DNA from: Rossellomorea orangium
Lineage (GTDB): Bacteria > Bacillota > Bacilli > Bacillales > Bacillaceae_B
DNA length: 64,000 nt
Direction: 5' to 3'
Assembly (NCBI RefSeq): GCF_019334305.1
Contig: NZ_JAHWGH010000025.1
Span: 186,001 to 250,000, forward strand
The notes below the pieces were generated by a model. The model made no database searches, had not been told where the DNA came from, and was given only the letters and a program-made list of their open reading frames with translations. Within the stretch, counting starts at the first letter, position 1; the number at the start of each line of letters is the position of its first letter. Shown in pieces: positions 1 through 64,000 of this stretch. Made by a program: the position numbers and the translations under genes.

Positions 1-476
1 TCTACCCCGAAGTCAGCCATTTTTGCAGCACGGCGCATGATTTCGATCTCTTTTTCATCTTTTACTAAACGCATCTGGTTTAATTTGTCTTCGACATTCA
101 CGATTTGGGGTGCATCAAAGATGTTTAAGAATGCTTGACTGCGACCGTAAGTTACAACTTCGTTCTCGAAAGCAACCCTGCTTCCCGGTATGCTTCTTGA
201 TTGAATGGCTTCTTTAATGAATTCCCAAGGGTTTTCATGGTCAGAGTAGCCAATCACTTCATGGCTCCACCCTGCGTCTTTAATTTGACGTACTTCCATT
301 CCTGGTAAGACAACAAATGGTTCGGCTTCCGGAAATACGAATAGTCCCATTAATCGCTCATGTGGATCAGTGTGGAAATTCGTTAAGTAAAATACGTTTT
401 CAGTTGAATTGATAAATGCTGCGTCAATTTTTTCTTCTTTTAACCAATTTTCCAGTTGTTCTATACGTTGTTTCAT
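1..476 (-). CDS. Xaa-Pro peptidase family (M24) protein, N-terminal part
   Basis: Only the first ~158 codons are in the window; the gene runs off the left edge, so the metal-binding catalytic pita-bread domain is not visible. The visible part (begins MKQRIEQLENWLKEEKIDAA, with YLTNFHTDPHERLMG and VEDKLNQMRLVKDEKEI further on) has the creatinase/prolidase N-terminal domain pattern, ending in the conserved linker where 'R-x-VKDEKEIEIMRRA' leads into the peptidase domain. M24 enzymes of this type cleave dipeptides with C-terminal proline in the cytoplasm. Start ATG follows AGGAGT. YkvY-like in B. subtilis terms (inference). Divergent from the toxin-like gene at 738. Confidence 0.85.
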   Translation of the reverse strand, partial: MKQRIEQLENWLKEEKIDAAFINSTENVFYLTNFHTDPHERLMGLFVFPEAEPFVVLPGMEVRQIKDAGWSHEVIGYSDHENPWEFIKEAIQSRSIPGSRVAFENEVVTYGRSQAFLNIFDAPQIVNVEDKLNQMRLVKDEKEIEIMRRAAKMADFGV

Positions 477-644
477 GCTTTACTCCTCCTTGAGTGATCG
501 TGATGTTATGTAATCGTTTCATATGAGCATATCTATGCTAACATATTTCGGGGAAAGTTTGAAATGTCTAGTTTCTCGGAGTGAACTCAAGTGAAGTGTT
601 TCTGTTTATTTTGATTGGGAGAAGCTTTTCCTACCTCCTGCCTA

Positions 645-673
645 TAAATGAGGGAGAGTGATTGTGTTATAAT
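645..673 (+). promoter_or_regulatory. extended -10 promoter of the holin-like toxin gene
   Basis: TATAAT at 668-673 is preceded by TGT, giving a TGnTATAAT extended -10. The -35 region (around 645-650) is poor, as is usual for extended -10 promoters. It lies about 65 bp upstream of the GTG start of the small toxin-like gene. Confidence 0.55.
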
Positions 674-737
674 TTTCAGTATACAGTGAATGTAGGGTGG
701 GAGTGGCCACTTCCTTGTAAAGGAGGTGGTGCTTATA

Positions 738-833
738 GTGACAACGTACGAGGCGTTAACGCTGATGATTACCTTTGGCTCTTTAATTGTCTCCATCATT
801 GCCATAGTTATTTCGAATGACAAAAAGAAATAA
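738..833 (+). CDS. putative holin-like toxin (type I toxin family), 31 aa
   Basis: A GTG start sits 8 bases after a strong AAAGGAGGTGG ribosome site and opens a 31-codon frame beginning MTTYEALTLMITFGSLIVSI and ending NDKKK. The pattern 'TxYEAL-LMI-FG-LIV-I' followed by a short lysine-rich tail is the signature of the putative holin-like toxin family, single-span membrane peptides often kept in check by an antisense RNA. It has its own extended -10 promoter and a strong terminator 95 bp downstream. The long 3' untranslated stretch (834-927) fits the TxpA/RatA-style arrangement. Toxicity and the antisense RNA are inferred, not shown. Confidence 0.7.
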   Translation: MTTYEALTLMITFGSLIVSIIAIVISNDKKK

Positions 834-927
834 CCCCACCCTCATGAAGCGCCTAAACTTTGAAGGGTAGAGTTATATTCCTTTCTTTATTGGGCCACTG
901 CTTTCCTTGCAGTTTGCTGTGTAGCAG

Positions 928-963
928 GAGACGCTGGTTGCCGCCAGTGTCTCTTGTTTTTTT
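928..963 (+). terminator. intrinsic terminator after the toxin gene
   Basis: GAGACGCTGG (928-937) pairs with CCAGTGTCTC (944-953), one G-U pair, six-base loop, followed by a T-rich run. Confidence 0.75.
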
Positions 964-1051
964 GTTTCATTATCTCTTCTTTTAAGATAATATAAATCCG
1001 GTTGGAAAGCAAGATGAGGACAGGATTTGAAATAATCCCGGGCTCTATTGA

Positions 1052-1495
1052 TTAATAAACCGGATCTGTCTTCTTAGGTTTACGAACGAAAGCCATGATG
1101 CCTGCGACTAAGAACAGCAGGCCGGGAATGAATCCGAATCCGACTGTTCCAAGACCGATGATTAGTGCTGCAATGATAAACATGATACCTGATAGAACAG
1201 GCTTTCTATTCTTAACAATAGTTAGGACGGCAATAATCCCGATGATGGATGCAATAATGCCCAATATGACCAAGTAAGATCCCATTGATTCTGCTGCCTC
1301 CATGATAGAATTCATATCTCCTGCTGTCATCCCGGATTCTTGAAGATTCGGATCACTTTGCATTCCCTCTTCGATTTGGGACATCACGTCAGGACTCTGC
1401 ATCCCCATGTTCAATACAATTCCAATGATGGAAAATAAAGCGGATAAAACAATCCCTATTACTCCCATGACGACTTCTCCAGTACGTTTTACCAT
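1052..1495 (-). CDS. DUF4064 family membrane protein
   Basis: 147-aa protein starting MVKRTGEVVMGVIGIVLSAL, with AAGGAG placed 8 bases before the ATG. It has an N-terminal membrane segment (about residues 9-30), a soluble acidic stretch rich in Met, Ser and Gln (30-70) and two or three C-terminal hydrophobic segments (72-140), ending in a basic tail. This topology and the N-terminal KRT-EVV-G-IG pattern match DUF4064 proteins of Firmicutes, whose function is unknown. It follows the NUDIX gene on the same strand with a 34-bp gap, so the two may be co-transcribed. Confidence 0.75.
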   Translation of the reverse strand: MVKRTGEVVMGVIGIVLSALFSIIGIVLNMGMQSPDVMSQIEEGMQSDPNLQESGMTAGDMNSIMEAAESMGSYLVILGIIASIIGIIAVLTIVKNRKPVLSGIMFIIAALIIGLGTVGFGFIPGLLFLVAGIMAFVRKPKKTDPVY

Positions 1496-1529
1496 TCTAA
1501 TCTCTCCTTAATGTATAGTTTTCTATAGT

Positions 1530-1967
1530 CTATTTAGCTAATACATCTTTATTCCCTGTCGCATTATGCTTTTTACACATATAAGCTTCAAGGATCGATT
1601 CATCTTCAGGAAAGCACAGGGGTAGATTCTTTAACTCGGAAAGTGAAATCCAATCGATTTTATGTATTAATTGATCGGGGTCTTGAATAGTTGGATACCC
1701 TCCGATAAGATGCGCTTCATAATAGTGAATCTTTGTCTTAATGCTTCCTTCGTTGCCCCACTTTGTATAGAGGTGTTGTCCAACTTCAACCACGTAGCCG
1801 GTTTCCTCACACACTTCCCGCTTACAGCATTCCCTTAAGGATTCCCCTGTTTCAAGTCCACCTGAAGGAACAGACCACCGCTTCTCTTCCTCTTCTTTTC
1901 CCTGTAATACCATTAATAAACGCCCTTCTTTCATGCAAAGAGCCGATGCCCCCATCCAGTCGTACAT
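1530..1967 (-). CDS. NUDIX hydrolase
   Basis: The Nudix box GGLETGESLRECCKREVCEETGY (here residues about 37-59) carries the G-x5-E-x7-R-E-x2-E-E-x-G consensus in full, so the enzyme should hydrolyse a nucleoside diphosphate linked to another group using Mg2+. I place the start at the ATG opening MYDWMGASAL, because GAGGTG lies 5 bases upstream of it. A GTG 18 bases further upstream has no such site. Substrate cannot be told from sequence; the tail resembles ADP-ribose/8-oxo-dGTP-type small Nudix proteins only in general fold. Confidence 0.85.
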   Translation of the reverse strand: MYDWMGASALCMKEGRLLMVLQGKEEEEKRWSVPSGGLETGESLRECCKREVCEETGYVVEVGQHLYTKWGNEGSIKTKIHYYEAHLIGGYPTIQDPDQLIHKIDWISLSELKNLPLCFPEDESILEAYMCKKHNATGNKDVLAK

Positions 1968-2086
1968 CCATTCACCTCGTTTCACATGTCAAGATAATCG
2001 TACCCTTAGCATATTCGCCTTTTTGACAATTTTCTCCTTCCTAAGGATAAAATTCTTTATATTCAGACAAGTAGACCCTTATTGTT

Positions 2087-2935
2087 TCAGTTTCGCATGC
2101 GTAGTTTTTTAAGGACGATCTTCTCAATGATTCCCCAAGGGAGGATGGTTTTCATTAGGAGGGTGAATCTAATTCCTTTTCCTGCGGGGTTTCTGAATGT
2201 GCTGATTTTATCCTGGGCAAGTTTTCCCACAATGGAAGAAACCTCATTTGGGTTCCCTAGTGAATCTAACCCGCGTTCCATTTCTTTATTGATTTCTTTC
2301 ATATAAAAATAGTAAGGGGAATGCTTCTCCAATGAACGCGAAGTGATTTTTTTTCCTGATGTCCATATATTCGTCCGATAAGATCCAGGCTCAATGAGAT
2401 GTACGTCAATTCCGAAGGGTTTAAGCTCCAATCTGAGGCTTTCACTGTACCCTTCAAGGGCATATTTCGAGGAAACATATGGACTTAGTCCAGGGAATCC
2501 GATCATTCCGCTGATGCTGCTCATATTAATGATCTTACCTTTACCTTGGTTTCTCATATAGGGAAGTACAAGTTGAGTCATACTCATAACACCGAATACA
2601 TTCGTCTCGAATTGCTCCCTGTATTCATCGATGCTTATCTCTTCGGCAAATCCCCCGACTGCATAGCCCGCATTATTCACCAGGAGGTCTACTCTCCCTA
2701 CTTCTGAAAGGAACGATGAAAACTCCCCTAAAGACGCTTCAGAAGTTACGTCCAATGCGTGAATATGGATGAATGGTTCCACGCCTAACCCCTTAGCTTG
2801 AGTCATTAATTCCTCTTTTTTATCTGGATCCCTCATAGTCGCGATCACTGTAAACCCAATCTGCGCAAGTTCCAAGGTTGTCAGTAATCCGAAGCCGCTG
2901 TTGGATCCAGTAATTACGGCAATTTTTTTCCCCAT
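2087..2935 (-). CDS. short-chain dehydrogenase/reductase (SDR)
   Basis: 282 aa. Classical SDR features in order: cofactor motif TGSNSGFG (residues 9-16), NNAG (87-90), catalytic Ser near 140, and YVSSK (Tyr153, Lys157). The sequence is close to what I know of the B. subtilis YusZ type, with an extended C-terminal region (200-282). Expected activity is NAD(P)-dependent oxidation or reduction of an unknown small molecule in the cytosol. Monocistronic by spacing; no regulatory site recognised. Confidence 0.85.
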   Translation of the reverse strand: MGKKIAVITGSNSGFGLLTTLELAQIGFTVIATMRDPDKKEELMTQAKGLGVEPFIHIHALDVTSEASLGEFSSFLSEVGRVDLLVNNAGYAVGGFAEEISIDEYREQFETNVFGVMSMTQLVLPYMRNQGKGKIINMSSISGMIGFPGLSPYVSSKYALEGYSESLRLELKPFGIDVHLIEPGSYRTNIWTSGKKITSRSLEKHSPYYFYMKEINKEMERGLDSLGNPNEVSSIVGKLAQDKISTFRNPAGKGIRFTLLMKTILPWGIIEKIVLKKLRMRN

Positions 2936-3004
2936 GTGTACTCCCCCTTTTTTCTATCAGTATATCAATTTCATAGCACTCACTTTAACGATATTCTTAA
3001 GAAA

Positions 3005-3044
3005 ACAAAAAAAGGCTGGCTTCATCCCATTGAAGCCAGCCTTT
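3005..3044 (-). terminator. intrinsic terminator
   Basis: Perfect 14-bp stem (3011-3024 with 3031-3044) and an uninterrupted T-run on the minus strand (3005-3010 and beyond). It lies downstream of the gene ending at 3204. Confidence 0.8.
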
Positions 3045-3203
3045 AGACGAGGAGTCGTGTCAATTTCTATTATAAATTTACAGCTTTATCGGCTCACATA
3101 CAACTGTAATCAGATGTGATGAGTAGGCGTCTAAAGAAATGGATGGCAGGCTTTAGGCGATTTCAGCTTCCTTTCGTATGTTTCTATAATTGTAAGCATA
3201 ATT

Positions 3204-3764
3204 TTATTTAGCCCGCGTTGATGCCACGATCTTCCCTTCCTTCGAATAGAAGTTCAGTCTCGGAACAAAAAAACGATCTTCAAATGTTTCTATTTGGATA
3301 AAAAAGTCCTGTTGGGGCAAGTTTACTCGTTTGAATTCAATATTCTGACGATAGGTAAAGTAGTCTGCACCGAGCTCTTTTCTATTACCATAAACAATAA
3401 ATTGACCATTATTCAGGAAACTGCTTCCGACCGTTGGTTGAGGGCTATCATCAAATTGTTCAAGTTCATAAAAGGGAAGAAGCTTCATTTTTCGATAATG
3501 AACCAATCCGATCTTCTTTCCTTTATTTTTAATAGTATAGGTATACAGGAGAAGGTATTGCCCGCCGGCTTCTTTCTTCAATACCACATGTAGGTCATCG
3601 TAGGATGAGGTGTATTCTGACTGTTTGAAATGTTCGCTTATCCTGCTCTTTGTGGTGATCATATCGCTTTTTTCAATAAAGAGCGTAAACGTTGTTGCAA
3701 GAATCGAAGATAAAAGTATAGAGATGAACACTCTTCCTTTGCGTATCTTTTTTTCTTCTTCCAT
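3204..3764 (-). CDS. membrane-anchored protein of unknown function
   Basis: 186 aa. A short basic cytoplasmic N-terminus (MEEEKKIRKGR) is followed by one hydrophobic segment (about 13-30) that would act as an uncleaved signal anchor. The remaining ~150 residues are soluble and probably outside the membrane, rich in beta-type patterns (LLLYTYTIKNKGKK and VHYRKMKLLPFYEL). I do not recognise the family. No operon partner: glpD's terminator lies upstream and its own terminator 160 bp downstream. Confidence 0.65.
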   Translation of the reverse strand: MEEEKKIRKGRVFISILLSSILATTFTLFIEKSDMITTKSRISEHFKQSEYTSSYDDLHVVLKKEAGGQYLLLYTYTIKNKGKKIGLVHYRKMKLLPFYELEQFDDSPQPTVGSSFLNNGQFIVYGNRKELGADYFTYRQNIEFKRVNLPQQDFFIQIETFEDRFFVPRLNFYSKEGKIVASTRAK

Positions 3765-3841
3765 TATTCTTCCCTCCCATTCCAGCCATAAAATGATATC
3801 CCTATTTTATCATTTAGGGAGGGATTCAGACTGTTTGCATA

Positions 3842-3868
3842 GAAAAAACGGCAGAAATTCTGCCGTTT
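3842..3868 (-). terminator. intrinsic terminator of glpD
   Basis: AAACGGCAGAA (3846-3856) pairs perfectly with TTCTGCCGTTT (3858-3868), followed on the minus strand by TTTTTT. It begins 5 bp after the glpD stop. Confidence 0.85.
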
Positions 3869-3872
3869 CTTC

Positions 3873-5537
3873 TTATGCCTGTAAATCAACCGGTACCACT
3901 GCATTTTTTAATTCATTATTTAAGTCTTTGCTATATCGTGCTTTCTGTTCTTCATTCCAATTCAACAACTTCGACATGATTTCGATGACAGGTTCTTTCC
4001 ATTTTTCTACCCATTCACGATCAAAGAATAAAGCACCTGTTCGTCGAATGAAGAAGTCAACAGGGGTGGCTGCCATTTCTTCCTGAATGGCATAGATAAG
4101 CTGCGCGTATAAATATGGGGGCACGGACATTTCATCAGTGGTGCCACTATAAGCATGAGCCAGTTTGAATAACTGGTCTACGTTTGAACCGTACATGCCG
4201 GCAAGCTTTTTCCCTTCTTCCTCAGTTAATCCATATTGAATGGCTTCTCCTGCTTTTTGATCGATGAAGGATTGGAAGTTTTTCGATCCTCCGAAATGAC
4301 CACCTGAAATCGGCATATGCTTCGTTGAAGAAGCCGGGAACTTCTGTTTATTTTCTTCTTTTAATCTTGCAGAAACAAGGTCAACGACATGTTCCCCCAT
4401 TTTCCGGTAACCTGTCAATTTACCTCCTGCAATGGTAATGAGGCCGCTTTCCGCTTCCCAAACCTCATCTTTCCGTGAGATCTCTGAAGGGTCTTTACCT
4501 TTTTCAAATATCAGTGGGCGCACACCTGCCCAGCTGGATTCTACATCCTCTTTCCCGACTGATACGTCAGGGAACATAAAGTGGATGGCGTTCAAAATAT
4601 AATCCCTGTCTTCCGATGTCATATGAGGAGAGGCTTTCTCCGAGTCAAAGAATGTGTCAGTAGTCCCTACATATGCCTTCCCGTCACGTGGGATCGCAAA
4701 TACCATGCGTCCATCGGGGGTGTCGAAATAAACGGCCTGTTGAAGAGGGAATTTGCTCTGATCGATGACTAGATGAACCCCCTTTGTCAGACGGAGTTGT
4801 TTGTTATTAGTGCTGTAATCCTTTCCACGGACATCATCCACCCATGGCCCTGCTGCATTGACGATTTTAGATCCGCGGATTTCAATCAGTTCCCCAGTCA
4901 CCAGGTCTTCTGCTTCGATTCCTACTACTTTCTTATTGTCATAGAGGAAACGTTGGGATTTGGTATAGTTTAAGACTGTTGCCCCATGTGCGACTGCCTC
5001 TTTCATGACCTCGATGGTTAAACGGGCATCATCGGTACGATACTCAACGTAGTAGCCGCCGCCTTTTAATCCATCCTTCTTGACGAGGGGCTCTTTTGTC
5101 AACGTTTCCGAGACAGATAGCATGGACCGTCTTTCGCTTCTCTTTACACCGGCAAGGTAGTCATATACTTTCAATCCGATTGATGTACTGAATTTACCGA
5201 AAGTCCCTCCTTTATGAAGAGGCAACAGCATCCATTCAGGAGTGGTGACATGTGGGCCGTTTTCGTATACAATTTCACGCTCTTTCCCTACTTCTGCCAC
5301 CATTTTCACTTCGAATTGTTTTAAATAACGTAATCCACCGTGAACCAGTTTGGTTGATCGGCTGGACGTTCCAGCTGCGAAATCCTGCATTTCGACGAGG
5401 GCAACCTTCATTCCGCGCTTGGATGCATCAAGTGCGATCCCAGCCCCGGTAATTCCTCCACCAATTATGATCAAGTCGAAATGGTTCTGGGACAATGTAT
5501 GTTTTACTTCTCGTCTTGCAGTACTTGAAAATGTCAT
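3873..5537 (-). CDS. glpD: aerobic glycerol-3-phosphate dehydrogenase
   Basis: 554 aa, normal length for the family. FAD-binding Rossmann motif IGGGITGAG at about 25-33 with the ribose-binding Glu at the end of the next strand (VALVE, about 48); the FAD-dependent oxidoreductase domain runs to about 390 and a C-terminal DAO-C helical domain follows. It oxidises glycerol-3-phosphate to dihydroxyacetone phosphate at the membrane, passing electrons to menaquinone. It is the last gene of a glpP-glpF-glpK-glpD set and has its own leader with a terminator that GlpP is expected to override. Confidence 0.96.
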
Positions 5538-5593
5538 AGTTTAAGTTCCTCCTACGGATTATTAAAATCGTTTATACTTTACTGTTTATCCAT

Positions 5594-5692
5594 AAAAAAA
5601 GAGACCGAAACAAACATCATGACTGTAATGTGCCATAATGAATGCTCGGTCTCTCTTGGTCTCTAACCGTTTATTAACTTGTAATCATTATA
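5594..5692 (-). promoter_or_regulatory. glpD leader: promoter, GlpP target and conditional terminator
   Basis: A TATAAT -10 lies at 5687-5692. Downstream the leader contains ACAAGTTAATA and AGAGAC-AAGAGA blocks that recur in the glpF leader, then a terminator (AGAGACCGA at 5646-5654 with its complement at 5600-5608) ending in a T-run. In B. subtilis, GlpP with glycerol-3-phosphate antiterminates glpD and glpFK leaders. The shared blocks are the likely RNA target (inference). Confidence 0.75.
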
Positions 5693-5705
5693 TCATAGGA
5701 TTCTA

Positions 5706-7214
<1,509 letters not shown>

Positions 7215-8045
7215 TTAATTTTCGGTTGATAATTGATGCACTTTTTTTGCTAAACTTGTCTTTCTGTCACTTGCATAAGCAAGTCCAAGGACGGCAAGTG
7301 TGATGATCAGAACGATCCAGAAGCTTGCAGTGACTTGTCCAATGAAGATCGCTTTATAAAATACTCCACCGAATGATCCACCGAGTACCGGGCCGACTAC
7401 CGGAATCCATGAATACCCCCAGTTTGATGGTCCCTTTCCAGGAATCGGAAGCAGGAAGTGTGCAATACGCGGTCCAAGATCACGGGCTGGATTGATGGCG
7501 TAGCCGGTAGTCCCACCAAGTGAGATCCCGATTGCGATAATAAGGAAACCGACAATAAATGGATTTAATCCGTCTGTAAAGGTATTCGCCCCTATAGATA
7601 ATAATCCTACTACCAACACAAAAGTTCCAATGATTTCACTCAATAAATTTGAAAAATAATGTGGTATGGCAGGACCTGTAGCGAAAACGCCTAATTTAAC
7701 ACCTGGATCCTTTGTTGCGTGCCAATGAGGCAGAAAGTGTAAATATGTGATGGATGCCCCTATAATTGCCCCGATCATTTGAGCAAGGATGTATTTCGGT
7801 ACATCATTCCATGGGAAATCACCGTTAAAGGCAAGACCCAATGTGACAGCTGGATTTAAATGAGCGCCGCTGAACTTCCCGACGGCATACACACTCATGG
7901 CCACACCTAATCCCCATCCGAATGTAATGACGATCCACCCGGCGTTATAAGCAAATGACTTCTTCAAATTCACATTGGCACAAACCCCGGCACCAAAAAT
8001 TATCAGCAGCGCTGTACCAACCACTTCTCCTAAAAATGCGTTCAT
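7215..8045 (-). CDS. glpF: glycerol uptake facilitator (aquaglyceroporin)
   Basis: 276 aa, six predicted membrane spans and the two half-helix NPA motifs of the MIP family: SGAHLNPAVTLG (NPA at 64-66) and AINPARDLGPR (NPA at 185-187). The Asp after NPAR is typical of glycerol facilitators rather than water-only channels. Passive entry of glycerol. First gene of glpFK, behind a promoter with a cre site and a GlpP-type leader terminator. Start ATG with GAGGG upstream. Confidence 0.95.
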   Translation of the reverse strand: MNAFLGEVVGTALLIIFGAGVCANVNLKKSFAYNAGWIVITFGWGLGVAMSVYAVGKFSGAHLNPAVTLGLAFNGDFPWNDVPKYILAQMIGAIIGASITYLHFLPHWHATKDPGVKLGVFATGPAIPHYFSNLLSEIIGTFVLVVGLLSIGANTFTDGLNPFIVGFLIIAIGISLGGTTGYAINPARDLGPRIAHFLLPIPGKGPSNWGYSWIPVVGPVLGGSFGGVFYKAIFIGQVTASFWIVLIITLAVLGLAYASDRKTSLAKKVHQLSTEN

Positions 8046-8240
8046 GTAACATCCCTCGTTTCACTTTGATATAGTCCTGTTTTAAGTGACATCTGAAAAA
8101 TACGTCTGCGGCAGTTGTCACGAACCGCATCCATGTGCAGCAATGCTGGATCGAGGCTTTTCAGCACGTTTACCCTATATTTGCAGGATATAATCGCAAC
8201 ATATACCTTTGGAAGCTAAAAACAGAACAAGTTGGATTAA

Positions 8241-8328
8241 AAACAAAAAGACTCACGGAATATGCCCAATGGTACAGGCACTTCACGTGAGTCTCTTCGT
8301 CTCTTTCACAACGTATTAACTTGTGAAT
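8241..8328 (-). promoter_or_regulatory. glpFK leader: GlpP target and conditional terminator
   Basis: The transcript starts with CACAAGTTAATACG and AGAGACGAAGAGA blocks, matching the glpD leader, followed by a 9-bp stem (8286-8294 with 8249-8257) around a ~28-base loop and a T-rich run. It is an attenuator expected to be opened by GlpP plus glycerol-3-phosphate. Confidence 0.75.
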
Positions 8329-8329
8329 T

Positions 8330-8358
8330 ATGTTACTCCATTATGAAAGCGGTGTCAA
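8330..8358 (-). promoter_or_regulatory. glpFK promoter overlapped by a cre (CcpA) site
   Basis: TTGACA (8353-8358), 17-bp spacer, TAACAT (8330-8335). The 14-mer TGAAAGCGGTGTCA at 8344-8357 (plus strand) fits the cre consensus TGWNANCGNTNWCA at every position and overlaps the -35, so glucose repression by CcpA is expected. Confidence 0.75.
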
Positions 8359-8376
8359 TGGATTTTCATGATTTAT

Positions 8377-8934
8377 TTATCTGTCAAAATGTTTCCATAG
8401 GACACGGTCCGACGTTGTGATAGCCGTAGCTCCTGCGTCAAGGGCAGCTTCCACTTCTTCCACCGTGTCAATCAGACCGCCTGCAAAGATGGGTTTACCG
8501 GTTTTGTTGCCGATCTCTTTTATGATCTTAGGGACGACCCCTGGGAGTACTTCTATGAAATCCGGATCCGTTTTCTGAATTAGTTCAATGCTGCGATTCA
8601 TGGCACTGGAATCTATGACAAACATCCGCTGTGTGGCAAAGACTCCTTTTTGCCTTGCTTTTTTTATTACGTTTCCTTTTGTGGATATGATCCCATAGGG
8701 CTTGATCTCCTGGCAGACATATTCAGCGGCATATTCATCACTTGCGAGACCATGAATGAGATCCAGATGTAAAAACATTTTGCGATTCTCTTTACGGGCA
8801 TATTCAAATACGCTTTTCAGCATTCCGACATGAAGATCAAGAAACACCCCGTATTGGAAAGAGGTTTCGAGCATTTTATCAAAATCCTTCATGGATCGTA
8901 TGGCTGGCAGAATCCTTTGACCTTCAAAACTCAC
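8377..8934 (-). CDS. glpP: glycerol uptake operon antiterminator
   Basis: 185 aa, usual length for GlpP. Starts MSFEGQRILPAIRSMKDFDK; the TIM-barrel-like pattern (HLDLIHGLASDEYAAEY near 60, IEVLPGVVPKII near 125, FAGGLIDTVEEVEAALDAGA near 150) is that of GlpP, an RNA-binding antiterminator activated by glycerol-3-phosphate. It sits directly upstream of glpF, and its expected RNA targets are the two leaders annotated here. Transcribed from its own promoter in the 8935-9090 gap. Confidence 0.93.
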   Translation of the reverse strand: MSFEGQRILPAIRSMKDFDKMLETSFQYGVFLDLHVGMLKSVFEYARKENRKMFLHLDLIHGLASDEYAAEYVCQEIKPYGIISTKGNVIKKARQKGVFATQRMFVIDSSAMNRSIELIQKTDPDFIEVLPGVVPKIIKEIGNKTGKPIFAGGLIDTVEEVEAALDAGATAITTSDRVLWKHFDR

Positions 8935-9091
8935 TTTCTTTCACTCCTTAGTACATATTCTAAGTATGGTTTTTCACAAGGAGAAATTATACCATAGTTG
9001 CATTGGCATGGTTTCAAAGATGTATATATAGATTTTACCACAATATGTAATTACAGTAGGGGAAGTTAGCAGAATTTAAGTTTAGTGAAAT

Positions 9092-9121
9092 GAAGAAAGA
9101 GAACCTACATGGTAGGTTCTC
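9092..9121 (-). terminator. intrinsic terminator of the DUF805 gene
   Basis: AGAACCTAC (9100-9108) pairs with GTAGGTTCT (9112-9120); weak T-rich tail on the minus strand. Confidence 0.65.
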
Positions 9122-9133
9122 CGTGTTTTGGAC

Positions 9134-9514
9134 CTAAGTCGTGACCGTGACATTTTCAAAATGCTTAGGAGTAGGTCCGTATTCATTGCTGCCATGACCA
9201 CTGTCAAAGCACATAAAGACCAGGAGTACAATAGGTCCTGCTATTGGAACGAAAACAATGAAGTACCAAGCACCGCTTCTTCCTGTATCATGGAGCCGCC
9301 GTACAGTGACAGCCAAAGAGGGTACAATGACAGCTAATGAATAAATAACGTATACGACTAAAAAAATGGTACCAGTGGAGTCAATAATATTTGCTGTAAA
9401 ACTCAGAACGAACATGATAATAAAATTAAAGAGTGAAAATATCCAAAATTCCTTTCTTCTCGCCCTTCCAGTAAAATCTGCGTACTTCCTAAAGGCTTCT
9501 AAGTACCAATGCAT
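9134..9514 (-). CDS. DUF805 family membrane protein
   Basis: 126 aa from the ATG of MHWYLEAFRKYADFTGRARR, chosen because AGGAGAG precedes it by 8 bases. Characteristic DUF805 elements: the N-terminal 'Y-x-DF-GRARRKEFW' motif (about 11-24), three or four hydrophobic segments, and 'RRLHDTGRSGAWYF' near 78-91. Members are small inner-membrane proteins of unknown role, often in stress or transport contexts. Stands alone between two terminators. Confidence 0.88.
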   Translation of the reverse strand: MHWYLEAFRKYADFTGRARRKEFWIFSLFNFIIMFVLSFTANIIDSTGTIFLVVYVIYSLAVIVPSLAVTVRRLHDTGRSGAWYFIVFVPIAGPIVLLVFMCFDSGHGSNEYGPTPKHFENVTVTT

Positions 9515-9645
9515 AATGACATCTCTCCTTCTCTCAGTAGGAATTTCATCTGAAGTATTATTTACATATAATTGAATCATTTCCAATTTACCTCATTTTT
9601 TCGGAGGGCAAACCTGATTTTTCCATTTTTGTATAGAATATAGAA

Positions 9646-9688
9646 TAATGAAAGTCCCCGTCACGATAAATGACAGGGACTTTCATTA
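9646..9688 (-). terminator. intrinsic terminator after ampS
   Basis: AATGAAAGTCCC (9647-9658) pairs perfectly with GGGACTTTCATT (9676-9687); symmetric, so it could stop either strand. Confidence 0.75.
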
Positions 9689-9780
9689 TTCAGGGTATAA
9701 AGCAACTTTTTCACAGTGCAATCATTCAGACTAAATACAGATTGTTTATCGTATATTCAGCATTCACCTTTCATGTCTAT

Positions 9781-11022
9781 CTATATGGCCCAATTTCCTT
9801 TTCGGAAAATAGGTATTTTTCTTCCATCCCGGCAAATTCCATCAATATCCATGCTTTCTGAACCGATCATAAAGTCTTCATGCACCACACTTTCATTAAG
9901 TCCCTTTTCCTCCCGTTCCTCGTCGGATAGGATGTTCCCATCCTTAATGCAAGTAGGGTAAGAAGATCCGATCGCTAAATGATTTGATGCATTCTCATCA
10001 AATAGGGTATTGAAAAAAAGAACACCTGAGTTTGAGATCGGTGATTGATGGGGAACTAGCGCCACTTCACCCAGGTAGGCTGCCCCCTCATCGGTATCGA
10101 TTAATTTCTTTAAGATTTCTTCCCCTTCTTCAGCCGACACATCTGTAATTTTCCCGTCAACAAACGTAAGTGTGAAGCCTTCAATCACATTTCCATTGTA
10201 GGCGAGTGGTTTGGTGCTGGTGACCATTCCATTCACACCCGTTCTCACAGGCACGGTATACACCTCTTCTGTCGGCATATTGGCTATGAAATTGGTACCC
10301 AGAGGTGTCTTACTTGCACCGGTAAGCCAGATGTGATCCTCATGCAGCTCGATTGAAAGGTCCGTCCCTCTATCAGAATAATGAAGGCTCCGCAGACATA
10401 GGGAATTGAGTTGGGCCGCTTTATCTGAAAGGGTTTGAATATGGGTTTTCCAAGCGGAAATGGGATCCGGTTGGTCGATTCGAACCGATGTGAAAATCCT
10501 TTCCCACAGACGTGGGACTCTATCAGGCTGCGGTAGTTCCGGAAATACTTTATCAGCCCATTTCTCAGAAGGGATGGCGACGATCGACCAGCTGATTTCG
10601 TCCTTTTCGATCGCTTCATAAAACCGATCGAGGGCATCTCCACTGGCTTTCTCGTAATTAAGGATTCGGTCAGGTTCGATTCCTTTTAGGAGATCCGGGT
10701 CATTAGCTTCTATTTGCAGAAACGCTCCTTTAACGTCCACCACCCATTCATGAGCAGTAGCCAGCCAGCTTGGATATTCATAGAAAACATCTTCTGGTGC
10801 CAGTTCATAATGGGTTCTCATAATTTCCTCATCGTACCATTGGACATGTACATTTCTTGCCCCGGCAAGATAGGCTTCTTTCACAACGATACGCACAAAA
10901 TCTTCTGTTCCGAGCGGTGCAGAGATCCAAAGGGGTTGATCGGCTTGTACGTTTACTCCGACCTTGATGGCAAGCTCGGCATATTTTTTTACTTTATCTT
11001 CAAAGTCTTTATGTAGGGTCAT
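9781..11022 (-). CDS. ampS: aminopeptidase, M29 family
   Basis: 413 aa, standard length for the AmpS/PepS/aminopeptidase T family, cobalt- or zinc-dependent cytosolic exopeptidases. Typical segments are VNVQADQPLWISAPLG (about 24-39), SIVAIPSEKWADKVF (about 147), the metal-site region with TEEVYTVP (about 250), GVLFFNTLFDENASNHLAIG (about 330-350) and VHEDFMIGS (about 380), supplying conserved Glu, His and Asp ligands. It follows the HIT gene by 11 bp, so the two form an operon. Its own strong terminator lies about 90 bp downstream. Confidence 0.93.
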   Translation of the reverse strand: MTLHKDFEDKVKKYAELAIKVGVNVQADQPLWISAPLGTEDFVRIVVKEAYLAGARNVHVQWYDEEIMRTHYELAPEDVFYEYPSWLATAHEWVVDVKGAFLQIEANDPDLLKGIEPDRILNYEKASGDALDRFYEAIEKDEISWSIVAIPSEKWADKVFPELPQPDRVPRLWERIFTSVRIDQPDPISAWKTHIQTLSDKAAQLNSLCLRSLHYSDRGTDLSIELHEDHIWLTGASKTPLGTNFIANMPTEEVYTVPVRTGVNGMVTSTKPLAYNGNVIEGFTLTFVDGKITDVSAEEGEEILKKLIDTDEGAAYLGEVALVPHQSPISNSGVLFFNTLFDENASNHLAIGSSYPTCIKDGNILSDEEREEKGLNESVVHEDFMIGSESMDIDGICRDGRKIPIFRKGNWAI

Positions 11023-11033
11023 TCTGAATTCTC

Positions 11034-11465
11034 CTATTCCAGTATTCTATTGATGTGAATTTTCATTTTTTTCAACGTTTCTTCCAGTGTTTCGAATGGT
11101 TCTTCGATCTCGGCATTACCAAAGAATAATTCACCAAATCGGTCTGCTTCTTCATTTCGTGGTATGACATGCATATGATAATGAGTCAATTCATTGTAGA
11201 TTCCCCCATTCTGGCAGATTGTCACTCCATTTGGATGATATAAGTCATGAATGGCTGTCGATACGAGTTGTGAGGCCTTGATTATCGAGAGGCTCACTTC
11301 TGGCTCCATTTCGTTTACCTCCACCCTATGTTTCTTAGGAAGGATCAGTGTATGCCCCGGGTGATGTGGAGCATGATCCAACAAGCAGATGACATGCTCA
11401 TCTTCGTAAACGGTGTATACTTTCTCTTCCCCATTGGCAAGCTTGCAGCCAAGGCAATCGTTCAT
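11034..11465 (-). CDS. HIT family nucleotide-binding protein
   Basis: 143 aa from the ATG of MNDCLGCKLANGEEK, picked because GGAGG lies 7 bases upstream. The histidine triad HYHMHVIPR puts His95, His97 and His99 in the H-x-H-x-H arrangement; HHPGHTLILPKKH near 34-46 is the conserved substrate-loop partner. CxxC at 4-7 may bind zinc with other residues. HIT proteins hydrolyse nucleoside phosphoramidates or dinucleotides. First gene of a two-gene unit with ampS. Confidence 0.9.
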   Translation of the reverse strand: MNDCLGCKLANGEEKVYTVYEDEHVICLLDHAPHHPGHTLILPKKHRVEVNEMEPEVSLSIIKASQLVSTAIHDLYHPNGVTICQNGGIYNELTHYHMHVIPRNEEADRFGELFFGNAEIEEPFETLEETLKKMKIHINRILE

Positions 11466-11588
11466 GAGAGTTCCTCCGATCGTCATTATTTTAAAGGTAT
11501 TTTCTTTGGAGGTGTCGAATCCTGTTGAATAAAGAAAATAATAGTTTCCCTTTATCATATCATGTAATGGAAGGAAGGTCAGAAAATA

Positions 11589-12092
11589 TTGGAAATCATA
11601 TTATTAAACGAAACTCATGCTGAGGACTATTGGAGCCTTAGGCTTGAAATGCTAAAACAGAGCCCTGAAAGCTTTGGCAGCAGTTATGAAGAGGCATTGA
11701 AACGCAAGAATCCAATTGAGAGGATAGCCGAAAGACTTTCTTATGAAGGTAGCTATACATTTGGCTGCTTCTCAGGGAATCAACTGGTAGGGACAGTAAC
11801 AATGGTCCGGGAAGAGGGACTAAAAATGAATCATAAAGCTTCCATCTACGCTATGTATGTTACCCCTTCGCACAGGGGGAAAGGATTGGCCAGGGGATTG
11901 ATGGAAGCGGCTGTCAACCTTGCAAAGAAAACAAATGGAATCGAACAGCTATTGATCACCGTGGTTACGACCAATCAAACAGCAAGGGGACTTTACCATT
12001 CTTGTGGGTTCAAGCCATATGGTACAGAAAAGAGAGCATTGAAACAAAATGGGGAATATTTTGATGAAGAGTTGATGGTATTGTTTTTATAG
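11589..12092 (+). CDS. GNAT family N-acetyltransferase
   Basis: 167 aa, TTG start behind GGAAGG. The acetyl-CoA site is MYVTPSHRGKGLARGLM (about 85-101), containing the R-G-x-G-x-A/G loop, followed by the motif-B stretch TTNQTARGLYHSCGF (about 126-140). Substrate unknown; the general pattern is that of small-molecule or peptide acetyltransferases. Divergent from the HIT-ampS operon with a ~120-bp shared promoter region. Ends into a repeat-like element and a bidirectional terminator. Confidence 0.88.
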   Translation: MEIILLNETHAEDYWSLRLEMLKQSPESFGSSYEEALKRKNPIERIAERLSYEGSYTFGCFSGNQLVGTVTMVREEGLKMNHKASIYAMYVTPSHRGKGLARGLMEAAVNLAKKTNGIEQLLITVVTTNQTARGLYHSCGFKPYGTEKRALKQNGEYFDEELMVLFL

Positions 12093-12119
12093 CCTTCCAT
12101 CTAAGTTCTTTCATTGTAA

Positions 12120-12269
12120 AAGGCTGTTTTAGCAAAGAGTGTTGCTATTCATATACATACGAAGATTTGCGAATGCTCTGTCTTATAGGGTGTGGTGCAG
12201 GAGTCGAGCACCTGTAGCGGAAATCAACCGCCACTCGCTACAGCCAACAACGGTTACAAAAACAGCCTT
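12120..12269. repeat. MITE-like element with perfect 11-bp inverted ends
   Basis: AAGGCTGTTTT (12120-12130) is matched exactly in inverted orientation by AAAACAGCCTT (12259-12269). The 150-bp interior has no reading frame, but contains structured segments such as GTGCAGG...CACCTG near 12193-12214. The ends and length suggest a small non-autonomous mobile or repeat element. I see only one copy here, so copy number must be tested genome-wide. Confidence 0.5.
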
Positions 12270-12271
12270 GT

Positions 12272-12311
12272 AAAAAACGGTGGGTCTTCAACTGAAGGTC
12301 CACCGTTTTTT
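12272..12311. terminator. bidirectional intrinsic terminator
   Basis: AAAAACGGTGG-TCTTCA (12273-12290) pairs with TGAAGG-CCACCGTTTTT, A-run on one side and T-run on the other. It serves the acetyltransferase (+) and the CBO0543-family gene (-). Confidence 0.85.
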
Positions 12312-12811
12312 CACCATACTTGATAATCAAAACTGTTTAGAAGAAAAACAATTACTAATACTGATAGTATCAATGCCCGGATAGGATTTTTATGATGGAG
12401 ACGAAGCAACGGAAACATAATACAATAAAAAAGTACAGTCCACCACAGGTTCCACCCTTCAAAATACTCAATTGAATCGGTCTGAAAGGCTGCCCATTCA
12501 ATTAATATGGCAACACCTATGTATTTCAAATAATAAACGATCTTGATTCTCCATTCTTCCGGGTAATGACTAAGGAATAGAACGACAAGGCAAGGATATG
12601 CCACCATTGTATAGAGCGTATCGGTCACAAACATATTGATAAAAAATCCGTTAAGTTCCCACACAGCTTTTACCGTATAACTGAGATATTGATAAAACAA
12701 ATTGAAAAACCCAAAATAATAGATAGTAGGAAGGAATTCCCTCCACCTGCTCCAAGATCCCCATTTCAAGGAACATAGAAAGATCGATAACATAACGACA
12801 ATATGAAACAT
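12311..12811 (-). CDS. CBO0543-family integral membrane protein
   Basis: 166 aa, five or so hydrophobic segments spread over the whole length, aromatic-rich (WSRWREFLPTIYYFGFFN at about 20-37; FEGWNLWWTVLFYC near 116). Size and the 'W-x-x-FLPTIYY' and 'EYFEGW' patterns match the CBO0543 family, common in endospore formers and without a known role. No operon partner on the same strand within 80 bp. Confidence 0.7.
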   Translation of the reverse strand: MFHIVVMLSIFLCSLKWGSWSRWREFLPTIYYFGFFNLFYQYLSYTVKAVWELNGFFINMFVTDTLYTMVAYPCLVVLFLSHYPEEWRIKIVYYLKYIGVAILIEWAAFQTDSIEYFEGWNLWWTVLFYCIMFPLLRLHHKNPIRALILSVLVIVFLLNSFDYQVW

Positions 12812-12893
12812 GGGATCCCCCCATAGTACGAGACCATTAATAAGTCATAGTGTACCCGTTCATATGGAAAAATATTACCAAATGAGATGTAGA

Positions 12894-13910
12894 TCAGCAG
12901 AATAGATCAGATACTTTGTTGCTGAACTCTCTTAAATAATCAAGATAGTTCTCTCCGCCGTAATTGTAACGTTTATTATACATCTTCACCACGACAACGT
13001 TTAATGATGGAAGAACAAGGAGTGTTGGGCCGGTGACACCGAGTATCTGATAAGAGCCCCGGGGTACACGCTCACCTAATTCACTTGATAACCTCGGAAT
13101 CCCCTGCACAAACCAGAAAAGCCCGTTATCTGGGAGGGAAGCATTTCTGTATTCTTCGTTCTGTACGGAGGTACACATCTCGATCACTTCAGCTGGAACA
13201 ACCTGTTTTCCGTTCACCCTGCCTCTTTCAAGATGCAGTTGTCCCCAAAGGGCAAATTCACGAGGGCTAACGAATAGATTCTTATCCTTCCCATCATTTG
13301 ATGTTCCAAGTCCTGAAAGCGGTGGCTCATCTTTTTTCCCTATAATGTTCACAAGTCTTTCATCAGCACTTGTCCTCCAGCCGGTTTCTTTCAAACCTAT
13401 CTTTGAAAATACTCTCTCTTCCAATAGCTGTGGGAAACCCTTCCCATATATTCGATGAATCAATTCAGTCATGATATCGACCCCGATGTTTCGATAAGCC
13501 CAATCTGTTCCTGCTTTGAATTCTCGAAACAAATGTCCGTGTGTATCCACATCAAGACCGTGAGAATGGGTTACAAGGTGGCGGATGGTAACATCCTTTA
13601 CCAGGTTGGTATCCAGCTCCGGCATATATTTCAAAATCGGATCGTCTAAAGTATGTATATGTTTATCATACAATGCTATGGAAATGGCGAGTGCTAAATA
13701 ACTTTTCCGGGCAGATGCCACATTGAATTGTGAATCCGCCCGCACGTACCTTGCGTTCTTTTCGTGAGAGTGCTTTCCGCTGTAGTGTTCCAACACTACC
13801 CGATTATCCTTAAGAATATAGAGCGCTGAAGCTGAGCTTCCGTTTTTCTCTTTGATATATTCCACCCATAAAACCAGATCGTCTACTCCTTGCCTGTATG
13901 GCTGAGTCAC
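12894..13910 (-). CDS. serine hydrolase, beta-lactamase class C/AmpC-like family
   Basis: 338 aa, no signal peptide. The active-site tetrad is SARK in NVASARKSYLALAIS (Ser about residue 65), a Tyr-x-Asn-like YRN occurs near 144, and VTGPTLLVLP near 295 stands where the third motif lies. Such proteins are esterases or peptidases related to penicillin-binding proteins rather than true beta-lactamases. The GTG start overlaps the stop of the upstream acetyltransferase gene in a GTGA junction, so translation is coupled. Confidence 0.85.
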   Translation of the reverse strand: MTQPYRQGVDDLVLWVEYIKEKNGSSASALYILKDNRVVLEHYSGKHSHEKNARYVRADSQFNVASARKSYLALAISIALYDKHIHTLDDPILKYMPELDTNLVKDVTIRHLVTHSHGLDVDTHGHLFREFKAGTDWAYRNIGVDIMTELIHRIYGKGFPQLLEERVFSKIGLKETGWRTSADERLVNIIGKKDEPPLSGLGTSNDGKDKNLFVSPREFALWGQLHLERGRVNGKQVVPAEVIEMCTSVQNEEYRNASLPDNGLFWFVQGIPRLSSELGERVPRGSYQILGVTGPTLLVLPSLNVVVVKMYNKRYNYGGENYLDYLREFSNKVSDLFC

Positions 13911-14452
13911 TTCTTAGTCCACTCATCGGCCAGCATGCCATAAACAACATGATCTACATAATGATCATAAAGCCACTCTCTCTGCCTCAGTTTCCCTTCT
14001 TCAGTAAAGCCCAGTCTTTCGGGTATTGCTCGGCTCCTGTGGTTGAATTCTGCAGCGGCTATTTCAACTTTATTCATTTTATAATAGTCGAATGCGTAAT
14101 TCGTCAATCCTTTTGCAACGGTCGTCATAATCCCGTTCCCCTGATAACCCTCACCAAGCCAATAACCAATATATGCAACTTTGTTGGCCCAATTCAATTC
14201 ATTGAAACCAGCTATACCTACAATTTCTTTTTCGTAAACGATGGCTGTTGTCAAACTCTTATTATCTGCAAAGCCTTTTCGGGTAGCCTTAATGAATTCC
14301 TTTGAATCTTCCGGTGTCTTAGAGTAATCGACCCAAGGGAGCCATTCTCGTAAATGTGATCGCGATCCATCTGTCAGTTCAAAAAGACGGTCTGCATCCT
14401 GGATATCCAATAACCTTAATTCAAGTTTGTCATTTAGTTTGTATGTAAACAT
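13907..14452 (-). CDS. GNAT acetyltransferase, RimJ/RimL type
   Basis: 181 aa. The N-terminal stretch 'LELRLLDIQDADRLFEL' and SRSHLREWLPWVD (about 30-42) are hallmarks of ribosomal-protein-Ser/Ala acetyltransferase-like GNATs (RimL/YdaF group), and IGYWLGEGYQGNGIMTTVAKGL (about 95-116) is the acetyl-CoA loop, followed by NHRSRAIPERLGFTEEG. Likely acetylates an amino group of a protein or antibiotic. Overlaps the following serine hydrolase by 4 bp. Upstream is a decayed hydrolase fragment. Confidence 0.88.
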   Translation of the reverse strand: MFTYKLNDKLELRLLDIQDADRLFELTDGSRSHLREWLPWVDYSKTPEDSKEFIKATRKGFADNKSLTTAIVYEKEIVGIAGFNELNWANKVAYIGYWLGEGYQGNGIMTTVAKGLTNYAFDYYKMNKVEIAAAEFNHRSRAIPERLGFTEEGKLRQREWLYDHYVDHVVYGMLADEWTKK

Positions 14453-14464
14453 GTTTATTTCTCC

Positions 14465-14626
14465 TTACCATTTATTTGTCGGGCTTTTAACCTTCAGGAA
14501 GTTTTTCACCACTTCAGAAAAGCGGTCCGCTTCCTCGTAGTGAGGAGTGTGACCACTTTTATTAAAATGGATCACTGTTCCGTTTTGGGCGTCCCTTTTA
14601 TTACTTCTATTGTATGGGTGTAATAT
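14465..14626 (-). pseudogene. C-terminal remnant of an alpha/beta hydrolase
   Basis: An open frame ends at TAA 14465-14467 and reads VIHFNKSGHTPHYEEADRF then SEVVKNFLKVKSPTNKW. 'F-x-K-S-G-H-x-P-x-x-EE' is the catalytic-His end of proline-iminopeptidase-like alpha/beta hydrolases. The frame opens only at a stop near 14628 and has no start or ribosome site, so the nucleophile and acid halves are gone. It lies just upstream of the RimL-type gene. Confidence 0.65.
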
Positions 14627-14698
14627 CCTTTAGTCGGTTTGCGCTGTACATGTTTGGTGATGTCACTCTTTCAGCTATAGAACAGTGTGAAGGTTGGA

Positions 14699-15712
14699 TT
14701 ATTTAAAGGTTTGTGTAATCCTGCCTTTTCCATCCCTCACTACCACTTCCCCATATGCCCCATTAATGAAAGTGATTTGAGGAGGCTGATGTCCGCAGTC
14801 GATATCATATACAACTGGTATTTGGAATTCGCTTTCAAGTTCTTGGTAAACATCTTCTGCTGTGTAGTCATTCACTGGAGTATTAGCGGCACTTCTCCCA
14901 AATAGCAGCCCGGAAGAATGGTCCAACCATCCAGCAAGTTTCATCTGTACAAGCGTGCGGCGTAAATCAGCCGTATTGATCTCACAGTTTTCAAAATACC
15001 AAATGATAGGTTCATCTACGATATGTTTCTTTCTGAAAGAAGTCACATCTCCGTATGGAGTACCGATAAGGTTTCTTATCACATCGATACAGCCTCCGAG
15101 GAATCGGCCATTCATTTCGACATCCTCATCTCTTATGGTCTTCCAGACCGTAGTGTCCGTTAAATGAAATACATATGGTGAAGGCTGATCATGCTTCCAT
15201 TCTTTTTGAAACTTCTGGGATGAAAATTGGGTTACCGAACAGCCTTTTTTTGTCGAAAGGACATTTTCCCATTGCTTCGTCGTAGGATCCGTATCCGCTC
15301 CTCTTAAATCGATGAGGTTGGTCCCGTGTGCAGTGGCAATCCCTGTCTTTAAAGTAATGGCAAGTAAGAGGGCACTGATATCGGAATATCCAAGCACCCA
15401 CTTAGGCTTGATTTGTTCATAATCGATTAACTCGAGAATTTCTATGAGGAGTTCTCCTCCCCATGGCGGAGCGATGAGCGAAATCGAGTCGTCCTGGAGC
15501 ATGCGATTTAATTCGGCTGCTCTCTCGTCTGCAGGGGCAGACTTTGCCTTGTGCTGCTTCCAGACGGTTTCACCACACTCTATACCGTATCCCTTTTCTT
15601 CCATTCTCCTCATGGCTTGCTTCAGTAATTCGTGCAGCTCATGAGGCACACCTGACGAAGGTGCCGTAACTCCCACAGTTGAATCCCTCTTAAGCAATGG
15701 ATATGTGATCAT
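14699..15712 (-). CDS. LD-carboxypeptidase family (S66) protein, MccF/YocD-like
   Basis: 337 aa from the ATG of MITYPLLKRDSTVGVTAP, selected because GGAGGGG lies 7 bases upstream. S66 catalytic triad candidates: Ser in LGYSDISALL (about 110), Glu in FENCEINTADLRRTL (about 235) and His in DCGHQPPQ (about 308). The family includes muropeptide LD-carboxypeptidases and MccF, which cleaves microcin C7; this sequence, with its 'APPWGGELLIEIL' region, is nearer the MccF-like branch (inference). A second S66 gene in the window (60554-61492) is the YkfA type, so they are not duplicates. Confidence 0.88.
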   Translation of the reverse strand: MITYPLLKRDSTVGVTAPSSGVPHELHELLKQAMRRMEEKGYGIECGETVWKQHKAKSAPADERAAELNRMLQDDSISLIAPPWGGELLIEILELIDYEQIKPKWVLGYSDISALLLAITLKTGIATAHGTNLIDLRGADTDPTTKQWENVLSTKKGCSVTQFSSQKFQKEWKHDQPSPYVFHLTDTTVWKTIRDEDVEMNGRFLGGCIDVIRNLIGTPYGDVTSFRKKHIVDEPIIWYFENCEINTADLRRTLVQMKLAGWLDHSSGLLFGRSAANTPVNDYTAEDVYQELESEFQIPVVYDIDCGHQPPQITFINGAYGEVVVRDGKGRITQTFK

Positions 15713-15793
15713 CTCTCTATCCCCTCCCAACGGTTAATTTACATGATTTTACCAGATTGATAGAACTCACACAAGAATTATTTTCCAGCACTT

Positions 15794-15857
15794 GAGGGAC
15801 GGACCTTCTTACATTAGATTATGGTAAACTCCATTGGTGTATGGAAGGTCCGTCCCT
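15794..15857. repeat. paired inverted repeat, copy A (64 bp)
   Basis: GAGGGACGGACCTT (15794-15807) faces AAGGTCCGTCCCT (15845-15857). Same end sequences as five other pairs in the window; interior (37 bp) has no gene. Located between the S66 peptidase and dacA. Confidence 0.85.
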
Positions 15858-15941
15858 AATAATAAGGGCACCACAGTTTTTTACAATAATATGAACGATT
15901 TGAAACGGTTCAAGTGATTTGGGGTGTATTCCAGGTTTGTG

Positions 15942-15950
15942 TGGTAAAAT
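15942..15950 (+). promoter_or_regulatory. extended -10 promoter candidate for dacA
   Basis: TGGTAAAAT (TGn plus TAAAAT at 15945-15950) lies about 40 bp upstream of the TTG start; no convincing -35. Confidence 0.4.
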
Positions 15951-15990
15951 GATGTGGTTGTGTAAAATTGGTTTTTTGGAGGTTTGTGGT

Positions 15991-17304
15991 TTGAATAAGA
16001 AAACGGTAAAGCAAAGCCTGTCGGTTTTGTTGATATCATTCATGGCTGTGACGCCTTTTCAGCAAACGGCGCATGGTAAATCAACTTTGGATATTCAGGC
16101 GGATGCTGCTATATTAGTTGAAGCAGATACAGGAAAGATTGTTTATAGCGAACATGAAGATAAGCCGCTGGGTATTGCCAGCATGACGAAAATGATGACG
16201 GAATACCTGGTGTTAGAAGCGATTGACGAAGGAAAGATAAAGTGGGATCAAACGTATAAAGTAAGCGATAAAGTATATCAATTAGCCAATGCCCCGGGAT
16301 TGAGCAACGTCCCCTTAAGGGCTGATGAAGAGTACACAGTGAGAGAACTATATGATGCAATGGTCATAAAATCCGGAAATGGTGCAGCCATCGCACTATC
16401 AGAAGTGGTGGCAGGATCAGAAGGTAAATTTGTTAAATTGATGAATGCTAAGGCGAAGGAACTCGGCTTTGAACATTATCAATTTGTCAATGCTTCCGGT
16501 CTCAGCAACTACGACATGCTGGGCATGTACCCAGAAGGTACGGGTGAAGATGATGAAAATATGGTTTCAGCAGAAGATATGGCTACACTTGCTTACTACC
16601 TCATCCATGATTTTCCGGAAGTTTTGGAAACATCCAGTCTCTCCTCTAAAGTATTCAGGCCTGGTACGAGTGAAGAACTGGTCATGAAGAATACAAATGG
16701 TCTATTAAAAGGAAAGTCTTACTATTATAAAGGAGCTGACGGACTGAAAACAGGCACGACCCCCTTCGCTGGTTCAACCTTCACAGGTACGGCGGAACGA
16801 AACGGGGTCCGCTATATTTCCGTCATTCTGGATGCGAAGGATGAGTTCGGGCAACCGAGCAGTGCAGAGCGATTCATTCAATCGAGGGAACTCCTCGACT
16901 ATGGTTTCAAAGAATTTAAGAGCATAACCTATAGTTTGGATGACATCGAAACGAAAAAGGACCACACACTTCCGGTTCCAAACGGCAAGGATCAAACGGT
17001 GTCCATAAAGATAGACAAGCCTCTCTCCATCCGCCTTTCAGATCAGGAGAAAGATAAGGTGAAAACCGCACTGGAGCTTGATGATACGAAAGTCAACAAA
17101 GATGGCTCCCTTAAAGCACCTATCGAAAAAGGAGAGAAAATCGGGCAGTTGATCATCGAACCCGGGGAAGATGCAGAATACATCTTCGATCAGAAGAAAG
17201 TACCTTACAAGTTGGATGTTTATGCTGCCGAATCAGTGAAAAAAGCCAGCTGGTTTGTAAGAAGTGCCCGCAGCATTCAGGATTTTTTTGGTAATCTTTT
17301 GTAA
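15991..17304 (+). CDS. dacA: D-alanyl-D-alanine carboxypeptidase (PBP5 family)
   Basis: 437 aa from a TTG start with GGAGG 7-8 bases upstream. Sec signal peptide (residues 1-29, ending near TAHG). Penicillin-binding motifs: SMTK (64-67), SGN (128-130), KTG (253-255). A beta-rich PBP5 C-terminal domain (about 290-400) and a final amphipathic helix (SWFVRSARSIQDFFGNLL) anchor it to the membrane. It removes the terminal D-Ala from peptidoglycan stem peptides, limiting cross-linking. Not next to pdxST as in B. subtilis, so it may be a second PBP5-type gene. Confidence 0.93.
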   Translation: MNKKTVKQSLSVLLISFMAVTPFQQTAHGKSTLDIQADAAILVEADTGKIVYSEHEDKPLGIASMTKMMTEYLVLEAIDEGKIKWDQTYKVSDKVYQLANAPGLSNVPLRADEEYTVRELYDAMVIKSGNGAAIALSEVVAGSEGKFVKLMNAKAKELGFEHYQFVNASGLSNYDMLGMYPEGTGEDDENMVSAEDMATLAYYLIHDFPEVLETSSLSSKVFRPGTSEELVMKNTNGLLKGKSYYYKGADGLKTGTTPFAGSTFTGTAERNGVRYISVILDAKDEFGQPSSAERFIQSRELLDYGFKEFKSITYSLDDIETKKDHTLPVPNGKDQTVSIKIDKPLSIRLSDQEKDKVKTALELDDTKVNKDGSLKAPIEKGEKIGQLIIEPGEDAEYIFDQKKVPYKLDVYAAESVKKASWFVRSARSIQDFFGNLL

Positions 17305-17408
17305 ACAGTTAATCCTCAAACATCATGATGTAAAAGATTTAGTGTTGCTTTTCTTTCCGGTTCGTGTCAAGCTTAGCTAAGTCAAGGATTTAGAAAGTAG
17401 GTGGCATA

Positions 17409-17801
17409 ATGATCGAAGTGAAACTATCGTCTCTCAGCGACGGAGATCTTAATCGTGGAGTATTTGCAAAAAGGGATATAGCCAAAGGGGAACTGGTTCA
17501 TGAAGCACCGGTCATCCCATACCCCAATGAGGAACATGAACATATCGAGAAAACATTCCTCGCGGATTATGTATTCGAATATGGAATCAATCACACAGCA
17601 CTCTTATTAGGATATGGAATGCTGTTTAACCATTCATATACGCCGAATACCGTTTATGAAATCAATTTTGATAATCATACATTCGACTTTTATGCCTATA
17701 AAGACATTCAAGCCGGAGAAGAACTGCTTATTAATTATAACGGCGAAGTGGATAATGATGATCCACTTTGGTTTAATAAAGATAAGGCTGAAGAAGAATA
17801 A
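17409..17801 (+). CDS. SET domain-containing protein
   Basis: 130 aa. Elements of a SET methyltransferase fold: RGVFAKRDIAKGELVHEAP (about 14-32), the knot motif NHSYTPN (about 74-80) and GEELLINYNGE (about 105-115), where the Tyr is the catalytic aromatic. It lacks pre- and post-SET cysteines, as small bacterial SET proteins do. It would methylate lysines in a protein using SAM; the substrate is unknown. 104 bp after dacA, closed by its own terminator. Confidence 0.85.
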   Translation: MIEVKLSSLSDGDLNRGVFAKRDIAKGELVHEAPVIPYPNEEHEHIEKTFLADYVFEYGINHTALLLGYGMLFNHSYTPNTVYEINFDNHTFDFYAYKDIQAGEELLINYNGEVDNDDPLWFNKDKAEEE

Positions 17802-17803
17802 AG

Positions 17804-17838
17804 AAAAGGGATCTCCAATTGGAGGTCCCTTTTTCTTT
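17804..17838 (+). terminator. intrinsic terminator after the SET gene
   Basis: AAAGGGATCTCC pairs with GGAGGTCCCTTT around AATT, followed by TTTTCTTT. Confidence 0.85.
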
Positions 17839-17870
17839 GTCATCCGATAGAAATGTAGCTGAGTCATAGA

Positions 17871-17970
17871 GAGGGACGGACCTCTGATTACTCTCTATAA
17901 TTGAATGAAAACCTGCGTCAAACCTGAATTCTGCGTGAATAAGGTATGGTTAATTTGAGGTCCGTCCCTC
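17871..17970. repeat. paired inverted repeat, copy B (100 bp)
   Basis: GAGGGACGGACCTC (17871-17884) faces GAGGTCCGTCCCTC (17957-17970). The right arm lies inside the 3' end of the EcsC gene and encodes its last residues. Confidence 0.9.
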
Positions 17971-18771
17971 TTCCAGCTTTGTGAGGATCCTTCTTTTACG
18001 GTAGAGCATGCGGCCGGTTTCTCCTATGTCTGTAATCATGGATTTGTTGATGAAGGATCCGAACAGGATTCCGGCAATGGGAATCATTTGAAAGAGTTTT
18101 TTCCAACCAAAGTTGTCACGGAAGCTGATCATTACTTCCCGCCATCCCTGCAGCTGGGACAGGGTTTGCTCTCTTTTATCGCTATTCTCCCCGTTGAAAT
18201 CCTCGAGTTCATGTAGGATGGCTTGTTTACCTACGATATCCGATGAAACGAATTGGAGGCATTTGATGATGAAAATGCGCTCTTCTTGATCATTCGGGTC
18301 ATACCCGTAACACAAGGCTATTTCTTGAAGTGTTTTAAGTGATATTCCCAAAATGAATGGGATGTCGATACTTAATGTAAGAAATCCACCGATACCTGTC
18401 GTCGCTCCCTGAGTCATCGCAACCTTTTTTCTCCTATGCACAATTCCTTCGCTCACTTCATCCATATATGTGAGTGGCAGGGTATTAATTTTATTCACTG
18501 TCAAATCCAGATCTCCTGTTTTATTGAGATATCGGTTCAATACTTCCTTCTCATTTGTCAGGTGACTCCCGCCTTTTTGTATGTAACTCCCTATTTCATC
18601 CAGTGCTTGCCCGATTTTATTATGTACCATTTGGGGAGTGATCCGATCAAGGATCATAAATGGAATCCTGCCCAGTCTTTCCCAGAACCACAAACCCTTT
18701 TGGTCATCAGCCCATTTATTGACGATTTCAAGTTCTTTTAAAAGGGCCTCTCTCGTTTCTTCTGGATGCAT
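17950..18771 (-). CDS. EcsC family protein
   Basis: 273 aa. The central region TQGATTGIGGFLTLSIDIPFILGISLKTLQEIALCYGYDP (about 120-160) is diagnostic for the EcsC family (pfam EcsC), which contains a hydrophobic glycine-rich hairpin; the family is named after the third gene of the B. subtilis ecs operon and has no assigned activity. The last residues (E-G-R-T-S-N-stop) are encoded by a copy of the 14-bp dispersed repeat, so the native C-terminus has probably been replaced or extended by repeat insertion. Confidence 0.85.
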   Translation of the reverse strand: MHPEETREALLKELEIVNKWADDQKGLWFWERLGRIPFMILDRITPQMVHNKIGQALDEIGSYIQKGGSHLTNEKEVLNRYLNKTGDLDLTVNKINTLPLTYMDEVSEGIVHRRKKVAMTQGATTGIGGFLTLSIDIPFILGISLKTLQEIALCYGYDPNDQEERIFIIKCLQFVSSDIVGKQAILHELEDFNGENSDKREQTLSQLQGWREVMISFRDNFGWKKLFQMIPIAGILFGSFINKSMITDIGETGRMLYRKRRILTKLEEGRTSN

Positions 18772-18798
18772 GTTAAAGCTCCCCCTCTCGTTTTAAGT

Positions 18799-18827
18799 AA
18801 AAAAATAACAGGCGTCTAAGCCTGTCA
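18799..18827 (-). terminator. intrinsic terminator of the CorC-type gene
   Basis: ACAGGC (18808-18813) pairs with GCCTGT (18820-18825) with a T-rich minus-strand tail. Confidence 0.7.
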
Positions 18828-18840
18828 TTTTATGAGTATA

Positions 18841-20109
18841 TTAAACCAGGTCTCCGGTTTTTTCATCTAGAATTTCAACTTTAATAGTCCGTACCCGGCG
18901 GTTATCCACCTCTTCAACGCTCACCTTTAAGTTTTCATAATCGAAGCTGTCACCTTCTGATGGAAGGTCTTCAAAGCTTTCAACGACCCATCCACCAAGC
19001 GTATGATAAGAACTTTCAGGCTCTGGTACATCGAGTAACTCTGTAAATTCATCCAATTGATATTGGGAATCGAATCTATATTCATTGTCACTGATTTTCT
19101 TCATGGAATGAGTTTTCTCATCTTGCTCATCCCAGATCTCACCTACAATCTCTTCCAGTATGTCTTCAAGGGTGATGATTCCGGTAGTTCCACCAAACTC
19201 ATCCACCACAATCGCCATGTGCACGTTGTTTTTTTGAAGCTTAGTAAGAAGAGATGAGATTTTAACAGATTCAAATATAAACATCGGCTCACGAATCAAT
19301 TCCCGGATGTTCACTTCACCAAACTTAATCAAGTGAGTAAAGAACTCTTTTTCCGAGAGGATTCCAATAATATTATCGATATGATCCTCATAAACCGGAA
19401 TCCGTGAAAAGCGTTCTTCAAAGAACATTTCTTTGATTTCTTCAATCGGTTGGTTCACTTCCACGGCCTTGACGTCGATTCGCGGCGTCAGTACCTCGGT
19501 TGCAAGGATCTCATCAAAGTCCATGGAGCGGTGAATCAATTCCCGTTCTTCTTTATCAATGACTCCTTCTTCTTCACTAATATCAAGCATTACTTTTAAC
19601 TCTTCCTCTGTGACTGACGGCATCTCGTGATCCTTCGAGAAGAACTTCGATACCAACTCCTTCAATTTGATAAAGAAGAAATTGATCGGTGTGAGGACCT
19701 TTATTAAGAAGAAAAGCACACCGGATATGGTCAGGGAGTAGGTTTCAGCGTTTTCTTTTGCCAATGACTTCGGGAGGATCTCACCGAAAATCAGAATTAA
19801 CAGCGTCATGACGAATGTACTGATGACAAGTCCCGTGTTCCCTCCGAAAATATCAGTTGCAAGCTTGGCTGAAATACTTGCTGCAGCGATGTTCACGATG
19901 TTGTTCCCAACCAATATCGTTGACAGAGCTTTATCAAAGTTCTCAGCAATATAATGTGCTTTGATGCTTCCTCTTCTTCCTTCACTTACAAAGTTCTTAA
20001 GTCTGATCTTGTTGACACTTGAGTATGCCGTTTCCGCCGATGAGAAAAAGGCAGATAAAAGGATCAATGCTCCTAATAATACTAATGAATTCAGTGGTAT
20101 ATCGTCCAA
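18841..20109 (-). CDS. CNNM/CorC-type membrane transporter (DUF21-CBS-CorC_HlyC)
   Basis: 422 aa. Domain order: N-terminal DUF21 membrane domain with three or four spans (1-~185; note FFSSAETAYSSVNKIRLKNF, the conserved AE-A-S-N region), a CBS pair (about 200-330; TEVLTPRIDVKAVE begins it and DEFGGTTGIITLEDILEEIVGEI ends it), and a C-terminal CorC_HlyC domain (about 340-420). Members such as B. subtilis YhdP (MpfA) export Mg2+; older names call them hemolysins. A MerR-family gene ends 42 bp upstream on the same strand, a pairing also seen at yhdP-yhdQ. Confidence 0.9.
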   Translation of the reverse strand: MDDIPLNSLVLLGALILLSAFFSSAETAYSSVNKIRLKNFVSEGRRGSIKAHYIAENFDKALSTILVGNNIVNIAAASISAKLATDIFGGNTGLVISTFVMTLLILIFGEILPKSLAKENAETYSLTISGVLFFLIKVLTPINFFFIKLKELVSKFFSKDHEMPSVTEEELKVMLDISEEEGVIDKEERELIHRSMDFDEILATEVLTPRIDVKAVEVNQPIEEIKEMFFEERFSRIPVYEDHIDNIIGILSEKEFFTHLIKFGEVNIRELIREPMFIFESVKISSLLTKLQKNNVHMAIVVDEFGGTTGIITLEDILEEIVGEIWDEQDEKTHSMKKISDNEYRFDSQYQLDEFTELLDVPEPESSYHTLGGWVVESFEDLPSEGDSFDYENLKVSVEEVDNRRVRTIKVEILDEKTGDLV

Positions 20110-20151
20110 AAAAAAGTCACTCTCCTGTAGTTGTTTATCTATTATGCTGGA

Positions 20152-20562
20152 TTAACCAGAAAAAACCATTAGGGTCTGGAATAAGGCCAAGGCCTGGGGG
20201 GAGACCTGTTTCAATACTCGCTTGCGGTCCTCTGCCCCCAATGTTTCCATTGCCTGTAACACTTCATGCAATTCATTATGCAAATGCTTCATTTCATTTC
20301 GTATATGTTTGACCTGCTTTTCAAGGACGGATTGATCCACCTGTTTGGATTTCAGGAGTATAATACGATCTTTGATTTCATGCAGGGTCATATTCATCTT
20401 TTGACACTGTTCAATCAGCTTCAAGTCATTCAAAGTCTCTTCATGATAATAACGATAATTATTGTTTGATCGGTCGCATTTTAATAGACCCATTTTCGTA
20501 TAATAATCAATGGTCCGCTTGGACACTTTGCTTAGTTTGGATAGCTCGCCTATTCGATACAC
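20152..20562 (-). CDS. MerR family transcriptional regulator
   Basis: 136 aa. N-terminal winged HTH IGELSKLSKVSKRTIDYYTKMGLL (about 4-27) followed by the RYY wing, then a long dimerisation helix (about 75-115). It lacks the C-terminal Cys pair of copper or zinc sensors (Cys only at about 29 and 52), so a metal-responsive CueR role is not supported. Immediately upstream of the CorC-type transporter gene, which it may control. Confidence 0.88.
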   Translation of the reverse strand: MYRIGELSKLSKVSKRTIDYYTKMGLLKCDRSNNNYRYYHEETLNDLKLIEQCQKMNMTLHEIKDRIILLKSKQVDQSVLEKQVKHIRNEMKHLHNELHEVLQAMETLGAEDRKRVLKQVSPQALALFQTLMVFSG

Positions 20563-20599
20563 ATTCCCAAGTTATCACCTCTAGAGTAGTATACTTTAT

Positions 20600-20636
20600 T
20601 TTAATAAAACCGTACAGTTAAACGTTACGGTTTTTA
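20600..20636 (-). terminator. inverted repeat, probable terminator of the DUF4306 gene
   Basis: AAACCGTA (20607-20614) pairs with TACGGTTT (20626-20633). On the minus strand a T-rich run follows, so termination of the gene ending at 20667 is the simplest reading. It also lies in the MerR promoter region, so an operator role is possible. Confidence 0.5.
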
Positions 20637-20666
20637 TATATAATAAAAATATGCATCTCATAACTG

Positions 20667-21146
20667 TCACTGGTGTGAGAAATGTTTATCTCTGTGCAGT
20701 GGTAATAAGTGAATGATACCAGATAGTATGATCATTAGTAGACCAACCGAAAGAAACAACCAGGTTAATAGATTTCCACCTGCTGTGGGAGATGTAGAAA
20801 GTGTGAATGATAACCCAAGTTCAATCAATCCAAAAAGGACCAGCAAGATACGGATTCCAGTTCTGCTAAATATCCGGATCCCGATCAAAACAATTAAATA
20901 GCTGGCGCTTATGATCATAAAAGCTGGAAAAAGTGGTGAAAACTTAGCAGCATATATAAAGAAGTCAAGATCTGATATATCATTGGATCCACCAACGCTG
21001 CCGTGCATCCATTCACTGATCGGAGCCGAATACCTCCATTCCCACGGGTCTTCAAGTAATGCACTCCCCTCATACCAGGAAACCATAGACGAAAAAACCA
21101 GTACAACCAACCCAACACCCAATTGTGACCAATACCTAATTGACAT
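20667..21146 (-). CDS. DUF4306 family membrane protein (YjdJ-like)
   Basis: 159 aa. N-terminal span (about 5-24) ending in the family motif SWYEGSALLEDPWEWRYSAP (23-42), then three further hydrophobic segments (about 68-88, 95-113, 122-145). DUF4306 proteins are found only in Bacillaceae and have no known role. Start supported by GGGAGGAG upstream of the ATG. Confidence 0.78.
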   Translation of the reverse strand: MSIRYWSQLGVGLVVLVFSSMVSWYEGSALLEDPWEWRYSAPISEWMHGSVGGSNDISDLDFFIYAAKFSPLFPAFMIISASYLIVLIGIRIFSRTGIRILLVLFGLIELGLSFTLSTSPTAGGNLLTWLFLSVGLLMIILSGIIHLLPLHRDKHFSHQ

Positions 21147-21164
21147 AACCTGCTCCTCCCTTTT

Positions 21165-21263
21165 GAGGGACGGACCTCAAAAAATGCTAATATTCAGAAT
21201 GAAAAACGTGTAATATCAAGGGTTTTCCTCTGATTGATGACGTCGGATTAAGGTCCGTCCCTC
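21165..21263. repeat. paired inverted repeat, copy C (99 bp)
   Basis: GAGGGACGGACCTC (21165-21178) faces AAGGTCCGTCCCTC (21250-21263). The outer edge of the right arm supplies the TGA stop of the YdcF-like gene. Confidence 0.9.
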
Positions 21264-22008
21264 AATCCAGCATCATGTTCACTACCGCAAAGTATTCTCT
21301 TATCATGTAGTTGGTTGTTATGTACAGGGGGGATTGACTGCCCAGTCCGGTACAGTTCATGCTTAGTTCATCACCGATTTTCTGCGCACGAAAGATGTGG
21401 TAATCGCTTGTGACGATGACGAGTTTTTTATTGTGTAGCCCCTCTTGTTTTAGAATGAGCTTGGCATTCCTGAGATTTTCATAAGTAGTGGTTGATGTTT
21501 TGTCATAAAGTATACGATCTTCCTTTATGCCCCGGGCTATCAGGTATGAACCCATCGCTTCCGCTTCAGGGATCGACTCACCGGGACCCTGTCCACCCGA
21601 AACGACGACCGGGACATTTTCATGGATTTCAAGCAAATCGGCTCCCTTGTCCAATCTTTCCCTCAATGTATTGGAGAGTTCTCTCCCCTTCAACCCCGCC
21701 CCAAGAATGATGACGGCATCTGGCGCATCTTCCTTTATGTGATGTGATTGGAAGGCTGTTTTCAAGAGAATGGCTTCAATAATACTAAAGGATAGAATAA
21801 ATAGAAGGAACACGGTGTAAATGGTTCGACTTGCCATTTTATAACGTTTATTCCCTGTGTTTTTATAAGCTGTGTGTAATACCATGATCATCATACCGAC
21901 TTGTGATAAGATAGCTATAAAAATCAGCCCGAATGTGACACCGCTGAAAAAGACTAAAATCATCAATGCGCAAATCAAAACTATCTCGGATAGTATAATC
22001 TTTTTCAT
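21262..22008 (-). CDS. YdcF/SanA family (DUF218) membrane protein
   Basis: 248 aa from the ATG of MKKIILSEIVLICALM, chosen for AAAGGAGA 6 bases upstream. Two or three N-terminal membrane spans (to about 85) precede a DUF218 domain: DAVIILGAGLKGRELSNTLRERLDKG (about 96-121), VVVSGGQGPGESIPEAEAM (about 133-151), and the closing VTSDYHIFRA motif (about 205). Relatives include ElyC and SanA, envelope proteins linked to cell-wall synthesis. The stop codon is part of a repeat arm. Confidence 0.85.
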   Translation of the reverse strand: MKKIILSEIVLICALMILVFFSGVTFGLIFIAILSQVGMMIMVLHTAYKNTGNKRYKMASRTIYTVFLLFILSFSIIEAILLKTAFQSHHIKEDAPDAVIILGAGLKGRELSNTLRERLDKGADLLEIHENVPVVVSGGQGPGESIPEAEAMGSYLIARGIKEDRILYDKTSTTTYENLRNAKLILKQEGLHNKKLVIVTSDYHIFRAQKIGDELSMNCTGLGSQSPLYITTNYMIREYFAVVNMMLD

Positions 22009-22033
22009 CCCGTCTCCTTTCAAAATAGTCATT

Positions 22034-22630
22034 TTACCTTTCACTATCATTCAACCGTTCCCCATTGATTCCATATATGATCACTTTGGGCCATTTTTTA
22101 TTCCATTCCTTTTCCCGCAACCTTCGTTCATAAATGGCGGCTAACGTTTCTTTTTCTTTGAAAGGAGGTGTGGGCATTATTCTAAGTGCCAGTAGATCTT
22201 CCAGCCCCCATGGTGCAACCAGAATAAGTTCATCTTCCTCGTTTAGTTTCATTGCAATTGATGTAGCTGTTTCTGGAAAACGGGATACCGCATCAATAGT
22301 AGATTTATATGGGGCTTCTCCATTAAGAATATGCATCCTTGCCTGGTTCTTTACAGACCAGGGTTCTGTTGGTTTCAACCTGTTCAATCTTGATTCAAGA
22401 AGCTTTTCAATATCTTCGTCAACATTGTAAGGATCATAATATACGACATCTATATCCGGTAAGTGTGTGTTATTTGAATATCCATGCATTGTATCTCATA
22501 CCTTTGACCTAACAAAACCGGCACAGACCCACCAGTCCGGTAAATGTAACGTTTTGGCAGCTTCCATGACGCTCATCATCCAAGCATCATTTTTCACTAA
22601 ATTGATAATATCCTGTTCAGAATTGATCAT
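22034..22630 (-). pseudogene. nucleotidyltransferase-family protein (COG3575) interrupted by an in-frame UGA
   Basis: Starting at ATG 22628-22630 (GAGAGGG upstream) the frame reads MINSEQDIINLVKNDAWMMS, continues to LPDWWVCAGFVRSKV, meets TGA at 22496-22498, and continues in the same frame as DTMHGYSNNTHLPDIDVVYY to the natural end at 22034. The family normally has Trp at this point ('FVR-KVWD-LHGY'), so TGG has become TGA. Remaining conserved parts: PWSVKNQARMH, DAVSRFPETATSIAM, APWGLEDLLALR. Either a recent nonsense mutation, a sequencing error, or a UGA partly read as Trp. A shorter product from ATG 22487-22489 is possible but has no ribosome site. Confidence 0.8.
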
Positions 22631-22724
22631 TTTATCCCTCTCTTTTACTGTTTCACATTAGCTTATTTTACCATATGATCCAGATTAAGAGGGCTTTAAA
22701 CTTAGATTCATCCCATATTATTTA

Positions 22725-22760
22725 TAAAAAAAACATGCCAGGAATACTCCCTGGCATGTT
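22725..22760 (-). terminator. intrinsic terminator after the 54-aa gene
   Basis: AACATGCCAGG (22732-22742) pairs perfectly with CCTGGCATGTT (22750-22760); eight Ts on the minus strand. Confidence 0.85.
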
Positions 22761-22763
22761 CTC

Positions 22764-22928
22764 CTATTGACCTCCATGAAACCAGCTGCTCGCCTTTACG
22801 CGCTCTTCTTCCTGGAGCTGTCTTTCATGTTGATTTCCTGCTTCGAATGTATTCTGAGAAAATTTACGTCTGAGAATTCCGCTTATGATTCCAAATCCAA
22901 CAGCAATGCCTATGATCCACCACAGCAT
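22764..22928 (-). CDS. small membrane protein, 54 aa
   Basis: ATG with AGGAGTGAG upstream opens a 54-codon frame: hydrophobic start MLWWIIGIAVGFGIISGILR (one span), then a charged, Gln/Glu-rich cytoplasmic part (ERQLQEEERVKASSWFHGGQ). Ends at TAG 22764 directly before a strong terminator, so this is a complete monocistronic unit. Family not recognised. Confidence 0.65.
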   Translation of the reverse strand: MLWWIIGIAVGFGIISGILRRKFSQNTFEAGNQHERQLQEEERVKASSWFHGGQ

Positions 22929-23010
22929 TCTACTCACTCCTGTCTTTAGGAAAATTAACCTTTACTATATATACGAATGAAAGTTGGAATAAGTTTCAAA
23001 TTAACTTACC

Positions 23011-24240
23011 TTAATTCTGGAAATCTCTTCTTTCCAAGGATGAATCCAGGTAATGAAAGGCAGGATGTGAGTGAGACAGGAAATCATGATGTGAAATGGT
23101 CCATCCATACGCTCCGGCCATCGGAAAAATGATCAGGTCCCCTGCACGTAATCTTTCGACATACGCCTGTCGAATCAAAATGTCATTGGGAGTACACAAT
23201 TCCCCGGCAACCGTTACATTCTTTCCCTTGATCCCTGGTCGCGGAAGTGGTTCGTCAAACCACTTCTCCACGGGATAAATCGTATGAGGGTGGGACATTT
23301 TCCACGCGGCCGGAAGGCGTAAATGATGAGTCCCTCCTCTTATCAAGGCAAAATGCTCTCCGTGATTTTTCTTAATATCCATTACTTCTGCCACATAATA
23401 TCCGCAGTGAGCTACCATATAACGCCCAAGCTCCAGTATCAGTCGCAGCCCCTCATGAGTAAATGTATCTTCCATTTGATACAACCCACTGGAGAACGTT
23501 TCCCAATCAAATGGATTCTCCGGTTGATGATAGTTTACCCCTATGCCTCCGCCTGCATTTAATGTGGTGGCAGAAGTTAGTGAAAACTGGGCCTTCCACC
23601 CTAACATCCTATCTCTGCAAAATGAGATGAATTTCAGGTGATCAAGGGCATCCAGGTTATTACTCATCGCATGAAAGTGAAATCCTTTTACTTCAAGATA
23701 AGGGAATTCTACTAGCTTCCTCAATAGAGTTGGAATCACATCTTCTTCAATTCCAAACTGTGTAGGCACACCTGTCATTCGGTGTGAACTGTTTGCCACA
23801 TGATAGGTGCTGTTTACACGAATGAGCACTGAAAGCTTCTTTCCTTCCATTGAACCCAACCGATTTAGCCTCTGCATATCTCTTTCGCTCTCGATATTCA
23901 CGGTCTGAAGTTTCCCCTTAGAAAGATACTCCAACTCCTTATCCTTTTTGGCAGGTGCCCCAAAGATAATAGGCTTCTCTGACAGACTCAAGACCTTTAC
24001 AATTTCCCCTTCAGAAGCTGTATCAAATCCATCGATGTCCTTCTCCAGTGCCTGAAGAATGGATGGGTCGGGATTCGCTTTAACAGCATAATACAGGGAG
24101 CAGTATCCCGGCAACGTCTCCCTAATGTGCTGAACATGATTTTTTAATGCATGTATATCATAAATATAGGCACAAATCGGCTCTTTCTTCCTTATCTTCA
24201 GAAGCGAAGGAAGAAAGGCCATGAAAGTTTTTGAAATCAT
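23011..24240 (-). CDS. fold-type III PLP-dependent decarboxylase/racemase of a siderophore operon
   Basis: 409 aa. Lysine of YYAVKANPDP (Lys about 54) forms the Schiff base; GFHFHAMSNN (about 189-198), GGGIGVNY (about 231) and ELGRYMVAHCGYY (about 272) line the barrel. GELCTPNDIL (about 346) carries the Cys-x3-Asp pattern of diaminopimelate/ornithine-type decarboxylases such as SbnH; alanine-racemase-type enzymes (SfaC) lack it as far as I know. So decarboxylation of an amino acid or siderophore intermediate is favoured. Last gene of the NIS siderophore operon, 3 bp after the MFS gene. Confidence 0.82.
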   Translation of the reverse strand: MISKTFMAFLPSLLKIRKKEPICAYIYDIHALKNHVQHIRETLPGYCSLYYAVKANPDPSILQALEKDIDGFDTASEGEIVKVLSLSEKPIIFGAPAKKDKELEYLSKGKLQTVNIESERDMQRLNRLGSMEGKKLSVLIRVNSTYHVANSSHRMTGVPTQFGIEEDVIPTLLRKLVEFPYLEVKGFHFHAMSNNLDALDHLKFISFCRDRMLGWKAQFSLTSATTLNAGGGIGVNYHQPENPFDWETFSSGLYQMEDTFTHEGLRLILELGRYMVAHCGYYVAEVMDIKKNHGEHFALIRGGTHHLRLPAAWKMSHPHTIYPVEKWFDEPLPRPGIKGKNVTVAGELCTPNDILIRQAYVERLRAGDLIIFPMAGAYGWTISHHDFLSHSHPAFHYLDSSLERRDFQN

Positions 24241-24243
24241 ACT

Positions 24244-25455
24244 TTACTCCTTCCACAAATTTCGATTGCTGCGGACGATGAGGATGGTAAACAGAATCGT
24301 TCCCAGTCCCATTGAAAGTCCGGCAGCATATGCATCAAATGAGCTTGCAATCCAGCCAATAAAAAGGGACCCAAGGGGAATGTAGCCACGGTCCATGAGG
24401 GCGATGCTCAAGACCCTGCCTCTATATTCCCCATCCACCTTCATTTGGATCATGATCCTGCTCAATGTCCGGTAATACTGACTGGTGAATCCTATAAGAA
24501 ACATGAGTCCTGCGGATGCTAAATAAAATCCGCTAAAGGTGGTAAAAAGGACAAGGCTTGTCCCAAAAGCCAAGGTTGATACTATAAGCCATCTCCCTCC
24601 CATGACCGGTTGCCGAAATGCAAGGAGTCCTGTTGCTGTAATCGCCCCTAAAGATGATATGGAAAGCAAGAAACCAAACCCGGCAGAACCAAGATTCATC
24701 AGCTCTTTAGAAAAAATAGGGAGCATGGTCGTATAAGGGAATCCGAATATCATGGGAGCGATGGCCACGAGTAAAACAGCGAGAATGCCAGGTTGGCCTA
24801 TTATGTATTGAATGGTGTCTTTTATGGACTTACTCTCACGCTTTTTTCCCTGCTCTGTATTTTCGTGGTCACCGGGAACCGTCAATAGGGTAAATATGAC
24901 CAATAATGTACCTGCTGATACCCACAGCATGATATTGCTGGCAGCAAAATATCCCAAAAGTACTCCGGCAAATGCCGGTCCAACCATCCTGGCCACATTG
25001 ATACTGGTTGTTTGCAGGGTTATGGCGCTCCCGAGCATACTCCCTGGTACGAGGTCTGCCAACCAGGCATTTCTGATCGGCACTTCGAAGCTCATTAACA
25101 CGGACCGGACAGTAATAGCGGATAATAATAATATGAACGACGCTTGCTCTCCGATGATGAACGCAATAAAAAGAGTCGATACCAGCATTCCACTGTATAT
25201 GACGAGAAGAGATTGCCTTCGATTATATTTGTCAGCCACCCCACCTGCATACATGGAAAAAAGGAAAACAGGGATCAGCCTGCACGCATTCAAGATCCCA
25301 AGGGATAGTGGTGAATGGGTCCACTCGTACACAATCCAGTTCAGAATGGTCAAGTCCATCCAGTCCGAGCATCGTACGAAGAAACTGCCGTATAAAAATC
25401 TTCGAAAGGGTGGTGATTTCAGTGCAAACTGTTGCTGAGCAGGATAATCATTCAA
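24244..25455 (-). CDS. MFS transporter, probable siderophore exporter
   Basis: 403 aa, twelve hydrophobic segments, with the MFS loop 2-3 signature GGVADKYNRRQSLL (about 70-83). It resembles the MFS_3/enterobactin-exporter-like group. Its TTG start overlaps the stop of the preceding siderophore synthetase gene (TTGA) and it ends 3 bp before the PLP gene, so it belongs to the operon. By analogy with SfaA/SbnD it should export the finished siderophore (inference). Confidence 0.85.
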   Translation of the reverse strand: MNDYPAQQQFALKSPPFRRFLYGSFFVRCSDWMDLTILNWIVYEWTHSPLSLGILNACRLIPVFLFSMYAGGVADKYNRRQSLLVIYSGMLVSTLFIAFIIGEQASFILLLSAITVRSVLMSFEVPIRNAWLADLVPGSMLGSAITLQTTSINVARMVGPAFAGVLLGYFAASNIMLWVSAGTLLVIFTLLTVPGDHENTEQGKKRESKSIKDTIQYIIGQPGILAVLLVAIAPMIFGFPYTTMLPIFSKELMNLGSAGFGFLLSISSLGAITATGLLAFRQPVMGGRWLIVSTLAFGTSLVLFTTFSGFYLASAGLMFLIGFTSQYYRTLSRIMIQMKVDGEYRGRVLSIALMDRGYIPLGSLFIGWIASSFDAYAAGLSMGLGTILFTILIVRSNRNLWKE

Positions 25456-27428
25456 TGTAAACCAGCTTCTTTTCCTAATGGATTTTCCACATCAGCATAA
25501 AGATAGCCTGCGCTTGGTCTCAATCTCATCTTCGTCAATGCTTTGTGGTTTACTTTTTTATGATATAAAAATTGACGATCTTCTATCACATTTACTGGAA
25601 CTTCATGGGACAGGGAGGAAAAAATGTCGTCACAAGCCTCTTTGACCAACGTCCAGAATTCCCCTTCAAATACGCCTGACGCTTCTACAAGTAGACGGAT
25701 AATCTCTCCTAAATGATTCTGGAAGATTGTATAGTGCGCTTTTGAATACATTTCTTCCTTATTTTCAGTCAACGTGATACTTTCAGGGTAAAACTTCGGA
25801 TACATTCCTCTTTCTTCTAATCGCCTCTTGTAAATTCTTGCCCCACCCCAATCCCTGAAATAGAATCGAACCGGCTTCCCTTTTTTAAAAACAGGGATAC
25901 TATTCTGAAGATGTCCTTCTAGTGCAACACCATATTTTGTTAGCAGTGTTAGATAGCCTGGAAGTGTGACAGATAAATAGTCCTTAAAGAAGAATCGTGC
26001 GCCTTTTCCCATGGTCAGGTTACGATTCGCGCAGTATTCTGTGAGAAGCTCGGCAAGAATCGTATCTTCAGAAAAAGGAGAGGTTGCATACAAGCTATTC
26101 CCAGTGATCATGACCTCATCTTCTTTCAATTCATCCTCCCTGTTTTCTCTTACAACCACGGTCAGATTTCTTTTTTGTTCACTGTCATCTGAAATGAATG
26201 AGTATCCGGCGATTTCATCTAGTGGTAAAAAGGTTGATAACTCTGCCTCATTGCTTAGCACTTCACCCACTAAAGTACTGAAAACGGTGCTGTTTAGAGC
26301 TGTTTGAGTGGAAATCGACCTTACCGTGGACGTCATCTGACTGTTAACGGCCAATTTCACAAATCGATTGGATTGTGTAATGGGCATGACTGTTCGAAAG
26401 GACGATGTAGCATGACATTCAACGCTGATTGAATCAATAGGTACGATGATCCCCTTTTCAATTTCATTCTCGTATAAACTATATAAGGCATGATGAAATT
26501 GCCATTCATGAACGGGCATGAGTTGGAACAGTTCAGGAGCCAGATCGTTCTCTTCCATGAATTCATGGTAACGCGGAATAACTTCTTCAAACGTCTTTTC
26601 AATTACATACGGTTCTGATTCGGTGAATTCTATCCATTCTTTTCGGATCGCCAAAAAGCAAATTTTGTACGTTTGCCTGAATTCCGGGGAATATTTAGCC
26701 ACATCTTCAGGACTCATTCCCATTTTGGTTTTTGAACCGGGATGCAAATGGTGACCTTCAACGCTCATCTGCTCGAAGAATGCGAGAGAACTCCACGCGG
26801 GTTCTACCTTCTTCATATTTTGGATGTACTGGAATGTGGAATGATAGTGGGATAATTGAGAGTCCGCCCTAAGCTTCTCTTTCCAGTGCGATTCTGCGGC
26901 GTAGCTGAGTGTTTGATTTGCTGTACCATTGTCAAGTTCACGAACCAGTGCCTTTCCTTCTTCAGTCAGACCCAGAAGGTTCATTAGCTCACTTGCCGTT
27001 TGAATACTACGATGGGATTCACGTGATATCCACACGATGTCTCCTTCTAGTGTGACTCGTTGAAAGGCGAGTTCGGATTTAATGGGAAATAAGATCATAT
27101 ACTCACCGAAGGATTTCATTCTGTATGAAATCCCTTCTTTTAATTCAACATTCTGCAGCTGGTGAAGGAAAGGCTCCCATTGTTTGTACACTTTTAACAG
27201 ACTTGTGACATATACAGATCCTATTTTCTTAATTTGTACAGAATCGCTGTATAGTGAGTTTACGTTTTCTCTTAAGAGGGAAGCGGCCAATTTATGGAGT
27301 ATCGCCTGTCGTCCTTTTTTTATATTCTGTTTAAAGTGTGTAACCAAATGCGGTTGCCTTTCTTCCAGGTAGCTCATACATTTTAATTCATCTTCAAGCC
27401 AGTTGATTTTTGCAGATAGTAACTTCAT
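25452..27428 (-). CDS. NIS siderophore synthetase, IucA/IucC family (second)
   Basis: 658 aa. The ATP-binding signature VEGHHLHPGSKTKMGMSPED (about 225-244) and the second half conserved in IucA/IucC enzymes (LEGHLQNSIPVF about 512-523; RDWGGARIYKRR about 535) are present; a FhuF-like C-terminal domain runs to about 620. NIS synthetases adenylate a carboxylate of citrate and form an amide with an amine. The start (AAAGGGG upstream) lies inside the end of the first synthetase gene with a 35-bp overlap, implying coupled translation. Confidence 0.92.
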   Translation of the reverse strand: MKLLSAKINWLEDELKCMSYLEERQPHLVTHFKQNIKKGRQAILHKLAASLLRENVNSLYSDSVQIKKIGSVYVTSLLKVYKQWEPFLHQLQNVELKEGISYRMKSFGEYMILFPIKSELAFQRVTLEGDIVWISRESHRSIQTASELMNLLGLTEEGKALVRELDNGTANQTLSYAAESHWKEKLRADSQLSHYHSTFQYIQNMKKVEPAWSSLAFFEQMSVEGHHLHPGSKTKMGMSPEDVAKYSPEFRQTYKICFLAIRKEWIEFTESEPYVIEKTFEEVIPRYHEFMEENDLAPELFQLMPVHEWQFHHALYSLYENEIEKGIIVPIDSISVECHATSSFRTVMPITQSNRFVKLAVNSQMTSTVRSISTQTALNSTVFSTLVGEVLSNEAELSTFLPLDEIAGYSFISDDSEQKRNLTVVVRENREDELKEDEVMITGNSLYATSPFSEDTILAELLTEYCANRNLTMGKGARFFFKDYLSVTLPGYLTLLTKYGVALEGHLQNSIPVFKKGKPVRFYFRDWGGARIYKRRLEERGMYPKFYPESITLTENKEEMYSKAHYTIFQNHLGEIIRLLVEASGVFEGEFWTLVKEACDDIFSSLSHEVPVNVIEDRQFLYHKKVNHKALTKMRLRPSAGYLYADVENPLGKEAGLH

Positions 27429-29295
27429 CAGTATTCCCCTTTCGCGTTAATGGATTGGGAGCGCTAATATATACGTTTTCCGTAAATGCATTAGAAAGAC
27501 GCATCTTTATCAGTGATTTTAAGTAAGTGACAGGACCGAAGATTTCCTGTTCGAATTGAGATGCATTCTTGCAGTGGGCTGCATCTTCTTTTATAGAATC
27601 AATTGTAGATTGGATGACTTCCGCAACCTGTTCCCACAGAAGTCCTTCGGAAAGTCCGGTATCCTTTATAATTCCTACGATGATTTCTCCTAAATGGTTG
27701 TGCAGGACTGCATGTGAGAACATTTTATATAGATCAACAGCTTCTGTAGTAAGTAAGTTTGTTTTATTACTGATTCTTCCGTCTTGGCACTGTACTGGAA
27801 GGCGATTTTTTAATATTCTAATCCCTCCGTTGTCACGAATCATCAATGTTTTTGGACAATCGTTTTCAAAGATCATGATGGCATTTTGAAGATGGGCTTC
27901 CAGACTGACCCCATATTTTATGATTAAATGAATAAGTCCCGGAATAAGTGTATTGGAGTACTCATGAATAAAACGGACTGCAGCTGCTTCCACAGAAACA
28001 TTTCTTTCTATTGACCATTTTTCAATGATTTCAAGTGAAAGTACCTTTCCCGACATCGGTGAAGTGTTAATTAGAGCGGCTCCTGGAACAGCTATTTGTC
28101 CTTTCTCCAGTTTCTTTTCAGGATTTTCCCTGATAAGAGCGGACAAGTTTTTTTCTAGATTGATAGATGTTTCTATCCGATGAGAACGATAATGCCCCCC
28201 GCCACATTCTGATAAAAAATGTATCTTCTCCTTAATTTCCGGATCGTGAATACAAACGATATTCAACAGTTCCGAGATTATAGGACCATTCCATACCGAT
28301 GTAGGAGAAACGATTCTCTTTGCACTGGTCATTTGAACATTTAATGCTGTCTTCAAATGGTGATGTCTCCGGTTATGGGGTGCTAAAGAACGAAACGAAA
28401 TGAGCGCCTGTGAAGGGATGGTCATGTCAATTGGAATAAGCAGTCCCTGTATCAACTCTTCCTTAAAATAACACTTTACAATATGCTCGAATTGCCAAGG
28501 GTGGACTGGGATGATTTCGTAGTCTTTTAGATCTTTCTGTAACTCTTTGAATTGTCTCTTCATTCCAATTTCAATGGCAGGATATTCTTTCAATAAAATC
28601 TCTGTCATGGTCGGTCCACCTTTTACAGTGCTGAATGACGAAATATCTTTATGAATGGCGACAGGGTGGACGTTTACCTCTCCCTTCCATTCTGGAGCAT
28701 ATTTCATCACTTCTTCCCCTGTTAATCCCAGCCTGGTTTTCGAACATGGATGGAGTGTGTGGCCTTCAATGACCGATTGCTCCAGGAAAACAAGCGGACT
28801 GAACTCAGGGTTCGAAGACTGTCGGTGCAGGTACTCAAATGTCCCTATACCTGAGTAAAGGTCCTTCTGCAGCTCCTCTGCCGCTAATGCCAATGCGTCA
28901 TTTTTCACACTGTCCTCCAGTTCATTTATAAGAAGTTCTAATTGTCGGGAATCTACTTTAGGGAAAAGTTCTTTGATTAACTGTGTCGGTGTATGTATTT
29001 GGGTAATAGACCCTTCTTTTTTAACAGTAATTCTCCCTCCGATATCCAACTGTCCAAGGAAGTAGGAATTTTCTATCGGTACGGTGATCTTGACGTTTTT
29101 CACTGGTGTGATGTAGATGAGCTTTACATTTTCTTCTGTGGTTTCATAGGTGTATTGAATGAGTCCTTCCCGTATCATGGCCTGCATTAATTTATTGAGG
29201 ATACGAGTTTCTGATTGTTTTAGTTTTTCATTAGCTAGTTTTTGAATCCTATTGTACTCATCTTGTTCTGAATGGCACCCAGTAGATAAAGTCAT
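27394..29295 (-). CDS. NIS siderophore synthetase, IucA/IucC family (first)
   Basis: 633 aa. Signature IEGHTLHPCSKTRLGLTGEE (about 180-199), HPWQFEHIV (about 275), LEAHLQNAIMIFEND (about 475) and IRDNGGIRILKNRL. First gene of the four-gene operon; AGGAGGAA lies 7 bases before ATG and a Fur-box promoter is just upstream. Two NIS enzymes with one PLP enzyme and one MFS transporter equal the gene content of the staphyloferrin A (sfa) locus, so a bis-citrate siderophore built on a diamine is a reasonable guess; the product cannot be proven from sequence. Confidence 0.92.
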   Translation of the reverse strand: MTLSTGCHSEQDEYNRIQKLANEKLKQSETRILNKLMQAMIREGLIQYTYETTEENVKLIYITPVKNVKITVPIENSYFLGQLDIGGRITVKKEGSITQIHTPTQLIKELFPKVDSRQLELLINELEDSVKNDALALAAEELQKDLYSGIGTFEYLHRQSSNPEFSPLVFLEQSVIEGHTLHPCSKTRLGLTGEEVMKYAPEWKGEVNVHPVAIHKDISSFSTVKGGPTMTEILLKEYPAIEIGMKRQFKELQKDLKDYEIIPVHPWQFEHIVKCYFKEELIQGLLIPIDMTIPSQALISFRSLAPHNRRHHHLKTALNVQMTSAKRIVSPTSVWNGPIISELLNIVCIHDPEIKEKIHFLSECGGGHYRSHRIETSINLEKNLSALIRENPEKKLEKGQIAVPGAALINTSPMSGKVLSLEIIEKWSIERNVSVEAAAVRFIHEYSNTLIPGLIHLIIKYGVSLEAHLQNAIMIFENDCPKTLMIRDNGGIRILKNRLPVQCQDGRISNKTNLLTTEAVDLYKMFSHAVLHNHLGEIIVGIIKDTGLSEGLLWEQVAEVIQSTIDSIKEDAAHCKNASQFEQEIFGPVTYLKSLIKMRLSNAFTENVYISAPNPLTRKGNTDEVTICKNQLA

Positions 29296-29314
29296 ATCTA
29301 TTCCTCCTTTTGAT

Positions 29315-29365
29315 GAGAATCATTTTCAATTACAAAGTTTAATTGAAAATGATTCTCATTGTCAA
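29315..29365 (-). promoter_or_regulatory. siderophore operon promoter with tandem, mirror-image Fur boxes
   Basis: GAGAATCATTTTCAATTA (29315-29332) and its exact inverted copy (29340-29357) form an 18-bp-arm palindrome; each arm fits the Fur box (TGAGAATCATTTTCA / TGAAAATGATTCTCA). TTGACA (29360-29365) is the -35 and TAAACT about 18 bp downstream the -10, so both promoter elements are covered. Fur-Fe2+ should shut the operon in iron-rich cells. Confidence 0.9.
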
Positions 29366-29470
29366 TCTAAAATACGGAAATAAGGAAGAAAGTCCTTTAA
29401 AGGGTCATATGTTTACTGTGATTCTGCCCTTCATGTTATGATGATGAAATACTAATAAGAACCCCATGAC

Positions 29471-29512
29471 AAAATAAAAGAGCAGCCCTTGGTTCAAAAG
29501 GGCTGCTCTTTC
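29471..29512 (-). terminator. intrinsic terminator of pbpA
   Basis: AAAGAGCAGCCCTT pairs with AAGGGCTGCTCTTT around GGTTCA, with a T-run on the minus strand. Confidence 0.85.
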
Positions 29513-29513
29513 A

Positions 29514-31682
29514 TTATTCCTCTGTCGTTTCTTGATCTTCAAGCTGATCTGCATTGCGCACTTTCTCTTCGGTTGAAGAGTTGAAGTATCCGTCTTTTTC
29601 GTATTGTTTTTTCAGTTCGAAGTATTTGTCCATCGCTCTTTTAGCGATTGTTTTATTAACGTAAGGATCTTTGTCTTGATGTGAATAAGGCAGGACTACT
29701 GAGAAAGCCACTTCTGGGTTGTCGTATGGTGCATAGCCGATTAAGGTTGTGTTGTAGGTATCGTATTGTCTTTTCTCCTCTGGACTATAGTAAAATGCTT
29801 CCGCAGTACCGGACTTAGCTGCTGCATCGTATGGTGCGTTTCTAAAATTATTTGCAGTACCTTGGCTCCCATGTGCAACCTTATAAAATCCTCTCTGCAC
29901 TTGCTGAATTTGTCTTTCCGTTGCATCGATCCGATTTAAAACCTTAGCATCATTTTCGTAAATCAAAGGTCCAACTTTGTCCCTTTCCTGGCTTGGTTCC
30001 CTAATTTCCTTCATTAAATGAGGTTCCATTCTGAAACCTCCATTAGCGATTGTTGATGCATATTGTACAAGTTGCATGGGTGTATATAAATCATATTGGC
30101 CAATGGCAAAATCCATTAACTTACCTGGCTCTCTTTCTGTCCCTTTTAACCCTTCGACTTCACCAGGGAGATCAATGCCCGTCTTTACTCCAAGTCCAAA
30201 CTGACTATAGTAATTTCGCATGGTATCAAAAGCTTTTGGATCCATATCAATTGGCTGATCCTTCCTGTATACACCTCCAGCGATTTTTATAGCTGTTTTA
30301 AACATGTATGCGTTCGAAGAAATTTCAAGGGCATCGATGTCATTTAAGTACATTGGCCCTCTAGAAAGGTTAAACCATGATCTTTTAACCGGAGTGCCCT
30401 TTATTGCGATCGCTTCATCATACAAAACATCCCCAACATTCAACGCTCCGGTCATATATCCCGTCAATACAGTAGCACCCTTTACAGCAGACCCTACCCC
30501 ATATTCAGAAGTATACGTTCCTAAAGCATAGTCCTGTAATTCAGTCTTTCCATTCTCATCCTTACCGTATTTCTTTCCAACCATTGAAAGAATTTCACCT
30601 GTATGGGGATCCATCATAACGACAAATGCCCGATCAAGAAAAGGAGATTCCCAATATTGGGATGCTTGTTTACTGAGTTCTTCTTCAACAATTTTTTCCA
30701 GTTCTTTTTGCAACTTTAAGTCAATGGTCAAAACGACGTCTTTTCCGCTATGTCCCTCGCTTACGAGCTGAGTGTCCAGGACACTCCCGTTTTTCGTAAT
30801 ATATTCGATTTCTTCTTTTTGCCCTTTAAGGACATTTTCATACTCAGACTCAAAATAGCTCGTTCCTACCCGGTCATTCAAAGCATAGCCCTGAGCCTTA
30901 TAAGCTGTTACGAGTTCGCTAGGCAGACCTTGTTGAGAGGTGGAAACCCTTCCCAGAATCGTTCGCAACGTACTGTCATTCACATACTTCCGTTCCCAAT
31001 CGGTCGTAACGTTAACGCCGGGCATTTCCGACAAACGTTCACTCACCCTCGCCATCTCCTCCATAGATACATCCTTATTCTTAATGATTTGAGGACTGAG
31101 GGCATATCCCGTATTGAACTCACGGAAAATCGCCAATACTTCTTTTTCCTGATCAGAGAATGACTCAATATCCTTTTTCGTGATTCTCTCTAACTGCATT
31201 TCATAAATCTTTTTGTTTCTGTCATCCTCTGCAAGATCTTCATCATCTTCCAGCTTCTTTATTTCTTCTTTGGTAACCAGTTTTTCGGCTTCATCTGGAT
31301 GTGTGAGGAGCCAGAAATCCTGGCGATCACGATCGGTGATTTTTTCTGTATCCATTTCAATCAGTTCAGCCAATTTCTCTGCTACCTTCAGCATATCTTT
31401 AGGTTTGGTCGTTTGTGTTCTTGTGTACGTAATGGCATTCAATGGAACGTTGTCGACGATGACATTTCGATATCGGTCGTAAATTTTCCCTCTCGGAGGT
31501 GTTCCATTATGGGATTTCACATTTTCGGTCCTTGCGACTTCTGCTTCATAATGGTTTCCCTGCACGATTTGCACAATCCCAAGACGAAGAATCAGAAGTG
31601 AAAATAGAAAAAAGACCGAAATAAACAGTAAATTCATTCTCAATGGGACATGGGTTTTTTTCTTTTTCTTCTTATCCTTCAA
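29514..31682 (-). CDS. pbpA: class B penicillin-binding protein (PBP2a/PbpA type)
   Basis: 722 aa, TTG start with AAAGGGG 9 bases upstream. Short basic N-terminus, one membrane anchor (about 17-37), dimerisation domain beginning TPPRGKIYDR (61-70), an MecR1-like insert (about 100-230) and the transpeptidase domain with SAVK (398-401), SSN (455-457) and KSGTAEAF (about 643). These are elongation-specific monofunctional transpeptidases of rod-shaped Bacilli (PbpA or PbpH). Monocistronic with its own terminator. Confidence 0.92.
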   Translation of the reverse strand: MKDKKKKKKTHVPLRMNLLFISVFFLFSLLILRLGIVQIVQGNHYEAEVARTENVKSHNGTPPRGKIYDRYRNVIVDNVPLNAITYTRTQTTKPKDMLKVAEKLAELIEMDTEKITDRDRQDFWLLTHPDEAEKLVTKEEIKKLEDDEDLAEDDRNKKIYEMQLERITKKDIESFSDQEKEVLAIFREFNTGYALSPQIIKNKDVSMEEMARVSERLSEMPGVNVTTDWERKYVNDSTLRTILGRVSTSQQGLPSELVTAYKAQGYALNDRVGTSYFESEYENVLKGQKEEIEYITKNGSVLDTQLVSEGHSGKDVVLTIDLKLQKELEKIVEEELSKQASQYWESPFLDRAFVVMMDPHTGEILSMVGKKYGKDENGKTELQDYALGTYTSEYGVGSAVKGATVLTGYMTGALNVGDVLYDEAIAIKGTPVKRSWFNLSRGPMYLNDIDALEISSNAYMFKTAIKIAGGVYRKDQPIDMDPKAFDTMRNYYSQFGLGVKTGIDLPGEVEGLKGTEREPGKLMDFAIGQYDLYTPMQLVQYASTIANGGFRMEPHLMKEIREPSQERDKVGPLIYENDAKVLNRIDATERQIQQVQRGFYKVAHGSQGTANNFRNAPYDAAAKSGTAEAFYYSPEEKRQYDTYNTTLIGYAPYDNPEVAFSVVLPYSHQDKDPYVNKTIAKRAMDKYFELKKQYEKDGYFNSSTEEKVRNADQLEDQETTEE

Positions 31683-31995
31683 TTTTAATAACCCCTTTTA
31701 AGCTCGTATTTTACCAAAATATGATAATGTTCTAGTCCTATTTTATAGAATTTTCGACTATTTTTCTACCTCTATATGGAACAAATTCCATTTAATTTAC
31801 TACAGGTGTGTTGTAGTTAGATACAGGAATTGTGGAGTGAAGGCTAACAGAACGAAACGCGAAATATGTCGAAGGAGGAATATAGACAAATGGGGTTTCT
31901 TTCTTTTAGAATATAGTCGTAGATTAGGTGCAGATAATTGAAACCAAAGATCTCCATAATACGTAGAATTGGTAACTAGATGAATGAGAGGTTGA
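31683..31995. other. intergenic region, pbpA promoter only
   Basis: 313 bp, AT-rich. On the minus strand TGGTAAAAT (31708-31716) is an extended -10 placed ~25 bp before the pbpA start. The rest holds no reading frame with a ribosome site and no strong hairpin that I can find. The SpoOM-like gene's promoter must lie in it but is not obvious. Confidence 0.5.
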
Positions 31996-32391
31996 ATGGC
32001 TGTTATGTTTAGTAAACTGATGTGCAGATTCGGTATCGGGGCAACAAAGATTGATTTAGTATTGAATAAAAAGGAGTTCCGGCCAGGTGATGTCATCAAG
32101 GGTGAATATGAACTTACCGGAGGAAGGGTCGAACAGAAATTAAAGAGGATCGAAACGGACCTCCTTCAGTATAATCACTCCATGGATCGTTCATCTGTTC
32201 TTCACCAAAATACCATATTAAGTTCATCCACCATGAAAGCAAACGAACAACGGTCCATTCACTTTTCGTGCAGACTTTCAGATACTTTCCCGCCGAGCAG
32301 TGAAACACTTTCCTATAAGTTTGTCACACGCCTGGTCTTCGATGATGGTGTGAACAGTGTGGATCATGATGAGTTTCAAATTTTGATATAA
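31996..32391 (+). CDS. SpoOM-like (arrestin-fold) protein, first copy
   Basis: 131 aa, about half the length of Spo0M (~258 aa). It matches the N-terminal part of the SpoOM family: CRFGIGATKIDLVLNKKEFRPGD (about 10-32), GGRVEQKLKRIETDLL (about 42-57) and FKFVTRLVFDDGVNSVDHDEFQI-like C-terminus (about 108-129). Spo0M proteins have an arrestin-like beta-sandwich and influence sporulation and cell cycle. Start is ATG 31996 or ATG 32005 (GAGAGG upstream fits both loosely). A close paralogue lies at 37061. Confidence 0.8.
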   Translation: MAVMFSKLMCRFGIGATKIDLVLNKKEFRPGDVIKGEYELTGGRVEQKLKRIETDLLQYNHSMDRSSVLHQNTILSSSTMKANEQRSIHFSCRLSDTFPPSSETLSYKFVTRLVFDDGVNSVDHDEFQILI

Positions 32392-32401
32392 TGATCGTGC
32401 A

Positions 32402-32436
32402 GAAAAAGCCCTTCAATTTCCAGAAGGGCTTTTTGA
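32402..32436. terminator. bidirectional intrinsic terminator
   Basis: AAAAAGCCCTTC (32403-32414) pairs with GAAGGGCTTTTT (32423-32434), between convergent genes. Confidence 0.85.
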
Positions 32437-32449
32437 TATTGAATCAAGT

Positions 32450-33160
32450 TTATTTCTTACCCATTGAAAATCCTTCAAACAATCTGCCACCATGGCCATC
32501 GAGTACGGTATCAACCAATTTCACAATGGCGTTCTTTTCGTCCTTTCGATAGAATTGCTCGAAAGCGTGTACATATTCGCTGGCGAATTGCATATCATAT
32601 TCCTTCAATGCTCGGATGATCCATTTTGAAGATCCAACCCAATGACCATTCGTTCTTAGCACAAATTCATGAAGCAATTCGCCTATTGTATTGGCAATGC
32701 ATAAACTTTCGCCCCGATTCGTTGATCCAATGAAGTCATCTAGAGCATCTGTTAGAAAATACCTCTTCCTTTCAATGGTTTCTAAAGACCAGCTTGGAGG
32801 TCCGTCCCTCAATAATGAGTTCGCCTCTTGTTTGAGTGCTGTGATGACAGGATGTTTGATGAGGGGAATGCCCTCTGCTACCATTCTTGGCAGTGATGGT
32901 CTGGCCCTCTCACAGTCAGATTGAAAATATTGACGGATGGTTTGCTGATTGTGTACGAAAACTTCTATCGGCCAACCGAATTCGATAAGGGATTCGCGGT
33001 ATTCAGAGGGGATCTGTTCATGGATGACGACAATATCGAGATCTGATGTGGATGTCTCTTCTCCCCTTACAACACTCCCTGCGAGAATGGCGGCTTGACT
33101 CGTTGGGAAGTGTGATTCGATGAATTCCTTGGCTGCATCAATCGCTGTTGGTCTTTTCAT
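32450..33160 (-). CDS. nucleotidyltransferase-domain protein
   Basis: 236 aa from the ATG that overlaps the HAD stop (ATGA). Minimal nucleotidyltransferase motif GSVVRGEETSTSDLDIVV (28-45) with Asp40 and Asp42 of the G-S-x10-D-x-D metal site, and a helical C-terminal half (about 130-235) as in kanamycin-nucleotidyltransferase-like or HI0074-like folds. Substrate unknown. A single copy of the dispersed 14-bp repeat (32797-32810) is embedded in frame and encodes LLRDGPP near residue 120. Coupled to the HAD gene. Confidence 0.8.
   Translation of the reverse strand: MKRPTAIDAAKEFIESHFPTSQAAILAGSVVRGEETSTSDLDIVVIHEQIPSEYRESLIEFGWPIEVFVHNQQTIRQYFQSDCERARPSLPRMVAEGIPLIKHPVITALKQEANSLLRDGPPSWSLETIERKRYFLTDALDDFIGSTNRGESLCIANTIGELLHEFVLRTNGHWVGSSKWIIRALKEYDMQFASEYVHAFEQFYRKDEKNAIVKLVDTVLDGHGGRLFEGFSMGKK
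32797..32810. repeat. solitary 14-bp repeat arm inside a coding region (copy D)
   Basis: GAGGTCCGTCCCTC, an exact arm of the paired repeats, but with no facing partner within several hundred bases. It is translated as part of the nucleotidyltransferase. Confidence 0.8.
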
Positions 33161-33903
33161 CTTAGCCACTCTTTTCTGTAGATTAATTCTTCCATAGCCA
33201 GCAAATGTTTTACTGTATAAGACGGATATACACTTCCTGGACATTCATAGTCATGTTTATTAATCCAAATTGTATCCATTCCAATGGAATCTGCCCCGGA
33301 AATATCAGTGAAATAGTTGTCACCAATAAAAAGGGCCTTGCATGCTTCTACTCTAAACAGTTCCAGTGCATGTTCAAATATTTCTATTTGCGGCTTGGCG
33401 AAACCTATCCGCTCGGAAACAATGATCGCGGTGTCGGGGAAGATATCGTCTAAGCCAAGTCGCTTAACCTTTTCGTAAGCATTAAATACCGTCCCATTTG
33501 TGACGATCCCCACTTTTACATACTTTGATACATTAGAAAGGAAGCGGTAAATTCTGGTTTGAGGTTGTATCTGCTGTATATATGAAATCTGGAAAGTTTT
33601 AACCATCTGCTGAAGAAGTTCGGGTGTGCCGTCTATGTTTATATTGAAATCCCTCAAAGTATTTTCAAACCTCATGGAGGAGAATCTCTCAAAGCTAATT
33701 TCATTAGAGGCAAATTTGGGCCACAAATTATGATTGTGAGAAGTGAATATTCGCAAAAATTCAGCTGAATCAAGATTGGATATCAAGGGGAAATTGGCAA
33801 TGGTATTTATAACTCCCCTTTCATAAGCTTCTGAATGATCGAATAACGTATCATCCAGATCAAATAAGAATACTTCATAGCCATTAAGCCATAGAGGTTT
33901 CAT
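33157..33903 (-). CDS. HAD family hydrolase (YjjG/pyrimidine nucleotidase-like)
   Basis: 248 aa. HAD motifs: I, FLFDLDDTLFD with nucleophile Asp15 and acid Asp17; II, VGIVTNGT (about 110-117); III Lys in IGFAKPQIEIFEHAL (about 147); IV, FIGDNYFTDISGADSIGM (about 174-191). A helical C1 cap lies between motifs I and II. The pattern matches phosphatases of the YjjG group that clean up nucleotides or sugar phosphates. Start ATG; 4-bp overlap with the downstream nucleotidyltransferase gene. Confidence 0.88.
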   Translation of the reverse strand: MKPLWLNGYEVFLFDLDDTLFDHSEAYERGVINTIANFPLISNLDSAEFLRIFTSHNHNLWPKFASNEISFERFSSMRFENTLRDFNINIDGTPELLQQMVKTFQISYIQQIQPQTRIYRFLSNVSKYVKVGIVTNGTVFNAYEKVKRLGLDDIFPDTAIIVSERIGFAKPQIEIFEHALELFRVEACKALFIGDNYFTDISGADSIGMDTIWINKHDYECPGSVYPSYTVKHLLAMEELIYRKEWLR

Positions 33904-33957
33904 GAAAGTTCTCTTCCTTTATCCATTTATAGATATGTGATTTGAATGCTACAGTAT

Positions 33958-34128
33958 TCATAGAGACTCTGTAATATCTTCTTTCTCCTTCCTCCGTCCT
34001 ATGCTGTATCCAACAACGATACCCAGGATTAAGATAAAAAGATAATCTGTTTCAAAACCGTTCGTGAAGAAGCCGCTAATGCCCCAACCTAGAATGGCAC
34101 CGAATGTCAATAATAAAATGGACTTCAC
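33958..34128 (-). CDS. small two-span membrane protein, 56 aa
   Basis: GTG start (reading MKSILLLTFGAILGWGISGF) 8 bases after AAAGGAG; a TTG 18 bases earlier would place the ribosome site inside the gene. Two hydrophobic segments (about 3-20 and 27-43) and a basic, Glu-rich tail (GRRKEKEDITESL). Family not recognised. Separated from the HAD gene by ~55 bp on the same strand. Confidence 0.6.
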   Translation of the reverse strand: MKSILLLTFGAILGWGISGFFTNGFETDYLFILILGIVVGYSIGRRKEKEDITESL

Positions 34129-34329
34129 ATAACGCACTCCTTTCAAATCAGTCCAACTTTAGATTCTTATATTATACCAATTATGACTATAATTTGGATG
34201 AGTTCATGATAAAAAAGTAACCGTCTGACTAGCTAGAAATATTTACTATGTTCTGATTTAATGGGTTTTTTATACTGGTGGTAACAACTACCTGTTTAAA
34301 AGTTTACAGAATTATATTTCAATAGAACT

Positions 34330-34959
34330 ATGAAAACTATTAAACTTTTATTTATCTCATTGTTGTCTGTCACTTTAGTCTTTGGTTTTGGTAATTCATC
34401 CAAGGTTTCCGCTGCAGGAACTTACCAGGTTACATATGGAGATACGATGTGGAAGATTGCCGTTAAGAATCAGGTGGGTGTTTCTGAATTAATCACAGCT
34501 AACCCCCAGATCAGTAATCCAAATATGATTTACCCTGGTCAAAGCTTGAATATTCCAGGTGTAAATTCCACTGCTCAAAACTATACATATGAAGTGGTGA
34601 AATTGGTCAATGTGGAACGTTCAAAAGTCGGTCTCCCTCCTCTAAAGGAAAACTGGGAGTTATCCAGGGTGGCGAGGTACAAATCTGAAGACATGATTAA
34701 TAAGAACTACTTCAGTCACACTTCCCCGACGTACGGATCTCCATTCCAAATGATGAAAGATTTCGGCATTTCTTATCAAGCAGCAGGAGAAAACATCGCT
34801 GCCGGTCAGAGAACACCTGCAGAAGTTGTAGAGGCCTGGATGAATAGCGAAGGTCATAGAAAAAATATCCTTTCCCCGACATATACTGAAATCGGAGTTG
34901 GGTATGTGAAAGGTGGATCGTACGGTCATTATTGGACTCAAATGTTTATTAAAAGGTAA
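34330..34959 (+). CDS. secreted LysM and CAP (SCP/PR1) domain protein
   Basis: 209 aa. Signal peptide 1-29 (ends VSAAG), one LysM repeat (about 31-76; YQVTYGDTMWKIA and NPNMIYPGQSLNIP) for peptidoglycan binding, and a CAP domain (about 83-209) with VNVERSKVGLPPL, FSHTSP, AGENIAAGQRTPAEVVEAWM and the closing HYWTQMF. Same architecture as SafA-associated/YkwD-type spore-coat or cell-wall proteins. The ribosome site before ATG 34330 is poor, unusual for this window. Confidence 0.88.
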   Translation: MKTIKLLFISLLSVTLVFGFGNSSKVSAAGTYQVTYGDTMWKIAVKNQVGVSELITANPQISNPNMIYPGQSLNIPGVNSTAQNYTYEVVKLVNVERSKVGLPPLKENWELSRVARYKSEDMINKNYFSHTSPTYGSPFQMMKDFGISYQAAGENIAAGQRTPAEVVEAWMNSEGHRKNILSPTYTEIGVGYVKGGSYGHYWTQMFIKR

Positions 34960-34992
34960 ATATTCCAAAGAATAAAATCCTTTTACTTCATA

Positions 34993-35028
34993 AAATGACT
35001 CTGGTATCGAAACCAGGGTCATTTTTTT
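34993..35028 (+). terminator. intrinsic terminator
   Basis: AAATGAC-CTGGT pairs with ACCAG-GTCATTT, then seven Ts. Confidence 0.85.
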
Positions 35029-35048
35029 AATGAGAACTCTACATATGA

Positions 35049-35234
35049 TTAATATATGGATTGGTCGATTTCAAGAATGATTGTAAAACTACCAGGATAT
35101 GTAGGGATAACCTCTTGTACATAAACCGAATGAGTTCCCGTTTCTTCCCTTTTTCTTAAAACAATTCCTTGTAACAATTCCGACAGTGACTCTTCCTTAC
35201 TAATGTTGATATCCATAAACACTTGATCTTTCAC
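35049..35234 (-). CDS. small protein of unknown function, 61 aa
   Basis: GTG start 5 bases after a strong GGGAGGTG site. Soluble, acidic: begins MKDQVFMDINISKEESLSEL and ends SFTIILEIDQSIY, with predicted alternation of strands; no membrane segment or cysteine. Family not recognised. Stands alone between two terminators. Confidence 0.6.
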   Translation of the reverse strand: MKDQVFMDINISKEESLSELLQGIVLRKREETGTHSVYVQEVIPTYPGSFTIILEIDQSIY

Positions 35235-35291
35235 ATACTCACCTCCCTTGTATGTTTACGGGTGAACGTCTGGTGAAGTTTCATTTTTTGA

Positions 35292-35327
35292 AAAATAAAA
35301 AAGAGAGCCAACACGCTGGCTCTCTTT
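35292..35327 (-). terminator. intrinsic terminator of azoR
   Basis: AGAGAGCCA (35302-35310) pairs with TGGCTCTCT (35317-35325), T-run on the minus strand. Confidence 0.85.
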
Positions 35328-35330
35328 CTA

Positions 35331-35966
35331 TTAAAACGTTTGAGCTAAATCCTTTGCTCTTGCAATCGCATTTTCTTTGATTTCATCTGCTTTATCAGGC
35401 ATTGCAGCATGTCCTTCAACGAACAATCCTTCAAATGAAGGGACGCCGTAAAATTGCATCATCACTTCAAGGTAGCGGTGGCCCATTTCCATCGCGGCAG
35501 CCGGTCCCTCTGAATAAATTCCTCCACGTGCTTGTATGTGTAGAGCCTTCTTGTCCGTCAGAAGCCCTACAGGACCCTGTTCTGTATATTTAAAGGCTTT
35601 GCCAGCAACGGATACAGAGTCAATATAAGCTTTCATTACAGGTGGGAATGAGAAATTCCAAAATGGTGTAACGAAGATATATTTGTCCGCCTCAACAAAC
35701 TGATCGGACAATTCACCCAGTCTTCCCACTTTTGCTTGTTCTTCTTGTGACAGTTCTTCAAAACCATTACCTGATTGTAATTTACCCCATCCACTGAATA
35801 CATCTGCATCGATATGTGGAATGTTCTCCTTATATAAGTCAACATTAACAATTTCATGCGTAGGGTTTGCTTCCTTATAAGAATCAATAAATGCCTTTCC
35901 TACAGCCATACTATAAGACTGTGTGTCATCGTGGGGATGAGCTGTAATATATAAAACCTTTGTCAT
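35331..35966 (-). CDS. azoR: FMN-dependent NADH:quinone oxidoreductase / azoreductase
   Basis: 211 aa, full length. Flavodoxin-like fold with FMN phosphate loop near [17 protein letters not shown] (10-26), [19 protein letters not shown] (about 100-118) and [10 protein letters not shown] (about 148), which are conserved in AzoR/AcpD enzymes. They reduce quinones, nitro- and azo-compounds with NADH; in Bacillus, paralogues respond to thiol and quinone stress. Single gene with own terminator; no YodB-type operator recognised. Confidence 0.93.
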
Positions 35967-36106
35967 GTAAATCGTCCCTTTCTAAATGTGAAATTCTACT
36001 ACTCCAGTCTTTGATTGCCACCGTATATCTCGAAATGGAATAGTTTTAATTCAAGATTAATAATATAGGATATTATCGATTAATACAAATCTAAAGCTTA
36101 CACTAA

Positions 36107-36152
36107 TAAAAAATAAGGAATTAGTCTCATAAGATGGAGACTGATTCCTTAT
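36107..36152 (-). terminator. intrinsic terminator of the DUF1801 gene
   Basis: AAGGAATTAGTCTC (36115-36128) pairs with GAGACTGATTCCTT (36137-36150), T-rich on the minus strand. Confidence 0.8.
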
Positions 36153-36158
36153 AAAATG

Positions 36159-36584
36159 CTAATGATTTTCGGTATAGATCGTTTGCAGGTAGGTTACTGA
36201 TTGAAGGATCAATTGCTTTAAAACAGATTCATCTATATCTGCCATTTGGTTTATGTATACACAAGCTTTTCCCGATGTATGTTTTCCAAAAGTATCTAAA
36301 AGTTTTTCCCTATTCGGGTCACCAGTGGCAAAATAAAGGCTTATCTTCGCTTTACGGGGTGAAAACCCCACAAGTGGCGCATCCCCCTCGTGGCCGGTCT
36401 TATATTTGTAGTGATATGAACCGAATCCAATAATACTTGGTCCCCACATCTTCGCGTCGTATCCGGTGGTTTCACTAAAAATATCAAGAAGTCTATATGC
36501 GTCTTCCTTTTTTCTCGAATTGTCAATCCTCTCAATAAATTCAAGTACACTATTATCATTTTCTTTCGTTTTCAATTCATACAT
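36159..36584 (-). CDS. DUF1801 family protein
   Basis: 141 aa. Typical DUF1801 segments: KKEDAYRLLDIFSETTGYDAKMWGPSIIGFGSYHYKY (about 29-66), GDAPLVGFSPRKAKISLYF (about 72-90) and GKACVYINQMADIDESVLKQLI (about 110-131). Small cytosolic proteins with a YdhG-like fold and no known activity. Divergent from the Mn-riboswitch transcription unit. Confidence 0.85.
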   Translation of the reverse strand: MYELKTKENDNSVLEFIERIDNSRKKEDAYRLLDIFSETTGYDAKMWGPSIIGFGSYHYKYKTGHEGDAPLVGFSPRKAKISLYFATGDPNREKLLDTFGKHTSGKACVYINQMADIDESVLKQLILQSVTYLQTIYTENH

Positions 36585-36683
36585 TTGAGCATCTCCTTTT
36601 CATTGACATCATTACTCACTACTTCGCTTTTTTCGTTGTGGATTCCTGCATGGGATATGACTTTTCTTAGTACACCATTTCCA

Positions 36684-36712
36684 TTGACAACCAACATAGT
36701 ATGAAGTATGAT
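36684..36712 (+). promoter_or_regulatory. sigma-A promoter of the Mn-riboswitch unit
   Basis: TTGACA (36684-36689), exact 17-bp spacer, TATGAT (36707-36712). Transcription should begin near 36719, about 18 bases before the aptamer. Confidence 0.8.
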
Positions 36713-36736
36713 TGTCTCATAATTTAATATTCTCCT

Positions 36737-36823
36737 AAAGGGGAGTAGCTGTAACAATAAAGTCGTCATTACAGAGTGTACACTCTCGGCTTTATTGACA
36801 ACAATGTTGTTAGCGAGACCTTT
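36737..36823 (+). ncRNA. yybP-ykoY manganese riboswitch aptamer
   Basis: Conserved 5' AAAGGGGAGTAGC and 3' TTAGCGAGACCTTT close the P1 stem (AAAGG/CCTTT). Between them: AATAAAG...CTTTATT as P3 with the conserved GTCGTCA in the metal-binding loop region, GAGTGTACACTC as P3.1, and GACAACAATGTTGTT as P4. This order and these loop sequences are those of the yybP-ykoY family, which senses Mn2+. It sits between a strong promoter and an intrinsic terminator, i.e. a transcriptional switch. Confidence 0.88.
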
Positions 36824-36854
36824 ACCAGTTGGTGAAGGCTTATATATGTTCATT

Positions 36855-36890
36855 AAAGACCTTTACCGCAACCGGTAGAGGTCTTTTTCT
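36855..36890 (+). terminator. riboswitch expression-platform terminator
   Basis: AAAGACCTTTACCG pairs with CGGTAGAGGTCTTT (one G-U pair) around a short loop, then TTTTCTTT. Its 5' arm repeats the aptamer's own AGACCTTTACC, so the 3' arm can pair with either copy, a plausible switching element. Confidence 0.85.
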
Positions 36891-36923
36891 TTATCACTTC
36901 ACTTTGAAAGGAAGTAGTGGAAC

Positions 36924-37061
36924 ATGAAAAAATTAAAAACAAACCTCTCGCAACTAATAGAACAAAACAAAGAAGAAATTTTGAGCGATCAACAAGAATT
37001 AGATAAAATCGAGAAAAAAATAGACATGAAATATACTTCTACCAATAAGGAGAATGCCTAA
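36924..37061 (+). CDS. FbpB-family small basic protein, 45 aa
   Basis: ATG 36924 with GGAAG upstream; reads MKKLKTNLSQLIEQNKEEIL then SDQQELDKIEKKIDMKYTSTNKENA. The pattern 'LxxLI-xNK-EIL-D---LxKIE-KI--K' is that of the Fur-regulated basic protein FbpB family; B. subtilis FbpB works with the sRNA FsrA in iron sparing. Here the gene is behind a Mn riboswitch, not a visible Fur box. Its stop overlaps the next start (TAATG), so it is coupled to the SpoOM-like gene. Confidence 0.72.
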   Translation: MKKLKTNLSQLIEQNKEEILSDQQELDKIEKKIDMKYTSTNKENA

Positions 37062-37447
37062 TGATTTTGCGGAAATACATGACCCTCTTCGGTATAGGTT
37101 CGGCTAAAATTGATTTGGTCTTACCCAAATCGTCATTTAAACAAGGAGAACTTTTGCATGGGTATTTCTTTTTAGAGGGCGGAATCATTGAACAAAAACT
37201 GAAGCGTGTAGAATGTGATTTGGTTATGATCGATAGAAATGGGAAGGAAGAAAAATGCATTGATTCGACTACTGTATTAAAATCGGACATCATTCGTGCG
37301 GAAGAACGAAATAAACTTTCCTTTACCTACCGTATACCCGGTAAACTCCCTTCTTTTGAATCAGGATCACGGTTTCTGTTCAAGACCAAGCTGACATTTG
37401 ACCAGGGGGTTGAAAGCGTGGATGAGGATTACATCTCAATTGTATAA
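37061..37447 (+). CDS. SpoOM-like (arrestin-fold) protein, second copy
   Basis: 128 aa, paralogue of the protein at 31996 (shared GIG-AKIDLVL, GG-IEQKLKR-E-DL, and F-KT-L-FD-GV-SVD-D). AAGGAG inside the preceding gene's end serves as ribosome site, and the ATG overlaps that gene's TAA. Covers only the N-terminal arrestin lobe of Spo0M. Its position behind a Mn riboswitch suggests a link with Mn homeostasis, which has not been described for this family as far as I know. Confidence 0.8.
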   Translation: MILRKYMTLFGIGSAKIDLVLPKSSFKQGELLHGYFFLEGGIIEQKLKRVECDLVMIDRNGKEEKCIDSTTVLKSDIIRAEERNKLSFTYRIPGKLPSFESGSRFLFKTKLTFDQGVESVDEDYISIV

Positions 37448-37449
37448 AG

Positions 37450-37480
37450 AAAAGGCTCGCAGACAGCTGCGAGCCTTTTC
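37450..37480. terminator. bidirectional intrinsic terminator
   Basis: AAAAGGCTCGCAG pairs with CTGCGAGCCTTTT around a two-to-four-base loop; serves the SpoOM-like gene and the 45-aa gene opposite. Confidence 0.85.
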
Positions 37481-37482
37481 AG

Positions 37483-37620
37483 TCATGCATTTTTATTTTT
37501 CAGGTCCTCGAGTAGTGAAATGATTCTTTCATTCTGTTCAATCATCGTTTGGTTCTGTTTCCGGAACTTAGTAAAATCAAATGAAAAGATTAGAAGGAAA
37601 ATAGCTAAAACAATACCCAT
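37483..37620 (-). CDS. small membrane protein with coiled-coil tail, 45 aa
   Basis: ATG 8 bases after GGAGGGG. One N-terminal span (MGIVLAIFLLIFSFDFTKFR) followed by a predicted short coiled coil (QTMIEQNERIISLLEDLKNK). Ends at TGA 37483 immediately before the bidirectional terminator. Architecture resembles other one-span Bacillus small proteins such as YhzE-like or BhlA-like peptides, but I cannot assign a family. Confidence 0.6.
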   Translation of the reverse strand: MGIVLAIFLLIFSFDFTKFRKQNQTMIEQNERIISLLEDLKNKNA

Positions 37621-37644
37621 TCATCTTTCCCCTCCTTTTTAATA

Positions 37645-37896
37645 CTATATTTTTCTTTCAAAGTGTTCTTGTATCAAGACCTTAATGGATAATATACAAA
37701 ATACAATGCCACTAACCAAAAATAACGCGACAAATAGATTATCAAAAAGTGATGGCATATCCGGTACCGTCGGCCATTCCCCTCCTCCCACTCTTTGTGC
37801 CGCCCAGAAGATGTAGGCGCTCATTCTTTCGAGCGTATAAAGTGTTCCGCTGACAATAAGAAAGGCAGAACCTATTATGAGAAGTGTACGGTCCAT
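37645..37896 (-). CDS. small two-span membrane protein, 83 aa
   Basis: ATG 7 bases after AAAAGGAG. Two hydrophobic segments (about 4-24 and 50-74) with an extracytoplasmic loop rich in Gly, Trp and Pro (about 34-49). Lies 24 bp upstream of the 45-aa gene on the same strand and 52 bp downstream of the 42-aa gene, so these three tiny membrane genes may form one unit. Family not recognised. Confidence 0.6.
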   Translation of the reverse strand: MDRTLLIIGSAFLIVSGTLYTLERMSAYIFWAAQRVGGGEWPTVPDMPSLFDNLFVALFLVSGIVFCILSIKVLIQEHFERKI

Positions 37897-37948
37897 GTCA
37901 ATGCTCCTTTTGTTTAAAATAAATTAATTACATCTCTAATGGCAACCA

Positions 37949-38077
37949 CTACTTTCTTTTCCTTATTAATATGTAAAGGGATACGATGAATAGAATGAGA
38001 ATGATGGTAAAGATTTCTGCATTCCCTATAAAGAAATAACTGTCTTCATAAGTGTATGTTCCCTTTTGATCTGTCAT
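37949..38077 (-). CDS. small membrane protein, 42 aa
   Basis: Strong AAGGAGGAA site 7 bases before the ATG. Begins MTDQKGTYTYEDSYFFIGNA, then one hydrophobic segment (about 21-37) and an IRKRK tail, giving an outside-N, inside-C single-span protein. Ends at TAG 37949. Family not recognised; genuine translation is likely from the ribosome site. Confidence 0.6.
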   Translation of the reverse strand: MTDQKGTYTYEDSYFFIGNAEIFTIILILFIVSLYILIRKRK

Positions 38078-38133
38078 TAGAAATTCCTCCTTGCCGTAGA
38101 AGAAGGCACCTTACAATCGGGTGTCTTTTTCTC

Positions 38134-38598
38134 TTAGAGCAGTTTGGACATTAGCACATTCGTTACTTCATATCCTGAATTTTGGTACAAGGAACGGGCT
38201 ATGTTGTTGTGGCCGAATACGTGAAGAGAAATTTTTGAAAGTCCCATTTCCCGTGCAAACGAATCAAGTGCCAATAAGGCTGCCTTCCCGTATCCTAATC
38301 CTCTTTTGCTTTCAAGGACTTTTATGTCATAGATGAAAATTTCTTTTTGTTCTTCTTTCACATGAACCCATAAGGTCCCTACTTTATCCTGGTTCTCTTC
38401 ATGATATAATGTGAATAAGTGGTGATTGATCGTTTGAAGTCCATCCGGTAATAATGTATTGAACTCCTCTTCTGCTTGTGACAAAGCAGATTCTTCTTTA
38501 AAATTGCCTGCTTTGGTTTTTTCTTCTGCATATTCCTTTATGGAATCCTTTCTCCAATCACCGTATTCGGTTTCTGTCATAGGTCTTAATTGAATCAT
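38134..38598 (-). CDS. GNAT family N-acetyltransferase
   Basis: 154 aa, AGGAGGA upstream of ATG. N-terminal RPMTETEYGDWRKDSIKEYAEEKT (about 5-28) with an acidic Glu-rich helix, then KVGTLWVHV (about 71), the acetyl-CoA loop VLESKRGLGYGKAALLAL (about 93-110) and HVFGHNNIARSLYQNSGYEV (about 125-144). This arrangement matches the Bacillus GNAT subgroup often linked to aminoglycoside or small amine acetylation, substrate unknown. Confidence 0.88.
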   Translation of the reverse strand: MIQLRPMTETEYGDWRKDSIKEYAEEKTKAGNFKEESALSQAEEEFNTLLPDGLQTINHHLFTLYHEENQDKVGTLWVHVKEEQKEIFIYDIKVLESKRGLGYGKAALLALDSFAREMGLSKISLHVFGHNNIARSLYQNSGYEVTNVLMSKLL

Positions 38599-38620
38599 TT
38601 TTTGTGTTCCTCCTCTGTCT

Positions 38621-39459
38621 TTATTTCCACCGTATGTTTATCTCATTTACTACAACATCCGGCCGGTCCCAATGAAGAAGGTGAGTCGTTCCTGGAATAC
38701 ATTTTACTTCCCCGTGGGTCTTTTCCTTGAAAATGGCAGCCGTTTTTATCCGTTTTGCTTCCATGCTTTGTGGGAGAGTCGCCCTTAATAACAAAACAGG
38801 AGCTTTTACTTTGTGGTAAATTTCCTCTGCCTCATCCTTATGCATGGCACGAATAAAATGAGCGGCTGTTTCCCCGCGGGCATGCCAATAATATCTTTGA
38901 TTTTGATAAAGGCAAAGATCCTTTGCTGCTTCGAGTTTCTTAGAAGACCAGTGTAATGTTTCGCTCTGGACGAGTGCGAGAAAGTCTTCCCATGATTCCC
39001 AGACCTGTTCAAAGTCTTGTTCATAATAAGCAACTTCATCCTCAACCGTCTGTTCCGAATGACGTTTACCTTGATAGCCTCCATCAATCAAGATGCAATC
39101 CTTAACCTTCTCGGGATATTTGGCAGCATAAAAGAGAGCTGCGAAGCTACCCCATGAATGTGATAAGAAATAAAAAGAGTTTAATTGAAGTAAATTCACT
39201 ACCTCTTCCAGCCAATAGCGATGTTCTCCATTTCATAATGTTGAGCATGGGCAAACGGGTAGGTCTTTCCATGACCCGGTGCATCAATGGAAATAATCCT
39301 GAACTCTTCCCGTAAATCATATGCGATGTCAATAAAGCTGAGTCCTGTACTTCCCAAGCCGTGAAGACAGAAAATAATGGGTTTATCCGGATTTCCCCAT
39401 TCAGTTACGTGTATGTATTGATCTCGATTAAGAATAAAATATCGTTTAATGGTGTTCAT
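38621..39459 (-). pseudogene. alpha/beta hydrolase split by a one-base frameshift
   Basis: The N-terminal half (ATG 39459) has FCLHGLGSTGLSFIDIAYDL and SIDAPGHGKTYPFAHAQHYE, ending early at TAG 39199. The C-terminal half continues in another frame with the nucleophile elbow LSHSWGSFAALFYAAKYPEK and the His region PGTTHLLHWDRPD. Adding one T near 39214 restores a single frame (ATT TGG CTG GAA GAG), giving 279 aa, a full-size enzyme. No homopolymer is at the site. Either a recent frameshift or a base-calling error; 22 bp upstream of the acetyltransferase gene. Confidence 0.82.
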
Positions 39460-39503
39460 CTCCTATGTATACTGACTTTCAATGAAGAATTAGGAGGGAC
39501 GGC

Positions 39504-39698
39504 TCATTCCCCTCCACCACCACCGCAATCTCCTCCATCAAATCCACTGTCGCAGCCTGCTTGATCTTGGTTTCCATCATAGGAGCCAACGTAACCCCCA
39601 TCTCCATTTCGATAGTCCCGTTTTGAAGAGCTTGATAGATTAAGAGCCATAATGGTTATAATAATCGGCACTAACAATATGATTATCAATCCTGTCAT
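39504..39698 (-). CDS. small membrane protein with Gly/Cys/Asp-rich tail, 64 aa
   Basis: ATG of MTGLIIILLVPIIITIMALN, chosen for GAGGTG 6 bases upstream. One N-terminal span, then a hydrophilic tail rich in Gly, Asp, Ser with Cys-containing repeats (GCDSGFDGGDCGGGGGE). Similar low-complexity 'GGG-D-GG-CGGGG' tails occur in uncharacterised Bacillaceae proteins. GAGGGACGG, part of the dispersed repeat, follows the stop directly (39493-39501). Confidence 0.6.
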   Translation of the reverse strand: MTGLIIILLVPIIITIMALNLSSSSKRDYRNGDGGYVGSYDGNQDQAGCDSGFDGGDCGGGGGE

Positions 39699-39852
39699 GT
39701 TCATCACCTCTTACTAATCTTTACGTATAATGGAAGGATTGGTTTCAATTATTCTTCTAGTTTACCATTATCATCCAAGCTATTCACCCATTGCATGAAG
39801 GTTTTTTATATAGACCCACCCGTAAATTCACCATTTTAGAATGGGTTTCTTT

Positions 39853-39884
39853 CAAAAAAAAAGGACCCGAATTTGGGTCCTTCT
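39853..39884 (-). terminator. intrinsic terminator of the CDF gene
   Basis: AAGGACCCGAA pairs with TTTGGGTCCTT; nine Ts follow on the minus strand. Confidence 0.85.
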
Positions 39885-39947
39885 TTAAGGAGAGTAGCAA
39901 TTAACTCAATGTTTTGATGAAACCATGAATCATGAATTGTGTTAACA

Positions 39948-40820
39948 TTAATTCGGTTCGACATGAACATGGACGTCATAGACTTCGTGCTTATCCTTCA
40001 ACTCACCCTCAACCTCACTCGATATATCATGTGCCTCTTTAATATCCAGAGTAGATCTAACCAGGATCACCACATCTACAACCGTATTATTCCCGTAATT
40101 TCTTGCCCGTATATCTTTTACGCCTTTCACCCCAGGGAGATCGAGGACCGTTTTCTCATAAGATTGTATAAGCTCTTCATCGAACCCGTCCGTTAGGTAA
40201 TGAGAGGCTTCCATAAAAATGTTCCAAGCGGTTTTACAGATCAGAAGGCCGACAATGACTGCTGTAAGAGGGTCTAACCAAGGAAAAGAGAATTGAGATC
40301 CAAGAATGCCGATAACGGCACCAATGCTCACCCATGCATCTGAAAGGTTATCTTTAGCTGCAGCCATAAGGGATTGACTATTGATTTTCTGTGCTAATTT
40401 TTTGTTGTACCTATATACAAGGTACATGACTATCGCTGCACCTATGCCGGTCCAAGCGGAAAGTAGGTCCGGGGATTGCGTCTTTCCATCAAAAACAGAC
40501 TGTATGGCATTGTACAATACCTGGATACCTACGACCATCATGATAAACGAAGCTATCAAAGAAGCCACGCTCTCCGCTTTCCAATGACCGTATGGATGAT
40601 CATGATCTGCGGGCTTCCTCGAATATCTAAGGCCAATCAGTACGGCAACGGAAGCAACGATATCTGTCGCATTGTTCAGACCATCTGCTCTCAAAGCTTC
40701 AGAGCCGGCAGATGTGCCGATAAAAAATTTCATAATAGCTAATATAATATAAGCAATGATACTAATGATTGCCCCACGCTCACCCAGCTTTAACTGATCA
40801 TATTTTTCTTGATTCACCAT
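39948..40820 (-). CDS. cation diffusion facilitator, probable Mn2+ exporter (MneS/MneP-like)
   Basis: 290 aa: six-span CDF domain (about 15-210) and cytoplasmic C-terminal dimerisation domain (about 215-290, ending DVHVHVEPN). Metal site residues: TM2 NNATD (N-x3-D, about 48-52) and TM5 DNLSD (D-x3-D, about 156-160), the N/D-type arrangement of manganese CDFs, versus HxxxD in zinc ones; HDHPYGH follows TM2. Expected to expel Mn2+ by proton exchange. The Mn riboswitch lies 3 kb away but not directly upstream. Confidence 0.88.
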   Translation of the reverse strand: MVNQEKYDQLKLGERGAIISIIAYIILAIMKFFIGTSAGSEALRADGLNNATDIVASVAVLIGLRYSRKPADHDHPYGHWKAESVASLIASFIMMVVGIQVLYNAIQSVFDGKTQSPDLLSAWTGIGAAIVMYLVYRYNKKLAQKINSQSLMAAAKDNLSDAWVSIGAVIGILGSQFSFPWLDPLTAVIVGLLICKTAWNIFMEASHYLTDGFDEELIQSYEKTVLDLPGVKGVKDIRARNYGNNTVVDVVILVRSTLDIKEAHDISSEVEGELKDKHEVYDVHVHVEPN

Positions 40821-41009
40821 TCATATCCTCCACACCTTTTATGTACTTGAATATCATAGCAACCCATCCCAATGTGGGTCTATAGCAACCTTCTTTAGTG
40901 AAGCAATCTTAATAAGCAGCAGTTAACAATGTTTCCTGGAGCAAACTTTTATGAAGGCATAAAAAATAGGACTGTTTAGTCAGTCCTTTGAGAATATTGA
41001 TACTATCAC

Positions 41010-41150
41010 GATTTTTGACTCATTTAGCCTATGTGTAAAGCAAGCCTGGATCAAATACATTTGATCCAGGCTTGCTTTACACATAGGCTACTTTTCAGCT
41101 TAGCTGAAAAGCGGGAGAAACCGGGGTTTCTCCCGAATGAGTCAAAAATC
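41010..41150. repeat. fully base-paired cloverleaf (four-way) palindromic element
   Basis: Outer 15-bp perfect inverted repeat (41010-41024 with 41136-41150) encloses three palindromes that abut with no spacer: arm 1, 41025-41090 (32-bp perfect stem, 2-nt loop); arm 2, 41091-41111 (10-bp stem, 1 nt between arms); arm 3, 41112-41135 (11-bp stem, 2 nt between arms). Apart from the loop bases, all of the 141 bp are paired. No open frame; intergenic between the CDF and lipoprotein genes. Confidence 0.85.
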
Positions 41151-41215
41151 TGGGTGTAGCCTCTAATTGGAAATCTAAATCAAGTCTTTTTTAGAATGCT
41201 AACCGTTTTCCCCTA

Positions 41216-41767
41216 TCAATCTACAATATCGGCTGCAAAGCTTGGCTTAGTCAAACCAGCTTCTTCGTAAACAGCGGCCATTTTCTCTTCAAATGACGCA
41301 AATTGTTCATCCGACTCTGCGTATTCAGCGTTTGCTTCGTCTGAAAGGTTGGCAGCTCTAGTTTCATATGATTTTGCAAGGTCATCAAGTGCACCTTGTA
41401 TCTCTTCTTTCTTGGCATCGAGAGCAGCCGGTACTTCAAGTGCATGCACATCTTCTGCTACTTTTTTAGCCGCTGCCTCGGCATCGGTCTTCATCTTTGC
41501 AATCTCTTCAGCACTTGGCTTTTCTTCCTCTTTTGCCTTGGCTGTTTCAAATGCGTAGATAGCAGAGTCAGTTGCATTCACTGTATCGATGATTTCCATT
41601 TGATAGTCTAATAGAGCGGTTTTCATATCCATCTCATCCGACTTTGCTGATTCCTCTGTTGCTTCAGGTTCTGTTTCTTTTTCTTCTGTACTACCTTCAT
41701 CGCTACTGCACGCAGCGATAAATAAACTTATAGATAGCAAGAAAAAGGGTAACATCAATTTTTTCAT
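41216..41767 (-). CDS. lipoprotein of unknown function
   Basis: 183 aa. Lipoprotein signal peptide with lipobox IAAC (Cys about 20), an acidic Ser/Glu linker (to about 45), then a wholly helical, Ala/Glu/Lys-rich domain (about 47-175) with heptad-like patterns (EIAKMKTDAEAAAKKVAEDV and EEIQGALDDLAKSYETR). It would be tethered outside the membrane. Similar helical lipoproteins are common in Bacillus (YkyA/YiaA-like), but I cannot assign a family. The cloverleaf element lies 66 bp downstream. Confidence 0.75.
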   Translation of the reverse strand: MKKLMLPFFLLSISLFIAACSSDEGSTEEKETEPEATEESAKSDEMDMKTALLDYQMEIIDTVNATDSAIYAFETAKAKEEEKPSAEEIAKMKTDAEAAAKKVAEDVHALEVPAALDAKKEEIQGALDDLAKSYETRAANLSDEANAEYAESDEQFASFEEKMAAVYEEAGLTKPSFAADIVD

Positions 41768-41998
41768 CTACAATTCCTCCCCATTCATTCGTTCCTACAA
41801 TTACATATATTACCTTATTCTCTTTTATTTGTAAACAAATGGATATCGTTTTGTCTTAATTGTAAATTTTCCCCGAAGCAAACAATAGAAATTCCCGTGC
41901 AATGACCGTCTAAAAGGTATTCACTATCATATATGTATGGAATTCAGTATTTTGGTAACGATGGATAATAACATATTGCATAATAGGAGGTGTATCTC

Positions 41999-42082
41999 TT
42001 GGTGACGAAAGAATGTCCTTGTGAACGCTGTACGTGCAAGACGAAAAAAGAATGTGATTGTCCATGCTGCTGTGAAAAATAA
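41999..42082 (+). CDS. cysteine-rich metallothionein-like peptide, 27 aa
   Basis: AGGAGG is followed after 8 bases by TTG and then an in-frame GTG; the frame reads VTKECPCERCTCKTKKECDC then PCCCEK. Nine Cys in 27 residues, arranged C-x-C, C-x-C, C-x-C, CCC, with Lys/Glu between, as in small metal-thiolate peptides. A terminator starts right at the stop. Metal binding is inferred from composition only; no known family is claimed. Confidence 0.6.
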   Translation: MVTKECPCERCTCKTKKECDCPCCCEK

Positions 42083-42128
42083 AAAGAAATCCCTGGACTT
42101 AAATGAATACCGGGGATTTCTTTTTTTA
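42083..42128. terminator. bidirectional intrinsic terminator
   Basis: AAGAAATCCC pairs with GGGGATTTCTT around a ~18-base loop, with A-run and T-run flanks. Confidence 0.75.
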
Positions 42129-42129
42129 T

Positions 42130-43812
42130 TTATACCTTTACTTTCACCCCGACGATTTCGTCGAAGTATTGTACAGATTTCATTTCTTCATCCATCCATT
42201 CTGTTTGTTTCCATGTTTGCTCGATAAAGACTTCAGCAATCATACGTTTTCTCTCTGTACCAAAGGTATGGGCATCTTTAAGTGCGATTACACTTTCGAA
42301 AATACGTACCATAAGCTCTGCGATTCTCTTTGCATGATACGTTTGTGTATCGTGATGGGCCGTCTCAACCACCGTCAATAGTTGTTCCAGTTTCGCGATT
42401 CCTTTGGTTAAGGGAACAGCGAATGAGGTGAATTCTTCTGGCATAAGAGATAGCTCTTCTTTCATTTCGGCTAGAAAGTATTCATGAGCACGATATTTAT
42501 TCATTAACCTTAGAACTTCAAGCCCTAAGATATTTGCTGTACCTTCCCACACAGTCAATACCTGGGCATCCCTGAGTAAACGTGGAAGAACGAAGTCCTC
42601 GATGTAGCCATTTCCCCCGTGCATTTCGATCGCTTCGTGAGAGAAATGAATGGCCTGTTCTGCTGACTCTTTTTTCAGAATGGCTATAAGCAGGCGGTTT
42701 AGTACGGATTCTTCTTCTGTGGAAGGAATATCATCGGATACGACACGATTGAACAAATCTACGAGATGAAATACCGCACTTGTTTCCACTTCCTGTTTGG
42801 CAGCGAGGCGGGTCAAGGTTTCTTTTACCATTGGATACTGAGATAACGGGTGCCCGAATGCTTCACGGTAGAAAGCATAATTTCGCGCTTCAAGGTAGGC
42901 TCTTCTCATGATGCCGATGGAGGCAATGGCATTACAAACCCGTGATAAATTCAATGCTTCCATCATATAGTAGATACCCCGGTCCGGTTCACCGACTAGA
43001 TAAGCTTCAGCTCCCTTGAATTCTACTTCTGCAGATGGAACAGCCCGTACACCCAATTTATCTTTTAACCTGCGAATGTGGATGCCGTTAAGCGAACCGT
43101 CATCGTTTCTCCATGGAACAGCGAATAAGCTCAGACCCTTTGATCCGCTGCCTGACCCTTCTATACGGGCCAATACCATCGTCACCCCACACATACCTGC
43201 ATTCGAGGCGAAATATTTTTCACCCCATAGGCGATAGTTGGTTCCATGTGGGATGGCTTTTGTATCGTTAGCGCCAACATCAGAGCCTCCCTGCCTTTCA
43301 GTTAAGAAGGTCGCCCCCTCATATAATTCGATCTCTCCAGTTGATAGGATATGAGGAAGGAACCTTTCTTTCAGCTCACGAGAAGCATATTTTTCAAGAA
43401 GGAGGGCTGTCGCCATGGAAAGAGTGACAGGACAATAGAAACCTGGCTCTGTTTGAGATAACAAATATCCCTGAGCATAGGAAAATACATAATTTCCTTT
43501 ACGTCCAAGCTCAGGAATGTTTTTATGAATATAGCCGACAATCCCTTTATTGTAGGTCTGTTCAACTGTTTTCTTGTAACCTTCATTCACCCAAACTTCA
43601 GAAATTTCTTCCCCTAACCGGTTGTACTTAATGAGCTTGGGCTGGCCTTCACGATCCGTGTGGACGGCTCGCTCATCGATTTCACCGGCACAAAGTTTAC
43701 CGAATTCGTTTAGTGATCGATCAGCCCAGGCGAAAAAATCTTTGTCCAAGTAGCATCGGAGTATTTCTTTTAGATGTGGATCTTCCGTATAAAAATTTTC
43801 GATTCTTTTCAT
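42130..43812 (-). CDS. acyl-CoA dehydrogenase family protein, AidB-like
   Basis: 560 aa, long for the family and matching AidB/DszC-like members. Core: TEPGFYCPVTLSMATALLLEKY (about 116-137), FLTERQGGSDVGANDTKAI (about 168-186; flavin contact), LGVRAVPSAEVEFKGAEAY (about 255-273), HEAIEMHGGNGYIEDFVLPRLLRDAQVLTVWEGTANILGLEVL (about 385-427), and a C-terminal helical domain to 560. AidB acts in the alkylation response of E. coli; here the coupled MerR regulator and LiuR-like operator point to acyl-CoA catabolism instead. Confidence 0.9.
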   Translation of the reverse strand: MKRIENFYTEDPHLKEILRCYLDKDFFAWADRSLNEFGKLCAGEIDERAVHTDREGQPKLIKYNRLGEEISEVWVNEGYKKTVEQTYNKGIVGYIHKNIPELGRKGNYVFSYAQGYLLSQTEPGFYCPVTLSMATALLLEKYASRELKERFLPHILSTGEIELYEGATFLTERQGGSDVGANDTKAIPHGTNYRLWGEKYFASNAGMCGVTMVLARIEGSGSGSKGLSLFAVPWRNDDGSLNGIHIRRLKDKLGVRAVPSAEVEFKGAEAYLVGEPDRGIYYMMEALNLSRVCNAIASIGIMRRAYLEARNYAFYREAFGHPLSQYPMVKETLTRLAAKQEVETSAVFHLVDLFNRVVSDDIPSTEEESVLNRLLIAILKKESAEQAIHFSHEAIEMHGGNGYIEDFVLPRLLRDAQVLTVWEGTANILGLEVLRLMNKYRAHEYFLAEMKEELSLMPEEFTSFAVPLTKGIAKLEQLLTVVETAHHDTQTYHAKRIAELMVRIFESVIALKDAHTFGTERKRMIAEVFIEQTWKQTEWMDEEMKSVQYFDEIVGVKVKV

Positions 43813-44192
43813 TCTATCTCTCCTGAATATTGTAATTTTTTAATGAATTCGTCCCTAAGGGTTTCCATTTCAAATTTCATATCCTCCAGTTCCTGAATGA
43901 AATGGGTCACCTCCTTTATTCGCATGTTTCCATACTGTATTGTTCGTTCCAGTTGCTTTCTTCCACTTCGATCCTGATCAAATAGTTGAATCATTTCTCT
44001 AATTTCCTCTAAAGTAAAGCCGAAGCGTTTTCCCCTGAAGATTAATTTTAACCTGGTAACGTCTCGTTTTGAGTACAGGCGTCTACCTGAATCACTCCTG
44101 TCTGGATGCAATAATTCAAGTTCTTCATAATAACGGATAGTTCGCGTGGTTACATTGAAATCCTTCGCTAACTGCGAAATGCTGTAGTTCAT
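43809..44192 (-). CDS. MerR family regulator, LiuR-like
   Basis: 127 aa from the ATG of MNYSISQLAKDFNVTTRTIR; an upstream TTG would add three residues. HTH SISQLAKDFNVTTRTIRYYEELELL (4-28), RRLYSKRDVTRLKLI wing/second helix, and a coiled dimer helix (about 80-115). No sensory cysteines. ATGA overlap with the dehydrogenase gene. Its own promoter has the MerR layout with a motif like that of LiuR, the regulator of branched-chain acyl-CoA degradation. Confidence 0.88.
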   Translation of the reverse strand: MNYSISQLAKDFNVTTRTIRYYEELELLHPDRSDSGRRLYSKRDVTRLKLIFRGKRFGFTLEEIREMIQLFDQDRSGRKQLERTIQYGNMRIKEVTHFIQELEDMKFEMETLRDEFIKKLQYSGEIE

Positions 44193-44229
44193 TTGAATCA
44201 AGCCTTTTTGTGAAAATTTTGATATTTAT

Positions 44230-44260
44230 ATTTTAACATTGACGTTGACGTAAAGTTCAA
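44230..44260 (-). promoter_or_regulatory. MerR-type promoter with LiuR-like operator
   Basis: TTGAAC (44255-44260) and TAAAAT (44230-44235) are separated by 19 bp, the long spacer typical of MerR-activated promoters. The spacer holds TTGACGTTGACGTAAA (44239-44254 on the plus strand), an imperfect palindrome TTKACGT-N2-ACGTMAA resembling the LiuR motif. Confidence 0.75.
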
Positions 44261-44336
44261 CTGCTTTCTAAAAAAGTTTATTCATAAACAGAACACCCTT
44301 TTCCATATACTAGTGAAAAATACGGCGGTGAGAGTC

Positions 44337-45293
44337 TTGGTTAAGGTATTGTTATTTGCCGATATTGGAATTGATGATACAATTGCGCTCATCTTTTCTT
44401 ATCTCAGTGAAGATATTGATCTGGTTGGTATTGTGGCGGATTATGGAAATGTACCGAGAGCACGTGCTGTTACGAGCGCTCATTATTTGATGGAATCATT
44501 GAATCTTAAAGATCAAATTCCAATTATAGGGGGAGCCGAGGTTCCTATGACAGCTGAGCAGCCAAAATACTTTCCCGAAATACATGGTGAATATGGACTG
44601 GGTCCTATCAAACCTTTAGCATATGAAGGAGAAATCGAAAACTTTTTTGAGATTACCAGATTAATTGAGAAATATGGTAATGAACTTATCATTGTGAATG
44701 TGGGAAGACTTACTTCGCTTGCCAACATGTTCATCCTTTATCAAAGTCTTATGAATAAAATAAAGAAGATTTATATTATGGGCGGGGCATTCTGGGTACC
44801 AGGAAACGTGACGGCGGTGTCAGAAGCGAATTTTCACTCTGATCCGATTGCAGTAAAAATCGTGACGACATATGCAAAGAATCTTACCATCATCCCGCTG
44901 AATGTTACTGATCATGCTATTGTGACACCCGATATGGTGAATTACATCCATCATAAAGGACGTACCCAATTGGTCAAGCCCCTGTTAGATTATTATTATG
45001 CGTTTTATAAAAATAGGAATCCGTCTATAAAAGGGAGTCCGGTCCACGATGCGATAACCATCATGGCAACAATATGCGAGGATATGTTTTCATTTCGAGA
45101 ACTGCCTGTTCATATCGTCACCTCGAGCACAGGTATCCATCGGGGACAGAGCATAGCCGATATCAGGCCATATATTCAGTTCGAAGAAAAAGCAAATAAG
45201 CACCGAATCGCCTTTTCCTTTGATTATGGATTGTTCTTCAAGAGGTTTATGACGGTGATGACTGGAGAATCGTTCGAGGAAAATAATAAATAA
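44337..45293 (+). CDS. nucleoside hydrolase family protein with a variant metal loop
   Basis: About 318 aa from TTG 44337 (GGTGAG upstream); a GTG at 44313 would add 8 residues. The N-terminal loop is LLFADIGIDDTIALIF where the family standard is DxDPGxDD: the first Asp is Phe and Pro is Ile, but D-x-G-x-DD remains. Other family parts: VADYGNVPRA, IGGAEVP, NVGRLTSLA, YIMGGAFWVPGN, ANFHSDP and the catalytic-His region GSPVHDAITIM. Should bind a ribosyl ligand with Ca2+; full hydrolase activity is uncertain. Confidence 0.82.
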   Translation: MVKVLLFADIGIDDTIALIFSYLSEDIDLVGIVADYGNVPRARAVTSAHYLMESLNLKDQIPIIGGAEVPMTAEQPKYFPEIHGEYGLGPIKPLAYEGEIENFFEITRLIEKYGNELIIVNVGRLTSLANMFILYQSLMNKIKKIYIMGGAFWVPGNVTAVSEANFHSDPIAVKIVTTYAKNLTIIPLNVTDHAIVTPDMVNYIHHKGRTQLVKPLLDYYYAFYKNRNPSIKGSPVHDAITIMATICEDMFSFRELPVHIVTSSTGIHRGQSIADIRPYIQFEEKANKHRIAFSFDYGLFFKRFMTVMTGESFEENNK

Positions 45294-45379
45294 TATCAGT
45301 TCAGCTCTGACCCTTCCTTTAATGTGGACGTTGCAAGAGTCTTCCCGTCAATGATTAATGATTAAATATGTCTCTACAC

Positions 45380-45420
45380 CAAAACACCAATTGGCGTAAA
45401 GGAACATGCTTTGGGTGTTT
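45380..45420 (-). terminator. weak terminator-like hairpin between convergent genes
   Basis: AAAACACC-AA (45381-45390) pairs with TTGGGTGTTT (45411-45420) with one bulge. T-poor tails, so weak. Confidence 0.35.
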
Positions 45421-45433
45421 CTGAATTTAAGAT

Positions 45434-45985
45434 TTATCTTTTTAAAGATTGTGAAAATACAATAGGTGCATCCACACAATCCTTGGAATCGTCAACTAAT
45501 TCAATTAGAGCTATATCGGTAATCTCTGCCTCAATCTTGTATCCACGCTCTAAGCAATGTTGGAATCCATCCGCTAATTTCTCCGGGCTAAGCTTATTTG
45601 CCAATGTGCAATGAGGTATCCAATTACCAGGAAGATAGAGTGGATTTGCAGACTCATTGAAGGTTTGAAAGTGATCGTGATGATAAGTGTGAAAATCCAG
45701 GAGTTCCCTCGTAACAGTCGGAGAAAGAAAAAGGGTGCCGAAATTTAGAAATGAACCTACTGTATTAAACACAACCTTAAGTGCTCGATCATCTTGATAA
45801 AACATTTTTAACGATTTTATATATTCTTCTTTATTTAGATCGGTATAACTACCAATTGTAAGATGAGGGCGGGCATCGTTGATTTCTTCTTCATAATAAG
45901 AAATATCCTTAGCCCTGAGTTCTTTCCAAATTTCCCTGATCCGCTCTTCCGTTGCGTCATCGAATAAAGCAATTACCCAATACAT
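45434..45985 (-). CDS. 2'-5' RNA ligase / phosphoesterase family protein (2H)
   Basis: 183 aa from the ATG of MYWVIALFDDATEER, chosen for AGGTGG 6 bases upstream. Two H-x-T motifs of the 2H phosphoesterase fold: ARPHLTIG (His41, Thr43) and WIPHCTLA (His125, Thr127), placed as expected for a tandem repeat. Likely hydrolyses cyclic phosphodiesters of RNA ends or nucleotides. Stand-alone gene. Confidence 0.87.
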   Translation of the reverse strand: MYWVIALFDDATEERIREIWKELRAKDISYYEEEINDARPHLTIGSYTDLNKEEYIKSLKMFYQDDRALKVVFNTVGSFLNFGTLFLSPTVTRELLDFHTYHHDHFQTFNESANPLYLPGNWIPHCTLANKLSPEKLADGFQHCLERGYKIEAEITDIALIELVDDSKDCVDAPIVFSQSLKR

Positions 45986-46133
45986 AGTAAACCACCTTTC
46001 ATAATATACGTATTTATTCATCTGCCACTTCCTTACACTGTAACACAGTCTCATACTTGATTGACTTGATGTAAACGCTTAATGATCTTAAGCATGAATA
46101 TTTTTATCCTCTGAAGAGATTTATTAAAAACCT

Positions 46134-46162
46134 TTGACATCGATAAGAATATGATGTAAATT
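46134..46162 (+). promoter_or_regulatory. promoter of guaC
   Basis: TTGACA (46134-46139), 17-bp spacer, TAAATT (46157-46162), about 60 bp before the ATG. The short leader shows no purine riboswitch core. Confidence 0.6.
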
Positions 46163-46224
46163 ACCTTATGGACGAACATTTATAAAATAAACAAACTTTA
46201 ATATTCGTGTTTAGGGGTGTAATA

Positions 46225-47208
46225 ATGGAAAATGTATTTGATTACGAAGATATTCAATTAATTCCTGCGAAGTGTGTGGTTAACAGCCGTTCTGAATGTG
46301 ATACGAGTGTAACCCTTGGTGGACACACGTTTAAATTGCCTGTAGTCCCTGCTAATATGCAAACCATTATTGATGAAAAAATCGCAGTCTACTTGGCTGA
46401 AAATAATTATTTCTATATCATGCATCGTTTTGAACCGGAGAAACGTATATCATTTATTAAGGATATGAAGTCCCGTGGGTTGATTTCTTCTATTTCTGTA
46501 GGTGTAAAGGAAGATGAATATGCCTTCGTTGAGCAGCTGGCGGAAGAAAAACTGATTCCGGATTACATCACGATCGATATCGCCCATGGACATTCCAATG
46601 CTGTCATCAGCATGATCCAGCATATCAAAAAACACGTACCCGATAGCTTTGTTATTGCCGGAAACGTCGGTACACCTGAGGCAGTAAGAGAATTGGAACA
46701 TGCAGGTGCCGATGCTACCAAGGTTGGAATCGGACCGGGTAAAGTGTGCATTACAAAGATCAAAACAGGCTTTGGTACAGGTGGATGGCAGCTGGCTGCA
46801 TTGAGATGGTGTGCTAAAGCAGCTACTAAACCAATCATTGCTGATGGTGGTATCCGTACCCATGGTGACGTTGCAAAATCCATCCGATTTGGAGCGACCA
46901 TGGTGATGATCGGATCCTTATTTGCCGGCCATGAAGAATCTCCAGGTGAAACCATTGAAAAAGACGGAAAACTCTTCAAAGAATACTTCGGATCAGCTTC
47001 AGAATTTCAAAAAGGTGAAAAGAAGAATGTTGAAGGAAAGAAAATGTATGTTGAGCATAAAGGATCTTTAGAGCATACCCTTATCGAAATGGAACAGGAT
47101 CTACAATCCTCAATTTCCTATGCAGGAGGAACGAAGCTTGAGTCAATCCGTACAGTGGATTATGTTGTCGTCAAGAATTCGATCTTTAACGGTGATAAGG
47201 TATACTAA
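46225..47208 (+). CDS. guaC: GMP reductase
   Basis: 327 aa from the ATG of [20 protein letters not shown] (AGGGGTG upstream), the usual start for the short Firmicute GuaC. IMPDH/GMPR barrel: IDIAHGHSN (about 117-125), GNVGTPEAV, catalytic loop [11 protein letters not shown] (Cys175), [16 protein letters not shown] (about 208-223), and the flap-like region [19 protein letters not shown] (about 265). No CBS insert, which separates it from IMP dehydrogenase. Reduces GMP to IMP with NADPH. Monocistronic with a terminator at its end. Confidence 0.95.
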
Positions 47209-47221
47209 AGGAGAAAGGTTG

Positions 47222-47251
47222 AAAGGTGGGCATTGATTGCTCACCTTTTTT
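47222..47251 (+). terminator. intrinsic terminator of guaC
   Basis: AAGGTG-GC pairs with GC-CACCTT around ~8 bases, then TTTTTT. Confidence 0.8.
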
Positions 47252-47270
47252 CATTTTATATTTTTTATGA

Positions 47271-47822
47271 TCATGAGTTTGTAGCAGATACACCTTCATC
47301 AGTAACCATTTTTGAGTGAGGGATACGCTTATTCAATTCTCCAAGCAAACCTTTTGGATCTTTAAGATTGCCCTGAACAATATTATATTGGGGGTACCCC
47401 ATTTTCACATTCATCTTAGACATTCGTTTCAGCTTATCGGGCATTTTATCCCGGTACTTCTCTTCATCAATCAGAACGAGGCCAATAAAAGCATTACGGT
47501 AAATTTTATAAGGTATATAGCCCTCTATATCTTCCCACTTGATATGAACTGGTTCGTCCGGCAGTACATACAAAATGAGATGATCCTGCGTCATGCTGAC
47601 ATGAGGAGCATCGTGTGAGATCTTCTTAAAGATCAGAATACTACAAAAGAGAAAAAACACCCCTCCCAACACAACGACTGCCCCTATCAGATAATTGACA
47701 TCTACAAAGAAAAACTCATACGATAAAAACACACACAAGAAAACAAACATAATGCTGCCTGCCGCTATCAATCCCAACTTCCACTTGGATTCATGAAAAT
47801 GAACAACCTTCTCTTCCATCAT
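47271..47822 (-). CDS. STM3941-family membrane protein
   Basis: 183 aa from the first of two ATGs (MMEEKVVHFHESKWKLGL) behind GGGGG; the second ATG is equally possible. Two membrane spans (about 16-36 and 43-63) followed by a soluble PH-like domain (about 75-160) with LYVLPDEPVHIKWEDIEGY and IYRNAFIGLVLIDEEKY, as in the STM3941 family of bacterial-PH-like membrane proteins. Function unknown. Confidence 0.72.
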   Translation of the reverse strand: MMEEKVVHFHESKWKLGLIAAGSIMFVFLCVFLSYEFFFVDVNYLIGAVVVLGGVFFLFCSILIFKKISHDAPHVSMTQDHLILYVLPDEPVHIKWEDIEGYIPYKIYRNAFIGLVLIDEEKYRDKMPDKLKRMSKMNVKMGYPQYNIVQGNLKDPKGLLGELNKRIPHSKMVTDEGVSATNS

Positions 47823-47896
47823 TAATCCCCCTTCCATAAATATACATATTCAATCCTTTATACCCCCATTTCCAATCAGTAAACCCCTCCCACCTG

Positions 47897-47961
47897 GAGG
47901 GACGGACCTCCAATAGGATAAATCTAGGGAAATTCGCTTCTCTTACGGAGGTCCGTCCCTC
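47897..47961. repeat. paired inverted repeat, copy E (65 bp)
   Basis: GAGGGACGGACCTC (47897-47910) faces GAGGTCCGTCCCTC (47948-47961). Between divergent genes; its right arm lies ~70 bp upstream of the start at 48033. Confidence 0.9.
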
Positions 47962-48032
47962 AGAATTTTTATAGACAACGGGTGAAATATGGCTATAATT
48001 AAATTTGATATTATCATGGGAGGTGAAGGTCT

Positions 48033-48359
48033 ATGGCGAGATTTGTGTTGATGATGCTGTTCTGTTTGACGTTTGTATCGAATCCGGTTCAACAGCAATC
48101 ACATCAATCTTTCTCAACCAATTTTGATAAAGAGGCAACTATTTCAGCTCATCTGTATTTGACAGACGCCTCGATGATTGTCGATGCGGTGCCTTCCCTT
48201 GTTCACAAACAAGAGGGTATCCCCCAAAGTAAAATCACCCTTCCCCCTGACTTGCATTTTGAGTTGAAGCCATTCCGGCGAACTTCAATTTGTCTTGAGA
48301 TTTATCCGGATTCATTTGGCTTCCTTGAAGTGGTCAGGACCCATTCCAATTACCTCTGA
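48033..48359 (+). CDS. putative secreted protein of unknown function, 108 aa
   Basis: ATG 6 bases after GGGAGGTG. N-terminal signal-peptide-like segment (MARFVLMMLFCLTFVSNPVQ, cleavage near 18-20), then a mature part of ~88 residues with no cysteine pairs except one Cys (about 91) and patterns like ATISAHLYLTDASMIVDAVP. Family not recognised. Ribosome site and signal peptide argue for a real gene. Confidence 0.6.
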   Translation: MARFVLMMLFCLTFVSNPVQQQSHQSFSTNFDKEATISAHLYLTDASMIVDAVPSLVHKQEGIPQSKITLPPDLHFELKPFRRTSICLEIYPDSFGFLEVVRTHSNYL

Positions 48360-48453
48360 ACCTTACATTCATAAATCATTCTTGAAGATCACTTTTTTCA
48401 GTGGGAAAAAAGTTTATTTGTCTTGCATCTATCCATAGTGGAGGCTACTCAAT

Positions 48454-48648
48454 ATGAAAGATTATGATTATCGTAAGGAAACCATAGCTTGTTATGTCTT
48501 TTGTTCCCTATTCCTGGTATGCTTTTTCGGGCTTATTGAGATCTCTGCAGAAATCAGTGGCCAAAGGATTTTTTCTTCTTTCCCGCGATTCTCCTGGGAC
48601 ATGATGATTAAATGGGAAGATATCGTAGAAATATTCGACTTAAAATAA
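48454..48648 (+). CDS. small membrane protein, 64 aa
   Basis: ATG 9 bases after GGAGG. Charged start (MKDYDYRKE), one hydrophobic segment (about 10-32), then a soluble tail SGQRIFSSFPRFSWDMMIKW. Family not recognised. It lies 55 bp upstream of tatA on the same strand and could be its operon partner. Confidence 0.55.
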   Translation: MKDYDYRKETIACYVFCSLFLVCFFGLIEISAEISGQRIFSSFPRFSWDMMIKWEDIVEIFDLK

Positions 48649-48703
48649 GATCCATCATTCAAAGTGATCTAAAACGACACTACTAAAAAGCGAGGAAATA
48701 TAA

Positions 48704-48904
48704 ATGAATCTTGGTTTCGGTGAAATAGCGATTATTTTGTTTGTGGCACTCTTGTTCTTTGGACCTAGCAAACTCCCTGAACTTGGAAAAGCAGCAGGCA
48801 CGTCCCTAAGAGAGTTCAAAAAGGCCGTAAGTGGATTAATGGACGAAGATGAACAGAATAAAGAAGAAGAGAACGACAATATAAGAAAGAATAATCAAAG
48901 CTAA
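48704..48904 (+). CDS. tatA: Sec-independent translocase subunit TatA
   Basis: 66 aa, full length for TatA/E. One membrane span (about 5-20), hinge FFGPSKLPELGKAAG (about 18-32, with the invariant Phe-Gly-Pro), amphipathic helix SLREFKKAVSGL (about 34-45) and an acidic tail. TatA forms the pore for folded, twin-arginine-signal proteins. No tatC is near, as with the solitary tatAc of B. subtilis. AGGAAA upstream of the ATG. Confidence 0.93.
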   Translation: MNLGFGEIAIILFVALLFFGPSKLPELGKAAGTSLREFKKAVSGLMDEDEQNKEEENDNIRKNNQS

Positions 48905-48922
48905 TTAGGGAGAAATATCAAT

Positions 48923-48985
48923 GAGGGACGGACCTTCAAAAATGGAGAAAATAGTCTTTTTTTTCCATTTGGAGGTCCGTCCCTC
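48923..48985. repeat. paired inverted repeat, copy F (63 bp)
   Basis: GAGGGACGGACCTT (48923-48936) faces GAGGTCCGTCCCTC (48972-48985), 19 bp after tatA. With its strong stem it might also serve as a terminator. Confidence 0.9.
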
Positions 48986-49019
48986 ATTATAAATCCCTTC
49001 ATATGTATTTAAGACCGAT

Positions 49020-49820
49020 TCATCTTTTCTGCGAAATAATCGTGAATAAGCCTGGTACCTTATCTTCAATTCCCGTAGGTGCATCTGATGGGAATGCCCA
49101 TCTTATGCCTTGTTCCTCTACTAATTGAAGGATGTGCAAGTCTGAGCGGGCAAGAGATGTGATGATTTCCCCCAAAGTCCACCTGCGGATCTTGTTCTTT
49201 TTTGAATGAGTCTTGTCATCCGGCTTTAATAACTTCCGAAAGGCAACGTCCACTTCACTCTCTCCATTATTAAAATAGTCTCCTGCCGCTACCATTTTAC
49301 TATCATCAACCTCTAATAACTTTGATACTAGTGGATGATAATCCCTCAAGATGAAAGTCCCGCCTTTTATTAGTATGTTTCTGACCATTTCAAACACAGG
49401 TGCTAAATCAATAAAATAGTGAAGAACTCCAAGTTCCAGTATGACGATATCAAATTTCTTCAAGCTTTCTTTCAAAGGAACTTCCAACAAATCGGATACG
49501 ATATAATGAATGTTCACACCTGCCGCTTCGGCTAATTCCATGGCATATCGCCTATTTTCACTCGAAATATCAACCACGGTGACCTCTGCCCCCAATAATG
49601 CAAATGATACGGCTTTATTTCCCTTTGATCCTAATAAATTCGCAATCCTCTTTCCTTTAACATCTCCCGTAATCGTCAAATATTCCGAAACTTTTCGACT
49701 GGGATCCCCAGAGAGTGTCACTGCATAATCCTTTGGCAATCCATACCGATTCACCCATGCCTGGTAAGCACCATCATTCCATCCTGCCTTATTTATCTTA
49801 CTAAGCTCACTCTGATTCAA
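49020..49820 (-). CDS. class I SAM-dependent methyltransferase
   Basis: 266 aa. SAM-binding motif I is IANLLGSKGNKAVSFALLGAEVTVVDIS (about 59-86; GSKGNKA in place of the usual GxGxG, with the acidic Asp at the end of strand 2), motif II/III region DIVILELGVLHYF (about 124-136), post-motif ILIKGGTFILRDYHPL (about 149-164). N-terminal GWNDGAYQAWVNRYG resembles methyltransferases of the YodH/UbiE-like group. Substrate unknown. Monocistronic, flanked by repeat pairs F and G. Confidence 0.87.
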   Translation of the reverse strand: MNQSELSKINKAGWNDGAYQAWVNRYGLPKDYAVTLSGDPSRKVSEYLTITGDVKGKRIANLLGSKGNKAVSFALLGAEVTVVDISSENRRYAMELAEAAGVNIHYIVSDLLEVPLKESLKKFDIVILELGVLHYFIDLAPVFEMVRNILIKGGTFILRDYHPLVSKLLEVDDSKMVAAGDYFNNGESEVDVAFRKLLKPDDKTHSKKNKIRRWTLGEIITSLARSDLHILQLVEEQGIRWAFPSDAPTGIEDKVPGLFTIISQKR

Positions 49821-49848
49821 ATTCTCGCCACCTCTCAGGCAATTTGTT

Positions 49849-49946
49849 CAGGGACGGACCTTCAAACTTCCCGCATTTCCATAGAAAACCCCATTAGATC
49901 AAGCTTTATTACTCTAAACTGGCCAACCTTTGAAGGTCCGTCCCTC
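49849..49946. repeat. paired inverted repeat, copy G (98 bp)
   Basis: CAGGGACGGACCTT (49849-49862, one change from the consensus) faces AAGGTCCGTCCCTC (49933-49946). Upstream of the methyltransferase and downstream of the acetyltransferase fusion. Confidence 0.88.
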
Positions 49947-49956
49947 CATCATAATT

Positions 49957-49994
49957 GGAAAAACGCGAACCTGCGGGGAATGCGGGTTCGCGTG
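49957..49994 (-). terminator. intrinsic terminator of the acetyltransferase fusion gene
   Basis: ACGCGAACCTGC (49963-49974) pairs with GCGGGTTCGCGT (49982-49993), minus-strand TTTTT. Confidence 0.85.
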
Positions 49995-49998
49995 GGGG

Positions 49999-52900
49999 TT
50001 ATCTGAATTGTATGTTGTGTAATGTTCTGATGCTGTTTGTATCCTTGATTTCTCCATAGAAGAGAATAGTTGGTTCGATTTTGATGGTTTCTCCATCAGC
50101 TGCAGACCATTCGTTTGTGGAAGCCACTAGGAGTGCATCCTGATTTACATAAGCTTCAGATTGCTTTCTATTAGTAGGGTGGATGAACGAGATGGTTTCC
50201 TCATGCTCATCGCAGCCCAATACCGCATACGGTGAATCTCTTAAAACGAACTCTTCCGTTCCTGCATAGTATTTATGGACCACTCCTTCAGTAGGAAGGC
50301 TTACGTAACTGGATTGTAAAGTCTCTCCTGTCTTGAAGAAAGCATCTAAATCCAGAAGTTCCTTCACTATCGTCTGTCCGGAGTTCTGATGGATCTCAGC
50401 ACAGACAGCAAGAACAGGCACTTCAGGAAGAGTCAAAGCGTATTGACGCAGTGTGACCCCTTTCATCTTGTCGTGCTTACTGAACGCTGTTGATATACAG
50501 ATTCCACTCCATTGATGCCCGAAACGATCTACTCTAGTCACCTGTTCAATCGTCGTCTCCTCTTTCAACAGAGAATAGGCACTGATTGATTGGAAGGAGT
50601 AGGCAATACCTCCTCCCCATGGATTCCACCATGCACGGGGACCGGGTTTTGGATATTGATGATCGAGTGCTTCATTACCTTGTAGTTTCAATGAATAGAT
50701 TCCAGGAAAATAATTGGCACACGCTTGAAATGAAATCACACCATTATCAACAACCCAGTTGTCATCTTTTTGCTCGATGGTTACTTCTTTAACTCCATAT
50801 ACGAATTGAAGGGAATCAACCTTTGCCAATTGATTGGTGGAAACAAATTCTCCAGAAACCATCTTTACACCAGGCGAAGAATGTGTAAGTTGAAGATCCA
50901 ACTGAGTAACTCCCTGGTCTTTCTGAACATCTTTCAGGATGGTATCATGTCCGTTTTGTACAGTGAATGTTCCATGGATATATGGGGTCATCAATGATCT
51001 GAAACAGAAATTTATCACTTCATTAACTGGTGAAACTGAATCCCCTTTTGCTTTCTCAAATGCATACAGTGGTAATTCCTGCAGCTCACTTTCTTCGTAT
51101 CCAAGTAATTCACGCCATTTCGACCAGTGATTGGATGTATTGATCCCTACTTGAATGGGACCTAGGCAGATCTCTTCATTTGGTCTAAGATTTTCCACCT
51201 GATATTCCAGAGCAAATCGCCAATCATCTTTTCTCCCAAGGGCTTGTGCTGGCCACGCTAAAGAGATTGATTCACCCTTTGAAGATTCGATAAACAACCA
51301 CCTCTCTGAAATGGCTTTATCATCAATGTATTCCATGAAGGGGACAAGTGATTCAGTACCGATCAAGATCCCATCGTTCTGAGGGATCGCTATGCCTTCA
51401 AAACTGAAAAAGGCAGGTTGTATCAAAGAAAGTCGTTCTTTCTCCATCGTCCCCTTGTTCACTATTTCATGCTTGATTTCAACCAATCCATCTCCATACA
51501 TTTTGAAATACGTATTGAGTAGAATAGAATCGAACGACTCTGAAAGGAGTGATGTCTTAATCACCAGAGCTTCCGGCAATTCAATAAACTCAACGGATGA
51601 AGCTTCTTTCTTTGCGAACTCATCACTATAAGGTTTTCCTAACTTAGGTGTAAAAAAGGAAATGGGATCCCGAGAGAGCACAGTGGATCCTATTTTGACG
51701 GTGTGATTTCTTTTTTCAATTTCCACATAGTGTGGTCCATTGAATCCAATCCAATGCTCGTCTGTTTCCCCACCAAATTTTGCACCGTATCCAGGGAGTG
51801 CTATTCTGAGTAATGTTGTAAAAGTAGCACGTCTTCCATTCTCCCATTCAACTGTAACCCCAATTTCTTCTGAAAGAAAACCATTCTTTATAAGCTCTGC
51901 AGAAATAGGGACGGAAACCTTCCCAAATCCTGCTATCCGCTCCATCACTTCAGGGTTTTCCCAGGATACCACTTTATTCTGAGGCAGCTTGACGGTCCAA
52001 ATCGTATTTTCTCCTACCTGACTTTCAATATCAAGATAAATAGTCCCCTTGCTTTGGGGCTTCCAATTCTTTTTTAACGATCTCAAGTGAAGTTTGCCAG
52101 CCTGTTTAGGAAATACACCCATTTTCAAAGAAACAGTTTTTTTATTTATCTCAATCTCTGCCCCTACAGTTGGATGGGTTTTCCATGGGCTTGGTTCATT
52201 CGCGGGCATGGAGACCCTTGCCGGTACATCCTTTACCCATTTATTTTCCAACAAGAAGGTATCTTCTAAATCATGCTTTATAATGGATGAAGATGCACCT
52301 TTTATGGAAACCTCAACAGGTTCCTTGCTTCGATTCTCCACATGATAGGTTAGAATATGATCTTGATTTTCCAATAGCTTGAACTCAGGCAGATTCATTT
52401 CCACTAATATATCCTGTGTTTCAATCAAGCGAATACCTCGACCCGTTCGCTCAAATTGGATGCGAACGAATTCATCCCCGGCTTCCCACTTATACTCATA
52501 ATAGGTATGATCGTTCACCTTTAACGCATCCGGTTTAATTTCTATCACACGCTGACTGGTTTCATACCAGTCATGGTTGTTGAAAAATGGCTTTAGAAGA
52601 TCAATCTGAAGCACCGACGGAATGAAATTCATTAAGTGAACGGCATCATCACGCTCTTCCCAGAAAAACCCGCATTTTTTATAAAGTGGCACGGCTTTTG
52701 TATTTCCCGGCCATGTAAATAAATCAAGCCTGGGCCATTGCAATTCAACTGTTTTTTCAATCGCTTTTAAGACGAGTTTTTTTCCGATTTTCATTCCTTG
52801 AAATGCGGGATGTACATTTAATAAGGGAATGTACAGAGCTCCTTCATCTTCACGATATTCGGAAAGTCCGCAATAACCTGCTACTTCTTCACCGACCATT

Positions 52901-53076
52901 GCTAAAAATAAATGTAGATTTGTGGAATTGGCTTCCTTGTCCTTTACATCCTGTTCGGTTGTGATAGTAGAATCCCCACCCCAGTTCTCGCGGCTTTCAT
53001 TCCACATTTTAGCAATTCCTTTAGCTAAACCTTCGTGATATTCTACGATCTTCACTTGCTCCAAAGTTGTTTTCAT
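49999..53076 (-). CDS. large fusion protein: N-terminal GNAT acetyltransferase plus ~870-aa beta-rich region
   Basis: 1025 aa. Residues 1-~150 are a GNAT domain (LFLAMVGEEVAGYCGLSEY about 56-74; LLNVHPAFQGMKIGKKLVL about 85-103 with the acetyl-CoA loop; PLYKKCGFFWEE about 130). The remaining ~870 residues are beta-strand-rich with no membrane span or signal peptide and look like several sandwich domains (e.g. LTYHVENRSKEPVEVSIKG near 240, a CARDB-like pattern; GPHYVEIEKRNHTVKIG near 450; PGPRAWWNPWGGGIAYSF near 830, a carbohydrate-hydrolase-associated look). No catalytic role can be named. AGGAGG upstream; a 21-codon frame lies just before. Confidence 0.8.
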   Translation of the reverse strand: MKTTLEQVKIVEYHEGLAKGIAKMWNESRENWGGDSTITTEQDVKDKEANSTNLHLFLAMVGEEVAGYCGLSEYREDEGALYIPLLNVHPAFQGMKIGKKLVLKAIEKTVELQWPRLDLFTWPGNTKAVPLYKKCGFFWEERDDAVHLMNFIPSVLQIDLLKPFFNNHDWYETSQRVIEIKPDALKVNDHTYYEYKWEAGDEFVRIQFERTGRGIRLIETQDILVEMNLPEFKLLENQDHILTYHVENRSKEPVEVSIKGASSSIIKHDLEDTFLLENKWVKDVPARVSMPANEPSPWKTHPTVGAEIEINKKTVSLKMGVFPKQAGKLHLRSLKKNWKPQSKGTIYLDIESQVGENTIWTVKLPQNKVVSWENPEVMERIAGFGKVSVPISAELIKNGFLSEEIGVTVEWENGRRATFTTLLRIALPGYGAKFGGETDEHWIGFNGPHYVEIEKRNHTVKIGSTVLSRDPISFFTPKLGKPYSDEFAKKEASSVEFIELPEALVIKTSLLSESFDSILLNTYFKMYGDGLVEIKHEIVNKGTMEKERLSLIQPAFFSFEGIAIPQNDGILIGTESLVPFMEYIDDKAISERWLFIESSKGESISLAWPAQALGRKDDWRFALEYQVENLRPNEEICLGPIQVGINTSNHWSKWRELLGYEESELQELPLYAFEKAKGDSVSPVNEVINFCFRSLMTPYIHGTFTVQNGHDTILKDVQKDQGVTQLDLQLTHSSPGVKMVSGEFVSTNQLAKVDSLQFVYGVKEVTIEQKDDNWVVDNGVISFQACANYFPGIYSLKLQGNEALDHQYPKPGPRAWWNPWGGGIAYSFQSISAYSLLKEETTIEQVTRVDRFGHQWSGICISTAFSKHDKMKGVTLRQYALTLPEVPVLAVCAEIHQNSGQTIVKELLDLDAFFKTGETLQSSYVSLPTEGVVHKYYAGTEEFVLRDSPYAVLGCDEHEETISFIHPTNRKQSEAYVNQDALLVASTNEWSAADGETIKIEPTILFYGEIKDTNSIRTLHNIQFR

Positions 53077-53090
53077 AATTTCCTCCTACG

Positions 53091-53156
53091 CTAAGTTTTG
53101 AGTGAAAGAACCTCATAATCATTGTTATTTTGAATTGCATAGACGATTGGAATCAT
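53091..53156 (-). CDS. short leader-peptide-like frame, 21 aa
   Basis: GAAAGGAGGCGATGAC precedes ATG 53154-53156, giving one of the best ribosome sites in the window; the frame reads MIPIVYAIQNNNDYEVLSLK then T and TAG, and ends 14 bp before the 1025-aa gene. It could be a translated leader coupled to that gene or a small protein. No repeated codon run indicating attenuation is seen. Confidence 0.45.
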   Translation of the reverse strand: MIPIVYAIQNNNDYEVLSLKT

Positions 53157-53352
53157 CGTCATCGCCTCCTTTCATTTTGTTGGAAAGATTTTCTTCCCAC
53201 ATCCACAGTTTAAGATTTTATGATCATGAAGTAAAGAATATTCTAACTACACGAAAGATTTTTACTCCTTTAGCAATACTATCGAAAATGGGTAATAGGA
53301 ATAATTTTATGTCTGCAAGACAACCCTACAAGATAAAAAGAGGGTAATCTTA

Positions 53353-53688
53353 ATGAAAATGATTCGACTTGTTACAATCGTTCTTTGTATGATTTTTATT
53401 ACAAACCTCGTAATCAGTGATGGTGCACTCCTTCATGCCCAACAGGAGATACCTTCATATGCAAAGTGGGGTAGTCTTGCAGTGAGGAAAACGAAAGAAA
53501 GATATCCTGATGCATCTATTGTAGATTATCTTCATATAGGAAAGGAATATGGAACAAAAGTTTCGACTGAGAAGTTTAAGCTTTGGTTAAAGCGAGACGG
53601 GAAAGAATTTGGTGTATTTGTAGATATTAAATTCGAAACAGACAGCGAGAAACTGATTGATATAAACTTCAGAGAAACAGACCGATAA
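53353..53688 (+). CDS. DUF3889 family secreted protein
   Basis: 111 aa. Signal peptide (about 1-29, ends LHAQQ), then the DUF3889 domain: PSYAKWGSLAVRKTKERYPDA (34-54), IVDYLHIGKEYGTKVSTEKFKLWL (about 56-79) and EFGVFVDIKFE (about 85-95). Found in spore-forming Bacilli; function unknown. Single gene followed by a terminator. Confidence 0.82.
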   Translation: MKMIRLVTIVLCMIFITNLVISDGALLHAQQEIPSYAKWGSLAVRKTKERYPDASIVDYLHIGKEYGTKVSTEKFKLWLKRDGKEFGVFVDIKFETDSEKLIDINFRETDR

Positions 53689-53694
53689 CTATAA

Positions 53695-53741
53695 AAAAAA
53701 GAGAGGGATAGGCTTATAAGCCCATCGCTCTCTCTTTTTTG
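53695..53741 (+). terminator. intrinsic terminator
   Basis: GAGAG-GAT-GGCTTATAAGCC-ATC-CTCTC imperfect stem with A-run before and T-run after. Confidence 0.75.
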
Positions 53742-53797
53742 TTTTCATACGATGGATTCTCTGAACACGTAATTCAAAATGAAATATACACTAACGG

Positions 53798-54352
53798 CTA
53801 ATGCCCTTCAAGAACATCATCCGGTCTATTGTTATGTATTTCAGTGGAAGCGGTGGCCACCCCAATGATGGTACCCTCTTCATTCAATAAGGGATGTGCA
53901 TATACATTATAAGCGATTTCTCCAGAGGATAAGGGAATGGAAATCACTCGGCTGATGGGCGTCTCTCGATCCAAAACATCTTGTTTAAGCTCCATCAGCG
54001 CACGGTTTCCGTCATTTTCACTAAGCTCCAGGTCTGTTTTCCCGATATGGTCTTCCGGAATAAGATCCGGAGTATTGAAGATCCAGGTATATCGTAATTG
54101 GGTATCACAATGAGCAAGTATGACAGGAGCATTCTTTAAGGCAATGGAAAATGGATTTTCCTCCAGATTAAAACTCGATGCGTGAAAGTCAAGGACTTCA
54201 CCCAGCTTGATGGTTACCTCAGGACTCGGCTTTCGGATTCCACTCTCAATTTGGGCGTAGTAGGATCTTTCTATAAAGGCTTTTGAGGCCACTTCCTGCT
54301 GTGTCATTTTTTTTCGCTTTCTTAACTTAATAAGCCAAGTTCTTTTTTTCAA
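53798..54352 (-). CDS. XRE family regulator with C-terminal PAS-like domain
   Basis: 184 aa, TTG start behind GGGGGG. HTH_XRE WLIKLRKRKKMTQQEVASKAFIERSYYAQIESGIRKPS (6-43), then a PAS-like sensor (about 70-172) with PVILAHCDTQLRYTWIFNTPD, IGKTDLEL and ISIPLSSGEIAYNVYAHPLLNEEG, the latter typical of PAS folds. A ligand- or redox-sensing repressor is likely. Operator candidate at 54411-54432. Divergent from the RsbR-like gene. Confidence 0.85.
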   Translation of the reverse strand: MKKRTWLIKLRKRKKMTQQEVASKAFIERSYYAQIESGIRKPSPEVTIKLGEVLDFHASSFNLEENPFSIALKNAPVILAHCDTQLRYTWIFNTPDLIPEDHIGKTDLELSENDGNRALMELKQDVLDRETPISRVISIPLSSGEIAYNVYAHPLLNEEGTIIGVATASTEIHNNRPDDVLEGH

Positions 54353-54410
54353 CCCTCATCCCCCCTTCTATATCTAAATGGCAGAAAAGCAAATGTATGC
54401 TTCATTCATG

Positions 54411-54432
54411 AAAGTGTCTAAACAGACACTTT
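54411..54432. promoter_or_regulatory. palindromic operator candidate between XRE-PAS and RsbR-like genes
   Basis: AAAGTGTCT-AAAC-AGACACTTT, perfect 9-bp arms. On the minus strand TAGACA overlapping it plus TACATT 17 bp further form a promoter for the regulator; on the plus strand TTTACA at its edge with TATAAT (54452-54457, 15-bp spacing) points toward the RsbR-like gene. Good position for repression of both. Confidence 0.65.
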
Positions 54433-54669
54433 TACAAGTGGGAATATTCGATATAATAGAATTGTAGGAATATTTTTAATGAACTTCTTATACCATTTCA
54501 TTTATTGACCTCTTTTTGAGATATCCTTACTTCCCCATATAGCATCAAAACTTTCGTACCCTTTATTAAAAATCATAACATAGAATCCAGCGTTACCTCT
54601 ATTCTTTTTTCCAAATATATTTACATAAGTTGACGACTTGCAGAGTTGATTTCAGAAGGAGGATATCAT

Positions 54670-55497
54670 ATGACAACGAAGGCCGTTCAGGGTAATGACA
54701 AGTATCTTGATTTCATTAATCGTATCAATGAAACAAAATCAGGAGTGATTCAGGAAAGATCGACCAACGACCCTTCTTATTCTAATACTGTTTCTGGTTC
54801 ACTTAGAAAATGGAGGGGCGATTGCATAGAGGTGTTGGCTAATTCATTGGAAAAGCCAAATGCACACGATGCCGTCATCGAAAAATGGGCATGTTCTTCT
54901 GTGACGCTTTTCAAGCAGTTAGACGTTTCGCTTGAAGTTGCAATTAGTGATATACAGTACTTTCGCAATGAAATCGGAGCAGTGATAAAATCAGAGGCTA
55001 TCGTGAAAGAACTGTTAATAGATTCCTTTTATGACCTGATTTCTCGCTTTCACTCTGGAGTGGATCAGGCCATTTTCAGGATTTCAATCGCCTTTAATCA
55101 CCCGCTTTCGGATTCGATCAGCAGAGAACTGTCCATACCCATCGTGAAGGTGACTGATTCGATTGCCATTTTGCCCCTTATCGGAGACATTGATACACAA
55201 CGTACAAAGGACTTAATGGAACGGGCTCTAACTAAAGGATCTGCCTTAAGGCTGCAATATCTCATCATAGATTTATCAGGTGTAAATGTAGTCGATACGA
55301 TGGTGGCAGATCAGTTATTTAAAATAGTGGCTGCCCTCAAGTTAACAGGAATTCAAGCAATCCTGACAGGAATAAGACCAGAGATTGCACAAACAATGGT
55401 GAATCTTGGCATTTTCATCAACCACATCCCGACTTTTGCGAGTCTTCATACAGCACTGATTCATTTGCAGAAATTCAAAAGCTCCCTTGGTCATTAA
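54670..55497 (+). CDS. RsbR-family STAS domain protein (stressosome-type)
   Basis: 275 aa from the ATG of MTTKAVQGNDKYLDFINRIN, chosen for AAGGAGG 7 bases upstream. N-terminal ~150 residues form a helical, globin-like RsbR sensory domain; the STAS domain (about 158-272) has SIPIVKVTDSIAILPLIGDID, LIIDLSGVNVVDTMVADQLFKIV (Thr in the position phosphorylated by RsbT) and AILTGIRPEIAQTMVNLG (second phospho-Thr position). Such proteins build the stressosome that activates sigma-B. No rsbS/T/U genes are in the window. Confidence 0.85.
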   Translation: MTTKAVQGNDKYLDFINRINETKSGVIQERSTNDPSYSNTVSGSLRKWRGDCIEVLANSLEKPNAHDAVIEKWACSSVTLFKQLDVSLEVAISDIQYFRNEIGAVIKSEAIVKELLIDSFYDLISRFHSGVDQAIFRISIAFNHPLSDSISRELSIPIVKVTDSIAILPLIGDIDTQRTKDLMERALTKGSALRLQYLIIDLSGVNVVDTMVADQLFKIVAALKLTGIQAILTGIRPEIAQTMVNLGIFINHIPTFASLHTALIHLQKFKSSLGH

Positions 55498-55652
55498 GGG
55501 GGTTTTTACTTTTTGTCGTAACAATACGCTCAATAGTTCTAAGCTCGAGAATAATTTCTGCCGTACTTCGAAAAAATAAAGATAGAATTTCCCCTGTATC
55601 AGCTTTCACCTCAAAGTGTGGGGGAGTAAAATGAGCGTAAAGGATGAAATGT

Positions 55653-56657
55653 ATGAGTGAAAAGAAGAAGGCCTTAAGTTCAAGTGAGCTTGCTACATTA
55701 TGGATGACATATCAACAAAAAACCATGATTCAACGAATATTGGAGTATTTTATAGAAAAGGCCCATGATGAAGAGGCAAAAGAAATTCTTTTGTACACTC
55801 ACTCTAATGTAAAAGATTATATTGGCAGACTTATCGGTTTATTCGAGAATGAAGGATGCGTCATCCCAATCGGTTTTACCGAGGAAGATGTCAATATAGG
55901 CGTACCTAAGCTCTTTGATCACAAATTTGACATTATGTTTTTAAGAAATCTAAAAGCCACCAGTATGGGATTACACACTCTGCATCTCAATATGTCCTAT
56001 AGAAAGGATCTTATCCTGTTATACAAAGAGTTAACCGGATTCACTCAAACGGTTTATGAGAAATGTATGGATTACCTACGAGAAAAGGATGTATTACCAG
56101 GGCCTCCTGCTGTGACGGTTCCGAAGTCGATTGAATTCGCACAAAGCCCGAATTATATGGCAGGTTTTAATATTTTTTCGGATAAAAGGACTTTGAATAC
56201 TGTTGAAGTAGCTTATCTTTATTTTGGAATTGAAACAAATACGCTGGGAATGCAGATGATGACAGGGTTTGCTCAAGCAGCAACCGAACCCGAAGTAAAG
56301 AAATACTTCATTAAAGGGAAAGAATTATCAAAGAAAATCGTTAGTGACTATACCCATGTCTTGATGCAAAGTGATATCCACGCCCCTTCCACTTCTGGAG
56401 CGAAAGCCACAGATTCCACCGTTTCACCATTTTCAGATAAACTTATGATGTATTGCACATCCCTCTTCACCAATTTCGGTTTAGGGAGTAATGCACTGGG
56501 TACTGCTTTCAGTTTACGCAGCGATTTACCGGTCAAGCTTGCTGTAACTGCAAAGGACATACTGGCTTATGGACATGAAGGTGGCAAAATCATGGCTAAA
56601 AATGGATGGATGGAGCAACCCCCGAGTATGGAGGACCGGAATAAACTGTTTAAGTAG
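55653..56657 (+). CDS. DUF3231 family protein
   Basis: 334 aa from ATG 55653 (AAAGG 9 bases upstream). Two repeated helical bundle halves, as in DUF3231: ELATLWMTYQQKTMIQRILEYF (about 9-30) with FLRNLKATSMGLHTLHLNMSYRKDL (about 98-122), and again from TVEVAYLYFGIETNTLGMQMMTGF (about 184) to SDLPVKLAVTAKDILAYGHEGGKIMAKNGWMEQPP (about 290-325). DUF3231 proteins resemble the ferritin-like spore coat protein CotF family; role unknown. Own terminator downstream. Confidence 0.83.
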   Translation: MSEKKKALSSSELATLWMTYQQKTMIQRILEYFIEKAHDEEAKEILLYTHSNVKDYIGRLIGLFENEGCVIPIGFTEEDVNIGVPKLFDHKFDIMFLRNLKATSMGLHTLHLNMSYRKDLILLYKELTGFTQTVYEKCMDYLREKDVLPGPPAVTVPKSIEFAQSPNYMAGFNIFSDKRTLNTVEVAYLYFGIETNTLGMQMMTGFAQAATEPEVKKYFIKGKELSKKIVSDYTHVLMQSDIHAPSTSGAKATDSTVSPFSDKLMMYCTSLFTNFGLGSNALGTAFSLRSDLPVKLAVTAKDILAYGHEGGKIMAKNGWMEQPPSMEDRNKLFK

Positions 56658-56693
56658 CATTTGCCATAAAGTCCTGATCAACAAATAATACGT

Positions 56694-56740
56694 TTAAAGC
56701 AGATGCTCCGCCTATAATGAGGACGGTGCACCTGCTTTTT
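56694..56740. terminator. bidirectional terminator between convergent genes
   Basis: AAAGCAG-TGC-CCG pairs with CGG-GCA-CTGCTTT with two mismatches; T-runs on both strands. Confidence 0.65.
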
Positions 56741-57527
56741 AATTTGTATCTCTTATTAAAAAATCGTATATGAACTTTCCAATCTTTGCGATCGTACCTT
56801 TTCCAGATTCATTATCTTCTAGTTCATCAATTAATACTGCTATGTATGCGTGTTGGTTTCCATACTTCAGTATACCGCAATCGTGCTCGACACCTGGGAG
56901 CTCCCCTGTTTTGTTTGCCACAAATACCATTTCCTGGTCCATCAGTGAAGGTAGTTTATCTTTAAATTGTTGGTGATGTAGAATATTCAGCATTTTCCCA
57001 CGGCTATTGAAACTGTAATTTGGACTTTTGTCGATCAGCTTTAAGCATGTAAGAATGTCCATTGCGGAAGTATGGTTATTGTATCCCTGCTCTATTGCTT
57101 GAAAATCCATGAACTTCCTCAGTAGCTTCGTCTGCTTTAAGTTCAAAGAATCGCATAGCCCCTGTATGGCACTTGAACCAAGACAGTCAATAAGAAAATT
57201 TGATGCTGTGTTATCTGATACGATGATCATAAGAGTGAGAAGATCTTCAATGTTCAAAGATATTTCCTCAGAAAGTGATGCAAGGACACCTGCCCCTCCG
57301 ACTCTTCCTTCTATAGGGATTGAAACTTTATCAAGAAGGGAGATCTTCCCTTCTTCTGCCTGGCGGAAACCCTCCAGTAAAATGGGGATCTTGATCAAAC
57401 TCGCTGCAGGATAAGATTGATGACCATTGATTTGAATAAATTGGGTTGGGAGTTCGACGGCGACACTGACTCTTCCATTGGAACACATAACGACATCCCG
57501 TATGTTTTGTTCTAAAGAATTCATCAT
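56739..57527 (-). CDS. class-A-beta-lactamase-like serine hydrolase at the end of the ykf operon
   Basis: 262 aa with no signal peptide. Motifs: SLIK (Ser about 43, Lys about 46) as S-x-x-K, SDN (about 107) and KTG (about 209), the three of class A beta-lactamases and related DD-peptidases. Cytosolic placement, and a start only 8 bp after the ykfD stop, tie it to muropeptide recycling, so it may cleave or bind a cell-wall peptide rather than defend against beta-lactams. Not part of the B. subtilis ykf operon. Confidence 0.85.
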   Translation of the reverse strand: MMNSLEQNIRDVVMCSNGRVSVAVELPTQFIQINGHQSYPAASLIKIPILLEGFRQAEEGKISLLDKVSIPIEGRVGGAGVLASLSEEISLNIEDLLTLMIIVSDNTASNFLIDCLGSSAIQGLCDSLNLKQTKLLRKFMDFQAIEQGYNNHTSAMDILTCLKLIDKSPNYSFNSRGKMLNILHHQQFKDKLPSLMDQEMVFVANKTGELPGVEHDCGILKYGNQHAYIAVLIDELEDNESGKGTIAKIGKFIYDFLIRDTN

Positions 57528-57535
57528 AAATATCT

Positions 57536-58540
57536 TTATTTCGTTACTGCCACTTCAGCAGGATCTCCTACAATTTTCTTATCGTAAAGGTGACAGGCAA
57601 CAAAATGTTTTTCCTCCACTTCCTGCCATTCAGGTTTATGAGTGGCACAAGTTTCCATGGCTGCAGGACAGCGCGTCCTGAAAACGCAGCCACTGGGCGG
57701 ATTGATTGGACTTGGGATTTCTCCCTGAATGATCATCCGTTCCCGTGCATCCTCTACATCCGGATCAGGAATTGGAATGGCGGAAAGCAATGCCTGGGTG
57801 TATGGGTGAAGAGGTTTTTTATATAGCTCCTTGCTTTCAGTCAGTTCAACAATATGTCCTAAATACATAACACCGATACGATTACTGATATGTTTGACCA
57901 TTGAAAGGTCATGTGCAATAAATAAAAAGGTCAATCCTTTATCTCTTTGAAGTTTAGTCAATAGATTTACAATTTGAGCCTGGACTGATACATCTAGTGC
58001 AGAAATCGGTTCATCTGCAATAATAAAGTCAGGATTTAGCGCAAGTGCCCGTGCAATCCCAATTCTTTGACGCTGTCCCCCGCTGAATTCGTGTGGGTAG
58101 CGATTTGCGTGATCGCGATTTAGCCCCACATCTTCCAAGAGCTGATAAATCCGATTCATCTGCTCTTTTTTATCATTATATAAATTGTGTGCTTCCATCG
58201 GTTCAGCTATGATTTCCCTAACCGTCGACCGGGGATTGAGTGATGCATATGGATCCTGGAATATCATCTGCATGTTCCGGTAAAATGACAGCTTTTCCTT
58301 TTCCGAGAGGGCATGGACATCCTTGCCGTTATACAGCACTTGACCTTCCGTGCGGTCATATAGTCCGATAATGGTTCGTCCGGTAGTGGATTTTCCACAT
58401 CCTGATTCACCCACCAATCCAAAGGTCTCCCCCTTGTAAATATCAAATGAAATACGATCCACTGCTTTCAAGGTTTTTCCTTTATCCAGCTGAAAGTATT
58501 TTTTTAATTCTTTTACTTCGAGTAACTTCTGATTCGTCAT
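57536..58540 (-). CDS. ykfD: peptide ABC transporter ATP-binding protein (YkfD/OppF type)
   Basis: 334 aa from the ATG of [20 protein letters not shown], which overlaps the ykfC stop (ATGA) behind GGGGG. Walker [13 protein letters not shown] (about 46-57), signature LSGGQ-type [15 protein letters not shown] (about 155), Walker [14 protein letters not shown] (about 175), switch His in FLFIAHDLS, and the C-terminal oligopeptide/dipeptide-transporter region with [17 protein letters not shown] (cysteine cluster). Second ATPase of the muropeptide importer with DppD. Confidence 0.93.
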
Positions 58541-59460
58541 GATGATTCCCCCTCTTCTACCCAGTAACGTCTGGCCACGCACAGCTCTTTTTCGTAATAA
58601 GTGCCTTTCAATGACAAAATCTCAATCGATTTACCCGTATTTGGCGAATGAATCATTTTATCGTCTCCGTAATATATGGCTACGTGATGTATACTCCCTT
58701 TTCCTTCCTCATAAGCAAAAAACAACAGGTCTCCAGGCAATAAACGATCCAGGGGTACATCCGTACCATTTCTCGCCTGATCATTTGCGTCACGGGGAAT
58801 CAGGTATCCTTGGGCTTTACACATCGTGTAGCTGAAACCAGAGCAATCAAACCCGAAGCTTGACATCCCTCCCCATAGGTAGGGAAGGTTAAGAAAAGAT
58901 TCTCCTGAAGTGACAATATCCGCACCACTTCCTTTTCGATCGTTGACTTTGTTATTGGATATCATCACATCTGCTTGTTTTACGAATCGGGTACCTATCG
59001 GAGTCTCTACTTCAATTGACTCATCATGCTCTTTCACAACCGGCAAAATGGTTTGAAAGCTTAGTTTTAGTTCAGCCTCGTTATTTTTGTTAATTAAGTC
59101 CGCGAATTCGCTGATTATTATAGCATAAGAATCAGAAGGAGAGAGCTCACCTGGTGTAAGCTGAGCACTTGGAATCCAACCGGGATATCCGCGCTTGTCT
59201 TTAGAGGAAGGCTGATCTGGAATAATGACATGGGACCACCCTTTCCGCTCTTCCGTAACGAGTACTTCCTGTCCGAATAACGCTTGAGATTGTATACGGT
59301 TTTCATCACAGAGTGCCAATCGACTTTCATGTGTTAAAGTCTCCAACCATTTTGATATCTTGACAGGATTCACAACGGCAGGTTCATCTACCTCACGTAC
59401 CGAATCAGGATTGGTCCATACGGTCGCAACAGGTACGGCTATAAGTGCTTTAGTCGTCAA
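58537..59460 (-). CDS. ykfC: gamma-D-glutamyl-L-diamino acid endopeptidase (NlpC/P60)
   Basis: 307 aa, TTG start overlapping the ykfB stop (TTGA). No signal peptide, so it is cytosolic as YkfC-type enzymes are. N-terminal SH3b domains (about 10-150; VTEERKGWSHVIIPDQ, RGYPGWIPSAQL) and a C-terminal NlpC/P60 domain: Cys206 in FDCSGFSYTMC, His258/259 in SIHHVAIYYGD, His271 in MIHSP. Cleaves the gamma-D-Glu-diaminopimelate bond of muropeptides with N-terminal L-Ala, yielding L-Ala-D-Glu for YkfB. Confidence 0.93.
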   Translation of the reverse strand: MTTKALIAVPVATVWTNPDSVREVDEPAVVNPVKISKWLETLTHESRLALCDENRIQSQALFGQEVLVTEERKGWSHVIIPDQPSSKDKRGYPGWIPSAQLTPGELSPSDSYAIIISEFADLINKNNEAELKLSFQTILPVVKEHDESIEVETPIGTRFVKQADVMISNNKVNDRKGSGADIVTSGESFLNLPYLWGGMSSFGFDCSGFSYTMCKAQGYLIPRDANDQARNGTDVPLDRLLPGDLLFFAYEEGKGSIHHVAIYYGDDKMIHSPNTGKSIEILSLKGTYYEKELCVARRYWVEEGESS

Positions 59461-60557
59461 TTTCCTTCCCCCTCGATTGATACTGATACTCGTTCTATTC
59501 CAAGGCCGGAACTTTTCGGCATGGAAATCCTTCTTCCGTTGTACACTATTCCCCCCACAACAATATCTTCTGCCAGCATAAGTGGAGCATCAAAATCAAA
59601 TCGTGTGACATTCTTCCTGCTCGCGGCAAAGTGAGCAGCGGCAGTTATCCCCAAGCGTGTCTCAATCATACTCCCCACCATGCATTCGACACCGAACAAT
59701 TCTGCCATATCGCTTATCTTCTGAGCCCGATAAATCCCACCGGCTTTCATGAGCTTAATGTTGATCAAATCCGCACTCCTGGTTTCTAACACTTCGAAGG
59801 CTTGATGTGGGGAGAAGACACTTTCATCTGCCATAATAAGTGTTTCGACTTCATCCGTTACTCTTTTCAACCCTCTGATATCATGCGCAGGCACAGGCTG
59901 CTCGACTAATTCAATTTGGAGGTCAAGGTCTTCCATTTTTCGTATTGCTTTTACAGCTGCTTTAGATTCCCATCCTTGATTGGCATCCAATCGGATTTTG
60001 ATATCATATCCTATACGTTCACGAATTCGCTGGATCCTTTTGATATCTGTAGAGATATCATCTTTACCGACTTTTATCTTCAATACGTCAAATCCCTTTT
60101 TTACATAGGTGGCTGCGTCCTCAGCCATCTCCTTCGCACTATTCACACTTACTGTGTAATCCGTCTCTAGCTCCTGCCGATATCCCCCAAGGAACTGATA
60201 GAGTGGTAAATTACATCTTTGTGCCAAGCAATCATATATGGCCATGTCCACAGCTGCCTTTGCGCTTGAATTATGTACAATTAAAGAATGGAGTTGTTGA
60301 AATATATATTCGTAGTTCAACAGACTTTTACCCAACAATGCGGGTTTGATCACTTGTTGTATGGCAGACTCTATGCTTGATAGGCTATCACCCGTAATCA
60401 CCACGGTCGGGGGTGCCTCACCCCAGCCGATGATCCCGTTGTCACATATTAATTTTACGACGACGGCTTCTGCCACTTTCACCGTCCTCAATGCAGTCTT
60501 GAATGGGGTGTGTAATGGGACCGCAGTCCTGAATGTCTCAAGCTGATGAATATTCAT
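59457..60557 (-). CDS. ykfB: L-Ala-D/L-Glu epimerase (enolase superfamily)
   Basis: 366 aa. Muconate-lactonising-type enolase superfamily: catalytic lysines in VLKIKVGKDD (KxK, about 158-162), metal ligands Asp in RLDANQGW (about 193), Glu in ELVEQP (about 218) and Asp in MADESVF (about 243), and the second lysine in INIKLMKAGG (about 267). Turns L-Ala-D-Glu into L-Ala-L-Glu, so that the dipeptide can be digested. ATGA overlap with ykfA upstream, TTGA with ykfC downstream. Confidence 0.93.
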   Translation of the reverse strand: MNIHQLETFRTAVPLHTPFKTALRTVKVAEAVVVKLICDNGIIGWGEAPPTVVITGDSLSSIESAIQQVIKPALLGKSLLNYEYIFQQLHSLIVHNSSAKAAVDMAIYDCLAQRCNLPLYQFLGGYRQELETDYTVSVNSAKEMAEDAATYVKKGFDVLKIKVGKDDISTDIKRIQRIRERIGYDIKIRLDANQGWESKAAVKAIRKMEDLDLQIELVEQPVPAHDIRGLKRVTDEVETLIMADESVFSPHQAFEVLETRSADLINIKLMKAGGIYRAQKISDMAELFGVECMVGSMIETRLGITAAAHFAASRKNVTRFDFDAPLMLAEDIVVGGIVYNGRRISMPKSSGLGIERVSVSIEGEGN

Positions 60558-61492
60558 TCATTACCACCCCCGCGAACTCCGGTTTCAATCGTAAACGTAT
60601 GGTCCCGTGTATCCAGCTTTCCTATGCTGCCTACCGGAATGGCAATACTTGGGGATGAATGCCCGATATGAAACCCTTTTAGTACGGGCTTACCTGCACT
60701 TGCAATGTGTTCCATCAGTACCTCATCAAGAGTCAGGGAACGTTCAGGTTTCTCAGGTACACAGTTCTTGAAGTCACCGATGATAATCCCGGAAGCTTCA
60801 TTGAATTTATTAGCCATTTTTAACTGATTCACCATTCGATCCACTTTATATGGTTCTTCATCAATATCCTCAATAAATAGAAGTTTTCCTTTTGTATTTA
60901 CTTCAAAAGGTGTTCCCAAGGTGCTGACCAATAGAGTGAGGTTCCCTCCGATGACGGGACCGTTTGCTACTCCTTCTACGACCGTTTCAAGTTTGGATTT
61001 CTCATACGTATAGACTATGTCTTCTGTATGGAAAAGCTGCTGAAACGAATCCTTTGAGGCGTTGTGAACGTCAGAGAGTCCGATGTCAGAACTTAACATC
61101 GGTCCATGGAAGGTGACAAGACCGGTTTGTTGGTGAATGGCAGTATGTAAAAAAGTAATATCACTATATCCCCAAAAAATTTTCGGATTTTGGCGTATCA
61201 ATTCGAAATTTAATTTTGAAACGATTCGGCCTGTACCAAAACCTCCGCATGCACAAAAAATGGCTTTCACGTCTTGATCTTCAAACATTCTATGAATATC
61301 TTCTATTCGATCACTGTCTTCACCTGCCAGGTAACCATACTTCTTATCTACAGAATTTCCTATTTTAACGATTAATCCCAATTCTTCTTCAAGAAAACGT
61401 ATTGCTTTTTGTAAAGGTTCAGTTTTCGGAGGGCTTGCAGGAGCGATGACTCCAACCAGATCTCCTTTATTCAGTTTCGCAGGTTTCTTCAT
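60554..61492 (-). CDS. ykfA: LD-carboxypeptidase (S66), YkfA-type
   Basis: 312 aa. S66 features: KGDLVGVIAPASPPKTEPLQKAI (9-31), ACGGFGTGRIV (about 77), nucleophile Ser in FWGYSDITFLHTAIHQQTG (about 108), Glu in IEDIDEEPYKVDRMV (about 208), His in GFHIGHSSPSIAIPVG (about 280). In B. subtilis ykfA heads the same gene run; the enzyme removes a terminal D-amino acid from murein tetrapeptides in the cytosol. First of the four coupled ykf genes, ~95 bp after dppE. Confidence 0.92.
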   Translation of the reverse strand: MKKPAKLNKGDLVGVIAPASPPKTEPLQKAIRFLEEELGLIVKIGNSVDKKYGYLAGEDSDRIEDIHRMFEDQDVKAIFCACGGFGTGRIVSKLNFELIRQNPKIFWGYSDITFLHTAIHQQTGLVTFHGPMLSSDIGLSDVHNASKDSFQQLFHTEDIVYTYEKSKLETVVEGVANGPVIGGNLTLLVSTLGTPFEVNTKGKLLFIEDIDEEPYKVDRMVNQLKMANKFNEASGIIIGDFKNCVPEKPERSLTLDEVLMEHIASAGKPVLKGFHIGHSSPSIAIPVGSIGKLDTRDHTFTIETGVRGGGNE

Positions 61493-61524
61493 GACACATA
61501 CCGGACCCCTTTCGTAGAAAAAGA

Positions 61525-61573
61525 GGGAGTGGACGCGCGGCCAAAAGTGCGGCTTTGGGTCCCTCCACTCATC
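61525..61573 (-). terminator. imperfect hairpin between dppE and ykfA (partial terminator or processing site)
   Basis: GAGTGGA (read on the minus strand) pairs with TCCACTC, inner AAAGCCGC region pairs poorly, then CCTCTTTTTC. It could give less ykf than dppE mRNA, as is common for binding-protein genes. Confidence 0.45.
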
Positions 61574-61587
61574 CTGTTTTCAATCCA

Positions 61588-63213
61588 CTATTTTTTATCT
61601 GCCCATTTTAATTCCATATAGCCGACAGGGTGACGGACAATACCTGATACATCTTCATTTTGAAGGTACACATGATTATAGAAATGTATCGGAATGATCG
61701 GCATTTCATCCATCAGGATTTTCTCCGCCTCATACATCATGTCAAATCGCTTCGCTTCATCGGCTTCATTCATCGCTTGTTTGATTAGGGTGTCATATTT
61801 TTCGTTACTCCAGCCTGTACGGTTCATGGAATGCCCTGTTTGGAAATTTTCAAGGAAGTTGATCGGATCTGCGTAGTCTGCTAAGAATGAGCTACGTGAT
61901 AATTGGAATTTCAAAGCCTTCTGTTCATCCTGGAATACGTTCCATTCCATATTGGCTAATTTAACGTCAACATCTAAGTTTTCCTTGAACATTTGTTGAA
62001 GAGCTTCAGCAATTTTTTGATGAGTATCACTTGTGCTGTATGTTAAAGTGACTTCCGGAAGTTTATCGTATCCTTCCTCTTCCATCCCTTTTTTCAAGAG
62101 AGCTTTTGCTTCTTCCACATCTGTTTTCACCAAATCTCCATTTGCTTCACGGAAGTCCTTCCCAGAAGGGTCTTTAAACCCTTTCGACACAAATCCGTAA
62201 GCTGCTTTTTCTTTGTTCTTGGTAACAAAGTCAACCATTTGTTGCTGATCCACCGCCATGGCGAATGCTTTACGGATGTTTTGATTTTGGAAAGGCTCTT
62301 TTTCTAAATTGAAACGATAGAAGTACGTTCCAGCCTGGTCTTCTACATTTACTTTGCCTTCTTCGAATAACTGTTTACTTAAATCCGCCGGTACGTCAGC
62401 TGTATCAAGTTCACCGGTTTTGTATAATTGATAATCCGTATTTGTATCGTTTACCATAGCCCAGTGAATTTTATCTAATTTCACTGAATCTTTATCCCAA
62501 TATTGATCATTCTTTTCCATGACGAAGTGGCTGTCATGTTCCCATTCAGTCAGTTTGAACGGTCCATTAGCGACGAAACTATCCGCTTCGGCAAACCATT
62601 CCGGATTTTCTGTAGCAACCTTTTCGTTGATCGGGAAAAATGCCGGATTCGCAATCACGCTTAAGAAATACGCTTGAGGACTTGTCAGTGTAACCTCAAA
62701 TGTTTTCTCATCCTTTGCCACTACTTTCACATCCTCGGCTGATCCCTTTCCTGTGTTGAATGCCTCTCCACCTTCGATGAAGTATCCAAGGAAAGCAGCC
62801 GGAGAACCTGTGTCCGGATTTAAAAGGCGTTTCCAGGCGAATACGAAATCCCCGGCTGTGACATCATCACCATTAGACCATTTGGCATTGTCCCTAATGT
62901 GGAAGGTATACACTTTGCCATCTTCCGAGACGTCCCACTTTTCAGCCATGGCCGCTTCAGGCTCGTGATTGGCATTTAGTCGGGTCATCCCTTCCATTAA
63001 GTTGTTCAATGCAGTCCATGAATATGAATCAAAGCCGATCGGTGGATCAAACGATGTGGGCTCTGCCCCGTTGTTCAAATGAAGCACTTTGCCTTCTTCT
63101 TTTTTCTTGCTGTCTCCGCTACTTGATTCACTGCCTGCGTCTTTCGTGGCCGTACAGGCAGCCAGCACGAACAGGAGCATTCCCACTAGAAGAACGGATA
63201 TTACTTTTTTCAT
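61588..63213 (-). CDS. dppE: peptide ABC transporter substrate-binding lipoprotein (DppE/OppA family)
   Basis: 541 aa. Lipoprotein signal with lipobox LAAC (Cys about 20), then the SBP_bac_5 fold: NNGAEPTSFDPPIGFDSYSW (about 47-66), RDNAKWSNGDDVTAGDFVFAWKRLLNP (about 107-133), ADVPADLSKQLF and EMPIIPIHFYNHVYLQNEDV near the C-terminus. Family 5 binding proteins capture oligopeptides; the neighbours make murein peptide the likely ligand, as for B. subtilis DppE. Terminal-Arg-rich sites not needed. Confidence 0.92.
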   Translation of the reverse strand: MKKVISVLLVGMLLFVLAACTATKDAGSESSSGDSKKKEEGKVLHLNNGAEPTSFDPPIGFDSYSWTALNNLMEGMTRLNANHEPEAAMAEKWDVSEDGKVYTFHIRDNAKWSNGDDVTAGDFVFAWKRLLNPDTGSPAAFLGYFIEGGEAFNTGKGSAEDVKVVAKDEKTFEVTLTSPQAYFLSVIANPAFFPINEKVATENPEWFAEADSFVANGPFKLTEWEHDSHFVMEKNDQYWDKDSVKLDKIHWAMVNDTNTDYQLYKTGELDTADVPADLSKQLFEEGKVNVEDQAGTYFYRFNLEKEPFQNQNIRKAFAMAVDQQQMVDFVTKNKEKAAYGFVSKGFKDPSGKDFREANGDLVKTDVEEAKALLKKGMEEEGYDKLPEVTLTYSTSDTHQKIAEALQQMFKENLDVDVKLANMEWNVFQDEQKALKFQLSRSSFLADYADPINFLENFQTGHSMNRTGWSNEKYDTLIKQAMNEADEAKRFDMMYEAEKILMDEMPIIPIHFYNHVYLQNEDVSGIVRHPVGYMELKWADKK

Positions 63214-63255
63214 GATTTTCCCCCTCTTTCACTATTTATCTATCAAACAATCAGC

Positions 63256-64000
63256 TTATCGAATCGTTAAACTGACCGTTGAAAGCATTTCCTTGGCTCT
63301 TTTATCCTGTAGCCAGCAGTCCACATGATGTTCTTTTGATATCTGCGTTTTGACGGGATACACACGGTCGCATACTTCCATCGCCATTTCACATCTTGGA
63401 ACAAAAGGGCATCCGATAGGCGGTGAGAAGAGATCAGGCGGTGAACCTGGAATCGGAATCAGGTCTTCCCCATCAAGATCAAGCCTTGGAACCGATCTCA
63501 GTAACCCTTGAGTATACGGGTGTTGGGAGTGGTAAAAGATTTCTCTTCTGTTCCCTTCCTCTACTATTTTCCCTGCATACATGACAGCTATTCGATCCGC
63601 AACTTGTGCCACGACTCCTAAATCATGTGTGATCAGAATAATGGAGACACCTGTCTTTTTCTGGACTTCTTTGAATAATTCCAGTATTTGAGCCTGAATG
63701 GTAACATCCAGGGCAGTTGTAGGCTCATCGGCAATCAATACATCCGGTTCGCATACGAGTGACATGGCGATCACGATCCGCTGCCGCATCCCCCCGCTGA
63801 ATTGATGTGGATACTGCTTTAACCTCTCTTCTGGATTCGGAATACTGACGAGTTTCAGCATGTCAATCGCTTTTAGTTTAGCCTGTTTTTTGGAAACATC
63901 GTTGTGCTGCAGAATCCCCTCCATGATTTGATCGCCAATGGTCAGGGTCGGATTGAGTGCTGTCATGGGATCCTGAAAGATCATGGAAATATCCGCTCCA
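63256..64000 (-). CDS. dppD: peptide ABC transporter ATP-binding protein (DppD type), C-terminal part
   Basis: Runs off the right edge; ~248 C-terminal codons are visible, and the frame is open to the last base, so the N-terminal Walker A is outside the window. Visible: Q-loop MIFQDPMTALNPTLTIGDQIMEG, signature FSGGMRQRIVIAMSL, Walker B VLIADEPTTALDVTIQAQ, switch LITHDLGVVAQ, and oligopeptide-transporter tail PPIGCPFVPRCEMAMEVCD. Heads the visible operon; dppB and dppC permease genes should lie just beyond 64000 (inference from B. subtilis order). Confidence 0.93.
   Translation of the reverse strand, partial: GADISMIFQDPMTALNPTLTIGDQIMEGILQHNDVSKKQAKLKAIDMLKLVSIPNPEERLKQYPHQFSGGMRQRIVIAMSLVCEPDVLIADEPTTALDVTIQAQILELFKEVQKKTGVSIILITHDLGVVAQVADRIAVMYAGKIVEEGNRREIFYHSQHPYTQGLLRSVPRLDLDGEDLIPIPGSPPDLFSPPIGCPFVPRCEMAMEVCDRVYPVKTQISKEHHVDCWLQDKRAKEMLSTVSLTIR

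Follow-up and report, generated by a model that had tools for sequence, protein, structure and literature searches.

Overall Architecture of the Operon

The window, a stretch of 64,000 nucleotides from Rossellomorea orangium, carries on its forward strand a two-gene operon preceded by a structured leader that contains a yybP-ykoY Mn2+ riboswitch aptamer, the hairpins of its expression platform, and an intrinsic terminator. The σA-type promoter (36684-36712), read directly from the sequence, is composed of a −35 element, TTGACA (36684-36689), a 17-nucleotide spacer, and a −10 element, TATGAT (36707-36712), exactly where the original prediction had placed it, and a comparable promoter is seen ahead of the leaders of relatives. 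The first gene (36924-37061) encodes a 45-residue protein of the FbpB family, and the second (37061-37447) encodes a 128-residue protein that resembles one lobe of the arrestin-fold protein Spo0M. The two genes overlap in the sequence TAATG, as had been predicted, and a hairpin followed by a U-run at 37450-37479, also read directly, closes the operon.

The Mn2+ Riboswitch Aptamer

The aptamer (36728-36811) matches the Rfam covariance model RF00080 over the full model length with a score of 40.7 bits and an E value of 6e-10 in a local scan or 2.4e-9 in a scan of the whole genome. As this score falls under the RF00080 gathering score of 45 bits, a default Rfam scan of the window at gathering thresholds reports no matches, which is an effect of the cut-off and not an absence of the aptamer. 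In an even sample of the order comprising 299 genomes and 116 genera, RF00080 is matched in 179 genomes and only 67 of these reach 45 bits; a score below 45 bits is thus a property of the cut-off. The original prediction of a yybP-ykoY element is therefore borne out by a significant covariance match, even under the gathering score, and by its helices and sensing residue. In an alignment of 54 relatives, 96.9% of cells are paired and double changes occur at 12 of the 26 pairs, values that none of 500 shuffles reaches. The L1 consensus GGGGAGUAGC is present as GGGGAGTAGC at 36740-36749 and is invariant in the alignment.

In this class, Mn2+ is coordinated via the N7 of an invariable L3 adenosine, A41 in the Lactococcus lactis element and A48 in that of Xanthomonas oryzae (PMC6754395). 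The equivalent residue here is A36768 in loop L3 (UCA), which is invariant among the 54 aligned aptamers, and the surrounding CGTCA is present in all 77 of the leaders that precede Spo0M-like genes (Spo0M leaders). The aptamer would accordingly be expected to bind Mn2+. Matches to the 23S-methyl and mir-231 families over the terminator are under their own gathering scores and were taken as hairpin look-alikes. The nine-base string GGGGAGTAG, which occurs on the opposite strand of another locus (L218) and at an additional site in a further one (L176), was put down to chance, with no covariance match at either position.

The Expression Platform and a Proposed Switch

The aptamer belongs to a known riboswitch class, with an unusual expression platform. 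The P1.1 switch helix (36736-36824) is formed by UAAAGG (36736-36741) and CCUUUA (36819-36824) and is 100% paired across the 54 relatives. Its 3′ strand, A (36819-36826), can alternatively pair with strand B (36831-36838) to form the competing hairpin A:B, CCUUUACC-AGUU-GGUGAAGG (36819-36838). The U-tract that follows A:B is weak in the window; the tail is more U-rich in most other genera, in which A:B may itself be a terminator. The intrinsic terminator C:D (36855-36888), composed of a stem at 36855-36886 and a U-run, has a predicted stability of −19.6 kcal/mol. Its 5′ arm, C, contains CCTTTACC at 36860-36867, an exact copy of strand A, and in this respect the original reading of a terminator that repeats part of the aptamer was accurate. 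Of 75 leaders with a recognizable terminator, nearly all have a C that is identical to A at seven or more of eight positions and a B that is able to pair with it; in one leader, L107 from Domibacillus, the divergence of C from A weakens B:C. Outside this core, the stem shows compensatory variation across leaders (AAAG/CUUU, GGG/CCC, and AAAA/UUUU).

At its 5′ end, the leader is predicted by folding to form a second competing element, an anti-aptamer hairpin TATTCTCC-TAAA-GGGGAGTA (36728-36747), that would sequester the L1 loop as well as the 5′ side of P1.1. The sequence CTCC is found upstream of GGGGAG in 75 of the 77 Spo0M leaders, and a 5′ hairpin of −5 kcal/mol or lower is predicted in all 77, compared with 9% of shuffled upstream sequences and none of the 30 Rossellomorea leaders that precede TerC genes. 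This hairpin may raise the Mn2+ threshold of the Spo0M leaders. The copied second terminator likewise has no counterpart in the 30 TerC leaders, each of which has a single hairpin of this kind. In the R. marisflavi-type genomes without the FbpB-like gene, the Spo0M leader (L028-L030 and L111) has one terminator, the 3′ arm of which pairs with the P1.1 strand itself, and the two-terminator platform is thus missing there as well.

In the L. lactis element, Mn2+ stabilizes P1.1 and prevents termination, and the 3′ strand of P1.1 otherwise joins the terminator (PMC11087558). By analogy, we infer an ON switch for the window leader. At high cytoplasmic Mn2+, the aptamer would bind the ion and P1.1 would close, taking up strand A; strand B, so released, would pair with the terminator arm C; and RNA polymerase would continue past the terminator to transcribe the two genes of the operon. 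At low Mn2+, the 5′ hairpin and A:B would keep the aptamer open and C:D would stop transcription. A single Mn2+-controlled strand exchange would in this way be handed on to a duplicated second terminator. The thermodynamics place a constraint on such a relay: C:D (−19.6 kcal/mol) is favored over B:C (−10.3 kcal/mol) even with P1.1 forced, and in equilibrium folding of most leaders, C:D persists when P1.1 is forced closed. The relay must therefore be kinetic or only partly effective, and would require either that B:C forms first during transcription or that C:D is leaky.

Conservation of the Arrangement

A close ortholog of the Mn-linked Spo0M-like gene is present in 33 of 36 Rossellomorea genomes, and in all 33 an RF00080 match lies just upstream. 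A PF13040 (FbpB-family) open reading frame (ORF) stands between the two in 30 of these 33, so the order riboswitch-FbpB-Spo0M does recur in related genomes; the remaining three, of the R. marisflavi type, have no FbpB and carry Spo0M directly behind the riboswitch. A collection of named genomes yielded 80 orthologous loci, which span Rossellomorea, Metabacillus, Peribacillus, Cytobacillus, Domibacillus, Mesobacillus, Litchfieldia, Lederbergia, Robertmurraya, and others. The aptamer lies within 700 bases of Spo0M at 76 of the 80 loci, and two more have the order Mn riboswitch, TerC, Spo0M, bringing the genes behind an aptamer to 78; of the two remaining loci, one is truncated by a contig end. 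In the order sample, the Spo0M ortholog is found in 60 of 299 genomes (20 of 116 genera), and 59 of the 60 have a copy behind the aptamer. Overall, the arrangement recurs in ∼15-20 genera of Bacillus-like bacteria.

The FbpB-like ORF is present at ∼55 of the 76 riboswitch-Spo0M loci and absent from ∼21, about a quarter. The Mn-responsive module of an FbpB-like and an arrestin-fold protein that was originally proposed is thus strongly conserved, but its core consists of the riboswitch and Spo0M. Across the sequences compared, these two are the constant partners, and FbpB is optional.

The FbpB-like Protein

The 45-residue protein matches PF13040 (Fur_reg_FbpB) with 45.5 bits against a cut-off of 25. 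Across 18 Rossellomorea sequences, the frame of this ORF has a pN/pS of 0.27, whereas the two alternative frames give 0.84 and 1.09, which identifies the ORF as a translated gene under purifying selection. A quite different role, in which the ORF is mainly a leader, translated in order to couple Spo0M translation to its own through TAATG, would fit the one-base overlap in the window and in many Rossellomorea and the weaker constraint on this ORF than on the Spo0M-like gene (pN/pS 0.10). This role is highly improbable, as the residue pattern is kept between genera in which the genes are 15-110 nucleotides apart and coupling through an overlap is impossible.

The original description of an FbpB-type basic protein holds as to the domain and the reality of the gene, but not as to its charge or its equivalence to FbpB. 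With nine Lys and Arg residues, nine Asp and Glu residues, and a pI of 6.2, the window protein is not basic; its orthologs from two other genera have pI values of 9.5-9.7. In the NCBIfam FbpB equivalog model NF033227, it scores 26.5 bits and does not reach the cut-off of 60. The likeness to Bacillus subtilis FbpB consists of the PF13040 domain, ∼38 residues long; the window protein differs from FbpB in that it is under the equivalog cut-off, is not basic, lacks a nearby Fur-box-like site, and is encoded behind a Mn riboswitch. No Fur-box-like site is found in 36401-37100 within four mismatches of the 15-base consensus, and the suggested connection to the Fur/FsrA response is not upheld near the promoter. 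Another PF13040 protein of the same genome (48 residues, pI 9.3; G000:C18:160335-160448, minus strand, L172) also fails the NF033227 cut-off, with 24.9 bits, and the 4 kb examined for its gene contain no Fur-box-like site. The PF13040 proteins of this genome may thus not be Fur-regulated FbpB.

These observations bear on the idea that the operon produces a Mn-switched, FbpB-like RNA chaperone that tunes iron and manganese sparing together with a small RNA, as FsrA does with FbpB. Membership in PF13040 and the link between FbpB and FsrA in B. subtilis are consistent with such a function, although FbpB itself is not proven to bind RNA (PMC7430163). The failure of the equivalog model, the lack of a nearby Fur-box-like site, the nonbasic character of the window copy, and the absence of FbpB from ∼21 of 76 riboswitch-Spo0M loci make this function rather improbable. 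A siderophore-synthetase-like protein, similar to FslA/SbnF and under their cut-offs, is encoded on the minus strand at 27394-29295 of the window.

The parallel to Escherichia coli MntS, also put forward originally, is not supported beyond the presence of a small protein in a Mn regulon. MntS is repressed by MntR and made when Mn is low, whereas the window gene is predicted to be on when Mn is high. Moreover, the sole MntR-like match, TTCTCCTAAAGGGGA, has 5 mismatches in 15 and is the aptamer hairpin itself; the control element that is present is a Mn riboswitch.

The Spo0M-like Protein

The 128-residue protein matches PF07070 with 62.6 bits against a cut-off of 23, over profile positions 1-134 of 213. 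An AlphaFold2 model computed from an alignment of 47 sequences has a pLDDT of 82.5, and the best Foldseek match of this model is B. subtilis Spo0M (PDB 5cl2; E value 3.9e-9, TM-score 0.75 on the query), followed by the N-lobes of human arrestin-domain proteins. The protein thus has PF07070 and a predicted arrestin-type β-fold in common with B. subtilis Spo0M, in line with the original identification of a one-lobe Spo0M. The main differences are that B. subtilis Spo0M has two lobes and ∼250 residues, and that the window protein has one lobe and is under Mn riboswitch control.

B. subtilis Spo0M influences sporulation, and division proteins are among its interaction partners (PMC5325327). Together with the homology to PF07070 and 5cl2, this activity is compatible with a Mn-induced operon whose Spo0M protein works in sporulation or in cell division, the co-occurrence with TerC reflecting a common inducer; in such a scheme, the supply of Mn, which is needed for sporulation, would be coupled to the Spo0M pathway. 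This scheme is unlikely. The genome has a separate, full-length 265-residue Spo0M-family gene and other one-lobe paralogs without an aptamer. In addition, the Mn-linked copy forms a distinct clade, with ∼46-55% identity even between genera, and its recurrent neighbors are membrane metal genes. One of the paralogs, also one-lobed and 38% identical, lies 5 kb upstream in the window (31996-32391, plus strand) without a Mn aptamer. The two one-lobe paralogs stay side by side in most Rossellomorea, and the three Rossellomorea genomes that are without the Mn-linked Spo0M retain the paralog of the 31996-32391 type.

Genomic Association with TerC, DUF1232, and CorC

The recurrent neighbors were found by clustering the ORFs around 42 loci, in which same-strand downstream genes recur in the operons of relatives. 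A TerC gene (PF03741) is located downstream in 18 of the 80 orthologous loci and upstream of Spo0M in two, for a total of ∼20 of 80; a DUF1232 gene (PF06803) follows in ∼31 of 80; and a CNNM/CorC protein is encoded in ∼9 of 80. In R. marisflavi strain Bac144, the order is riboswitch-FbpB-Spo0M-TerC, and the riboswitch is the single RF00080 match of the genome. In the window genome, TerC lies outside the FbpB-Spo0M operon; the genes are split between two Mn riboswitches, of which the other precedes TerC. Flanking DNA was examined at 30 more Mn riboswitches of Rossellomorea (29 loci and L001 of the window genome), and all of these precede TerC. A third, weaker Mn riboswitch in an R. vietnamensis-type genome (G034, L220, 1700-2130, minus strand) is instead followed by a short ORF rich in Ser, His, and Lys and by a gene resembling those of Ser/Thr kinases, which is unusual as a target of the class. 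Within the window, a cation efflux protein of the CDF family (TIGR01297, 248 bits) is encoded on the minus strand 2.5 kb downstream of the operon (39948-40820).

The closest known system is the ykoY/meeY riboswitch-TerC operon of B. subtilis and relatives, with which the window locus shares the aptamer class, the P1.1 switch strand, and an intrinsic terminator. Many relatives of the window locus also carry TerC in the same operon. The window locus differs in having Spo0M-like and FbpB-like genes first, and in the 5′ anti-aptamer hairpin and copied terminator of its leader.

Discussion

The genes known to follow Mn2+ riboswitches mostly encode transporters and TerC proteins. In B. subtilis, meeY has a Mn riboswitch, and TerC/MeeY is active in Mn efflux and in the metalation of exported enzymes (PMC10550928). 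The operon linkage seen in relatives and these roles of TerC/MeeY place the soluble proteins, by guilt by association from gene order, in the TerC branch, where they would assist TerC-type Mn export or metalation. At about two chances in three, we favor the reading that the locus is a Mn2+-ON antitermination operon whose soluble products serve the TerC/MeeY branch of Mn homeostasis. The Spo0M-like arrestin-fold protein would be a soluble adaptor in this branch, which handles Mn efflux and the metalation of exported proteins, and the FbpB-like peptide would be an optional helper. What sequence comparison establishes is the aptamer, its conservation, the operon, and the linkage of the relatives' loci to TerC, DUF1232, and CorC. 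To our knowledge, neither Spo0M nor FbpB has a demonstrated metal role, which counts against the favored reading, as does the location of TerC outside this operon in the window genome.

A more specific version is possible but doubtful: a bacterial arrestin-fold adaptor would be made only at high Mn2+ and, together with an FbpB-like peptide, would control the membrane proteins TerC, DUF1232, and CorC as they export metal or carry out metalation, its mRNA using the two-terminator relay.

In the open literature searched, no paper was found that treats yybP-ykoY together with FbpB, and the papers on Spo0M with manganese or riboswitches, to judge from their titles and abstracts, have no bearing on this link. 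A riboswitch-FbpB-Spo0M operon was likewise not found described in that literature, which did not include the two founding 2015 papers on Mn riboswitches.

Taken at the level of sequence, the feature is real and is conserved more widely than a single sequence could reveal. With this finding, the Mn/TerC system gains two widely conserved soluble proteins that operon structure ties to TerC, a protein whose partners and mode of action are still under study. The finding also supplies a specific hypothesis for the role of one-lobe Spo0M and of some FbpB-family proteins. In addition, a naturally occurring riboswitch whose switch strands are duplicated allows a direct test of whether a ligand signal can be passed from one terminator to a second. 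The recurrence with TerC points to an undescribed role for these proteins in manganese handling.
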